A stretch of DNA of 36,063 bases, taken from NCBI GenBank assembly GCA_016794165.1, contig JAEUKV010000008.1, positions 1 through 36,063 on the forward strand, in the 5' to 3' direction. The notes beneath the pieces are model-generated. The model was given only the letters and a program-made list of their open reading frames with translations. It had not been told where the DNA came from and did no database searches. The translations under genes and the position numbers were made by a program. This document shows positions 1 through 36,063 of this stretch, in pieces (position 1 is the stretch's first letter; the number at the start of each line of letters is the position of its first letter). This stretch comes from Rhodospirillaceae bacterium (GTDB lineage Bacteria > Pseudomonadota > Alphaproteobacteria > Dongiales > Dongiaceae).

Positions 1-1
1 G

Positions 2-379
2 CTGGCCGTCACCTGCAGCGATCCCGCCGATCCCAACCACAAGGTCTGCGCCGACAATCTGGCGCGCCTGCGCGCCACGCGCGATGCGTCGGGACGCGAA
101 CTTGAGATCGTCGAGATCGAGCAGCCGCGCCCGCAATTCGATGCCGAGGGTCGGCGCCTCGCCATGTCCTACGTCAATTTCTATCTGCCCAACGGCGCGG
201 TGATCCTGCCGGCCTTCGAGGACGGTGCCGCCGACAAGCGCGCCTTCGACATCTTGACGCGGCTCTATCCCAAGCGCGAAGTCGTGCAATTGCCGGCCAT
301 CGAACTGGCCCATGGCGGCGGTGGCTTTCATTCCATCTGCCTGCCGCAACCCGGCGGCAACGTCGCCAAGCCGAACTGA
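2..379 (+). CDS. aguA: Agmatine deiminase, C-terminal part (5' end outside window)
   Basis: The frame is open from base 2 and ends in TGA at 377-379, giving the last 125 residues of a longer protein. The C-terminal block HGGGGFHSICLPQP fits the GGGxxHCxTxQxP motif of the agmatine deiminase / peptidylarginine deiminase family, whose conserved cysteine here is the C of SICL. The block YVNFYLPNGAVILPAF is also typical of the family. Agmatine deiminase converts agmatine to N-carbamoylputrescine plus ammonia in the cytosol, a step of arginine-derived putrescine synthesis. The N-terminal two thirds are outside the window, so the remaining catalytic residues cannot be checked. The next gene converges on it after 12 bases. 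Confidence 0.85.
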   Translation: MAVTCSDPADPNHKVCADNLARLRATRDASGRELEIVEIEQPRPQFDAEGRRLAMSYVNFYLPNGAVILPAFEDGAADKRAFDILTRLYPKREVVQLPAIELAHGGGGFHSICLPQPGGNVAKPN

Positions 380-391
380 GGGATAATCCCA

Positions 392-1282
392 CTATTCGGG
401 TTGAGCCGGTCCGTCCTTTCTGTTTGCCTCCCGCGCCAGCCACGCGGCGGCAATCGAGGCGAAGGTGATCAGCAGGATGGCGAGCCAGCCGCGCCAACCG
501 ATCCGGTCACCCAACAGGGCGAAGCCTATCACGGTGGCAACCATCGGCTCGGCGGCGATCAGAATGCCGAATGTTTTCGGTGGCATCGACTTGAGGGCGA
601 GGAATTCCAGCAGCAGCGGGATCGCAGCGGAGAAGAGGGCAACGCCCAGAACCGCCGGAACCGCACCGCCACTGACCGTGAGCTGCGCCAGCGCGCCGAG
701 GCCACTCACTGGCAACAGCAGGAGCGCGGCGACAATCATGGCGAGAGCCAGGCCCACGCCACCTTCGACCGCGCGGCCGATCCGCTTGCTCAGCAGGATG
801 TAAACCGCCCAGCCCAGCCCCGCACCGAAGGCATAGAGAACACCGATCGGGTCGAGACGGCTGCCGATGTCGGGCGTGAGCAGCAGGATGCCGCCGGCCG
901 CCAACGCGACGCACAGTACGTCGAGCCACCACCGCGAGGCCGCCAGCGCAACGCCGAGGGGTCCCAGGAATTCGATCGCAACCGCAATGCCGAGCGGTAT
1001 CCGGGCAAGGGACTCGTAGAAGAGCCCGCTTTGCGCTGCCATCAACAGGCCGAGCAGCACAATACCGCGGGGCGCCTGCCGCCAGCCGCGTACAAGATGA
1101 CCGCGATAGAGACAGCACAACGCCGCACCACCGATCGTCATGCGCAAGAACAGCACGCCAAGCGGCCCGAACAGGGAGAAAAGCCCGATCGCCAGAACCG
1201 CCCCAAGCTGGATCGAAATGATGGCCGTTACCAACAGCAGCGGGGCCGGCAGGCGTTCAATTGGCTGGATAATCGCCTTCAT
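392..1282 (-). CDS. EamA/DMT-family inner-membrane exporter, RhtA-like
   Basis: This 296-residue protein is almost entirely hydrophobic, with about ten membrane segments in two EamA halves. The N-terminal stretch SIQLGAVLAIGLFSLFGPLG, the block IPLGIAVAIEFLGPLGVAL and the later PKTFGILIAAEPMVA closely follow the threonine/homoserine exporter RhtA of E. coli. RhtA exports threonine, homoserine and some other amino acids from the cytoplasm, but the substrate of this homologue is inferred only. The ATG at 1282 starts the conserved region. It lies 64 bases downstream of the small secreted protein gene on the same strand, so it may be the last gene of a unit that begins with the HD protein. Confidence 0.85.
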   Translation of the reverse strand: MKAIIQPIERLPAPLLLVTAIISIQLGAVLAIGLFSLFGPLGVLFLRMTIGGAALCCLYRGHLVRGWRQAPRGIVLLGLLMAAQSGLFYESLARIPLGIAVAIEFLGPLGVALAASRWWLDVLCVALAAGGILLLTPDIGSRLDPIGVLYAFGAGLGWAVYILLSKRIGRAVEGGVGLALAMIVAALLLLPVSGLGALAQLTVSGGAVPAVLGVALFSAAIPLLLEFLALKSMPPKTFGILIAAEPMVATVIGFALLGDRIGWRGWLAILLITFASIAAAWLAREANRKDGPAQPE

Positions 1283-1346
1283 GGGTAGATGCCGTGTCGA
1301 GGGCCAATCCGGCGGCGGAAGGGAAAGACGTGGCGATGGGAGTCTG

Positions 1347-1616
1347 CTACTCCACGCCCAATGTCATCTTCCAGTATTCCAGCGAACATGACACCAGTGG
1401 CGGCAAGTTGGGATAGCGGTCGCGCATGACCTCTTCGCCCAAGGTACCGCCAGAAAGCGATTGCACCAGGGCCGAGCCGAGACTGCTATTGGAGGTCTCG
1501 GCCGCAACCATTTTCTGCTCCAGCGCGGCGCAGGAACTGGTCGCGGATTCGACGACCTGTGGCGCCCAGATGAAGGCGACGGCGATCAGCAGCAGGGTAA
1601 CGAGGAGGCGCTTCAT
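1347..1616 (-). CDS. Small secreted protein of unknown function
   Basis: This 89-residue protein begins with a clear signal peptide: MKR, a hydrophobic core, and a likely cleavage after VVESA near residue 25. The mature part is about 64 residues and contains two cysteines (in SSCAAL and VSCSLEY), which could form a disulfide in the periplasm. I recognise no family. Its start codon overlaps the stop codon of the upstream HD-domain gene by four bases (ATGA at 1613-1616), so the two are probably translationally coupled. That coupling and the signal peptide are the main reasons to accept it as real. Confidence 0.6.
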   Translation of the reverse strand: MKRLLVTLLLIAVAFIWAPQVVESATSSCAALEQKMVAAETSNSSLGSALVQSLSGGTLGEEVMRDRYPNLPPLVSCSLEYWKMTLGVE

Positions 1617-2194
1617 GCCGCCGCCGCGTCCCGGACGCGGCCGAACGGCGGTCGCGCGAACAGACGCTGGACCATGGGCACGAAGGCCTCGATCGGCGCC
1701 GTATCGTAGGCGGGGTCGAAGCTGTTCTGGTCATAGTTCTGGCAGAAGAGGGCCGTGCGCTCGAACATCGGGTGGCCGCGGTACTGCTCGCGCTCGTTCC
1801 GGTCCAGCCCCAGGTGATGGAAGAAGTAGTAGCCCTGGAACACGCCGTGGTGCTTCACCAGCCAGTAATTGTCTTCCGAGACATAGGGGCGCAGGATCGC
1901 GGCGGCAAGCTCGGAGTGGTTCTCCGGCGCCAATAGGTCGCCGATGTCGTGAAGCAGGGCGCAGACCACCATTTCCTCGTCCTCGCCGGCGCGCATGGCC
2001 CGGGTCGCGGATTGCAGCGAATGCTGGTAGCGGTCGATCTGGTAGCCCATCTTGTCGCCGGCCAGCAGCTTGAGATTGGCCAGAACATTGTCGGCGAGGT
2101 TGTGGTTGAGCTTCTGGTAGATGCGGTCGAGGAACTGGTATTCCTCAAAGGTGCCGTCTTCCATGCGGATGAAGTTGACGGATTCTGATTCCAT
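1613..2194 (-). CDS. HD-domain protein of the PhnZ/MIOX-like mixed-valent diiron type (putative)
   Basis: This 193-residue protein has the whole HD metal set. His58 lies in QHSLQSA, His82-Asp83 in LLHDIGD, His93 in NHSEL, His115/116 in VKHHGVF, and there are acidic residues Asp155, Asp160 and Asp164 in a YDQNSFDPAYD block. The spacing HSLQxA ... LLHDIG ... KHH ... FDPxYD resembles PhnZ and myo-inositol oxygenase, diiron oxygenases that cleave C-P or C-C bonds, more than ordinary HD phosphohydrolases. Family membership is seen in the motifs. Oxygenase rather than hydrolase activity is inference, and the substrate is unknown. The gene heads a minus-strand unit with the secreted protein and the RhtA-like exporter, and is divergent from the Fe-S protein gene. 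Confidence 0.7.
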   Translation of the reverse strand: MESESVNFIRMEDGTFEEYQFLDRIYQKLNHNLADNVLANLKLLAGDKMGYQIDRYQHSLQSATRAMRAGEDEEMVVCALLHDIGDLLAPENHSELAAAILRPYVSEDNYWLVKHHGVFQGYYFFHHLGLDRNEREQYRGHPMFERTALFCQNYDQNSFDPAYDTAPIEAFVPMVQRLFARPPFGRVRDAAAA

Positions 2195-2287
2195 GGCGCC
2201 GTTTCCTCGACATCAATTTGACAATTTCCGATGCACTCTAGGGGCACCGAAGCACCCGGTCCAGACCGCTCATTGCCCGAATTGACC

Positions 2288-2989
2288 ATGCCAGCCGACT
2301 TCATGGAATCGCTTGCCGCCGCCCAACTTTCCGCCGCCCTGGCCGAACACGGCATGGCGCTGCGTGGCGGCTTTCGTGTGACCGCGGCGGACGATCTGCC
2401 CGACCCGGCGCCCGGCCGCCAGGCGCGCGCGCTGCTGCTGGTCGGCAATGTCGGCGGGGCGATGTGGCCGGCCTTTGCCGCAGCCAGGGATGGCGGCACG
2501 GGCGCCAATCCCATGGATAACTGGACCCGCCGTGTGATCGACCCCATTGCCGGACAGGTCGGCGCCCTGGCTCTCTATCCCTTTGTCGGCCCGCCCTATT
2601 TTCCCTTTCAACGCTGGGCGATGCGGGCGGAAGCCGTGGCGCCGTCGCCATTGATGATCCTGATTCATCCCGTTCACGGCCTGTGGCATGCCTACCGGGC
2701 CGCCCTCGTGCTCGCCGATGACTGTGATCTTGCGCCCGTCCCGGCGGCGCCCATTCCGTGCGAAACCTGCGCCGATCGCCCCTGTCTACGGGCCTGTCCC
2801 GTGGCGGCCTTTACGGCCACCGGCTTCGCCGATCGCACCTGCGCCAGCCATGTGGATGGGCCCAACGGCGGAGATTGCCGTGAGGGCGGTTGCCTTGCCC
2901 GCCGCGCCTGCCCGGTCGGGCAGGACCTTGCCTACCCACCCGCCCAGATGGCCTTTCACATGGAGGCCTTCCTGTCCCGCCGCCGGTGA
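2288..2989 (+). CDS. QueG-like 4Fe-4S ferredoxin-type protein
   Basis: From the ATG at 2288 the protein has 233 residues. An in-frame ATG at 2231 would add 19 residues. I prefer 2288 because it leaves room for a divergent promoter, but neither start has a convincing ribosome binding site. The C-terminal third is cysteine-rich: Cys158, 161, 166 and 170 (CETCADRPCLRACPV), then Cys185, 197, 202 and 208 ending in ACPVG. These could hold two 4Fe-4S clusters, arranged much as in epoxyqueuosine reductase QueG. The N-terminal 150 residues would be the partner domain. It lacks the length of QueG (about 350-380 residues), so I do not assign that activity. Alphaproteobacterial relatives are generally annotated simply as ferredoxin. 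Confidence 0.7.
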   Translation: MPADFMESLAAAQLSAALAEHGMALRGGFRVTAADDLPDPAPGRQARALLLVGNVGGAMWPAFAAARDGGTGANPMDNWTRRVIDPIAGQVGALALYPFVGPPYFPFQRWAMRAEAVAPSPLMILIHPVHGLWHAYRAALVLADDCDLAPVPAAPIPCETCADRPCLRACPVAAFTATGFADRTCASHVDGPNGGDCREGGCLARRACPVGQDLAYPPAQMAFHMEAFLSRRR

Positions 2990-3070
2990 CCCGGCGGGTT
3001 CCGCGAGTGAACTCCATGGGCCCCCCGCGGCGACAGAGCGGCATCAATACCCATTCACCGACTTGAGAAA

Positions 3071-3184
3071 ATGAAACAAGCTTCTGGATTTATGGCTTTT
3101 ACCTCGCTCGTCGTCGCTGCCTGCATCATGTTGGCCGGGGCGTTCCTGGCCGCCCTTCTGGCATCGGGTGCCAATGCCGGATAA
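3071..3184 (+). CDS. Possible 37-residue single-span membrane protein
   Basis: An ATG at 3071 opens a 37-codon frame ending in TAA at 3182-3184. The product would be a short N-terminus, one hydrophobic segment of about 24 residues (FTSLVVAACIMLAGAFLAAL) and a short tail. It lies alone between the Fe-S protein gene and the secreted repeat protein. The upstream sequence has only a weak purine run (GAGAAA directly before the ATG). Such small membrane proteins are common and easily missed. A hydrophobic frame of this length could also arise by chance, so the call is tentative. Confidence 0.3.
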   Translation: MKQASGFMAFTSLVVAACIMLAGAFLAALLASGANAG

Positions 3185-3312
3185 GCCTCTGTTGTCGGGA
3201 TGCCTGTGACAAACGTGCCACAGCTCCTGGATTTCCGGATCACACTTGTCCCGGCATGAGTCGATGCGGTATCAACTAATCCTCCTGAAATTGATCAAAC
3301 GGGGAGGGCGGG

Positions 3313-4245
3313 TTGCGCTCACTCATGAACAAGCTGGCGGGTTTTGGCGCCGGCCTTGCAGTCTGTCTCGGTCTATCCATCGGTGCCACGCAGGCCGCCG
3401 AAGTAACGATCCTGGCGGTTGAAGGTGCCGGCGGCCCCGAGGTCACGGAGACGATCTCCTGGACCGTGGTGCGGGTCGACAGCGAAACCGGCAAGCCGGA
3501 AACCAAGCCAACCGCGACAGGCAAGTCCGCGCAACTGAAAACCAAACTTGAGCCGGGCCAGTACATCGTCACCGCCATGCTGGGCAAGACCCAGGCGCGC
3601 CAGGCGATTCTGGTGGGCGAGGCCGCCACGACCCGCTCCATCATCCTGACCGACCCCAGCCAGAAGACCGCCAAGGCGCTAGCCGGCCCACCGGCCCAGC
3701 TTTCGATCAACATGAAGCTGAGCAAGGGCAAGAACCCGGTCAAGGATCCGGTACATTGGGAAGTCTACGAGTACACCAAGGGGGCGACCGAATCCGGCGC
3801 TCTGGTCATGGAGCAGAAGGCTGCTACCGGGAAGTTTACCCTGCCCCCGGGCAGCTATGTGGTCCGGGCCAATTTCCAGGGCGCACAGGCCGATCTGGTG
3901 ATCCCGCTGGAAGCCGGCAACTCGTTCAAGTACACCCTCAATCTCTACGCTGGCTATGCCAAGCTGAGCGCCGTAAAGCCCACCAAGCTCAAAGCCACCG
4001 ACAAAGTCACCTGGCAGATCCTGCGCCAGCGGCCGAATGCGCCCGGGGTCTATGAAATGGTTGCCAGCAGCGACAAGCCGGATCCCACCATCATGCTGCG
4101 CGAGGGGCGCTATCTCGCCGTCGCGCGCGTCGGCCCCCAGCTCTGGGGTAGCGAGCAGATCACCATCCTGGCCGGTGAGACCATCAAGAAGAAGGTCAAT
4201 CTGAAAGAGGGTGTCGGCGCCCCGGAAGTGGCCGCCGCGAACTGA
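3313..4245 (+). CDS. Secreted protein built from three similar beta-rich segments
   Basis: This 310-residue protein has a signal peptide ending near TQAAE at about residue 29. The mature part falls into three segments of about 85 residues (roughly 30-115, 120-210 and 211-300). Each contains a W-V/E/I-hydrophobic strand and then a L-x-P/E-G-x-Y-x-V-x-A hairpin: LEPGQYIVTA, LPPGSYVVRA and LREGRYLAVA. This looks like a repeated Ig-like or carboxypeptidase-regulatory-like beta sandwich. The start is probably the TTG at 3313, because GGGGAGGG lies four bases upstream. An ATG at 3325 is the alternative. A strong intrinsic terminator follows, so it is probably a single-gene transcript. No catalytic motif was seen, and a cell-envelope or binding role is a guess. 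Confidence 0.7.
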   Translation: MRSLMNKLAGFGAGLAVCLGLSIGATQAAEVTILAVEGAGGPEVTETISWTVVRVDSETGKPETKPTATGKSAQLKTKLEPGQYIVTAMLGKTQARQAILVGEAATTRSIILTDPSQKTAKALAGPPAQLSINMKLSKGKNPVKDPVHWEVYEYTKGATESGALVMEQKAATGKFTLPPGSYVVRANFQGAQADLVIPLEAGNSFKYTLNLYAGYAKLSAVKPTKLKATDKVTWQILRQRPNAPGVYEMVASSDKPDPTIMLREGRYLAVARVGPQLWGSEQITILAGETIKKKVNLKEGVGAPEVAAAN

Positions 4246-4265
4246 GCCACGGCCAGATTTCGACG

Positions 4266-4298
4266 AAAAGGCGCTGCCTCCTGGGCGGCGCCTTTTTT
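4266..4298 (+). terminator. Intrinsic terminator after the secreted repeat protein gene
   Basis: AAAAGGCGC at 4266-4274 pairs with GCGCCTTTT at 4288-4296, and TGCC (4275-4278) pairs with GGCG (4284-4287, one G-U). This gives a 13-base-pair stem with a five-base loop, followed by a run of six T. It begins 20 bases after the stop codon. This is the clearest Rho-independent terminator in the window. Confidence 0.9.
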
Positions 4299-4426
4299 CG
4301 TAGCGGGCGGCTCCGACAACCGTCCGGGATGATTGGCCGGAATGGGCGCCATGAGACTTTCTTTCCAGCCGAAAGCGACCGTCTTTGCTAGGTTGACGAC
4401 AGAAGTTAACTCCCGAGGGGCCCATC

Positions 4427-5965
4427 ATGTCACGCGAAGCAGCGCGCGAAGCGCGCGGTCGCCGCAATGTTCGCCAGGCGCGCGGACTGAAGCAATTGCC
4501 CTGGCGCAACCATCGCAACAACTACGACCCGATCCGGGTACTTTCCGACGACCAGATCGAGGCCATCCATCTGACATCGCTGCGCATCCTTTCGGAGCTC
4601 GGTATCGAGTTCCTGGAAGAGAACGCCCTGCGTATCCTGAAAGAGAACGGCGCCGACGTGACGCCCGGCTCCAATCTGGTCCGCTTCGATCCGGCCCTGA
4701 TCATGGAAAAGATCAGAACCGTGCCGAAGACATTCACGCTGCATGCCCGCAACCCGGCACACAATCTTTCCTTCGGCGAGAACCATATCAATTTCGGCTC
4801 TGTCGCCTCAGCCCCCAATGTCTCCGATCTCGACAAGGGACGCCGGCCTGGCAATGTCGAGGATTACGGCAATCTGCTGCGCCTCGCACAGTCGCTGAAT
4901 GCGGTGCAGTTCCTCGGCGGCTACCCGGTCGAGCCCGCCGACCTGCCCCCGGCGACGCGGCATCTCGATGCGCTCTACATGGCCGCCACCCTGACCGACA
5001 AGGTCTGGCACCCCTATTCGCTCGGCAACGAGCGGATCGAGGATGCCATCGAGCTGATGGCGCTAACGCGCGGCATCTCGAAGGAGCAACTGGCCAAGGA
5101 ACCCAGCGTCTTCTCGATCATCAACAGCAACTCGCCCCTGCGCCTGGATACGCCCATGCTCCAGGGCCTGCAGGCGATGGCGAAAGCCGGGCAGCCTATC
5201 GTGCTGACTCCCTTCACGCTCTCCGGGGCCATGGCGCCGGCAACCGTCGCCGGCGCGCTGGCTCAGGCCAACGCGGAAGCGTTGGCGGGCCTCGCCTTCA
5301 CGCAGATGGTCAATCCAGGCGTGCCCTGCGTCTATGGCGGCTTTACTTCGAATGTTGACATGAAAACCGGCGCGCCCGCTTTCGGCACGCCGGAATACAC
5401 GCGCGCCGCCATGGCCGGTGGACAATTGGCGCGCCGCTATGGCTTCCCCTACCGCTCCTCGAATGCCTGTGCCGCCAACGCGGTCGATGCGCAGGCGGCC
5501 TATGAATCCGAGATGTCGCTGTGGGGCGCCGTCATGGGGCATGCCAATCTCATCCTGCATGGTGCCGGCTGGATGGAAGGTGGCCTCGTTGCCTCGTTCG
5601 AAAAGATGGTGATCGATGCCGAGATGATTCAGTCAATGAGCGAGTTTCTGCTACCGCTCGACACCTCGGAAGATGCGCTTGGCTTCGAGGCGATGAAGGA
5701 AGTCGGTCCTGGCGGCCATTTCTTCGGCTGCGCCCATACCATGGCGCGCTACGAGACGGCATTTTACTCGCCGCTGGTCTCCGACTGGCGCAACTTTGAG
5801 ACTTGGCGCCTCGCTGGCGCCCAGGATGCGGCGCAGCGGGCAAACGCGCTGTGGAAGCAGGCGTTGTCGGATTACGAACGGCCGCCGATCGATCCCGCGG
5901 TGGATGAAGCGATGCAGGCCTTCGTTGCCAGGCGGAAGGAAGAAGGCGGAGTCAAGCAGATCTGA
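4427..5965 (+). CDS. MttB-superfamily methyltransferase, non-pyrrolysine type
   Basis: This 512-residue protein belongs to the trimethylamine methyltransferase (MttB) superfamily. It has the N-terminal RILSELGIEFL block, a TIM-barrel body with GGFTSNVDMKTGAPAFGTPE, and the C-terminal GPGGHFFGCAHTM block. Classical trimethylamine MttB needs a read-through amber codon for pyrrolysine, but this frame has none. It therefore belongs with the MtgB-like members, some of which demethylate glycine betaine or other quaternary amines and pass the methyl group to a corrinoid protein. No corrinoid protein or reactivase lies in the window, so the partner must be elsewhere and the substrate is unknown. The ATG at 4427 has GAGGGG six bases upstream. 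Confidence 0.85.
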   Translation: MSREAAREARGRRNVRQARGLKQLPWRNHRNNYDPIRVLSDDQIEAIHLTSLRILSELGIEFLEENALRILKENGADVTPGSNLVRFDPALIMEKIRTVPKTFTLHARNPAHNLSFGENHINFGSVASAPNVSDLDKGRRPGNVEDYGNLLRLAQSLNAVQFLGGYPVEPADLPPATRHLDALYMAATLTDKVWHPYSLGNERIEDAIELMALTRGISKEQLAKEPSVFSIINSNSPLRLDTPMLQGLQAMAKAGQPIVLTPFTLSGAMAPATVAGALAQANAEALAGLAFTQMVNPGVPCVYGGFTSNVDMKTGAPAFGTPEYTRAAMAGGQLARRYGFPYRSSNACAANAVDAQAAYESEMSLWGAVMGHANLILHGAGWMEGGLVASFEKMVIDAEMIQSMSEFLLPLDTSEDALGFEAMKEVGPGGHFFGCAHTMARYETAFYSPLVSDWRNFETWRLAGAQDAAQRANALWKQALSDYERPPIDPAVDEAMQAFVARRKEEGGVKQI

Positions 5966-6019
5966 AATCCCGTCGCGGCACCCGCCCCGTCAAGTCGCCC
6001 GCCCAAGTGGTGGTGCCCG

Positions 6020-6976
6020 CTAGGCGAGGTCCGAATAGGGGTGGAGCAGTGGCTCCTTCGGGTGCAGGAAGTATTTCTTGGCCAGCGCCGCGTAACCCTG
6101 GACGAAGTAATTGCCATTGGCCGCCAGCAGGGCCGGCTTCATCTCCCGGTAGCGGCTTGGCCGGCGGTGCCAGGCCAGGCCAGGCTCCGCATGGTGCAGG
6201 GCATGGAGATTGTTCCACAGGAACATCACGCTCCAGAACGGGCCGGCTTCCAGGATGATGGTGCGCTGCCTCTCGTCAGGCATGGCGCGATGCTCCGCGA
6301 AGGAACGCACCAGTGCCATTGATGTGCCGGGATAGGCAAACAGTGCGACATAGGCCCAGAAAGGAATGTCGCAGATACCGATCACCCAAAAGAGAATAAG
6401 TGCGGTACTCGGCAAGTGCCAGACCCAGGCCCGCAAGCGCTGGCCGTTGCCCTCGCGCAAGTCGCGCAGCAGGTACCGCAGGACGTTGACTGTATAATAC
6501 GCCGGACCCAGCAGCATGCGACCCGCCAGTGTCCGCATGGCCTGGCGCACCAGCCGATGCGGCGCCGACATGCCAGCCAGTTGCGCCGCCGTCAGGTAAT
6601 TCGATTCCGGATCGATCAACGGTGCAGTCAGGTCTTCGTCGATGTGATGCTTGAGGTGGCTGTGAACATAGTTGTCATAGGGCATCCACAGCCAGAGGGC
6701 CCAGCCGCTGAAGAGGCGGTTGAGCGTCGGCGACTGGAAGGGATAACCGTGGACTGCCTCATGCTGAAGCGAGCCATGGAGGCAGATGACCGAAGCGCCC
6801 AATGGCAGCACAACCCACCACGGCAGATCGCGATAGAACCAGGTGAGCAGGAGAAACGCGGCATAGACACTGAAACCGAGAAAAATGGTAGGCATATCCG
6901 CCCGATAGTCGTGGCGGCCAACGTCACCCTTGTTTCTGATCCGCGCGGTGCTGGCGGATGCGGTCCCGGTCGACAT
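6020..6976 (-). CDS. Membrane fatty acid desaturase / hydroxylase family protein
   Basis: From the ATG at 6976 the protein has 318 residues. Longer in-frame readings run into the divergent gene at 7121 and are not credible. Three histidine boxes are present: H67, H72 and H76 (HGSLQHEAVH), H105, H107, H110 and H111 (HSHLKHH), and H258, H261 and H262 (HALHH), plus H229. With about four to six hydrophobic segments, this is the diiron membrane desaturase fold. Such enzymes use O2 and electrons from ferredoxin or cytochrome b5 to introduce double bonds or hydroxyl groups into lipids. The exact substrate cannot be read from the sequence. It converges with the MttB-like gene and is divergent from the GFA gene. 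Confidence 0.85.
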   Translation of the reverse strand: MSTGTASASTARIRNKGDVGRHDYRADMPTIFLGFSVYAAFLLLTWFYRDLPWWVVLPLGASVICLHGSLQHEAVHGYPFQSPTLNRLFSGWALWLWMPYDNYVHSHLKHHIDEDLTAPLIDPESNYLTAAQLAGMSAPHRLVRQAMRTLAGRMLLGPAYYTVNVLRYLLRDLREGNGQRLRAWVWHLPSTALILFWVIGICDIPFWAYVALFAYPGTSMALVRSFAEHRAMPDERQRTIILEAGPFWSVMFLWNNLHALHHAEPGLAWHRRPSRYREMKPALLAANGNYFVQGYAALAKKYFLHPKEPLLHPYSDLA

Positions 6977-7120
6977 GTTTCCCAAAAGCCTAAAGAAGGT
7001 GCGGATATAGGTAACGAAAATCTCGCAAACCGGCAATCGAGAAAAACTACTGCCGTCGTGCCGTCGGGTCGGTATGCTCGCGCGGAAGTAAAAAGTGATG
7101 GTTAAGAACGGGGCGGGTGC

Positions 7121-7969
7121 ATGAAACGGGGTCAGTGCCTGTGTGGAGGGGTGAGTTTCGATTTGCCGGGTCCGCTGAAGGCGCCAACCGCATGCCATTG
7201 CGCCATGTGCCGGCGTTGGCATGGCGCCCTTGGGGTCTATACCTCGACCCCGAACACGGATTTTCGTCTGCGGGGCGCCGGCCTGGTGGGGTGGTATCGG
7301 TCCGGCCCCAATTCCGAGCGCGGCTTCTGCCGGCAGTGCGGCGCCTCCCTGTTCTGGCGCGAGGTCGGCGGCAGCCATACCGACATCGCCATGGGGGCGA
7401 TCGACCCGCCGACCGGCCTTTCGCTTGCCTGTCATATCTGGGTCGCGCATCGTGGCGACTATTGCGACCTCGCCGACGGGCTTCCACAATATGCCGAATC
7501 ATCCGCCGATGCCTCCCCGATCGCACCGGTGCCGGCCCCGGCGTCGGCAGTCGTGCAACCCGATTTACATCGGGGCGGGTGCCTGTGTGGCGCCATCACG
7601 CTGACCATCGCCGGCCCGATGCGTGACATCAGCACCTGTCATTGCCGGCAATGCCTGCGCTGGCACGGTCATGCGCCGGCCTACAGCAAGGCCAGATGGT
7701 CGCAGATCGCCCTCGAAGGCGCCGATCATCTTCACTGGTATGTCTCCTCCGAGACGGCGCGCCGCGGATCCTGCGATGTTTGCGGATCGAGTCTGTTCTG
7801 GGAACGGCGCAATGCCGATGCCGTGTCCATCGCGGCCGGTGCGCTCGACTCACCGACCGGTCTGCGCGTACAGCATCACATCTTTACCGCCGACCGGGAG
7901 GATTATGCGCCAATCGCCGATCGACTGCCGCAATTCTCCGGCAGTGGCGGCAACGCACTGCCCTTCTGA
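7121..7969 (+). CDS. Tandem GFA/CENP-V zinc-domain protein
   Basis: The 282-residue protein contains two copies of the GFA (glutathione-dependent formaldehyde-activating / CENP-V) zinc domain. Copy one (about residues 1-125) has GQCLCGGVSF, ACHCAMCRRWHG and FCRQCGASLFW. Copy two (about 145-280) has GGCLCGAITL, TCHCRQCLRWHG and SCDVCGSSLFW. Each copy keeps the cysteine pattern C-x-C ... C-x-C-x2-C ... C-x2-C that binds zinc. Most family members are single domains of 120-160 residues, so this is an in-frame duplication or fusion. Despite the family name, most members have no proven formaldehyde role. It lies 42 bases upstream of the PhnD-like gene and may lead that operon. Confidence 0.85.
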   Translation: MKRGQCLCGGVSFDLPGPLKAPTACHCAMCRRWHGALGVYTSTPNTDFRLRGAGLVGWYRSGPNSERGFCRQCGASLFWREVGGSHTDIAMGAIDPPTGLSLACHIWVAHRGDYCDLADGLPQYAESSADASPIAPVPAPASAVVQPDLHRGGCLCGAITLTIAGPMRDISTCHCRQCLRWHGHAPAYSKARWSQIALEGADHLHWYVSSETARRGSCDVCGSSLFWERRNADAVSIAAGALDSPTGLRVQHHIFTADREDYAPIADRLPQFSGSGGNALPF

Positions 7970-8011
7970 CTATCCTCAAACTAAACCGAATTCTTAGTGG
8001 GTTCCGCGTTC

Positions 8012-8815
8012 ATGATTGTTGCCCTGCCGATGTACGACCTGCCGGAAATCGCCGCGGCCACCGACGCCTTCTGGCAGGGCCTGCGCGGGCATCTGTCGGC
8101 GGCCGGCCTCACCGGGCTTCCCGTCGCGCTGAGCCGGCCGGAGGAACTCTACATTCACTGGCTGGATCCGCAGCTGGCACTGTCACAGACCTGCGGCTAT
8201 CCGCTCACCCATATGCTGCGCGGCCGTATCCGCTACCTGGCGACACCATACTATGACGCCGATGGGTGCCGCGGCCCGCGCTATCGCAGCTTCGTGATCG
8301 TGCGCGCGGACGATGCGATCGAACAGGGGCGCGATCTCGCCGGGCGCAAGGCGGCTTTCAACGGCACGGATTCCCAGTCCGGCTACAACATCCTGAAGCA
8401 TTACCTGAATCGCCAGGGTGTGCGGCCGGGATCGCTGGCCGGTGCTGTCGAGAGCGGCGGCCACCGCCGCTCGGTGGCGCTGGTGAAGTCGGGCGGCGCC
8501 GATTTCTGCGCCGTGGACTGCGTGACCTGGGCGCTCCTTCAGGCGCATGCGCCGGAGGAAACCGAGGGGTTGCGCGTCCTCGACAAGACCTCAAGCGCCC
8601 CGAGCCTGCCCTTTGTCACCAGCCGCGATACACCAATCGAGAACATTGCTAGTCTGCGCTCCGGTCTGGGTGCGGCGATGACCGATCCGGGGCTTGCCGA
8701 TTGCCGCGCCACTCTTCTCCTGGAGTCGATCACGGTGCTGGACGAAGACGCCTATGAGGTGATTCTGGAACAGGAACGGGAAAGCTCCGCCGCCGGCTGG
8801 TCGGTGCTGGCATGA
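8012..8815 (+). CDS. PhnD-like substrate-binding domain protein without signal peptide
   Basis: The ATG at 8012 gives 267 residues starting MIVALPMYDLPE. A GTG at 7997 would add five. Several features match the phosphate/phosphite/phosphonate-binding (PhnD-like, PF12974-type) fold: the N-terminal strand with PMYD, the block CGYPLTHMLRGR, YRSFVIVRAD, the segment LAGRKAAFNGTDSQSGYNILKHYL, and DFCAVDCVTWALL. Members of ABC uptake systems carry a signal peptide, but here the conserved domain begins at residue 1, so the protein should stay in the cytoplasm. No ABC permease or ATPase lies nearby. Its stop overlaps the EamA gene start by four bases (8812-8815). A cytosolic sensor or ligand-binding role is inference. 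Confidence 0.7.
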   Translation: MIVALPMYDLPEIAAATDAFWQGLRGHLSAAGLTGLPVALSRPEELYIHWLDPQLALSQTCGYPLTHMLRGRIRYLATPYYDADGCRGPRYRSFVIVRADDAIEQGRDLAGRKAAFNGTDSQSGYNILKHYLNRQGVRPGSLAGAVESGGHRRSVALVKSGGADFCAVDCVTWALLQAHAPEETEGLRVLDKTSSAPSLPFVTSRDTPIENIASLRSGLGAAMTDPGLADCRATLLLESITVLDEDAYEVILEQERESSAAGWSVLA

Positions 8816-9771
8816 GCAGCGCGGGCAATATGGCAGCGCCCGCCGGGAATGGTGGTGTTCTGCTGCCCAGCGCGGCGCTCATCGCATCGACCCTGTTCTG
8901 GGGATCGATGTGGATCGGCCTGCGTGGAATCGATGCCGCCGGTATCCCGGCGACCCTCGGCGGAACGCTGGTCTATGGGCTGCCGGCCATCCTGCTGCTG
9001 CCGGTCGTCTTTCTCCGCCGCCGGCAGATGCTGGCGGGCGGCGGGCGCCTGCTGCTCTGCGCCGGACCGCTGGCGATGTGCAATATCCTCTTCGCCATGG
9101 CGGTGGTGACCGGCGAGGTCGGCATGGTGGTGCTGATGTTCTATCTCTCGCCGATCTGGTCGACGGTCTTCGAGCGCGTCTTCATGCGCGTGCCGATCTC
9201 GCCCCTGCGCTTTGCCGGGATCGCACTCGCCATCTGCGGCCTCTTGATCCTGCAGGGCGGCAACGGTCGCTGGCCCTGGCCCGCCAACATGTCGGAATGG
9301 ATGGCAGTCGGCGCTGGAATCTGCTGGGCGGTGGCGCTGCTGGCGGCGCGGCTCTGGCCCAATATCTCCGTGGTCGACAAGAGCATCCTGCAATTCGTCT
9401 GTGCGCTGCCCATTGGCCTGGTTGTCTTCGCGCTGGTCAGCACCTTCATGCTGCCCACCGCCTTGCCGGACAGCAGCGTGCTGATGGCGGCGATGCCCTG
9501 GGTATTGGCGACTATCCTGCTCTGGGTGACGCCGTCGCTGGTCCTCAGTCTCTGGGGCGCAGCGCGCCTGTCGCCCGGCCGCGCCAACATCCTGATGATG
9601 TTCGAAGTCGTGGTGGGCGTCGGGACTGGTGTCTGGCTGGCCGGCGAGGAGCTCGGCTGGAACAAGATACTGGGCGGCATCCTCATCATCAGTGCCAGCG
9701 TACTGGAAAGCTGGCAGGCCACCCGCGAAGTGCGCGATGCACGTCGCCAGAGACTGAGTGCCGCGAAATGA
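8812..9771 (+). CDS. EamA/DMT-family transporter
   Basis: This 319-residue protein has about ten membrane segments arranged as two EamA halves. The signature ASTLFWGSMWIGLRGI is near the N-terminus, and the second half ends with EVVVGVGTGVWLAGEELGWNKILGG, a typical EamA tail. Proteins of this family are inner-membrane metabolite exporters or importers, and the substrate is unknown. The gene overlaps the PhnD-like gene before it and the TusA-like gene after it by four bases each (ATGA), so the three are almost certainly co-translated. The pairing with TusA suggests a sulfur-containing or reduced substrate, but that is speculation. Confidence 0.85.
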   Translation: MSSAGNMAAPAGNGGVLLPSAALIASTLFWGSMWIGLRGIDAAGIPATLGGTLVYGLPAILLLPVVFLRRRQMLAGGGRLLLCAGPLAMCNILFAMAVVTGEVGMVVLMFYLSPIWSTVFERVFMRVPISPLRFAGIALAICGLLILQGGNGRWPWPANMSEWMAVGAGICWAVALLAARLWPNISVVDKSILQFVCALPIGLVVFALVSTFMLPTALPDSSVLMAAMPWVLATILLWVTPSLVLSLWGAARLSPGRANILMMFEVVVGVGTGVWLAGEELGWNKILGGILIISASVLESWQATREVRDARRQRLSAAK

Positions 9772-9995
9772 TCCGGAACTACGATGCCCGCGGCCTGAAA
9801 TGCCCGATCCCGGTATTGAAGGCCCGCAAGCTGATCAAGGATCTCGCCCCCGGCGACATCCTTGAAGTGGACGCCACCGATCCCGGCGCCCCGAAGGACT
9901 TCGCCCATTTCTGCGAAGTGACGGGGAACAGGCTGCTCGATGGCAGCGAGCCTGAACCGGGCGTGTTCCGGATCAGGATTGAGGTGGCGGGCTAG
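9768..9995 (+). CDS. TusA/SirA-family sulfur carrier protein
   Basis: The 75-residue protein starts at the ATG at 9768 inside the EamA stop codon. It has the family motif LKCPIPVLKARK, with Cys12 as the presumed persulfide-carrying residue in a CPxP turn, and the C-terminal block F-H/C-x-V-T-G-N-x-L ending in a beta strand. TusA proteins pass sulfane sulfur between partners, for example in tRNA 2-thiouridine formation, molybdenum cofactor synthesis or sulfur oxidation. As it lies in an operon with a transporter and a PhnD-like protein, this copy may serve a dedicated route rather than tRNA thiolation. The gene ends six bases before the converging MscS gene. Confidence 0.85.
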   Translation: MIRNYDARGLKCPIPVLKARKLIKDLAPGDILEVDATDPGAPKDFAHFCEVTGNRLLDGSEPEPGVFRIRIEVAG

Positions 9996-10001
9996 GTTTC
10001 G

Positions 10002-12140
10002 TCACCCTTCCGCCGGCTTTGCGACCGCCATGTCGAGTGCCTGTTTGGCGACGGCGGCCGTGCCGGTATCGCCGCCGGCAACCTGAACGGTGGGGAAGGC
10101 GAATTTGATGCCGTGCTCGTTGAAGGTTTGGCGGATCATGGCCAGCGCCTTCCGGCGGATGGTGAACTGCTCGCCGGGCTTGGTCATCATCTTCATGCGG
10201 ATCTGGATCGCAAAATCGCCGAACTGCTCGACCCCCTGCATCTTCAGGGGTTCGAGGATATGGGGCGCGAATTCGGGGTTCTCGGCCAGGGTCTTGCCCA
10301 CCTCCTTGATCAGCTTGCGGGCCTTCTCGAGATCGCTGTCATAGGTGATGCCGATGGTGAGCTTGTCGATCACCCAGTCGCGGCTCATGTTCTGCACGGC
10401 GCCCAACTCGCCGAAGGGCACCGTATAGAGCGGCCCGCGATGATGCCGCAGCTTGACCGAGCGGAGGCTGAAGGATTCGACCGTGCCCTTGTAAGAGCCG
10501 CTCTGGATGTATTCGCCGACGCGAAAGGCATCGTCGAGCAAATAGAACATGCCGCTGATCACGTCCTTGACCAGCGTCTGGGCGCCGAAGCCAACGGCGA
10601 CGCCGACCACCCCGGCGCCGGCGATCAGGGGGCCGATCTCGATCCCCATGCTGGACAGCACCATCAGTGCCGCGATGACGAAGATCACCACCATCAGCAC
10701 GTTGCGCAGGATCGGCAACAGGGTGCGCAGCCTGGCCTGGCGGCGGCGGGCCTCGTCATTGGCCTCGCCGGGGCTTGCCGCACCCAGCAGCTTCATGTCG
10801 ATAGCGGCGCGCAGCAGATGCCACAGGAATTCCGCCACCAGAACGATGACGATGGCACTCAACAGGCCGCGCAGCAGGCGGGTGGCTATCGTGTCCTCCA
10901 TGGTCATGGCGGCGAGGTCGATGTTCCACGCATGGGCGAGGAGCAGGGCGGCCCCGATGATCAGGATGGCGCGCAGACCCCGATCGAGACAGATCTCCGC
11001 GACGCCCGGCGCCGATGGCGCGGCGTCGGCACCCGCTGGCCGCAGGACATGATTGACGGCGCGGCGGATGAAGCGGATCGCCGCCGGCAGGGCGACCACC
11101 ACCACCATCAGCCAGAAGGCCGGCATGGCCGAGGACACCCAGAGCAGCCAGAGCAGGATGAAATAGGCGGTAACCAGCCAGTTGCCGAGGCGCCCGCCGA
11201 TGCGCCGCGTCGGCGTCTCCGAGGCGACGGCGTGTTCTTCCGGTCGTGGCCGTCGCCAGACCGCCTCGATGCCGATGCCGAGCAGCCCCAGCCCGAGGAT
11301 ATAGGCGATCAGAACTCGGGTCGGCTCTGGCACGTCGAGGCTGCGGAGCAGGCCGACGCTCACCCAGCCGAGGCTGAGCCAGCCGATCGCGACACCAAGC
11401 CGCCGGTACCAGAACCAGGCGCGCGTGGTGTCCATTGGCACGAGACGAAAGCGCTCGCCACCGGGCGCCAGGGCAAAGCGGGTCAGAGCCAGGCCCACCC
11501 GCAGGATGAGGAATGCGGAAAGATAGCTGAGCACGATCGTGCGCAACAGCGGCGGCCAGTCGAAGGCGAGGAAAGCGCCGACGCTGCCAATGGCAAAAGC
11601 GAGAACGAAGGCGAGGGAAAAACACAGGCGGATGCCAGCCGCGCGCAGTCTTTCGCCGGAACTCTCCAGGCTGAATCCGATAATCCATTGCTGAACGCCT
11701 TTGGTCGCGCGCCAGAACAGCACCTCCAGCAGGATCCCGAGACCGAGAAAGGCGAGAATCAGCAGGACAACTTCCCCTGGGCCGCGATCCCAGAACTCCC
11801 GCATCAGGCGATCCTTGAGGCGTCCGAGTTCCGACGTCAGGGTGGGCAGCGCTGCCAGCACACGCGCGAGATGGTCGCTGATCGTGACCAGGCGCTGGTC
11901 CATGTAGGTGCCTGGATCAATACTTTGCGGTTCGGACGCGCTGGCGGAATCGGAACGGGCAGGTTGCGAAGCCAGCCAGTGCCGTACGGACGGATCGTCC
12001 AGCAGCCGCAACAATTCCTGGACTTTGGCGGGCGTGGCGGCCGGACTTTCTGCCGGCCCGGCCGACTGAGCGACTGCAGGGATCGCCGAGCCGAGAAGGA
12101 TGGCAATCCAGAGGCCCGCGGCTGCGATCAGTCTGCACAA
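10002..12140 (-). CDS. Large MscS-family mechanosensitive channel
   Basis: From the TTG at 12140 the protein has 712 residues. It begins with a signal peptide (CRLIAAAGLWIAILLGSAIP, cleavage near AVAQ), followed by a short periplasmic region and about ten membrane segments. The MscS core near the C-terminus has the glycine/alanine pore helix GAGVVGVAVGFGAQTLVKD, then the beta domain with DDAFRVGEYIQ and TVESFSLRSVKLR, and the cytoplasmic cage domain. These channels open under membrane tension and release solutes during osmotic downshock. The TTG is chosen because a strong ribosome binding site lies six bases upstream. Longer in-frame starts up to 12332 would hide the signal peptide. The product is larger than MscS (about 290 residues) and close to the medium-large MscS group. 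Confidence 0.85.
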   Translation of the reverse strand: MCRLIAAAGLWIAILLGSAIPAVAQSAGPAESPAATPAKVQELLRLLDDPSVRHWLASQPARSDSASASEPQSIDPGTYMDQRLVTISDHLARVLAALPTLTSELGRLKDRLMREFWDRGPGEVVLLILAFLGLGILLEVLFWRATKGVQQWIIGFSLESSGERLRAAGIRLCFSLAFVLAFAIGSVGAFLAFDWPPLLRTIVLSYLSAFLILRVGLALTRFALAPGGERFRLVPMDTTRAWFWYRRLGVAIGWLSLGWVSVGLLRSLDVPEPTRVLIAYILGLGLLGIGIEAVWRRPRPEEHAVASETPTRRIGGRLGNWLVTAYFILLWLLWVSSAMPAFWLMVVVVALPAAIRFIRRAVNHVLRPAGADAAPSAPGVAEICLDRGLRAILIIGAALLLAHAWNIDLAAMTMEDTIATRLLRGLLSAIVIVLVAEFLWHLLRAAIDMKLLGAASPGEANDEARRRQARLRTLLPILRNVLMVVIFVIAALMVLSSMGIEIGPLIAGAGVVGVAVGFGAQTLVKDVISGMFYLLDDAFRVGEYIQSGSYKGTVESFSLRSVKLRHHRGPLYTVPFGELGAVQNMSRDWVIDKLTIGITYDSDLEKARKLIKEVGKTLAENPEFAPHILEPLKMQGVEQFGDFAIQIRMKMMTKPGEQFTIRRKALAMIRQTFNEHGIKFAFPTVQVAGGDTGTAAVAKQALDMAVAKPAEG

Positions 12141-12146
12141 GATCGA

Positions 12147-12154
12147 TCTCCCCC
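12147..12154 (-). promoter_or_regulatory. Ribosome binding site that supports the TTG start of the MscS gene
   Basis: Read on the minus strand this is GGGGGAGA, ending six bases before the TTG at 12140-12138. No similarly good site precedes the upstream in-frame starts, and the signal peptide begins right after this TTG. Confidence 0.6.
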
Positions 12155-12268
12155 GAGAATTCTGATTCGATCCAGTCTGCACCCAATACCGGTCCAAAGA
12201 CAGGGGGATACACGGCAGCGGCCGACACTGATTGACCACTTCCACCGCGTTAAGTAATTTGGGTTGGT

Positions 12269-12317
12269 CGGGATGTGCATGGGGCTTCCCGATACCCGCT
12301 ACGAAGCCGATAGCTCC
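12269..12317 (+). promoter_or_regulatory. Possible divergent fluoride (crcB) riboswitch aptamer
   Basis: The position, about 105 bases upstream of a crcB gene, is what prompted a close look. CGGG(A) at 12269-12273 pairs with (T)CCCG at 12287-12291. The loop begins with ATG, as in the known aptamer, and contains GGGGCT (12281-12286). That hexamer can pair with AGCTCC at 12312-12317 as a pseudoknot (one G-U). Between them lie ACCCGCT and GCCGAT, which resemble the conserved AACCGCT and GCTGAT of the family. Against it, the middle hairpin is only three base pairs, the first loop is too long, and several conserved bases differ. The evidence is pattern matching only. Confidence 0.27.
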
Positions 12318-12422
12318 AGTCGCACGAGGCAACGACGCCTTGGGCTGGCCGGAGTCCGTCCGGTACGAATTTCACAACCCACCCAGTCGCCGCCCCCCTG
12401 CTTTTTCGAGATGGGTGAGGTC

Positions 12423-12800
12423 ATGAGCTACCTGATCGTTTTCCTGGGAGCCGGCATCGGTGGCGCCCTGCGCCATGGGGTCAATGCCGCCAGCCTACGC
12501 CTGTTCGGCGGCGGATTTCCGGTAGGGACGCTCTTCGTCAACGTGGCGGGTTCGCTGCTGATGGGGGTGATCGCCGGGTACTTCGCCTTCAAGGGTGATG
12601 CGCCCCAGGGGTGGCGCCTCTTCATGACCACCGGCATCCTGGGTGGTTTCACGACCTTCTCGGCATTTTCCCTCGACGCGGCACTGCTCTACGAGCGCGG
12701 CGCGCTGGGGCAGGCGGCGCTCTATGTGCTGGGTTCCGTCGCGCTGTCGCTGATCGGCATCGCACTGGGGCTGGCGATCATCCGTTTCGGGCTGCGCTAG
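12423..12800 (+). CDS. crcB: Fluoride channel CrcB/FluC
   Basis: The ATG at 12423 gives 125 residues, the usual length for the family. Longer in-frame readings add unrelated sequence. Four membrane segments carry the family blocks GAGIGGALRHGVN, GTLFVNVAGSLLMG and GGFTTFSAFSLD, the last containing the phenylalanine and TTFS residues that line the fluoride path. FluC works as a dual-topology dimer that lets F- leave the cytoplasm and so protects enolase and other metalloenzymes. A single full gene is consistent with a homodimer. It converges on the TAXI protein gene with eight bases between the stops and is divergent from the MscS gene. Confidence 0.92.
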   Translation: MSYLIVFLGAGIGGALRHGVNAASLRLFGGGFPVGTLFVNVAGSLLMGVIAGYFAFKGDAPQGWRLFMTTGILGGFTTFSAFSLDAALLYERGALGQAALYVLGSVALSLIGIALGLAIIRFGLR

Positions 12801-12808
12801 GGCGAACT

Positions 12809-13969
12809 TCAGTTGGTGGTGGCGTCGTTCTGCCCCGGTGTCTCGGGCTCCGGCCGCAGCGAGGCGGGGAGGAAGCGGGTGACGCCCTGCTGGTCATAAT
12901 AGCGCAGGGCCCCCGGATGGAAGGGAACACTCACACCTGCCAGCGCCAGGTTGAGGTCGAGGGCCTTGCCGGTGGCGGATGCGAGGTCCTGGAGCTTGCG
13001 GCTGGTCATGGCCCATACCGCGCGGGTGAGTTCGTAGGTCGTCTGCTCATCCAGATGTTTCGAAACCAGCCAGACGGCGACCACTTCCAGGGTCGGTGTC
13101 TGTCCGACACCCTTGAACCGGTCGTCTCGGATCAGCCCCTTGGTGTAATAGGGCGTGTTCTTGGCGATTTCGGTCGCAGTTTCACCTTCGATTGGCAGCA
13201 AACGGATCGGCGTGGCTTCGGCAAGCGCGGTGACATCGCGGCTGTCCGGGGCATCGACCACGACCATGGCGTCGAGTTTGCCGTCCGCCAGTGACTGCCC
13301 GGCCGTGGCAACATCGAGGTAGTTGGGCTTGTATCGCTTGAGGGTCAGGCCGTAATGGGCCAGCACCTGGCGCGCGGTCAGAAGATTGTCACTGCCCTCC
13401 GGCCCAAGATTGACCCGCTTGCCCTTCAGGCCGGCGACCTCGGTGATCTTTGAGTCAGCCGGCACGATGATCTTGACGTTGATACGGCCCAATCCGGCGA
13501 TAGCGCGGAAGTCCTTGGCCGGCCCGGCGGATTTGAAGACGTCCTTGCCGGCAAAGGCGAGATAGGCGATGTCGGCCTGGGCCACGGCGGATTCAATCGT
13601 CTCGTTGCGCAGCTGGCCGAGATTGTCGATCGACCCGGTCGAGGTCTGTGCCAAGCCGATCATGCCGGGAATGCCGCAGGAACCGCCTTCCTCACAGCTG
13701 CGCGAACCGGGCGGGTTGCTGATGGCGCCGCTGATCAGGCCGGCGAGATCTGAGAGGGCCGTACCGGGGGCCCCGGCGCCGATCCGGAAATAGCTGAGGT
13801 CCTGGGCATTGGCGGCGGGGACGCGGCTGGCGCCATGCGTGCCGAAATCAAGACGCGAGAAGCCGAATGCGCCAATCCCGGCGGCTGCGCCCAGACCCAG
13901 AAGAAGCGCGCGCCGCCCCAGCAACCTGCGGGTCGCTGGCGTGGTGTTCTTCAGGAGGAAATTGGACAA
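12809..13969 (-). CDS. TAXI-family TRAP transporter solute-binding protein (orphan)
   Basis: The 386-residue protein has an N-terminal export signal with paired arginines (TRRLLGRRALLLGLG) and a hydrophobic run, so Tat or Sec export is possible. The mature part has TAXI-family blocks: YFRIGAGAPGTALSDLAG, AQADIAYLAFAGKDVF, LKGKRVNLGPEGSDN and the C-terminal PFHPGALRYYDQQG. These proteins bind organic acids or glutamate-like ligands in the periplasm for a DctM-type permease. No permease gene lies next to it, so it either works with a distant membrane component or has a sensing role. The farthest in-frame start is a TTG at 13969 with only a weak GGCAGG upstream, so the start is uncertain. SCEEGGSC could form a small disulfide loop. 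Confidence 0.8.
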   Translation of the reverse strand: MSNFLLKNTTPATRRLLGRRALLLGLGAAAGIGAFGFSRLDFGTHGASRVPAANAQDLSYFRIGAGAPGTALSDLAGLISGAISNPPGSRSCEEGGSCGIPGMIGLAQTSTGSIDNLGQLRNETIESAVAQADIAYLAFAGKDVFKSAGPAKDFRAIAGLGRINVKIIVPADSKITEVAGLKGKRVNLGPEGSDNLLTARQVLAHYGLTLKRYKPNYLDVATAGQSLADGKLDAMVVVDAPDSRDVTALAEATPIRLLPIEGETATEIAKNTPYYTKGLIRDDRFKGVGQTPTLEVVAVWLVSKHLDEQTTYELTRAVWAMTSRKLQDLASATGKALDLNLALAGVSVPFHPGALRYYDQQGVTRFLPASLRPEPETPGQNDATTN

Positions 13970-14069
13970 GGCAACCTGCCGGCTGGAGCAACAACTTTAT
14001 CTCTTGACATATAAGACGATTACCCATGAGTCGCCAATAACATCGCGGCAACTATGGTGTGCGTTTTGA

Positions 14070-15566
14070 TCAAAAATCTGCGATCCCCGTCACAATCTGT
14101 GCCGGAAGAACCTGCGCGCCGAGGCGTGTGCTGCGTGGCAGAGGGCGGCCGGGACGGATGCCGGTTGCTTTGTCGTCACGCCACACAAATGCCCCATTTA
14201 CCAGCACGTGAGCAATCCCGACGCTTCTCGCTGCGGGATCGGTGAAGGTGGCGCGGTCGATCACGCTTGCCGGATCGAACACCGTGATGTCGGCGAAGGC
14301 ACCCGCAGCCAGTTTGCCGCGATCGATGAGGCCAAAGCGTCTTGCGGTCAAACCCGTCATCTTGTGGATCGCCGTTTCGAGGTCGAACAGGCCGAGATCG
14401 CGGGCGTAGTGGCCGAGCACGCGAGGAAAGCTGCCCCAGAGGCGGGGATGGTTGATTTCGCCCCCCGGCAATCCGTCAGAGCCGATCATGGTCGGCGGAT
14501 AGGTCAGAATGGCTTGCACATCTGCCTCATCCTGGCAGAAGTAAATGGCCCCGCCCGGGGCCAGTTTTACCGCCGCCGCTTCCCGGTCGATGCCCCATTC
14601 GACGGCGATGTCGTCGAGCTCCCGCCCGGCCATATCGGGATGCGGCTGCGAGGAACTGATTAGGACGCGGCTCGCTGAGATGACAAAGGCCGGGTCGATG
14701 ATCGTCGCGGCTGCGTTGTAAGGATAGACGTCGAGGGCCACCATCTGGCCGGCGCGGGCGGCATCGATTCGGGGGAGGGACCAGGTGGTGTGACCGACAT
14801 TCTCTGGACCGTCCCCCTGGAGATGCGAGAGTACCACCGGCGTGTCGCTGCGGCGGCCGATCTCCAGCGCTTCCTCCAGGGCCTCCCGGAAATATGCGTC
14901 GTAGTTGCGGGCGTGGGTCGTATAGAGGGCGCCGGCCTTGCTGGCTACCTGGGCGAGGGCCACGACCTCGTCGGTATCCGCCGCCTTGTTGCTGGGATAT
15001 TCTAGGCCCGTGGAGAGGCCGAGGGCGCCGTCCGCCAGTGCTTCCTCCAGCCGCGCTTGCATCGCGGCGATCTCTGATGGATTGGCCGCCCGGTCCAACT
15101 CCGTCATGCACTCGACCCGCAGGACCGAATGGCCGACCAGGGCGGCGCTGTTAATCGCGGCAGGCGTGTCGCGCAGGGTCGCGAAGTAGTCCGCCATGCG
15201 GGGAAAGCGATACCAGCGTTCGTCGCCAAGCAGGAAGTCGTCCGGGTAGCAGTCGCGGGGCGTCAAGGGCGCTGCACTGAACCCGCAATTGCCAATGATC
15301 GTGGTGGTACATCCCTGGGAAACCTTGCTCGGCATATCCGGCTCGGCAAGCAGGGCGATGTCGTCATGGGCATGGGCGTCGATGAAGCCGGGGGCGACGA
15401 TCAGGCCGGTGGCATCGATCTCGGTTGCGCCGCGATGCGCGCCAAGCTCGCCGATGGCCACGATACGGTCACCATCGACCGCAAGGTCCGCCTGGAACCG
15501 GGAGGCGCCGCTGCCGTCGATCACCTGACCATGGCGGATAACAATATCATGCTGGGTGGCGGTCAT
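14070..15566 (-). CDS. N-acyl-D-amino-acid deacylase (D-aminoacylase family)
   Basis: From the ATG at 15566 the protein has 498 residues, the normal family length. An ATG at 15599 would add eleven. It is an amidohydrolase with a split beta domain (IVIRHGQVIDGSG) and a TIM barrel. Metal and catalytic residues include H65 and H67 (DAHAHDD), C94 (GNCGFS), the THARNYD and LSHLQ histidines, and the aspartate in MIGSDGLPG. The family hydrolyses N-acyl-D-amino acids to the free D-amino acid and a fatty acid or acetate, and some members act on related amides. It is divergent from the acyl-CoA synthetase gene, which could activate the released acid. That link is inference. Confidence 0.85.
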   Translation of the reverse strand: MTATQHDIVIRHGQVIDGSGASRFQADLAVDGDRIVAIGELGAHRGATEIDATGLIVAPGFIDAHAHDDIALLAEPDMPSKVSQGCTTTIIGNCGFSAAPLTPRDCYPDDFLLGDERWYRFPRMADYFATLRDTPAAINSAALVGHSVLRVECMTELDRAANPSEIAAMQARLEEALADGALGLSTGLEYPSNKAADTDEVVALAQVASKAGALYTTHARNYDAYFREALEEALEIGRRSDTPVVLSHLQGDGPENVGHTTWSLPRIDAARAGQMVALDVYPYNAAATIIDPAFVISASRVLISSSQPHPDMAGRELDDIAVEWGIDREAAAVKLAPGGAIYFCQDEADVQAILTYPPTMIGSDGLPGGEINHPRLWGSFPRVLGHYARDLGLFDLETAIHKMTGLTARRFGLIDRGKLAAGAFADITVFDPASVIDRATFTDPAARSVGIAHVLVNGAFVWRDDKATGIRPGRPLPRSTRLGAQVLPAQIVTGIADF

Positions 15567-15683
15567 GGTGCTGGGCTCCGGCCTGTCGCTAATGATCATG
15601 AGGATGGCGGATTGTCTCAAGCCCGCCGGTTCTGCTATCAGCACTTCTACCCGCATCCCTTCGACATTGGAATCCCATCTCCC

Positions 15684-17801
15684 ATGACCAGCCCGAGTTC
15701 CAGCCTGACCAAGCGCCAAAGCAACATCCGGCGGCTGCTCAAGCCGCGCCATGTCTGCATCATCGGCGGCCAGGCGATGACGGACGCGATTGCGCGCTGC
15801 GACGCGGCCGGTTTTACCGGCGAGGTCTGGGTGGTGAATCCCAAATACGAAACCCTGGGCGGGCGCAAATGCTACCCCTCGGTCGCCGCCTTGCCGGAAG
15901 CGCCGGATGCGACCTTTATCGCCGTGCCGCGCGAAGCCACGATCGAGATGCTGAAGGAATTGAATGCGCGTGGCGCCGGCGGCGCGATCTGCTACGCGGC
16001 GGGTTTTGCCGAAGTGGGCGGCGAGGGGGTGGAGTTGCAGCGGCAGTTGATCGCAGCTGCCGGAGATCTCGCCGTGGTGGGCCCCAATTGCTACGGCATT
16101 CTCAACTATCTCGACGGGATCATCCTGTGGCCCGCGGGGCATAACGGCCACAAGGTCGAGACCGGCTGCGCATTGGTCGCGCAGAGCGGCAACATTGCCC
16201 TCAACCTCACCTATAACGACCGCTCGGTCCCGTTCGCCTACGTCATTACCTCGGGCAACCAGGTCGTGCTCAATGTGGCCGATTTCGTCGACGCCCTCGC
16301 CGAGGATCCCAAGGTAACCGCGATCGGCCTCTATATCGAGGCGATCAGCGACGTGCCGGCCTTCAGCCGCGCCGCCGCCAAGGCCCTGGAGAACGGCAAA
16401 CCGCTGGTGGCGCTCAAGGCCGGGAAGTCGGAATTGGGTTCCGCGCTCGCCATGAGCCATACCTCGTCTCTCGCCGGCAGCGACCGGATGTACGACGCGC
16501 TATTCGATCGTCTCGGCGTCATCCGCGTCAATTCGGTGCCGGATCTCCTGGAAACCATGAAGTTCATCTCGATCGCGGGCCTCCCCAAGGGCGACAGCCT
16601 CGCTGTCTTCACTTGCTCGGGGGGCGACGGGCTGATGACCGCCGATCTCGCCGAGGAGGTCGGCCTGACCCTGCAGCCGCACGCGCCGGACCAGGTGACA
16701 GATCTCAAGGCGCAACTCCCCAACTTTGCCAGCGTCACCAATCCGCTCGATTACAACACCTCGCTCTGGGGACATGAGGATCTGCTCACCAAGTGCTTTG
16801 GTACGGTGATGCGCGGCGACTACGACGCCGGCATGCTGATCATCGACTACGCGGTCGATGGCGAAACGGCGCTGAAAGCCTGCAACGCCTCGGTCAATGC
16901 GCTCATCGCTGCCTGTCTGGCGCACGGAAAAATGCCGATCGTGACGGCGACGCTGCCGGAACTGCTGCCGGCACCGGCGCGCGCGATGATGGCGCCGCAC
17001 CATGCGGCACCGATGCAGGGCCTGCCGGAGGCCATACGGGCCTTTGCCGCCGCGGCCCGGTTCGCCCGCCAGCGCGATCGGCTGACCAAGGGTTCGGCCG
17101 ATGATCTGGTCATGCCCGCGACGCCTGTGCTGGAGGGCAAGACGCGGATCGTCTCGGAACGGGATGCCAAACTGGCGCTGGCCGCCCATGGCCTCCAGGT
17201 GCCGGAGAGCCGCGTGGTAGCGCCGGCGGATGCCGCCCGGGCTGCGGCCGAACTCGGCTTCCCCGTGGTGGTGAAGGTGGCGGCGCCGGTCATTGCCCAC
17301 AAGACCGAGGCGGGTGCCGTCGCGGTCAATCTCAAATCGGCGGCCGAAGTCGAAGCGGCGGTCGCTGGGATGCAAAAATCTGTCGCCGCCTATCAGCCCG
17401 GTCTCGAAATCGAGCTGGTCCTGGTGGAGGCAATGGTCCGGGACGTGGTGGCAGAGCTCATCGTCGGTATCAAGCGCGACCCGCAATTCGGCCTCGCCCT
17501 CATTGTCGGTGCCGGCGGCATCCTGGTGGAGATGGTGGAGGATTCGGCGCTGCTGCTGCTGCCGACCAAGCGCGCGGTGGTGGAGGAGGCGGTCCGCGGT
17601 CTCAAGATCGCCAAGCTCCTGCGGGGATATCGCGGCAAGCCGGCCGGCGATATCGGCGCGGTGGTGGATGCTGTGATGGCAGTCGCTGCCTATGCCGAGG
17701 CACAGCGCGACAATCTCGTCGAACTCGACGTCAACCCGCTGATGGTTCTGCCCAAGGGGGCCGTCGCGGTCGATGCGCTAATTGTCCAAGCGGACAGATA
17801 G
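15684..17801 (+). CDS. NDP-forming acyl-CoA synthetase (acetate-CoA ligase family)
   Basis: The ATG at 15684 gives 705 residues. The N-terminal half is a CoA-binding Rossmann domain (KPRHVCIIGGQAM, VVGPNCYGILNY) followed by a succinyl-CoA-ligase-like domain whose MSHTSSLAGSD block contains the phospho-accepting histidine region. The C-terminal 220 residues are an ATP-grasp domain (LGFPVVVKVAAPVIAHKTEAG, and ELDVNPLMVLPKGAVAVDAL at the end). Fused alpha-beta enzymes of this type join a carboxylic acid to CoA with ATP cleavage to ADP and phosphate. Acid specificity ranges from acetate to dicarboxylates and is not readable here. The aminotransferase gene follows after 150 bases on the same strand. 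Confidence 0.87.
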   Translation: MTSPSSSLTKRQSNIRRLLKPRHVCIIGGQAMTDAIARCDAAGFTGEVWVVNPKYETLGGRKCYPSVAALPEAPDATFIAVPREATIEMLKELNARGAGGAICYAAGFAEVGGEGVELQRQLIAAAGDLAVVGPNCYGILNYLDGIILWPAGHNGHKVETGCALVAQSGNIALNLTYNDRSVPFAYVITSGNQVVLNVADFVDALAEDPKVTAIGLYIEAISDVPAFSRAAAKALENGKPLVALKAGKSELGSALAMSHTSSLAGSDRMYDALFDRLGVIRVNSVPDLLETMKFISIAGLPKGDSLAVFTCSGGDGLMTADLAEEVGLTLQPHAPDQVTDLKAQLPNFASVTNPLDYNTSLWGHEDLLTKCFGTVMRGDYDAGMLIIDYAVDGETALKACNASVNALIAACLAHGKMPIVTATLPELLPAPARAMMAPHHAAPMQGLPEAIRAFAAAARFARQRDRLTKGSADDLVMPATPVLEGKTRIVSERDAKLALAAHGLQVPESRVVAPADAARAAAELGFPVVVKVAAPVIAHKTEAGAVAVNLKSAAEVEAAVAGMQKSVAAYQPGLEIELVLVEAMVRDVVAELIVGIKRDPQFGLALIVGAGGILVEMVEDSALLLLPTKRAVVEEAVRGLKIAKLLRGYRGKPAGDIGAVVDAVMAVAAYAEAQRDNLVELDVNPLMVLPKGAVAVDALIVQADR

Positions 17802-17951
17802 CCCCAGGATCGCGCTGTCATTTCTGATTTGTTTGCCGCTTCGGCGTTCGGTCATTGATCGACGTCGCTTTCGGACCAGCGCGCCGGGGCCAACGCACCC
17901 GACCATGCGTGCGAACGATCTCGCGCAACCCGGAGCGGCAAAGACAATCAT

Positions 17952-19142
17952 ATGACTTATCATCCCGGTCGTCAGTTCCTGCAGATTCCTGGCCCCACCA
18001 ACATTCCCGAGCGCGTGCTGCGCGCCATCGCCCAGCCTGTGCTGGATCATCGCGGCCCCGAATTCGCCAAACTGAGCGCCGAGCTGCTGCAGCGGATCAG
18101 GCCGGTGTTCAAGACCGAGCGGCCGGTGCTGATCTTCCCCGCTTCAGGGACCGGTGCCTGGGAATCCGCCCTGGTCAACACACTCTCGCCCGGCGACAAG
18201 GTGCTGGGTTTCGACAGCGGGCAGTTCGCGCTGCTGTGGAGCACCATGGCGAAGAAACTGGGGTTGGTGGTGGAGACGCTGGATACCGATTGGCGCCGGG
18301 CCCCGGACCCGGCTCAGATCGAGGCGGCGCTCGCGGCCGACCGCGAGAAGAAGATCAAGGCCGTGCTGCTGGTCCACAACGAAACCGCCAATGGCTGCAT
18401 GAGCCGTGTGGCCGAAATTCGCGCCGCCATGGACAGGGCACATCATCCCGCGCTGCTGCTGGTGGATACGATCTCGTCGCTGGGGTCGGCCGATTTTCGC
18501 ATGGACGAATGGGGCGTCGATGTCGCCATCGGCGGCTCGCAGAAGGGGTTGATGCTGCCGGCGGGCCTCGCCTTCTGTGCCGTGAGCGAGAAGGCTGTGG
18601 CGGCGATGAAGACGGCAAAGAGCCCGCGCTGCTTCTGGGATTGGGAGCCGCTGCTTGCCAATACGGGCGGCAACTTCCCCTACACGCCGGCCTGCAATCT
18701 GTTCTTCGGCCTTAGGGAAGCGCTCGACCTGATCGATGCCGAAGGCTTGGAGAACATTTTCACCCGCCATGCGCGGCATGCGGAGGCGACGCGCCGCGCC
18801 ATCCGTAGCTGGGGTCTCGAGATTGTCTGCGCCGAGCCGAAGGATTACAGCCGCTCGATCACCGCTGCCTTCATGCCGGATGGTCATTCGGCCGATGCCT
18901 TCCGCAAGGTTGTGCTGGATCGCTTCAACATGCCGTTGGGCGCCGGTCTCGGCCGGCTCGCCGACAGAGCGTTCCGCATCGGCCATCTCGGCGATACCAA
19001 CGACCTGATGTTGGGCGGTGCCCTGTTCGGGGTGGAAATGGGCCTCATTGCGGCGGGCGTTCCGTATCAGGCCGGTGGCGTCGCTGCAGCACTCGGCTAT
19101 CTCGCGCAGGAATCCGGCGAGTCCGCGCGCATCGCCGCCTAA
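17952..19142 (+). CDS. sgaA: Serine-glyoxylate (alanine-glyoxylate) aminotransferase
   Basis: This 396-residue class V PLP aminotransferase starts with PGRQFLQIPGPTNIPERVL, the family's typical N-terminus. It also has FPASGTGAWESAL, the VDTISSLGS block that holds the PLP-binding aspartate, and Lys198 in GGSQKGLMLPAG as the Schiff-base lysine. Length and motifs match serine-glyoxylate aminotransferases of the serine cycle and of photorespiration-like pathways, which convert serine plus glyoxylate to hydroxypyruvate plus glycine. A broader role in amino acid breakdown is possible, because no other serine-cycle gene is visible. The polyamine deacetylase gene follows on the same strand 65 bases later. 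Confidence 0.87.
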   Translation: MTYHPGRQFLQIPGPTNIPERVLRAIAQPVLDHRGPEFAKLSAELLQRIRPVFKTERPVLIFPASGTGAWESALVNTLSPGDKVLGFDSGQFALLWSTMAKKLGLVVETLDTDWRRAPDPAQIEAALAADREKKIKAVLLVHNETANGCMSRVAEIRAAMDRAHHPALLLVDTISSLGSADFRMDEWGVDVAIGGSQKGLMLPAGLAFCAVSEKAVAAMKTAKSPRCFWDWEPLLANTGGNFPYTPACNLFFGLREALDLIDAEGLENIFTRHARHAEATRRAIRSWGLEIVCAEPKDYSRSITAAFMPDGHSADAFRKVVLDRFNMPLGAGLGRLADRAFRIGHLGDTNDLMLGGALFGVEMGLIAAGVPYQAGGVAAALGYLAQESGESARIAA

Positions 19143-19207
19143 CGGGCTTGCCTTGAGCGTTGGGTCCGGCCGATGCTGCAGATGTTCGCAGCATCGGAGT
19201 CGGGATC

Positions 19208-20248
19208 ATGCAGGTTTTCTTCTCGGACGTTCAGTTGCGCCACGCGCCGCACGACTTCCTGGTGCGGGGGCGCTGGCAACCCTGCCCGGAGAAGCCCGAA
19301 CGCGCGACGGCGCTGAAGACGGCGCTGGCGGCAGCGGGACATGCCATCGCGACGCCGTCCCACGGCGACGACAGCCATATCGCCGCCGTGCATGATGCGC
19401 GCTATCTTGCCTTTCTCGAAACTGGTCATGAACGCTGGCGCGCTCTGCCGGGTGCTTCCGAACTCATCGTGCCCAACATCCATCCCAACGGCCGTCCCCA
19501 TGGCTGCAAGGGCGGGTACCCGCAGTCGATCGTCGGGCAGGCGGGCTACCACATGGCGGACACTGCTTGTCCGATCGGTGCCGGAAGCTGGTCCGCGATC
19601 CGGGCCAGCGCTGATTGCGCCATCGCCGCTGCCGGCCTCGTATTGGACGGTGCCCACACCGCCTACGCGCTCTGCCGCCCGCCCGGCCACCATGCCTTTG
19701 CCGACATGGCGGGCGGCTTCTGCTACCTCAACAACAGCGGTATCGCCGCGGGCGTCCTGCGCGGCAAGTACGAGCGCGTCGCCATCGTCGACGTGGATCT
19801 CCATCATGGCAATGGCACCCAGGGTATGTTCTATCACCGCGGCGACGTGCTGACCGTCTCGATGCATGCCGATCCGGCGAACTTCTATCCCTTCTTCTGG
19901 GGCTATGCCGAGGAAACGGGCGAGGGCGATGGCAAGGGCGCCAACCTCAACCTGCCGCTGCCGCTGGGCTCCGGCGACGAAGCGTTTCTAACCGCCCTCG
20001 ATACCGGCTTGAAGAAGGTGCGCGACTTCGGCGCCGAGGCGATCGTCGTAGCGCTCGGCCTCGATGCCTTCGCGGGCGATCCCTTCGCGGGTCTGAAGGT
20101 GAGCGAGGTCGGCTTCCATGCCATCGCGGCACGCCTCGGGCAGCTTCAGCTTCCGACGGTGCTGGTTCAGGAAGGCGGCTATCTCTGCCCGGAACTGGGG
20201 CGGAATCTGGTGGTCTTTCTGGAGGGCTTTGAGGGAACGTCGAACTGA
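19208..20248 (+). CDS. Histone-deacetylase-fold acetylpolyamine amidohydrolase
   Basis: The ATG at 19208 has GGAG at a suitable distance and gives 346 residues, the normal length of the bacterial class II deacetylase group. Catalytic residues are in place: His161-His162 (RPPGHHA), zinc ligands Asp197 and His199 (DVDLHHGNGTQ) and Asp286 (GLDAFAGDP), and Tyr325 (EGGY). The insert with NIHPNGRPHG and the FYPFFWGYAEETG segment match the acetylpolyamine amidohydrolase branch, which removes acetyl groups from N-acetylputrescine or similar amines as a dimer. Together with the agmatine deiminase at the window start it hints at polyamine turnover, though the two are 19 kb apart. Confidence 0.87.
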   Translation: MQVFFSDVQLRHAPHDFLVRGRWQPCPEKPERATALKTALAAAGHAIATPSHGDDSHIAAVHDARYLAFLETGHERWRALPGASELIVPNIHPNGRPHGCKGGYPQSIVGQAGYHMADTACPIGAGSWSAIRASADCAIAAAGLVLDGAHTAYALCRPPGHHAFADMAGGFCYLNNSGIAAGVLRGKYERVAIVDVDLHHGNGTQGMFYHRGDVLTVSMHADPANFYPFFWGYAEETGEGDGKGANLNLPLPLGSGDEAFLTALDTGLKKVRDFGAEAIVVALGLDAFAGDPFAGLKVSEVGFHAIAARLGQLQLPTVLVQEGGYLCPELGRNLVVFLEGFEGTSN

Positions 20249-20269
20249 ACGCGCGCTGAGCCCGGCCTT

Positions 20270-21793
20270 CTAGACGACCCGCTGTGGCGGGATATGGAAG
20301 CCGACGCGGGTTCCCCTGTCGGGGGTGCTGACCAGGGTGAGGCGCCCACCGTGGAGTTCCGCGAGGCGGCGAGAGAGGGCGAGGCCCAGCCCCGTGCCGC
20401 CGAAGCGGCGGGCGCGATGCGATTCCGCCTGTACAAAGGGTTCGAGGACGCGGTCGATGTCTGACTCGGGAATGCCAATGCCGGTATCCTCGACCTCAAG
20501 GACGAGGTCGCCATCATCCGCGCGATAGGCGCGCAGCGTAACGTCGCCGCCTCTCGGGGTGAATTTGATCGCGTTGGCGAGAAGGTTGATCAGGATCTGC
20601 CGCGACAGGCGATGATCGACGTTGACCAGCGGCAGGTCGGCGGCGAAATCGGTTGCAAGCGTGAGGCCGGCAGTTGTGGCGCGGTCCTGCACCATGCGAA
20701 GTGCCGGCTCGCACAACATTGGCACCGAAATTTCCTCCTCGTTGAGCACCAGCCGTCCGGACTCGATCTTCGAGAGATCAAGGATGTCGTTGATGGTGGC
20801 CAGGAGATGGGCGGCACTGCTCTGGATGTCGCCGGCATATTCTCGCGCGCGGGAATCCTCCGGCCTGTCCAGCATCTGCGCGCCGAGGAGGTCGGCGAAG
20901 CCGATGATCGAATTGAGCGGTGTACGCAGTTCGTGACTCATGTTGGCGAGGAAGTCCGATTTGGCCCGGTTTGCCATCTCGGCCGCTTCCTTGGCCTGGA
21001 TCAGGGATAGCTCGCGGCGCACCAGTTCCGTGATGTCGTTGGCGGTCCCGCGGAAGCCGATATGGGCGCCGGTTTCATGCGAGAACACCGGCACACCGCT
21101 GAGCAGGAACAGGCGCGGCTCGCCGGCCTTGGTGACGGCTTCAAAGCGATGGTCGCGAAAGGGCGCCATGCCGGCAAGGCGCTGGTTGATGGCAGTGCGC
21201 CCAGCGGCACTCTCGGCCAGGTCGCCCAGAGGCCGACCGGTGAGTTCGCAGGGCAGGAAGCCCATCACCTTGGTGACGCGCTCCGAGAGCAGCGTCACGT
21301 TGTTCTGGGTGTCGGTCTCCCACACCCAGTCAGAAGTCAGCCGCACGATATCGTCAAAACGTTCCTGGGCGCGCTGCAACTCCACTTGCAGTTCGGCGCT
21401 GCCGTCGAGCGGTTCTATCACGCCCGCAATGCCGTTACGGCGGCCGTGGCGATCGTTGATCGGCGCGTGATAGGCTCGCAGTGTGCGCGATGTGCCGTCC
21501 AGGGTCACGGCGACGTCGCGCCGGATCAGGCGCTCGGCGGTCTCGGCTTCGGCAAGAATTTCGGACAGGGGCAGCAGGGCGATCGGCCCTTCGGCCAGAG
21601 CCAGGCGCTCGCCCAGTTCGCGGTAGGGCAGGTTGCTCCAGCTGAGCTGGCCGCGCGCATCAACCAGATAGAGCGGAGCGGCGAAATCGAACAGCCGTTG
21701 CGCGAAAATCTGCCTGATCTGATCGACGGTGGGCTGGCGGGTGATGGCCGGTTCGCCGCGGGCGAGCCGGGCCTGGTCCCGGGCGACGCTCAT
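20270..21793 (-). CDS. PAS-domain sensor histidine kinase, soluble
   Basis: The 507-residue protein has two PAS-type regions (about residues 28-125 and 143-262), a HisKA domain with His287 in MSHELRTPLNSIIGF, and a HATPase domain with the N box (LANAIKFTP), G1 (DTGIGIPE) and G2 (GGTGLGLALS). There is no membrane segment and no receiver domain, so it is probably a cytoplasmic kinase that signals to a separate response regulator not present here. The start codon overlaps the stop of the upstream DUF2336 gene by four bases, so the two form an operon. The ligand sensed by the PAS domains cannot be told. Confidence 0.88.
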   Translation of the reverse strand: MSVARDQARLARGEPAITRQPTVDQIRQIFAQRLFDFAAPLYLVDARGQLSWSNLPYRELGERLALAEGPIALLPLSEILAEAETAERLIRRDVAVTLDGTSRTLRAYHAPINDRHGRRNGIAGVIEPLDGSAELQVELQRAQERFDDIVRLTSDWVWETDTQNNVTLLSERVTKVMGFLPCELTGRPLGDLAESAAGRTAINQRLAGMAPFRDHRFEAVTKAGEPRLFLLSGVPVFSHETGAHIGFRGTANDITELVRRELSLIQAKEAAEMANRAKSDFLANMSHELRTPLNSIIGFADLLGAQMLDRPEDSRAREYAGDIQSSAAHLLATINDILDLSKIESGRLVLNEEEISVPMLCEPALRMVQDRATTAGLTLATDFAADLPLVNVDHRLSRQILINLLANAIKFTPRGGDVTLRAYRADDGDLVLEVEDTGIGIPESDIDRVLEPFVQAESHRARRFGGTGLGLALSRRLAELHGGRLTLVSTPDRGTRVGFHIPPQRVV

Positions 21794-22923
21794 CCCCGCG
21801 GCCGCTGCTCGATGCGGCGTATTGATTTCAGGAAGTGCGGGTTGATCTTCCAGCGCTCCACTACCTTGCGGGCCGTATCCGGTTTCAGGCGGTCGAACAT
21901 CTCCATCGAGCGCGACAGTTGATAGGGGTTGTTGGCGAACTCGTTCGGGCGGGCGCGCTGCAGCATGAGGAAGAGCGCGGTGAAGTCGGTCCGGTTGATG
22001 TTGCAGGCACGGCAGCCGATCACCAGACCTTCGCCGCCATCCTCGTAGATCAGCTTGCGGGCGACCTGGGCCTTGAGGCCGATCATCTGTGCCAGCATCG
22101 CCTCAAACAGGGCGATCTCGCCACGTCGCAGGGTCTTGACCAGCATGTCGGCGGTCAGTTCGTTGCGGCGGGCCAGTTGTTCGGCGAGGGCCATGGCGGC
22201 ATCGTCGCCACCGGGACTGGACTCGCGCGCGGCGACATCCTCGGCGACCTTGGCGACGGTGAGGTCCAGCTCGGACTTGTCGACCGGAAAGTTCTCTACA
22301 ATGTATTGCCGGAGGGCCGCGGAGACCCAAATGTACATCTTCTTGCTGAGATCGAGCGGCAGGTCCTTGCGTCGCAGCAGCGGCTCCTGGAACTCGTCGA
22401 CGCTCTCGGATTGTTGGACCAGATAGGTCATGGTGGTTTCGCCGATCTGGGCGCCGTGGTTCTCCAGCAGCGCCTTGATGACATCGACGGATTTGGTGCC
22501 CACCAGGGCGTCACTCACCAGGGTCGAGACGCTGCGGCGCATGGCGATGGCCAGCCGATGGCTGAGAGTACGGTGCCGAACGATCTCGATCAGGTCCTCG
22601 TCGCTCAGCAGGTCGGTGTTGAGCAGGATCGGGGAGGCAATGTCAAACTCGTCATTGGCAAGGATCGTGACGACCTCGTGCGGGGCATTGTGGGATTCGG
22701 CGAGCTTGTCGGCCAGCGCCTTGCGGATCGGGCGGGCGACGTCCTGAATCAGCTTCTTCAGGATGTCGTTCATCAGGGCCTTTTCCTGCAGCGTCAGGAT
22801 CCGGCCCGAATCCTCCATGAGGTCGCCGATCGCGGTGACGAGGCTGGCCCGGCCCTGGCTGGACTTGTCGCGGGCAAGATCGACCAGTTTGCGTACATCG
22901 GTGGCAATCACATGCGTACCCAC
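21790..22923 (-). CDS. DUF2336 domain protein
   Basis: This 377-residue, mostly helical protein matches the DUF2336 family of alphaproteobacteria. It has a repeated helical front part (LTLQEKALMNDILKKLI, ILANDEFDIASPILLN, IVRHRTLSHRLAIAMR) and the conserved C-terminal block VIGCRACNINRTDF followed by RARPNEFANNPYQLSRSMEMFDRL. No enzymatic motif and no membrane segment was seen. The family has no firm function. Its position in front of and overlapping a histidine kinase gene suggests it takes part in that signalling unit. Transcription probably starts in the 333-base region upstream. Confidence 0.85.
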   Translation of the reverse strand: MGTHVIATDVRKLVDLARDKSSQGRASLVTAIGDLMEDSGRILTLQEKALMNDILKKLIQDVARPIRKALADKLAESHNAPHEVVTILANDEFDIASPILLNTDLLSDEDLIEIVRHRTLSHRLAIAMRRSVSTLVSDALVGTKSVDVIKALLENHGAQIGETTMTYLVQQSESVDEFQEPLLRRKDLPLDLSKKMYIWVSAALRQYIVENFPVDKSELDLTVAKVAEDVAARESSPGGDDAAMALAEQLARRNELTADMLVKTLRRGEIALFEAMLAQMIGLKAQVARKLIYEDGGEGLVIGCRACNINRTDFTALFLMLQRARPNEFANNPYQLSRSMEMFDRLKPDTARKVVERWKINPHFLKSIRRIEQRPRG

Positions 22924-23256
22924 AACTCGGCCCGGTGGCGCCGCGGGTGAGCCGCAGGTCGCTGTCGGGCAAACTTCCTTTATTGTTAAAACGATAGGGC
23001 GAAGATCGTTACTAGAGTGTTAAAACGGAGGGGGGTGATTACCAAGATAGTGTGAGTCACATTGTGGGTAAAAGTTCCTTCCGATGGCGTGTTTCCGCCA
23101 ATCGAACGAATTTGAGCTAAGTAGCTCAATGCGTTGTGGGATCGGAATTTATTCTTTTAAGTAAAAAGCGATCGTTCGAAACTGCCCTGCAGGGCAAAGA
23201 TAATTCAACCGATCGGTCAGGCTCGAACATTCGCCCCTGACGGCGACCGACGGGAC
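22924..23256 (+). other. 333-base gene-free control region
   Basis: This AT-richer stretch lies between the LigB-family gene stop and the DUF2336 start, both on the minus strand. I find no gene in it. It holds an 18-base palindrome (23112-23129), a 12-base palindrome GCCCTGCAGGGC (23184-23195), and two copies of GTTAAAACG with the last base A or G in the first 110 bases. It probably contains the promoter and operators of the DUF2336/kinase operon. No convincing -35/-10 pair was fixed. Confidence 0.5.
23112..23129. repeat. 18-base perfect palindrome, operator-like
   Basis: TTGAGCTA (23112-23119) and TAGCTCAA (23122-23129) are exact inverted repeats around AG. There is no T-run next to it, so a dimeric regulator site is more likely than a terminator. 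It lies about 190 bases upstream of the DUF2336 start. Confidence 0.6.
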
Positions 23257-24084
23257 CTAGAAGCCCCAGCCATAAGAGGCCATGCCGAGGCTGCCGAAGG
23301 TAAAACTGGCATGGAGACTTTGCCCGGGAATCACGGGCGCATCTGCCGCGGCGGCGCCGAGGGCGACGAAGAGTGGCATCAGGTGATCTTCGCTTGGATG
23401 GGCGATGCGTGCATCGGGCGCCTGGGTGCGATAATCAATGAGCGCCGGAAAATCGCCTGCTTCGATCCGACTCCGCAGCCAGTTGTCGAATCCGGTCGCC
23501 CATTCCGGTGGTGGCGTCCGGCCGCCCCATTCCACGGCGCGCAGATTGTGGACGGCACCGCCCGAGGCCATCACCAGCACCCCCTCTTCGCGCAAGGGGG
23601 CGAGCAGACGACCAAGGGCGATGTGATCGGCCGGTTTGCCGCGACGGATGAGCGAGAGCTGCAGCACCGGAATCCCCGATTGCGGATACATCAGCATGAG
23701 CGGGTTCCAGGCGCCGTGATCGAGGCCGCGCTCGGTGTTGAGGAATGGGGTATAGCCACCGGCCTCCAGCAGGGTGGCGATGCGCGCCGCCAGATCGGGA
23801 TCGCCCGGCGCGTCATATTGCAACTCATAGAGCGAGGCAGGAAAGCCGTGGAAGTCGTGGATCGTGCTGGGTGCCGGGCTGGCGGTGATGCTGGGGGTTT
23901 CCGCCTCCCAATGGGCGGAGACGCACAGGATCGCCGTCGGGCGCGGCAGCCTTGCCCCGAGGCGCATGAGGAAGTCGCGCGCCGGCACATCGTCGAACGG
24001 CAATGTCGGGCTGCCATGCGAGAGGAACAGGACCGGCATGGTGGTCTTGGGCGTCGTGGGGCTGGCTTTGGTGGCTTGGGTCAA
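23257..24084 (-). CDS. LigB-family extradiol ring-cleavage dioxygenase (YgiD/DODA-like)
   Basis: The 275-residue protein belongs to the class III extradiol dioxygenase group close to E. coli YgiD, a 4,5-DOPA dioxygenase. Metal-binding histidines are seen in FLSHGSP (H23) and SAHWE (H58). Other family histidines fall in LDHGAW, GGAVHNL and HPSEDHLMPL. These enzymes use one Fe(II) or Zn to open catechol-type rings. The in-frame ATG fifteen codons later (MPVLFLSHGSP) is an equally good start, because the first 15 residues are not conserved. It is the last gene of the sfsA-map-radC unit, eleven bases after the radC stop. The physiological substrate is unknown. Confidence 0.82.
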   Translation of the reverse strand: MTQATKASPTTPKTTMPVLFLSHGSPTLPFDDVPARDFLMRLGARLPRPTAILCVSAHWEAETPSITASPAPSTIHDFHGFPASLYELQYDAPGDPDLAARIATLLEAGGYTPFLNTERGLDHGAWNPLMLMYPQSGIPVLQLSLIRRGKPADHIALGRLLAPLREEGVLVMASGGAVHNLRAVEWGGRTPPPEWATGFDNWLRSRIEAGDFPALIDYRTQAPDARIAHPSEDHLMPLFVALGAAAADAPVIPGQSLHASFTFGSLGMASYGWGF

Positions 24085-24095
24085 GATCGCTCCCT

Positions 24096-24827
24096 TCAGC
24101 GCGCCGGTTTGCCGGCATCGAGATAGCCCAGCGAACGCAGGCTGGCGTGGCCCTTGCGGCCGATGATGAGGTGGTCGTGCACGCTCACCCCGACCTCGCC
24201 CAGCGCACGCTGCACGGCGCGCGTCATCTCGATGTCGTCGCGGGACGGGGTGGGGTCACCGGTCGGGTGGTTGTGCGCCATGATGATGGAGACAGCACCC
24301 AGGGTCAGCGTCCGCTTCACCACCTCGCGGACATAGACGGGGGCGTGGTTGACGGTGCCGCGGCTCTGCACCTCGTCGGCGATCAGCGCGTTCTTGCCGT
24401 CGAGGAAGAGCAGGCGGAACTGTTCGTTCTGGTCGTGGGCCATGACGGAGTGGCAATAGTCCAGCACCGCCTTCCAGGACGAGAGCACCGGCTTCTGCAG
24501 CACGTCCTGGCGCTGCATCAAATGGGCGGCAGCCTGGACGATCTTGATGGCCACGGCGGATTTTTCCTTGATACCGCTCACTTCCATCAGCTGCGCGGGA
24601 TCGGCCGCCATGACCCCGGCAAAGGAGCCGAAGCGCCGGATCAAATCCTTGGCGAGCGGCTTCACGTCCTTTTGCGGGATCGAGGAGAACAGCATGAGCT
24701 CGAGAAGTTCATAATCCTGCAGCGCTTCGGCGCCGCCCGCGAGGAATCGCGCACGCAGGCGGTCGCGGTGGCCGAGGAAATGCGGCTTGTCGCCGTCGCT
24801 GCTTTCCGCTGCCGGCTTAGGCGGCAT
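24096..24827 (-). CDS. radC: RadC-family JAB/MPN domain protein
   Basis: The 243-residue protein has an N-terminal helix-hairpin-helix-like part (DYELLELMLFSSIPQKD, VSGIKEKSA) and a C-terminal JAB1/MPN metalloprotease-like domain with the JAMM motif H185-x-H187-PTGDPTPSRDD, ending at D198. It was once thought to be a repair gene, but the role of RadC is unclear. The motif suggests a zinc hydrolase or nuclease. Its start overlaps the map stop by eleven bases, so both are read from one message. The order sfsA-map-radC is a recurrent alphaproteobacterial arrangement. Confidence 0.9.
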   Translation of the reverse strand: MPPKPAAESSDGDKPHFLGHRDRLRARFLAGGAEALQDYELLELMLFSSIPQKDVKPLAKDLIRRFGSFAGVMAADPAQLMEVSGIKEKSAVAIKIVQAAAHLMQRQDVLQKPVLSSWKAVLDYCHSVMAHDQNEQFRLLFLDGKNALIADEVQSRGTVNHAPVYVREVVKRTLTLGAVSIIMAHNHPTGDPTPSRDDIEMTRAVQRALGEVGVSVHDHLIIGRKGHASLRSLGYLDAGKPAR

Positions 24828-25638
24828 AGGGCGGGCGGTCGAGGCCGGCCGGCGAGGCGGTGAAAATCTCGTAGCCGGTCTCGGTCACGGCGATGGTGTG
24901 CTCGAACTGGGCCGAAAGCTTCTTGTCGCGGGTGACGGCCGTCCAGCCGTCGTCGAGGATCTTTACCTGCCAGGTCCCGGCATTGATCATTGGCTCGACC
25001 GTGAAGAACATGCCCTTCTTCAATTCCGGCCCGGTGTCGCGGCGGCCGAAATGCAGGATTGAAGGCGAATCGTGAAACACCTTGCCGATGCCGTGCCCGC
25101 AGAAATCCCGCACCACACCGAAGCGCTGCTTCTCGGCGAAACTCTGGATCGCATGGCCGATATCGCCGGCGCGGGCCCCGGGCTTCACCACCTCGATGCC
25201 GCGCATCATGGCCTCATAGGTGACATCGACCAGCTTCTGCGCCTGCACGCCGACCTTGCCGACGTAATACATGCGGCTGGTATCGCCATGCCAACCGTCG
25301 AGGATGACCGTGACGTCGATATTGATGACGTCGCCGTCAGCGAGTTTCTTCGGTCCGGGAATACCGTGGCAGACCACATGATTGACCGAGGTGCAGATCG
25401 ATTTCGGGAAGCCGCGATAGTTGAGCGGTGCCGGAATGGCGCCCCGCGCGACGATGAAGTCGTGGCACAGGGTATCGAGTGCCTCGGTGGTAACACCAGG
25501 TACGACATGGGGCGTGATGAAATCGAGCACTTCGGCGGCGAGCCGGCCGGCCCGGCGCATGGCGGCGAAATCGGGCGCCCTGTGCAGCGTGATCTTGCCG
25601 TCCTCGATCCAATCGTCTTCCAGGTCTTTCTTCTGCAT
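24817..25638 (-). CDS. map: Methionine aminopeptidase, type I
   Basis: From the ATG at 25638 the protein has 273 residues. A longer reading to 25674 adds twelve residues that are not part of the family. The five metal ligands are present: Asp108 (INIDVTV), Asp119 (HGDTSR), His182 (GHGIG), Glu215 (VEPM) and Glu246 (QFEHT). His91 (CHGIP) lines the active site. The enzyme removes the initiator methionine from nascent proteins in the cytosol and is normally essential. The gene sits between sfsA (106 bases upstream) and radC (overlapping). Confidence 0.95.
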   Translation of the reverse strand: MQKKDLEDDWIEDGKITLHRAPDFAAMRRAGRLAAEVLDFITPHVVPGVTTEALDTLCHDFIVARGAIPAPLNYRGFPKSICTSVNHVVCHGIPGPKKLADGDVINIDVTVILDGWHGDTSRMYYVGKVGVQAQKLVDVTYEAMMRGIEVVKPGARAGDIGHAIQSFAEKQRFGVVRDFCGHGIGKVFHDSPSILHFGRRDTGPELKKGMFFTVEPMINAGTWQVKILDDGWTAVTRDKKLSAQFEHTIAVTETGYEIFTASPAGLDRPPYAA

Positions 25639-25744
25639 CGTGTGTCCGGCTGGTTGAATTCCGAAGATTAACATTTAGATACGCCGCAGCCCGTAGTCGC
25701 GCAAGTCCCCGTGGGCGCGTGGGACATATGCGTTCGGATCGACG

Positions 25745-26461
25745 TCAGGGCTCGAAAGGGATTGAATCGCCTAGGGAAATCCCTGTGGCGGCAATCTCGC
25801 AAAGATGCGCCTGCACCTGCGCACCGGCGGCCCGGGCGGCGGTCATGGCGGCGGCATAAGCGGGGTCGATGTCTGCGGCGAGGCGCAGGCGGCTGCAATC
25901 TCCCCGCTGCACCAGAAAGAGGAGATACGCGTCGTGGCCCCGGGCGACCGCGGCGGCGAGATCGCGCAGGTGCCGTGCGCCGCGCTCGGTCCGGGCGTCG
26001 GGAAACTCGGCGAGGCCCGGCTGGCGCGAGAGGGTGACGTTCTTGACCTCAAGCCAGGTCGTGCGGCCATCGGGCGCGGTATGGGCGAAATCGAACCGGG
26101 TGCCCGGGGCGAAGACCGCCTCTGCGCGCCAACTACCCTCCGTCGGCAGACCCGGAATGCGTCCGGCCGCCAGGGCCTCCGCCACGATCCGGTTGGCATG
26201 GGCGGTGTTGATCCCGACCAAAGCGTTGTCTGGGGCACCGCTTTCGCTCTCCACGATCTCCCAGCCGAAATCGAGTTTGCGGCCCTTCCCGGTCTTGGCC
26301 GAGAGCCAGCAGCGCGCACCCGGCCGGGCGAGGCCCAACATGGAGCCGGGATTGGGGCAATGCGCCACGATCTCGCGCCCGTCCGCCAGGATCATGTCGG
26401 CCAGGAACCGTTTGTAGCGGCGCACGAGCCGGGCAGGGATCAGCGGCGGGTCGAAGATCAT
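25745..26461 (-). CDS. sfsA: SfsA family DNA/RNA-binding nuclease-like protein
   Basis: From the ATG at 26461 the protein has 238 residues starting MIFDPPLIPARLVRRYKRFL, the family N-terminus. Other family blocks are AHCPNPGSMLGL, GINTAHANRIV, FDFAHTAPDGRTTWLEVKNVTLSR with the D-...-E-x-K nuclease-like core, FPDARTERGARHLRDL, and the C-terminal DPAYAAAMTAARAAGAQV. SfsA was found as a sugar-fermentation stimulation protein in E. coli and has an OB-fold plus a PD-(D/E)xK-like domain. Its in vivo role is not settled. It leads the map-radC-dioxygenase unit. Confidence 0.92.
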   Translation of the reverse strand: MIFDPPLIPARLVRRYKRFLADMILADGREIVAHCPNPGSMLGLARPGARCWLSAKTGKGRKLDFGWEIVESESGAPDNALVGINTAHANRIVAEALAAGRIPGLPTEGSWRAEAVFAPGTRFDFAHTAPDGRTTWLEVKNVTLSRQPGLAEFPDARTERGARHLRDLAAAVARGHDAYLLFLVQRGDCSRLRLAADIDPAYAAAMTAARAAGAQVQAHLCEIAATGISLGDSIPFEP

Positions 26462-26589
26462 TGCGGCTCTGTCTGGCGGGTGGATCCGAAGAGGGCGAGC
26501 GACCGTAAAAGGTCGGCTGCCCACGATGTTGCATCAGCGGGGCTTTCCCGGCAAGTTAGCGCCGAATTGACCGAGCAAGGATGGCCTTC

Positions 26590-26934
26590 ATGTCCCGCGC
26601 CACCAAGATTGTCGTGATACCCGCTTTGGCAGCCGCGCTGTTGTCGGCGTCGCTGTCGGGCTGTGCCTACTTCTCTCACGACACGCGCTGGACCAAGGCC
26701 GGGGTGAGCGAGGACGAGGCCTGGTCGGATCTCGACTCCTGCAAGCGCCAGGCCCGGGCCGCGACCCAATCCGATCGCAGCATCGACCAGGATATCGCCG
26801 CCACCCAGGGAACCGGCGCTGCCGGCACCGATCCGCTGCAGAGTACCGGCATATCCGGCTACCAGACCCAGAAACGCTATGAAGACTGGGTCAAGGAATG
26901 CATGATCGGCTTCGGCTATCAGCCGGTCCCCTGA
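26590..26934 (+). CDS. Small lipoprotein of unknown function
   Basis: The ATG at 26590 has AAGGA eight bases upstream. An in-frame ATG at 26581 overlaps that site and is less likely. The 114-residue product has a lipoprotein signal peptide with the lipobox LSGC, so it should be processed and lipidated, and then lie on the outer or inner membrane. The mature part has a DLDSCKRQARAAT segment and ends in a KRYEDWVKECMIGFGYQPVP block, a tail seen in many small uncharacterised proteobacterial lipoproteins. It is divergent from sfsA and 20 bases upstream of the CinA-like gene. Confidence 0.75.
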   Translation: MSRATKIVVIPALAAALLSASLSGCAYFSHDTRWTKAGVSEDEAWSDLDSCKRQARAATQSDRSIDQDIAATQGTGAAGTDPLQSTGISGYQTQKRYEDWVKECMIGFGYQPVP

Positions 26935-26954
26935 ACCGCGCCGGGACAAGCATC

Positions 26955-27719
26955 ATGACCAGCACCAGCATCGTTACCGCCGCGGTGATCGTGATCGGCA
27001 ACGAGATTCTCTCGGGCCGCACCAAGGACATCAACCTCAACTACCTCGCCAGCGGGCTGACGGCGATCGGCATCCGCCTGATGGAAGGCCGTTTCATCCC
27101 CGATATCGAGGATACCATCGTCGCCACCGTGAACGAGCTGCGGGCGCGCCACGACTATGTCTTCACCACCGGTGGCATCGGTCCCACTCATGACGACATC
27201 ACCGCGGCGAGCGTAGCGAAGGCCTTCGGCCTCAAGCTGATCAAGCATGACCGTGCCGCCAAACTCCTCCTCGATCACTACGGCGCGGAGAACCTCACCG
27301 AGGCGCGCCTCCGCATGGCGCATACGCCGGAGGGGGCGACGCTGATCGACAATCCGGTTTCGGTGGCACCGGGCTTCCGCATCGGCAATGTCTTCGTGCT
27401 GGCCGGCGTGCCCCGCATCTGTCAGGCCATGTTCGACGGTCTCAAGGGAACGCTCCAGGGCGGCGACCCGGTGCTTTCGCGCACTGTCTCGGGATATGTG
27501 GGGGAGGGCACCATCGCCGGCGATCTCGGCAAGTTGCAGGAGCGCTACCCCACGCTGGAGATCGGCTCCTATCCCTTTTTCCGCTCCGGCAAATTCGGCG
27601 CCAGCTTCGTCATCCGGGGCACCGAGAAGGACAGGATCGACGCGGCGGCCGCGGAACTCCACGCCATCATCCGCAACCTCGGCGCCGAGCCGATCGAGGG
27701 AGAACCCGCCGCGACCTGA
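26955..27719 (+). CDS. CinA-like molybdopterin-binding (MoCF) domain protein
   Basis: This 254-residue protein is a single MoaB/MogA-type fold. Its N-terminus AAVIVIGNEILSGRTKDINLNYLASGL and the block FTTGGIGPTHDDITAASVAKAFG match the competence/damage-inducible CinA N-terminal family. The C-terminal nicotinamide-nucleotide amidase domain of full CinA (about 420 residues) is absent, as is usual for this alphaproteobacterial group. A binding role for molybdopterin or a nucleotide is known for the fold, but the exact reaction is unclear. Its stop codon lies nine bases before the 5' half of the split tRNA-Leu gene, so readthrough from this gene would enter the island. Confidence 0.88.
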   Translation: MTSTSIVTAAVIVIGNEILSGRTKDINLNYLASGLTAIGIRLMEGRFIPDIEDTIVATVNELRARHDYVFTTGGIGPTHDDITAASVAKAFGLKLIKHDRAAKLLLDHYGAENLTEARLRMAHTPEGATLIDNPVSVAPGFRIGNVFVLAGVPRICQAMFDGLKGTLQGGDPVLSRTVSGYVGEGTIAGDLGKLQERYPTLEIGSYPFFRSGKFGASFVIRGTEKDRIDAAAAELHAIIRNLGAEPIEGEPAAT

Positions 27720-27728
27720 CGGCAAGCT

Positions 27729-27767
27729 GCCCGCTTGGTGGAATTGGTAGACACACAGGACTTAAAA
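27729..27767 (+). pseudogene. 5' half of a split tRNA-Leu(UAA) gene
   Basis: The segment has the acceptor strand GCCCGCT (27729-27735), a tRNA-Leu-type D-arm with GGAATTGGTAGACAC, the anticodon 5' stem CAGGA (27756-27760) and the loop CTTAAAA (27761-27767). After the loop the sequence leaves the tRNA pattern completely. The missing half is found 1.37 kb downstream: TCCTG continues the anticodon stem and AGCGGGC the acceptor stem, both perfectly. The gene is therefore disrupted within its anticodon loop. Confidence 0.88.
27758..27767 (+). repeat. Left direct repeat (candidate attL core)
   Basis: GGACTTAAAA, identical to 29131-29140. It covers part of the anticodon stem and the loop of the broken tRNA-Leu gene. 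Confidence 0.7.
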
Positions 27768-27769
27768 AG

Positions 27770-27787
27770 TTGAGGGTCTTGAGGGTC
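27770..27787 (+). repeat. Tandem 9-base repeat next to the left core
   Basis: TTGAGGGTC occurs twice without spacing (27770-27778, 27779-27787), two bases inside the left end of the element. It may be a recombinase accessory site or chance. The rest of 27788-28019 shows no gene I can support. Confidence 0.45.
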
Positions 27788-27977
27788 CAGTAACACACTG
27801 ATTTTTCTGAATGCGACTTTGTGAACAGTGCGAGATTTTCCTTTTCACAGAGGTACTTGTCTTCTACTAATCCGATGTGTGGAGTCGTCAGTTTATTGTT
27901 ATGCTGATAACTCTTCAGGCCGTGACTGTAGTCGTTCAACTATGCAGTCGTGAGGACAGTTGCGCGGCCTCCGCCAA

Positions 27978-28000
27978 TTGTTGCGGGAGCTTGTTGCGGA
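27978..28000 (+). repeat. Two TTGTTGCGG repeats, possible recombinase arm sites (left set)
   Basis: TTGTTGCGGG at 27978-27987 and TTGTTGCGGA at 27991-28000 are 13 bases apart. They lie about 50-70 bases before the GACTTAAAA core of the intact tRNA-Leu. The same motif recurs three times before the right end of the element. Confidence 0.6.
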
Positions 28001-28019
28001 CTGAGTAACTAGTTGACAA

Positions 28020-28104
28020 GCGGGCGTGGCGGAACTGGTATACGCACACGACTTAAAATCGTGAGCCGTTAGGCATACGGGTTCGACTCCCGTCGCCCGC
28101 ACCA
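28020..28104 (+). tRNA. tRNA-Leu(UAA), intact, carried inside the island
   Basis: The cloverleaf is complete. Acceptor GCGGGCG (28020-28026) pairs with CGCCCGC (28094-28100). The anticodon stem CACGA/TCGTG encloses the loop CTTAAAA with anticodon TAA at 28054-28056. A long class II variable arm follows, and a T-arm with GGGTTCGACTCCC. The discriminator A and an encoded CCA end at 28104. Its sequence differs from the split copy in the acceptor, anticodon-stem, variable and T arms, so it is not a simple duplicate. It can decode UUA and UUG and may replace the gene destroyed by the insertion. The HEPN gene converges on it 16 bases downstream. Confidence 0.95.
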
Positions 28105-28120
28105 CTCTTCAATACGAGCA

Positions 28121-28732
28121 TCATCTAGAGGTATTCAGGCTTTCTAGAAGGCCCTGAATATGACGAGACACGTACGGATTCGGAAATTGCTCAGGGCTAT
28201 CGATCGCCACAAGAAGTTTGTTTGCGATCTGTAAGGCGGCATCGATGAGATCTCGAACTTGATCTGGAGCAATTGCAGCCTGATCGAACACTTCCTTGTA
28301 TGAAAACCTCGCATTTCGATGGGCGAATAGATTGTTTCGCAGATGCATCACTTTCTTTGCTACCGAGACCAGCGGTACTAGCAGTGCCTTTGCATCCTCT
28401 ATTCGAGTAGCGTCGTCACTGTGTTCTCCGATTTCATTTAACAAGGCTCTTAGACCGACGGTCCGATCATCCTTGTCATACAGCATAGCTGTATGGACTA
28501 TCATCGCGACGAAAGTGGCATGACTGTCGAACCTAAAGAACTCTGAGTACTGATTCATGGATTGCAGATAGAGAGGGCGGGTATCCGCGCCCTCGTAGGT
28601 CCACCAAATCTCATAGAATGCTCGTGCTCTGACCGCGAGTTGAGCCGCAGTATTCAACCTAACTTGCATGGGCAGGCGCTCAGATGAAGCGTTCTGGTCC
28701 TGTTGGGCGCAATTCTCGATTTCTGGGGTCAT
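28121..28732 (-). CDS. HEPN-domain protein, AbiU2-like, with RX5H motif
   Basis: The 203-residue protein is helical and has R132-N-N-L-F-A-H138, the RX4-6H motif that forms the ribonuclease site of HEPN proteins, with asparagine after the arginine as is usual. The context HLRNNLFAHRNARFSY and the aromatic-rich region FYEIWWTYEGADTRPL resemble the AbiU2-type HEPN family found in abortive-infection and toxin loci. The protein would act in the cytosol, probably as a dimer that cuts RNA. This is inference from the motif. The gene overlaps the preceding 69-residue gene by four bases (28729-28732), has GGAGGG just upstream of its ATG, and has much lower G+C than its neighbours. The target RNA is unknown. 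Confidence 0.72.
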   Translation of the reverse strand: MTPEIENCAQQDQNASSERLPMQVRLNTAAQLAVRARAFYEIWWTYEGADTRPLYLQSMNQYSEFFRFDSHATFVAMIVHTAMLYDKDDRTVGLRALLNEIGEHSDDATRIEDAKALLVPLVSVAKKVMHLRNNLFAHRNARFSYKEVFDQAAIAPDQVRDLIDAALQIANKLLVAIDSPEQFPNPYVSRHIQGLLESLNTSR

Positions 28733-28938
28733 ACTCCCTCCACAAAGAAGCGGTAGAGAAAGCCGTCGTCATTCCGACCCCACCAGTAATCATGCTGCTC
28801 GTTCTTCCCCGCCGTGGTGAATCTAGCTAGCTCCCCGTCTATGATGGCGATTGCATTTTCTCTGGTTTCGGCAACGCCTATCACCTCGCGTCCGTCATCT
28901 TTATTGTCAGCGCTTCGAACTCTGATGACGCTAAACAT
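28729..28938 (-). CDS. 69-residue protein of unknown function, operon partner of the HEPN protein
   Basis: The ATG at 28938 has GGAG six bases upstream. The product is small and acidic to neutral, without membrane segment or signal. It has an N-terminal beta-alpha pattern (FSVIRVRSADN, TRENAIAIIDGELARF) and a tryptophan-rich end (HDYWWGRNDDGFLYRFFVEG). I recognise no family. It precedes and overlaps the HEPN gene, the usual arrangement of an antitoxin or accessory gene in toxin-antitoxin pairs. It is not a MNT nucleotidyltransferase, the classical HEPN partner, because it lacks the GSxxxG/DxD signature. An antitoxin role is a hypothesis. Confidence 0.62.
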   Translation of the reverse strand: MFSVIRVRSADNKDDGREVIGVAETRENAIAIIDGELARFTTAGKNEQHDYWWGRNDDGFLYRFFVEGV

Positions 28939-29041
28939 GACGCGCTCCAGGAGTGAATATCTGCAGCAGCATACTACTACTCTAAAAAAAATTCGATGCG
29001 GTTGGGGCGATGTGCAAGATGTGTTGTTCGATAGCTACGAC

Positions 29042-29071
29042 TTGTTGCGGAGATGTTGCGGAAGTTGCGGA
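29042..29071 (+). repeat. Three GTTGCGGA repeats, possible recombinase arm sites (right set)
   Basis: TTGTTGCGGA at 29042-29051, TGTTGCGGA at 29054-29062 and AGTTGCGGA at 29063-29071 are spaced 10-12 bases apart. They lie 60-90 bases before the right core. They match the two copies before the intact tRNA in sequence, orientation and distance to the core. Confidence 0.6.
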
Positions 29072-29130
29072 AATCCGCATCAAGCCCAGCTTGCAGGCCT
29101 TGAAAATACTGAGAAATTGGCGACGATAAC

Positions 29131-29140
29131 GGACTTAAAA
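29131..29140 (+). repeat. Right direct repeat (candidate attR core)
   Basis: GGACTTAAAA, identical to 27758-27767. The element-side flank GAAATTGG (29112-29119) loosely resembles a tRNA D-loop, as if the element once carried a tRNA-like attachment site. Confidence 0.7.
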
Positions 29141-29190
29141 TCCTGAGAGGCGAAAGTCTCGTGCCGGTTCGAGTCCGGCAGCGGGCACCA
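29141..29190 (+). pseudogene. 3' half of the split tRNA-Leu(UAA) gene
   Basis: TCCTG (29141-29145) completes the anticodon stem begun at 27756. The variable arm GAG..GCGAAAGTCTC follows, then the T-arm GCCGG-TTCGAGT-CCGGC (29163-29179), the acceptor strand AGCGGGC (29180-29186), discriminator A and CCA to 29190. AGCGGGC is the exact complement of GCCCGCT at 27729-27735. The bases directly before the loop here (ACGGA) cannot form a full anticodon stem with TCCTG, whereas CAGGA of the left half can. This shows where the original 5' half lies. Confidence 0.88.
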
Positions 29191-29319
29191 CGGGTTCCAG
29201 ATGCTGATACGGTATCACTTCTTGCATCGGTGCCGGCATCTCTCAGCGCGGCGCTCGTTGCCATTAACTCTTCCTTTATCATTTCCGTGTGTATGAAGTT
29301 GTGCAGTTGCCGTCGATGA

Positions 29320-29341
29320 CCGCCCGGCGTTGATCGGGCGG
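29320..29341. repeat. GC-rich inverted repeat upstream of the hemerythrin gene
   Basis: CCGCCCG (29320-29326) and CGGGCGG (29335-29341) form a 7-base-pair stem with an 8-base loop. No T-run follows, so it is not a clear terminator. The rest of 29191-29387 shows nothing else I can support. Confidence 0.45.
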
Positions 29342-29387
29342 GCTTCCAGCCTTAGCTTCCGGCCATGTGGGCCATGCGAGTGAGCGA

Positions 29388-29789
29388 ATGTATGCGTTGA
29401 GCGAGGCAATGCTGACCGGGGTACCGCAGCTGGACGGAGAACATCAGGACCTGGTGCTGTGCATCAACCGGCTGGAGGATGCGGAACGGAATGGCGATCT
29501 TGCGGAAGTACTCAGGCTTCTGGCGATATTCAAGTCCGGCCTTGCCGAGCATTTCGCGCGCGAGGAGGCCTATCTCGGCCTGATCAGCTTTCCTCGGCTG
29601 GACGCGCATGCCAAGCATCATAGCGAAACAATCGTCGCCCTTGAGCGCATGGTCGAGGAGCTTCAGGCCGGTGCGTCGATTCTGGGCGAGATCGCGGCCC
29701 AATGCTTCAACGAATTACTGCAGGCGGTGCTGCTGATGGACATGCAGGTCATCAACTGGCGGGCGGACCGGCAACTGGCCGGCGCCTGA
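29388..29789 (+). CDS. Divergent bacteriohemerythrin-like protein
   Basis: From the ATG at 29388 the protein has 133 residues. A GTG at 29367 would add seven. It has the hemerythrin pattern GEHQDL, then AEHFAREE, then DAHAKHH, which covers the first His, the H-x3-E pair and the two later histidines that bind the diiron centre. The final family motif H-x4-D of the last helix is replaced by LLMDMQVINW, so the last His and Asp ligands appear to be Asp and Asn or shifted. Hemerythrins bind O2 or sense it. With altered ligands this one may bind a different or single metal. The gene follows the tRNA island and has no operon partner. Confidence 0.75.
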   Translation: MYALSEAMLTGVPQLDGEHQDLVLCINRLEDAERNGDLAEVLRLLAIFKSGLAEHFAREEAYLGLISFPRLDAHAKHHSETIVALERMVEELQAGASILGEIAAQCFNELLQAVLLMDMQVINWRADRQLAGA

Positions 29790-29886
29790 CCGGCAATGCC
29801 CGACGCCTCCAGTTGCTGGGCGGTCTGACTGCGCGATAGCGGTGCGGCGGGTATTCTAGGCGTGCGCTTTGGGCCCGAAGCCGAGG

Positions 29887-30795
29887 TTACCTCGCATCCC
29901 GATTACTTTCGTTTCGCAAACACCAATCGATAAACCCCTGCGCTTCCGGTGATGGTTGGCGGCTGCGGTGCCATAGGAGGTAGTAGCCGGAGGGGGTCGC
30001 GAGGGGCTCCGGCAGCACCGCCATGAGATGGCCCGCGGCAATTTCGCGGTCGATGAGGCCGTGCCAGCCCAGCGCCAGGCCGAGGCCGCGTTTGGCGGCG
30101 TCGATCACCAGGGGATAGCTGGCGATGGTGAGGCGGCGCGGGTGGGTGGCTGCCGCGGCACCCTTGCTGGTGAGCCATTGCCGCCAGTTGATCCAGTTCC
30201 AGTGATCGTCTTCCAGGTCGATCAGGAGCTCGTCGGCGAGGTCGGCGGCGCTGTCCGGGAGATTGCGCCCGGCGAAATAGGCCGGGCTGCAAACCGGCGA
30301 GATCGCTTCCGGAAAGAGGAGCACCGATTCATGCGCCGGCCAGTTGCCGTCGCCATGGAGGAGGGCGACGTCGACATCATTGCCGAGGCAGCGCTGCTCA
30401 TTGTCATCGACGACCATGCGCAAACCGGTGCCGGGCAAGGCGGCGCGGATGGCGGCGAGGCGAGGCATCAGCCACAAGGCGGCCATGGATTGATCGGCGC
30501 CGATGCTGAGGCGCGGGATCTGCTGGTTCGACTTCAACTCGCGCGTCGCCGTGCCGAGATGGGCGAGGGCATTCACCACCGTGTGGAGATAGGCGCGCCC
30601 CTCGCCGGTGAGTTCGACGGCGCGGTGGGCGCGGATGAAGAGCGGCCGGCCGAGCTGTTCTTCCAGCAAGCGGATCTGCCGCGAGATGGCAGCCTGGGTG
30701 ACGTTGAGTTCCTCGGCCGCCCGGGTGAAGCTTTGCAGGCGTCCGGCCGCCTCGAAGGCGAGCAGGGCAGCGAAGGGCGGCAGATCGTTTTTCAT
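29887..30795 (-). CDS. LysR-type transcriptional regulator, GcvA-like
   Basis: The 302-residue protein begins with the typical helix-turn-helix (LPPFAALLAFEAAGRLQSFTRAAEELNVTQAAISRQI), which matches the GcvA branch of the family, followed by the two-lobed ligand domain. It is divergent from the Rieske oxygenase gene, with 129 bases between them, which is the classic layout for a LysR regulator and its target. Two dyad boxes of the same design lie in that gap. The one at 30794-30808 overlaps the regulator's own start codon, so self-repression is plausible. The ligand is unknown but probably relates to the oxygenase substrate. Confidence 0.88.
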   Translation of the reverse strand: MKNDLPPFAALLAFEAAGRLQSFTRAAEELNVTQAAISRQIRLLEEQLGRPLFIRAHRAVELTGEGRAYLHTVVNALAHLGTATRELKSNQQIPRLSIGADQSMAALWLMPRLAAIRAALPGTGLRMVVDDNEQRCLGNDVDVALLHGDGNWPAHESVLLFPEAISPVCSPAYFAGRNLPDSAADLADELLIDLEDDHWNWINWRQWLTSKGAAAATHPRRLTIASYPLVIDAAKRGLGLALGWHGLIDREIAAGHLMAVLPEPLATPSGYYLLWHRSRQPSPEAQGFIDWCLRNESNRDAR

Positions 30796-30808
30796 AACCA
30801 GAAGTTAT
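30794..30808. promoter_or_regulatory. LysR-type box 1 (ATAAC-N5-GTTAT)
   Basis: ATAACCAGAAGTTAT is a perfect 5-base dyad with the T-N11-A form used by LysR regulators. It overlaps the start codon of the LysR gene. Confidence 0.5.
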
Positions 30809-30847
30809 CCATGTTGAGCAAAATTTGTCGTTTGAGCGCGGAATTTC

Positions 30848-30862
30848 ATAACAATAGATTAT
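30848..30862. promoter_or_regulatory. LysR-type box 2 (ATAAC-N5-ATTAT)
   Basis: ATAACAATAGATTAT differs from the first box by one base in the dyad. The centres are 54 bases apart, about five helical turns, so both sites face the same side of the DNA. It lies 62 bases upstream of the Rieske gene. Confidence 0.5.
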
Positions 30863-30924
30863 AAATATTGATTTCCGTCAAATAGGTGCCAGTCGTCAAA
30901 TGACGGCCAGCTAGGGAGCCAGCC

Positions 30925-32070
30925 ATGAATATCGACATTGTGCAGCGCCATGCCGAAGATTCACCGATGCATCCACAGCCGGCGCGTTCCTTTACCTTGC
31001 CGGCCCGATTTTACACCGACCCCGAGATTTATCTGGCCGAGCGCAAGGCGATCTTCTTCAAGAGCTGGTGGTGTGCCGGCCACAAGAGCCAGTTGCCGGA
31101 AACGGGCAGCTACCTCACCACCCGGATCATCGACCAGAGTGTCGTGGTAACGCGCGATCAGGACGGCACGCTGCGCGCCTTCTACAACGTCTGCCAGCAT
31201 CGTGGCCATGAGCTGGTGTCCGGCAGCGGCACGGCCAAAACCCGTGTACTGACCTGCCCCTATCATGCCTGGGCCTTCAACCTCGACGGCAGTTTGCGGA
31301 TCGCGCGCCTGACCAAGGCTATGCCGGATTTCCAGAAATGCGACTTTGCCCTGAAGGCGGTACGGCTGGAGGAATTCTGTGGCTTCATCTTCGTCAATCT
31401 CGATCCTGCGGCGACATCGCTGAAGGAAGAGACCGGCGCGCTGGAAGCGGAAATCCGGCGTTACGTGCCGCGCATCGATGACATGGTGTTCGCCCTGCGG
31501 CAGGATTTCGAGATCAAGGCGAACTGGAAGGTCGTCGTCGACAATTTCCTGGAATGCTATCACTGCCATCCGGCGCATCGCGACTTCGTCGATCTCGTCG
31601 ACATGGAGAGCTATCGCAACATCATCAACGGGCGCTATGTCAGCCAGATATCCGACGCACCGCGCTCGAACAATGCGAAGGCCTACAGTTTCGAGAAGGG
31701 CGATGTCGATTTCGGTTACGCCGGCTGGTATCTGTGGCCCAATCTCACCATCTGGGTCTATCCGGGCGAGGCCAATATCTCGGCGCTTATCATGATGCCG
31801 GACGGTCCGGATCTGACCCGCGAGCATCTCGACTGGTTCCTGCCCAGACCGGAGATCACGCCGCAGATCCAGGGCGCGATCGATTACATGAACCATACCC
31901 TGCAGCCCGAGGACATCGCTCTTTGCGAGAGCGTGCAGCGGGGGCTGAAGTCACAGGGCTACAACCAGGGCCGCTTCGTGGTCGACCCGGATCATCCGGA
32001 ACTCTCGGAGCATGCGGTGCATCACTTCCAGAAGATGGTGGCTGAGGCATTGGAGGCCGAACTCAGTTGA
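30925..32070 (+). CDS. Rieske non-heme iron oxygenase, alpha-subunit type
   Basis: The 381-residue protein has a Rieske 2Fe-2S site with C90-x-H92 (NVCQHRGH) and C111-x2-H114 (CPYHAW), and a catalytic domain with H213 and H218 in FLECYHCHPAH. The residue that bridges electron transfer between subunits, usually Asp, is Glu210. Glutamate here is known from CntA-type carnitine oxygenases and related quaternary-amine oxygenases, so a methylated amine is a reasonable substrate guess. A third iron ligand is probably the Asp in QPEDIAL. The ATG has GGGAG at a good distance. No reductase gene is adjacent. It is probably controlled by the divergent LysR regulator. Confidence 0.85.
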   Translation: MNIDIVQRHAEDSPMHPQPARSFTLPARFYTDPEIYLAERKAIFFKSWWCAGHKSQLPETGSYLTTRIIDQSVVVTRDQDGTLRAFYNVCQHRGHELVSGSGTAKTRVLTCPYHAWAFNLDGSLRIARLTKAMPDFQKCDFALKAVRLEEFCGFIFVNLDPAATSLKEETGALEAEIRRYVPRIDDMVFALRQDFEIKANWKVVVDNFLECYHCHPAHRDFVDLVDMESYRNIINGRYVSQISDAPRSNNAKAYSFEKGDVDFGYAGWYLWPNLTIWVYPGEANISALIMMPDGPDLTREHLDWFLPRPEITPQIQGAIDYMNHTLQPEDIALCESVQRGLKSQGYNQGRFVVDPDHPELSEHAVHHFQKMVAEALEAELS

Positions 32071-32228
32071 TTTCGGCAGCGGCCCAAGAAAAGTGCCGGG
32101 TAGCAGCCTCGGCTGAAGCGTTGTGGATGCCAACCCTTGGCCTCTATCTTCCGGCATGTTAGACGACGAGGTCGGCTTGGCCAATTGATGCAAGGCACTC
32201 CAAATGGGATGCCAATTCAGATGATCAT

Positions 32229-32240
32229 GACAAATTTGTC
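32229..32240. repeat. 12-base palindrome GACAAATTTGTC
   Basis: A perfect palindrome between the converging Rieske and cysNC genes. It stands next to a second inverted repeat, CGGGCC-ATCA-GGCCCG (32247-32262), that spans the cysNC stop codon. The latter may help end cysNC transcription, but it lacks a real T-run. No gene was found in 32071-32253. Confidence 0.4.
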
Positions 32241-32253
32241 GAATAACGGGCCA

Positions 32254-34170
32254 TCAGGCCCGAGCGGCATGGCGACTGTCCTTGGCCGCGATTGCGCGTT
32301 CGACATAGTCGATCAGTGATGCCAGTGCGGCTTCCGGTGATACTTCGGCAGTATCGAGAACGAGATTGGGCCGTTCCGGTGCCTCATAAGGCGAGTCGAT
32401 GCCGGTGAAGTTGCGGATCTCGCCGGCGCGGGCCCGGGCATAGAGGCCCTTGGGGTCGCGCGCCTCGCAGGTGGCGAGGTCGGCCTTCACATGCACCTCG
32501 TGGAAATTCTCGCCGACGATGGCACGCGCCCGGTCGCGCTCGGCCGCGAAGGGCGAGATCAGCGAGGCGATCACGATGAGGCCGGCATCGGCGAACAGCT
32601 TTGCCATCTCGGCGGTGCGGCGGATGTTCTCGGCGCGTGCCACCGGACCAAAGCCGAGATCGCTGTTGAGGCCGCTGCGCAGCGTGTCGCCGTCGAGCAC
32701 ATAGGCCTGGCGGCCCCGGGCGAAAAGCTCGCGTTCCAGCGCCATGGCGAGGGTGGACTTGCCGGAGCCCGAGAGGCCGGTCAGCCAGATCACCGCGCCG
32801 TCATGGCCATTGGCGGCGGCGCGCGCGGCGCGGGTGACATGATGGCTGGGGCTGAAGAGGTGACGCGGTTCCACCGCCAGTGTCGCTTCCCCGGCGCGAC
32901 CCAGGATCACGGCGCCGCCGACGATGTCGCCATTGCGCGTCAGCACGGCGCGGCCGGTTCTGGCAAATTCCTCGGCAAGGTCCAGAGCCATCAGTTGTCG
33001 GCTGCGCACGAGGACCTCGGCGATGCCGTTATGCGGCACCCGGTCGGCAACCTGGCGATTAAGGGAGTCGACATCGATCACGGCGCGGATGCCCTCGACG
33101 GCGACCGTGTATTCGGCCGTCGCAACCTTGAGGCCGATGCGGTCGCCGGGCTCCAGCGGTGCGCTGTCCAGCCAGAACAGGCGCAGCACGGCCTCATGGG
33201 TGAGATGCGGCTGGCGCTCGGGATGGGCGGCCACATGGCCGCGCTGGATGAAGAGCTCGTCATCGAGGGTGAGGGCGACCGACTGCCCGGCCGCGGCAGC
33301 GATCCGGGGGGCGGCATTCCAGCTCTCGATGCTGGCGACACGCGCCGATTTGCCAGTGGGTGCGAAGGTGAGGGTGTCGCCCACCTTGACGCGGCCGCTC
33401 TCGATGCGCCCCACGACGAGCCGGCGATGGTCGAACTTGAACACGTCCTGGATGGGCAGGCGCAGCGGCTGTTCCGTGGCGGGCTTCGCGGCGTCGAATC
33501 CGTCCAGCAGATCGACCACCGTTTCGCCGTCATACCAGGGCGTCCGGTCCGAGCGGCTTGCAATGTTGTCGCCATGGCGCGCCGAGATCGGCACGATGGC
33601 TTGCGGGATGAGACCAAGCTCGGCGAGGAAGGCGGTGATCTCGTCCGCCACCGCCTGGAAGCGGGCGGGATCGAAATCGATGAGGTCGATCTTGTTGACG
33701 ATGACGGCAACCTGGCGCAACCCCAGCAGCTGGAGGATGAGGGCGTGCCGGCGCGATTGTTCGCGCACGCCCTCGGCGGCATCGATCACCAGGAGTGCCG
33801 CCTGGGCCTGCGCCACGCCGGAGACGGCGTTCTTCAGGAACTCCTTGTGCCCGGGGGCGTCGATGATGACATAGGGCCGCCTGCGGGTCTGGAAGAAGAT
33901 CTGCGTGGTGTCGATGGTGATGCCCTGGTCGCGCTCGGCCTGGAAGGAGTCGAGCAGGAAGGACCATTCCAGCGTGCCGCCCCGCTTGTCGCTGGCGGCC
34001 TGGAGTTCGGCGAGCTTGCCGTCGGGCAGGCTGCCCGTGTCGTGGAGCAGGCGGCCGATCAGGGTCGACTTGCCGTGATCGACGTGGCCGACGATGGCGA
34101 AGGGAAAGCGCGCCTGCTGCGATGGCCGTACCGCGTCGTTGGCGGCGCTCAGGGAAGGGATGGCGTTCAT
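32254..34170 (-). CDS. cysNC: Bifunctional sulfate adenylyltransferase subunit 1 / APS kinase
   Basis: The 638-residue protein joins two enzymes. Residues 1-445 are the CysN GTPase, with the G1 loop GHVDHGKST (28-36), DAPGHKEF (104-111) and NKID (159-162), followed by two beta-barrel domains. Residues 445-638 are the CysC APS kinase, with the P-loop GLSGSGKST (465-473), LDGDTLRSGLNSDLGF, and the ISPFAAERDRAR block. CysN with CysD makes adenylylsulfate from sulfate and ATP, driven by GTP hydrolysis. CysC phosphorylates it to PAPS. Fusion is common in alphaproteobacteria (NodQ-like). The gene starts eleven bases after the cysD stop. Confidence 0.95.
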   Translation of the reverse strand: MNAIPSLSAANDAVRPSQQARFPFAIVGHVDHGKSTLIGRLLHDTGSLPDGKLAELQAASDKRGGTLEWSFLLDSFQAERDQGITIDTTQIFFQTRRRPYVIIDAPGHKEFLKNAVSGVAQAQAALLVIDAAEGVREQSRRHALILQLLGLRQVAVIVNKIDLIDFDPARFQAVADEITAFLAELGLIPQAIVPISARHGDNIASRSDRTPWYDGETVVDLLDGFDAAKPATEQPLRLPIQDVFKFDHRRLVVGRIESGRVKVGDTLTFAPTGKSARVASIESWNAAPRIAAAAGQSVALTLDDELFIQRGHVAAHPERQPHLTHEAVLRLFWLDSAPLEPGDRIGLKVATAEYTVAVEGIRAVIDVDSLNRQVADRVPHNGIAEVLVRSRQLMALDLAEEFARTGRAVLTRNGDIVGGAVILGRAGEATLAVEPRHLFSPSHHVTRAARAAANGHDGAVIWLTGLSGSGKSTLAMALERELFARGRQAYVLDGDTLRSGLNSDLGFGPVARAENIRRTAEMAKLFADAGLIVIASLISPFAAERDRARAIVGENFHEVHVKADLATCEARDPKGLYARARAGEIRNFTGIDSPYEAPERPNLVLDTAEVSPEAALASLIDYVERAIAAKDSRHAARA

Positions 34171-34181
34171 CGGTCTCGTCC

Positions 34182-34991
34182 TTACATGTAGCCGGAAGCA
34201 CGCAGGCGCTCGAAGGCGTCCTCGCGTTCGTGATCCATGGCACGGCCGGCGCGCTCCGATGTTCTGGTGGAGCGCAGCTCGGCGATGATGGCCTCGAGCG
34301 TGTCGGCGTCGGAGGCGACCGGCGCTGTGATGTCCCGGTCGCCCAACGAGCGATAGCGCTGGCCGTTGCGCGCGAAATAAAGCGGCACCAGCGGAATCTC
34401 CTCGCGCTGGACATAACGCCAGATGTCGAGTTCGGTCCAGGAGAGCAGCGGATGGATGCGCATATGCGCGCCGTCGGGCAGGCTGGCGTTGAAATGGTCC
34501 CAGAATTCGGCCGGCTGGTCGCGGAAATCCCAGGTGCTGCCATCGGCGCGGGGACTGAACACACGTTCCTTGGCGCGAGTCGCCTGCTCGTCGCGGCGGA
34601 TGCCGGCGATGATGCCCTTGAATCCGAACTCACTGAGCACGTTCTTCAGGCCCACGGTCTTGCGCGCGGCGGAGCGGGCGGCCGGCGGCAGGCTGGGATC
34701 GACACTTTCCACCGGCGGGCAGTCGCGCACGATGAGATTGAGGTTCCACTCTGCGGCATAGCGGTCGCGGAAGTCGTACATCTCCGGGAACTTGCGGCCG
34801 GTATCGACATGCACGACCGGGAAGGGGACGTGGCCGAGGAAAGCCTTCTTCGCCAGCCACAGCATGACGTTGGAATCCTTGCCCAGCGACCACAGCATGG
34901 CGATCGGTTTCAGGCGCGCATAGGCCTCGCGCAGGATGAAGATGCTCTGCGCTTCCAACTGGTCGAGGTCGGTGATCTGTTCGTGGCTCAT
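34182..34991 (-). CDS. cysD: Sulfate adenylyltransferase subunit 2
   Basis: From the ATG at 34991 the protein has 269 residues. Longer readings enter cysH. It has the PP-loop SLGKDS (35-40) of ATP-pyrophosphatases, the FPVVHVDTGRKFPEMYDFRD block, GIIAGIRRDEQATRAKER, and the C-terminal RSLGDRDITAPV and DHEREDAFERLRASGYM end, all typical of CysD. It forms the catalytic subunit of ATP sulfurylase with CysN and acts in the cytosol on sulfate and ATP. It lies ten bases after the cysH stop and is part of the cysH-cysD-cysNC unit. Confidence 0.95.
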   Translation of the reverse strand: MSHEQITDLDQLEAQSIFILREAYARLKPIAMLWSLGKDSNVMLWLAKKAFLGHVPFPVVHVDTGRKFPEMYDFRDRYAAEWNLNLIVRDCPPVESVDPSLPPAARSAARKTVGLKNVLSEFGFKGIIAGIRRDEQATRAKERVFSPRADGSTWDFRDQPAEFWDHFNASLPDGAHMRIHPLLSWTELDIWRYVQREEIPLVPLYFARNGQRYRSLGDRDITAPVASDADTLEAIIAELRSTRTSERAGRAMDHEREDAFERLRASGYM

Positions 34992-35001
34992 GGTGTTTTC
35001 G

Positions 35002-35775
35002 TCAGTTCGTGTCGGGGTTCGTACCGTCGGGGGTGCGGTGGATGCCGCATTCGGTCTTGTCGGATCCGGACCAGCGTCCGGCGCGGGCGTCTTGGTTGGC
35101 CGCCACACGGATCGTGCAGGGCTGACAACCGATCGATTTGAATCCGTCATAGACCAGCGGGTGCTGCGGCAGTTTGTACTGGCGGAAGCCGGCTTCGATG
35201 TCGGCGGCAGACCAATGCGCCAGCGGGTTGACCTTGATGCGCCCGTCCAGCAGCTCGACATGCGGCAGGGCGGCGCGGGCGCCGCTCTGGTAGCGCTTGC
35301 GGCCGGTAATCCAGGCGCCGAACGGCGCCAGCGCACGGGTAAGCGGGTCGATCTTGCGCAGCTGGCAGCAGAGGTCCGGGTTGGTCGACCACAGGGTGCC
35401 GTCGGGGTCCTGTTCCGCGATCGCCACGGGATCGGGGTCCAGGGAGCGAAGATCGGTGAACTCGAAGCGCCCCGCGAGGATGTCGCGGTACATCAGCGTT
35501 TCCATGAAATGCTTCCCGGTGTCGAGAAAAAGGATCGGCGTCGTCGGGTCGATTTCGGCCAGCAACTGCAGCAGCAGCGCGGATTCCGCCCCGAAGGAGG
35601 AAACCAGGGCGATGTCGCCCGGGAACAACTCGGTCACGGCCGCGCGCAGGATCGCGCCGGGATGGGCGCCGGCGAAGCGCGCATTCATTTCCGCCACCGC
35701 CACCGCATCCCACGCGCCGCCAGTAGGCGCCGGCATGACGGGTGTGACTGAAAAGCTGGGTTGATCGAGAGGCAT
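35002..35775 (-). CDS. cysH: Assimilatory adenylylsulfate (APS) reductase
   Basis: The 257-residue protein has the PP-loop-like SSFGAESALLL, LDTGKHF, and the C-terminal catalytic ECGIH (Cys243). It also carries Cys136-Cys137 (LCCQLRK) and Cys217-x2-Cys220 (GCQPCT), the four ligands of a 4Fe-4S cluster. That cluster marks APS reductases and is absent from the E. coli-type PAPS reductase. So sulfite would be formed from APS with thioredoxin as electron donor. This makes the CysC part of cysNC look dispensable for sulfite production, leaving PAPS for sulfotransferases. The ATG at 35775 has no strong ribosome binding site, and a start at the second Met (residue 14) is possible. Confidence 0.92.
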   Translation of the reverse strand: MPLDQPSFSVTPVMPAPTGGAWDAVAVAEMNARFAGAHPGAILRAAVTELFPGDIALVSSFGAESALLLQLLAEIDPTTPILFLDTGKHFMETLMYRDILAGRFEFTDLRSLDPDPVAIAEQDPDGTLWSTNPDLCCQLRKIDPLTRALAPFGAWITGRKRYQSGARAALPHVELLDGRIKVNPLAHWSAADIEAGFRQYKLPQHPLVYDGFKSIGCQPCTIRVAANQDARAGRWSGSDKTECGIHRTPDGTNPDTN

Positions 35776-36063
35776 GAGGTTCTAGCGGCTTGATAAATTA
35801 CACATGATAAATGGTAGAATAGAGCCGGTTGTGTAAATACAGGTAGCACAGCTTCGATGCCCGTCAATTGAATTTAACGAACCGGAGTGCGTTTTAAATC
35901 TAACATGTCATTTGGTAGTGTGAAATATGAGCGGACCTCTCGGTCAAAAACCAAAAGAATTGTATCAATAGGTTACCGTTATCATCGATATGTTGGTGGA
36001 CAGAGAGTCAGGGTGCGACCGCAAGAATGGATCACGCGATTCTGCGAACCATGGTCGTCTCTC
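35776..36063. other. 288-base end region: probable cys promoter, no supported gene
   Basis: This AT-richer stretch precedes cysH on the minus strand and probably holds its promoter. Several short frames on the plus strand begin near 35928, 35990 and 36027. The first closes after 14 codons, and the other two run off the end without recognisable content. Confidence 0.5.
35798..35836. promoter_or_regulatory. Inverted repeat TTACACA ... TGTGTAA upstream of cysH
   Basis: TTACACA (35798-35804) and TGTGTAA (35830-35836) are exact inverted repeats separated by 25 bases, 23-61 bases upstream of the cysH start. They could be two half-sites of a regulator of the sulfate genes. Confidence 0.35.

Follow-up and report, generated by a model that had tools for sequence, protein, structure and literature searches.

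The locus studied here raises the question of which genes belong with a gene for a PhnD-like protein that appears to stay in the cytoplasm, and what they do together. It lies in a window of 36,063 nucleotides, the whole stretch of DNA that was analysed, from a Rhodospirillaceae bacterium of the family Dongiaceae (contig JAEUKV010000008.1). The host is a soil-type bacterium. An earlier note, made from the sequence of the window, described an operon of this gene with an EamA transporter gene and a TusA sulfur carrier gene, and proposed that the three may handle a sulfur- or phosphorus-containing metabolite. All three are on the forward strand: the gene for the PhnD-like protein (267 amino acids, AioX/PhnD fold; PF12974, 4e-26) at 8012..8815, that for the EamA/DMT-family transporter (PF00892, 1.2e-15) at 8812..9771, and that for TusA (PF01206, 1.7e-20) at 9768..9995. 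The coordinates of the open reading frames and the family matches confirm the 4-base overlaps that had been noted, both with the sequence ATGA, at 8812-8815 and at 9768-9771. Directly upstream of the PhnD-like gene, a protein with two stretches of GFA domain is encoded at 7121..7969 on the same strand (PF04828, 5.6e-35). Divergent from these genes, on the reverse strand at 6020..6976, is the gene for a membrane protein of the desaturase fold, a predicted di-iron oxygenase (PF00487, 1.4e-26), with a putative start at ATG 6976; searches with this protein were run with the span 6023-7084. Beyond it, on the upstream side, an MttB-family corrinoid methyltransferase is encoded at 4427..5965 on the forward strand (PF06253, 4.1e-201). 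These close neighbours, GFA, desaturase-fold and MttB, were absent from the earlier note.

The PhnD-like open reading frame, as first called, spans 7997-8815 on the forward strand and opens with GTG at 7997. This start is doubtful, because the relatives begin at MI(A/V)xLPMYD, which corresponds to ATG 8012 and makes the latter the likelier start. AlphaFold, run on the 267 residues with 47 sequences, gave a model with a mean pLDDT of 97.0 in which residues 2-4 already form the first core strand of the fold, so that the protein has no signal peptide. The conserved start MIxxLPMYD and the early strand uphold the cytoplasmic location that had been proposed. It passes the cut-off of PF12974 (Phosphonate-bd; 92.3 bits against 27) and is below those of NCBIfam PhnD (37.7 against 261.1 bits) and TIGR01098 (57.1 against 112.05 bits). 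The other claim, that ABC components are lacking, also stands: a scan of 25 different window proteins, a part of the open reading frames that includes the immediate neighbours, met no permease or ATPase. Thus none of the marks of a PhnD-type ABC substrate-binding protein is found, namely an export signal, a score above the NCBIfam PhnD cut-offs, and an adjacent permease and ATPase. A single scan with single-protein patterns found no viral relatives.

AioX is a periplasmic arsenite sensor, a binding protein turned sensor, and it is the nearest known structure. In a profile search with the PhnD-like protein AioX came first (3.5e-33), followed by ArrX, PtxB and PhnD; VIA-align gave a Z-score of 28.0 and an rmsd of 2.6 over 249 aligned residues for AioX, and 24.4 and 2.7 over 250 for PhnD, and Foldseek agreed on AioX. 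With AioX, ArrX and ArxX (PDB 6eu7, 6esv and 6xab) the protein has in common the fold over its whole length and the pocket residues. With the phosphonate and phosphite binders PhnD and PtxB it has in common PF12974, the oxyanion motif SxSG and a histidine, but it differs from them by its cytosolic location, an additional pocket cysteine, the lack of ABC components and its scores under the PhnD cut-offs. An excerpt of PMC5908839 gives the pocket of AioX as Tyr88, Cys106, Tyr131, Ser161, Ser163, His192 and Asp210. In the profile alignment, six of these seven residues, Cys106, Tyr131, Ser161, Ser163, His192 and Asp210, correspond to C61, Y91, S121, S123, H151 and D169, respectively, while Tyr88 was not placed by the alignment. 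All of these except Y91 are invariant in the 47 sequences. The window protein differs from AioX by its lack of an export signal, by having no AioS or AioR gene beside its own, and by its gene context. A second PhnD-like relative is encoded in the host genome (G000), on contig C270, beside arsenite oxidase subunits that score over their cut-offs and a kinase/regulator pair. Because this AioX-like gene adjoins arsenite oxidase, the window protein is a cytosolic paralogue of this arsenic-oxyanion binder, distinct from the genome's own AioX. The possibility that an ABC transporter elsewhere in the genome is dedicated to the PhnD-like protein was considered and rejected, as the relative on C270, the only other one in the genome, looks like AioX.

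Homologous loci were compared as 80 named loci, which are the 80 best among 573 confirmed relatives; the tallies given here therefore describe the nearer part of the PhnD-like family. The grouping of PhnD-like, EamA and TusA genes is not limited to one strain: it is present in 12 of the 17 Dongiaceae genomes (G000-G016) and is beyond chance within this family. In two others, G010 and G014, EamA is there but no TusA gene adjoins it, EamA is absent within 17-19 kb in G007 and G008, and the PhnD-like locus of G011 ends at a contig end. TusA scores 73.1 bits against the PF01206 cut-off of 28.6, carries the CPxP cysteine motif as KCPIP, and is below the cut-off of the NCBIfam TusA equivalog (47.6 against 78 bits). 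Each of the 13 Dongiaceae genomes searched, the host genome included, has TusA in a single copy, and in G008 and G011 that copy and the PhnD-like gene lie on different contigs; for these two reasons TusA is probably a housekeeping sulfur carrier that is co-transcribed. EamA and TusA each occur at eight of the 80 loci, all of them of the Dongiaceae type. Both are therefore local Dongiaceae additions, and the triplet, which was rejected on these grounds, is not the functional unit. That the three proteins jointly handle a sulfur or phosphorus metabolite is thus highly improbable; the 4-base overlaps and the 12 genomes speak for it, but outside Dongiaceae EamA and TusA are not neighbours, and the only TusA copy may lie elsewhere in the genome.

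The lasting partner of the PhnD-like gene is instead the gene for the desaturase-fold oxygenase, found at 62 of the 80 loci. Most Alphaproteobacteria have the two genes in divergent orientation, and the loci of Rhizobium, Comamonadaceae and Ewingella have them on one strand. No oxygenase gene is nearby for the other 18 PhnD-like genes, the same holds for L137 and L138, and a Ruegeria relative (L146) adjoins the arsenic genes arsB/arsJ. Further neighbours are an XRE regulator (39/80), GFA (30/80), MttB (21/80), HutF (10/80), HutI (8/80), an amidase (7/80), a sarcosine-oxidase-like flavoprotein, DAO (6/80), and HutU (3/80). Any Hut or HAL gene is found at 15 of the 80 loci, with none in the DNA examined of the other 65. 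As a control, 11 other genes of the window were sought in the same DNA, and each occurs in none or one of 72 non-Dongiaceae loci. The partners also co-occur across 240 genomes of the class: of the 27 genomes that encode the PhnD-like protein, 23 also have the oxygenase, 24 have MttB and 21 have HutU, and among the 213 that do not encode it the counts are 3, 27 and 37, respectively. Presence of the PhnD-like protein here means E<1e-29, a cut set after the table had been seen that drops 26 of the 53 genomes matching at E<=0.001; the E-value cuts are our own choice, and the genomes are related and not independent, so that p-values overstate. The conserved module is real and apparently undescribed, with a mislabelled cytosolic member of the binding-protein fold. 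The earlier note knew of no system that matches the triplet, and a search of open-licence PMC papers found no description of this gene set, which is weak evidence of absence given that scope.

The histidine boxes HEAVH, HLKHH and HALHH and a further histidine are 98-100% conserved in 62 desaturase-fold proteins. All of the boxes are kept, which makes an active di-iron centre likely. The protein matches the beta-carotene hydroxylase CrtR weakly, and a PDB search with it alone gave no match at E<=1. The MttB protein of the window scores 668.8 bits against the PF06253 cut-off of 25 and is below the cut-off of TIGR02369, the pyrrolysine-type trimethylamine methyltransferase (305.3 against 525 bits); its neighbours in the PDB include the glycine betaine methyltransferase 9yce. 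In the MttB tree, 25 of 29 cluster rows are outside a branch with support of 98/95 that holds all 12 tested paralogues from the same genomes. Three rows, L085, L112 and G210, group with the paralogues, and L076, a short row of 26% identity, is unplaced. The tree thus places the MttB of the cluster, that of the window included, as a dedicated orthologue group apart from the paralogues.

The Hut genes point to histidine. Ten loci (L063, L067, L071, L086, L087 and L119 among others) have HutF close to the cluster, and Hut genes are present at loci from both Alpha- and Gammaproteobacteria. At L070 the oxygenase and PhnD-like genes are followed by genes for a 402-residue protein, HutI, an SDR-like protein, HutG on the opposite strand, HutU and HutH, and all four Hut proteins pass their NCBIfam cut-offs. 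The HutU proteins of L070 and L105 were considered as thiourocanate hydratases and rejected, being below the cut-off for that enzyme and above that for HutU. L183, from the Dongiaceae genome G010, carries HutF, a HAL without MIO, MttB, the oxygenase, two GFA genes, the PhnD-like gene and EamA. On two Rhizobium plasmids (L136 and L149) the PhnD-like gene, the oxygenase gene and a gene annotated as HutH stand in a row, and the two lyases, which are 94% identical, have no MIO motif; neither do those of L078 and L183. The lyases of L078, L136, L150 and L183 lack ASGDL and score 366-451 bits, below the HutH cut-off of 539.15. The survey of the MIO motif covered 12 HAL proteins, since a 13th row, L143, proved to be no HAL. 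Five of the 12, from L066, L070, L085, L111 and L121, carry MIO and are ordinary HutH, which rules out that all HAL proteins of the clusters are ergothionases. Ergothionase, according to an excerpt of PMC13405746, eliminates trimethylamine from ergothioneine and is without MIO. The lyase of L150 looks ergothionase-like, as it has the HAL fold, no MIO motif and an ergothionase (6s7j) as its best PDB match.

A sister subfamily of PhnD-like proteins, whose identity to the window protein is about 24-33%, also adjoins lyases without MIO, together with an OCD-family protein. It keeps the pocket cysteine, SxSG and aspartate and lacks the histidine. In Martelella and Rhizobium, hutC and an ABC transporter of the glycine-betaine type are near its genes, and the Martelella lyase matches ergothionase in the PDB better than HutH (270.7 against 229.2 bits). 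Relatives of HAL without MIO are a feature that known clusters for ergothioneine and its sulfonate have in common with this sister subfamily and with some of the oxygenase-linked clusters. To our knowledge, the set of oxygenase, GFA, XRE regulator and MttB is not part of the known pathways for these two compounds. No Hut gene is shown in the window. A urocanase search of the host genome, assembled in 332 contigs, yielded no hit at E<=1e-50; the genome does encode a lyase of the L136 type without MIO, whose gene adjoins a PhyH gene on contig C240.

The reading that we prefer, with a probability of a little under 40%, is that the PhnD-like protein, the membrane di-iron oxygenase, the dedicated MttB and GFA, joined outside Dongiaceae by the XRE regulator, form a module for the catabolism of a histidine betaine, with hercynine, ergothioneine and ergothioneine sulfonate as the candidates. 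Oxidation by the oxygenase would take place at the membrane and would affect the sulfur or an N-methyl group of the substrate. The pocket of the PhnD-like protein (Cys, Tyr, Ser, Ser, His and Asp) may bind a sulfonate- or sulfite-like oxyanion, the protein acting as a carrier or as a releasing enzyme. MttB, and in some relatives the sarcosine-oxidase-like flavoprotein, would remove N-methyl groups, or the lyase without MIO would remove trimethylamine instead, and GFA would deal with formaldehyde. The output would be histidine or urocanate, which enters the Hut pathway. EamA would be an exporter and, like the housekeeping TusA, a local addition to the module. Several observations weaken this reading. 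The window shows no Hut gene, 65 of the 80 loci show no Hut or HAL gene in the DNA examined, and the host genome had no urocanase match at the cut-off used; some relatives have no oxygenase nearby, and that of Ruegeria is in an ars context; the sister subfamily lacks the pocket histidine, and five HAL proteins are ordinary HutH. The sulfite or sulfonate step is weakened further because arsenite and phosphate are the ligands of the closest pocket known.

The hints of sulfur are few and come partly from distant clusters. They consist of SoxC sulfite dehydrogenase and cytochrome c genes beside the oxygenase and PhnD-like genes in Methylosinus, putative sulfate exporters of the YeiH type in sister clusters of Paracoccus and Polaromonas, SfnB and LLM genes near the family in Rhizobium etli, and LLM genes in Agrobacterium and Pantoea. 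Their small number and distance, together with the apparent housekeeping character of TusA, also weaken the histidine-betaine reading. Ergothioneine or its sulfonate would account both for these hints and for the oxyanion pocket. Of the metabolite first proposed, a sulfur compound is hence plausible, and its handling by the triplet is not supported. A bolder form of the reading, which we consider unlikely, is a new aerobic route for ergothioneine, in which the oxygenase would oxidise the thiol-imidazole, the AioX-fold protein would release or capture sulfite, MttB would demethylate hercynine towards histidine, and Hut would finish. If this were true, the AioX-fold protein would be a descendant of a binding protein that works in the cytosol as a desulfonating enzyme. 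MqnA/MqnD and THI5 are precedents for the binding-protein fold as a cytosolic enzyme, with different reactions.

Two other explanations are doubtful, each with some chance of being right. The PhnD-like protein could be a non-catalytic cytosolic sensor of arsenite, phosphate or a similar oxyanion and adjust the activity of the XRE regulator or of the oxygenase, in keeping with its nearest structure, itself a binding protein turned sensor, with the XRE gene at 39 loci and with the Ruegeria relative beside arsB/arsJ. However, the oxygenase and PhnD-like genes stay paired without XRE in the Rhizobium, Comamonadaceae and Ewingella loci, and among the markers tested the common neighbours are betaine and hut genes, not ars genes. 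An arsenic role for the window protein, raised by the pocket and the Ruegeria neighbour, was retained only as a part of this sensor explanation. Alternatively, the genes could serve the ordinary demethylation of glycine betaine or methylamines, with Hut genes near them only because amine-catabolic genes cluster. The match of MttB to 9yce and the DAO proteins at six loci agree with this. It leaves unexplained the HAL without MIO beside the pair, the Hut genes in both Alpha- and Gammaproteobacteria and the separation of the dedicated MttB from its paralogues. We favour a trimethylated histidine compound over glycine betaine because it explains MttB, the lyases without MIO, the betaine transporters and the Hut genes together.

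It is quite unlikely that the substrate is a histidine methylated on a ring nitrogen, such as 3-methylhistidine, from which the oxygenase would free the methyl group as formaldehyde for GFA and pass histidine on to Hut. The intact di-iron boxes, the GFA genes at 30 loci and the Hut genes at 15 fit such a scheme, but it gives no role to MttB, the lyases without MIO or the oxyanion pocket. Still less likely is a modification of membrane lipids by the desaturase-fold enzyme, with a phosphate head group bound by the PhnD-like protein. PF00487, the weak match to CrtR and the binding of phosphonates by the PhnD family are in its favour; in the gene lists, inspected by eye, amine-catabolic genes recur near the pair, and no recurrent lipid-biosynthesis genes were seen.

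If the histidine-betaine reading is true, a binding-protein fold would be tied to what becomes of ergothioneine and similar histidine betaines in soils and the sea. The pair itself is widespread and misannotated, the PhnD-like member being predicted to be cytosolic, with an AioX-type cysteine pocket, and tracking a membrane oxygenase. Databases name its relatives 'PhnD/SsuA/transferrin family substrate-binding protein' or 'phosphate ABC transporter substrate-binding protein'.

A xanthine-oxidase-type molybdenum hydroxylase pair, composed of a 2Fe-2S protein and a MoCoBD protein, repeatedly adjoins the cluster of PhnD-like and desaturase genes, in Rhizobium plasmids as well as in Dongia genomes (loci L136, L149, L056, L058 and L188). 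At locus L105 (3186-5824), a second desaturase-family gene lies between the PhnD-like gene and a urocanase gene. The desaturase is absent from two Rhizobium plasmid loci, L137 and L138, where the PhnD-like genes follow a gene for succinate-semialdehyde dehydrogenase and a set of ABC transporter genes. In several Dongia genomes (L193, L194, L195, L198 and L199), a PhyH-family dioxygenase gene pairs with a histidine-ammonia-lyase paralogue that lacks MIO. This pair is located apart from the PhnD-like cluster, and its copy in the window's own genome (L199, G000:C240:1-12000) is interrupted by the contig end.

The window's genome also has an arsenite-oxidase cluster (L200, G000:C270:8000-15182), whose large and small subunits both score above the NCBIfam cut-offs. 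The cluster further includes an AioX-like gene, together with genes for a histidine kinase and a sigma-54 response regulator. On a Ruegeria conchae plasmid (L146), an arsenic operon (ACR3, ArsJ and ArsJ-associated GAPDH) is divergent from a PhnD-like relative, which is adjoined by a DUF1045 gene.

Within the window, the reverse strand carries a second EamA gene, RhtA-like (392-1282), and a TAXI-type TRAP solute-binding protein (12809-13969), for which no permease was found among the window proteins scanned. Sulfate-assimilation genes on the same strand (32254-35775) comprise one for a CysN/C-type protein and two overlapping open reading frames; each of the two frames matches PAPS reductase, which suggests two neighbouring genes with a doubtful boundary.

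Follow-up and report, generated by a model that had tools for sequence, protein, structure and literature searches.

The window analysed here is the whole 36,063-nt stretch (positions 1 to 36,063) of contig JAEUKV010000008.1 from Rhodospirillaceae bacterium (GCA_016794165.1; Dongiales; Dongiaceae), a genome referred to below as G000. It contains a native tRNA-Leu(UAA) gene that is split in its anticodon loop by a mini-element, which carries an intact tRNA gene with the same anticodon and no integrase (Table 1). When joined, the native halves form an 89-nt tRNA that is found intact at 99% identity in the relatives G002, G003 and G006, and the 5′ flank of the insert is syntenic with G002, G003 and G005, in all of which the tRNA is unbroken. 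Both ends of the insert display a short common core over the host tRNA, as in an attB site, namely the 10-bp sequence GGACTTAAAA, which is shared by the two native halves and whose CTTAAAA portion is the entire anticodon loop. No functional tRNA is rebuilt at the left or the right junction, as ARAGORN calls only the copy inside the insert over the window. No integrase was found within the insert, nor any phage gene; its two ORFs, encoding a HEPN protein and a 69-residue product, have no PHROG match.

Table 1. Features of the split tRNA-Leu(UAA) locus and of its insert, in window coordinates.
Feature	Position	Strand	Basis
5′ half of native tRNA-Leu(UAA), up to and including the anticodon loop (left junction)	27729..27767	+	100% match to intact relatives, no continuation into the tRNA 3′ half
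10-bp core repeat GGACTTAAAA, left copy, including the anticodon loop (CTTAAAA, 27761-27767)	27758..27767	+	Repeat search
Mini-element between the core copies, about 1.37 kb	27768..29133	.	50% G+C, with 63-69% in the surrounding DNA
TGTTGCGG direct repeats, left pair; putative arm sites of an integrase	27979..27999	+	Pair search of the 3.74-Mb genome
Intact replacement tRNA-Leu(UAA); anticodon stem CACGA/TCGTG (native CAGGA/TCCTG)	28020..28104	+	ARAGORN and Rfam, 61.6 bits
HEPN protein, AbiU2 family, 203 aa, motif RNNLFAH	28121..28732	-	PF18734, E 3.4e-17, 63 bits against a cut-off of 26.8
ORF of 69 aa, immediately upstream of the HEPN gene and overlapping it by 4 nt (ATGA), no family match	28729..28938	-	ORF and profile searches
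Right pair of TGTTGCGG direct repeats, 11-bp period, then a degenerate third copy	29043..29061	+	Pair search of the 3.74-Mb genome
Right copy of the core repeat GGACTTAAAA	29131..29140	+	Repeat search
3′ half of native tRNA-Leu(UAA) (right junction)	29134..29190	+	Match to intact relatives; no tRNA called here

The same arrangement recurs in other bacteria. Five mini-elements of 1.10-1.46 kb (in G000, G004, G014, G136 and G324), containing one or two genes and summarized as spanning three genera, share a layout in which a split native tRNA-Leu(UAA) is accompanied by a divergent intact copy, in all five cases without an integrase and with a different cargo. The pairs of mini-elements compared, for example the inserts of the window and of G014, have no DNA in common except for the tRNA. 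Within the order, the native gene is split in four of 17 genomes from three genera (G000, G004, G009 and G014), each of which holds exactly one other tRNA-Leu(UAA), located within the insert. Genomes of the order with an unsplit gene have one native-type tRNA-Leu(UAA), the exceptions being G012, which has a further copy at another position, G007, whose copy is divergent, and G016, which is 68% complete and in which none was found. The insert of G009 is a 21-kb island with a tyrosine integrase adjoining its right junction, and its replacement tRNA-Leu(UAA) (L069:5378-5666, minus strand) contains a group I intron between U34 and A35 (Rfam RF00028, E = 1.2e-8; the score of 39.3 bits is lower than the gathering score of 50). 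With an intron at this classic U34/A35 site, the anticodon loop would also be concealed from an integrase.

The ends of the insert were condensed into a pattern of two TGTTGC-type repeats followed by CTTAAAATC, which was run over 385 genomes of the class and matched three, that of the window itself and G136 and G324 from another family; all three matches are split tRNA-Leu(UAA) loci with the layout seen in the window. A scan of genome contigs with the end pattern gave three matches, that in L171 lying at a tRNA and those in L170 and L172 not, and a phylum-wide scan yielded two further matches (L209 and L210), with no tRNA context in the matched strings. A similar element is also represented by its right half, comprising a divergent tRNA-Leu(UAA), TGTTGC repeats and an orphan 3′ half, on one contig of a metagenome-assembled genome labelled Nitrospirae bacterium REEB81; this contig has a ParB-like ORF upstream and may be misplaced in that assembly.

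The tRNA of the insert is the sole tRNA called in the window by both ARAGORN and Rfam. It is 71% identical to the native tRNA, from which it differs in the acceptor, anticodon-stem, variable and T arms, so that the original prediction of an intact replacement tRNA-Leu(UAA), of the same specificity as the split gene and divergent in these four regions, holds at the level of the locus. In the search for its source, suggested with that prediction, the window copy and the G014 element tRNA proved to be 95% identical, and the best phage and plasmid matches reach 80% (Rhizobium phage Pasto) and 79%, too distant for a close source. An exact 42-nt stretch of the element tRNA found no match in IMG/VR. 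Phage Pasto was also rejected as a direct relative of the element, its complete tRNA-Leu(UAA) and its integrase lying about 2 kb apart with no TGTTGC end pairs noted. The element tRNAs of G000, G014, G136 and G324 are mutually 79-95% identical, compared with 67-77% in pairwise comparisons with the native tRNAs of their own hosts; that of G004 stands apart and is nearest to the exons of the G009 tRNA (83%). The split native gene and its replacement have, in all of the mini-elements, different anticodon-stem pairs adjacent to the loop.

The genome holding the window is a 3.74-Mb draft in 332 contigs (98.7% complete, 3.4% contamination), in which 35 tRNAs were detected. Leucine tRNAs with anticodons CAA, UAG, GAG and CAG are present once each, and UAA occurs only in the element. 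The genome-wide count that the original prediction hinged on therefore gave a single intact tRNA-Leu(UAA), that of the element, and no second copy of host type. No other tRNA-Leu(UAA) was found in a draft whose tRNA set is itself incomplete, with no Met, Ile or Asp tRNA detected, for example; since several expected tRNAs are missing, the absence of a second copy is strong but not absolute. A pattern combining the anticodon loop and the T-arm, run over G000, gave just two matches, one in the element tRNA and one in the orphan 3′ half, and it likewise yielded only these two in G014 (a single contig) and in G136 and G324 (both 100% complete).

The codon read by this tRNA is very rare in the host, UUA accounting for 18 of 62,639 codons (0.03%) in 168 predicted ORFs from about 237 kb of the genome. 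In-frame UUA codons are present in hemA (codon 380) and hemC (codon 229), two genes whose identity was confirmed by NCBIfam; methionine aminopeptidase (Map) was discarded as an essential gene with UUA, its TTA being codon 2 of a probably over-long start, and was not counted. tRNA-Leu(CAA) is not known to read UUA. As only one UAA copy was found and UUA is present in hemA and hemC, the host is likely to depend on the element tRNA for decoding this codon, and retention of the element is a likely consequence of the tRNA replacement. On the other hand, the dependence may be mild because UUA is so rare; the Streptomyces UUA tRNA, bldA, is dispensable. Exact excision would restore the host tRNA and thereby provide an escape from the dependence.

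The cargo of the window element is headed by the HEPN gene, whose product is matched by the AbiU2 profile over 147 residues and contains an R-x5-H motif. It was not matched by PADLOC or PHROGs models, and no relatives were confirmed in IMG/VR. Its family assignment suggests that it is probably abortive-infection cargo, and the overlapping 69-residue ORF is probably part of the same operon. The product of this ORF (28729-28938, minus strand) is a possible partner or antitoxin of the HEPN protein. The other mini-elements carry an AbiV HEPN gene (G136), a DUF4145 protein with a PADLOC PD-T7-4 match (G324), SUKH-1 together with a small membrane-like ORF (G014) and a 274-residue ORF of no assigned family (G004). 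Three of the five cargoes match abortive-infection or phage-defence families, which makes them candidate, not established, defence genes.

The TGTTGCGG pairs listed in Table 1 are the only two in the G000 genome and lie near the two ends of the insert. The right-end repeats of the G014 insert agree with those of the window in period (11 bp) and in spacing from the core (about 79 nt), and in each of the five mini-elements some 200-230 nt separate the left-end repeats from the core. TGTTGC repeats are found near both ends in four of the five, and near at least one side in G004. They are candidate integrase sites of the arm type, resembling the repeats that accompany the integrases of T7-like temperate phages. 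The only tyrosine recombinases of G000 are XerC- and XerD-like, from which it follows that the integrase came from elsewhere; no helper integrase was detected in G000, nor do the recombinases found in G004 and G014 include one close to the phage integrase. The integrase of the G009 island was rejected as a helper: at the loci checked, related integrases from the class are not adjacent to 3′ halves of tRNA-Leu, and the ends of the G009 element are devoid of TGTTGC pairs.

A possible origin of the integrase emerged from two IMG/VR contigs, L193 and L198, which encode T7-type terminases, a phage-type integrase and tail fibre genes. In both, the integrase is followed by TGTTGC repeats, an intact tRNA-Leu(UAA) and the core CTTAAAATC, and in L193 this core runs on into a host tRNA 3′ half, placing the phage at a split locus. 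The features shared with the window element are thus the repeats, the intact tRNA-Leu(UAA) and the core; the phages differ in having integrase, terminase and tail fibre genes and in carrying a tRNA that retains GGACTTAAAATCC. Immunity through a changed stem is consequently not general, given that the tRNA of L193 and L198 still has this sequence. Relatives of the L198 integrase (59-65% identity) in contigs L235-L237 are accompanied by TGTTGC repeats and an intact tRNA-Leu(UAG), and L235 also contains the core GATTTAGGTTC, matching the core CAGATTTAGGTT of Rhizobium T7-like phages (PMC8631192). None of the 24 contigs returned by a wider viral pattern has both a complete tRNA and a 3′ half. One of them, L232 (2190-2340), combines an integrase and TGTTGC repeats with only the 5′ half of a tRNA-Leu and represents a conventional relative of the replacement type. 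Just past the right junction of the L193 phage there is a second integrase-like ORF (L193:436-1476, plus strand), convergent with the first. Taken at the sequence level, the mini-elements look like T7-like phage attachment sites without the phage.

The favoured reading, to which a probability of roughly 0.78 is given, is that of an integrase-less mini-element inserted site-specifically in the anticodon loop of the native tRNA-Leu(UAA), bringing a replacement tRNA and relying on a phage integrase in trans. The AGGA/TCCT stem flanking the loop would provide the core-type sites of attB and the 7-nt loop CTTAAAA the crossover region. The element tRNA would take over UUA decoding, as suggested by its single copy and by the UUA codons of hemA and hemC, so that integration would be survivable and imprecise loss probably would not. 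Because the anticodon stem of the replacement differs from the attB stem, this tRNA would be recognized poorly by the same recombinase, if that recombinase reads the stem. The integrase would be supplied by a T7-like temperate phage, and the HEPN AbiU2 gene would act in abortive infection, as is suggested by its family.

A more far-reaching version can be put forward only tentatively, and falls short of an even chance. It regards the mini-elements as minimal phage parasites, 1.1-1.5-kb cassettes that would copy a T7-like attachment site, use the phage integrase in trans, provide a replacement tRNA and carry an anti-phage gene directed against the kin of their helper. The genes meant are AbiU2, AbiV and the PD-T7-4-like gene, and imprecise loss of such a cassette would not be survivable.

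Among the alternatives, the insert might be a decayed T7-like prophage with tRNA-dependent lysogeny, of which only the tRNA and the attachment ends are left, the cargo being a leftover or a later arrival. The element ends do resemble T7-like phage attachment regions, an essential tRNA would survive decay and L193, which carries a tRNA-Leu(UAA), occupies a split locus of this kind. Random decay, however, should leave varied sizes and broken phage genes, whereas the five inserts are of similar size (1.1-1.46 kb), contain no recognisable phage gene, keep their end repeats and have intact largest ORFs that are different in each; this origin is considered unlikely.

Somewhat more doubtful still is selected addiction, the interpretation originally proposed, in which the tRNA is kept because it punishes loss of the element. 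That the only UAA leucine tRNA found is that of the element, that UUA codons occur in hemA and hemC and that no resident integrase is available for exact excision all accord with this interpretation, which is supported in part: dependence on the element tRNA is likely, and lethality of its loss is a prediction. The same facts are nevertheless accounted for by compensation for the destroyed gene, which must precede retention because an uncompensated integration would itself be lethal or harmful, and the host gene would be regained on exact excision. The simpler interpretation is that the replacement tRNA makes integration survivable, with retention as a by-product.

The remaining alternatives are far weaker. 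An assembly or binning artefact could be suspected in a 332-contig draft with 3.4% contamination, but is highly improbable in view of the 5′ flank being syntenic with relatives and of the same layout in the single-contig G014 and in G136 and G324. A conventional tRNA-targeting island, with the tRNA rebuilt at one junction, would follow the usual rule for such islands (PMC4383910) and is exemplified nearby in G002; it is practically discounted here, as neither window junction yields a tRNA and the intact copy shares only 71% identity with the native gene. Equally remote is a rejoining of the gene at the RNA level, with the insert as a group I intron or the gene as a spliced split tRNA. Group I introns classically occupy the anticodon loop of tRNA-Leu(UAA), and the G009 replacement tRNA has one, but positions 27650-29300 contain no group I match (RF00028), even at a relaxed threshold, and within the insert lie a complete tRNA and, on the opposite strand, a protein gene.

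The replacement principle behind the favoured reading, an integrase-less mini-element with its own tRNA, is not new, as tRNA-dependent lysogeny has been published for temperate actinobacteriophages (Guerrero-Bustamante and Hatfull, 2024; PMC10865867). Common to both are an attB in a host tRNA with a short core, no rebuilding of that tRNA and a tRNA borne by the element. Those phages infect actinobacteria, possess their own integrase and were demonstrated experimentally, in contrast to the present case, known from sequence in an order of a different bacterial group, in which a 1.37-kb element has no integrase or phage genes and carries HEPN cargo. The Rhizobium T7-like temperate phages vTRX32-1/RHEph01 integrate in a host tRNA-Leu through a 12-bp core and bring a replacement tRNA-Leu without the core, proposed to prevent super-integration (PMC8631192); these are 42-45-kb phages, and their core resembles that of L235, which accompanies tRNA-Leu(UAG), not UAA. 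Phage satellites (PICI, P4-like and PLE) are likewise small, integrated, phage-dependent or phage-restricting and often equipped with defence genes. They are described as typically 7-20 kb in length with their own integrase (PMC13376191), and regulatory or replication genes are a further hallmark, whereas the window element is about 1.4 kb long and has two ORFs and no integrase. Mobilization by a helper phage, as in satellites, may be suggested by the likeness of the element ends to attachment regions of T7-like phages. With respect to the AbiU2 HEPN family (PF18734), the window protein scores above the profile cut-off and has an R-x5-H motif, but is not matched by PADLOC or PHROGs.

Descriptions of such integrase-less mini-elements were not found in the open-licence PMC literature. 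What is new here is the use of the replacement principle by integrase-less, mostly defence-carrying mini-elements that probably employ T7-like phage integrases in trans, extending tRNA-dependent integration from temperate phages to tiny elements. This suggests that single defence genes may be fixed at a chromosomal site through the takeover of a needed tRNA. The 1.4-kb element offers a testable model that combines the swap of a core tRNA gene, mimicry of a phage attachment site and abortive-infection cargo. A tRNA gene of foreign origin in a mobile element can also sit among the tRNAs of a genome without being flagged by annotation pipelines.

Further arrangements were observed at the same site in relatives of G000. 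In G002 (L067:1805-1023, minus strand), an intact native tRNA-Leu(UAA) is followed by a 0.7-kb cassette, with a DUF805-like ORF recognized by eye, and by a displaced 3′ half; this cassette is a conventional, tRNA-restoring insertion. In G004, a second orphan tRNA-Leu(UAA) 3′ half (L066:1080-1021, minus strand) lies 0.6 kb past the first with a small ORF between them, compatible with tandem or successive insertions. The only tRNA-Leu(UAA) found in G007 (L081:1501-1587, minus strand) is divergent and located downstream of what is apparently the same MoCF-type gene, possibly representing a completed tRNA replacement.
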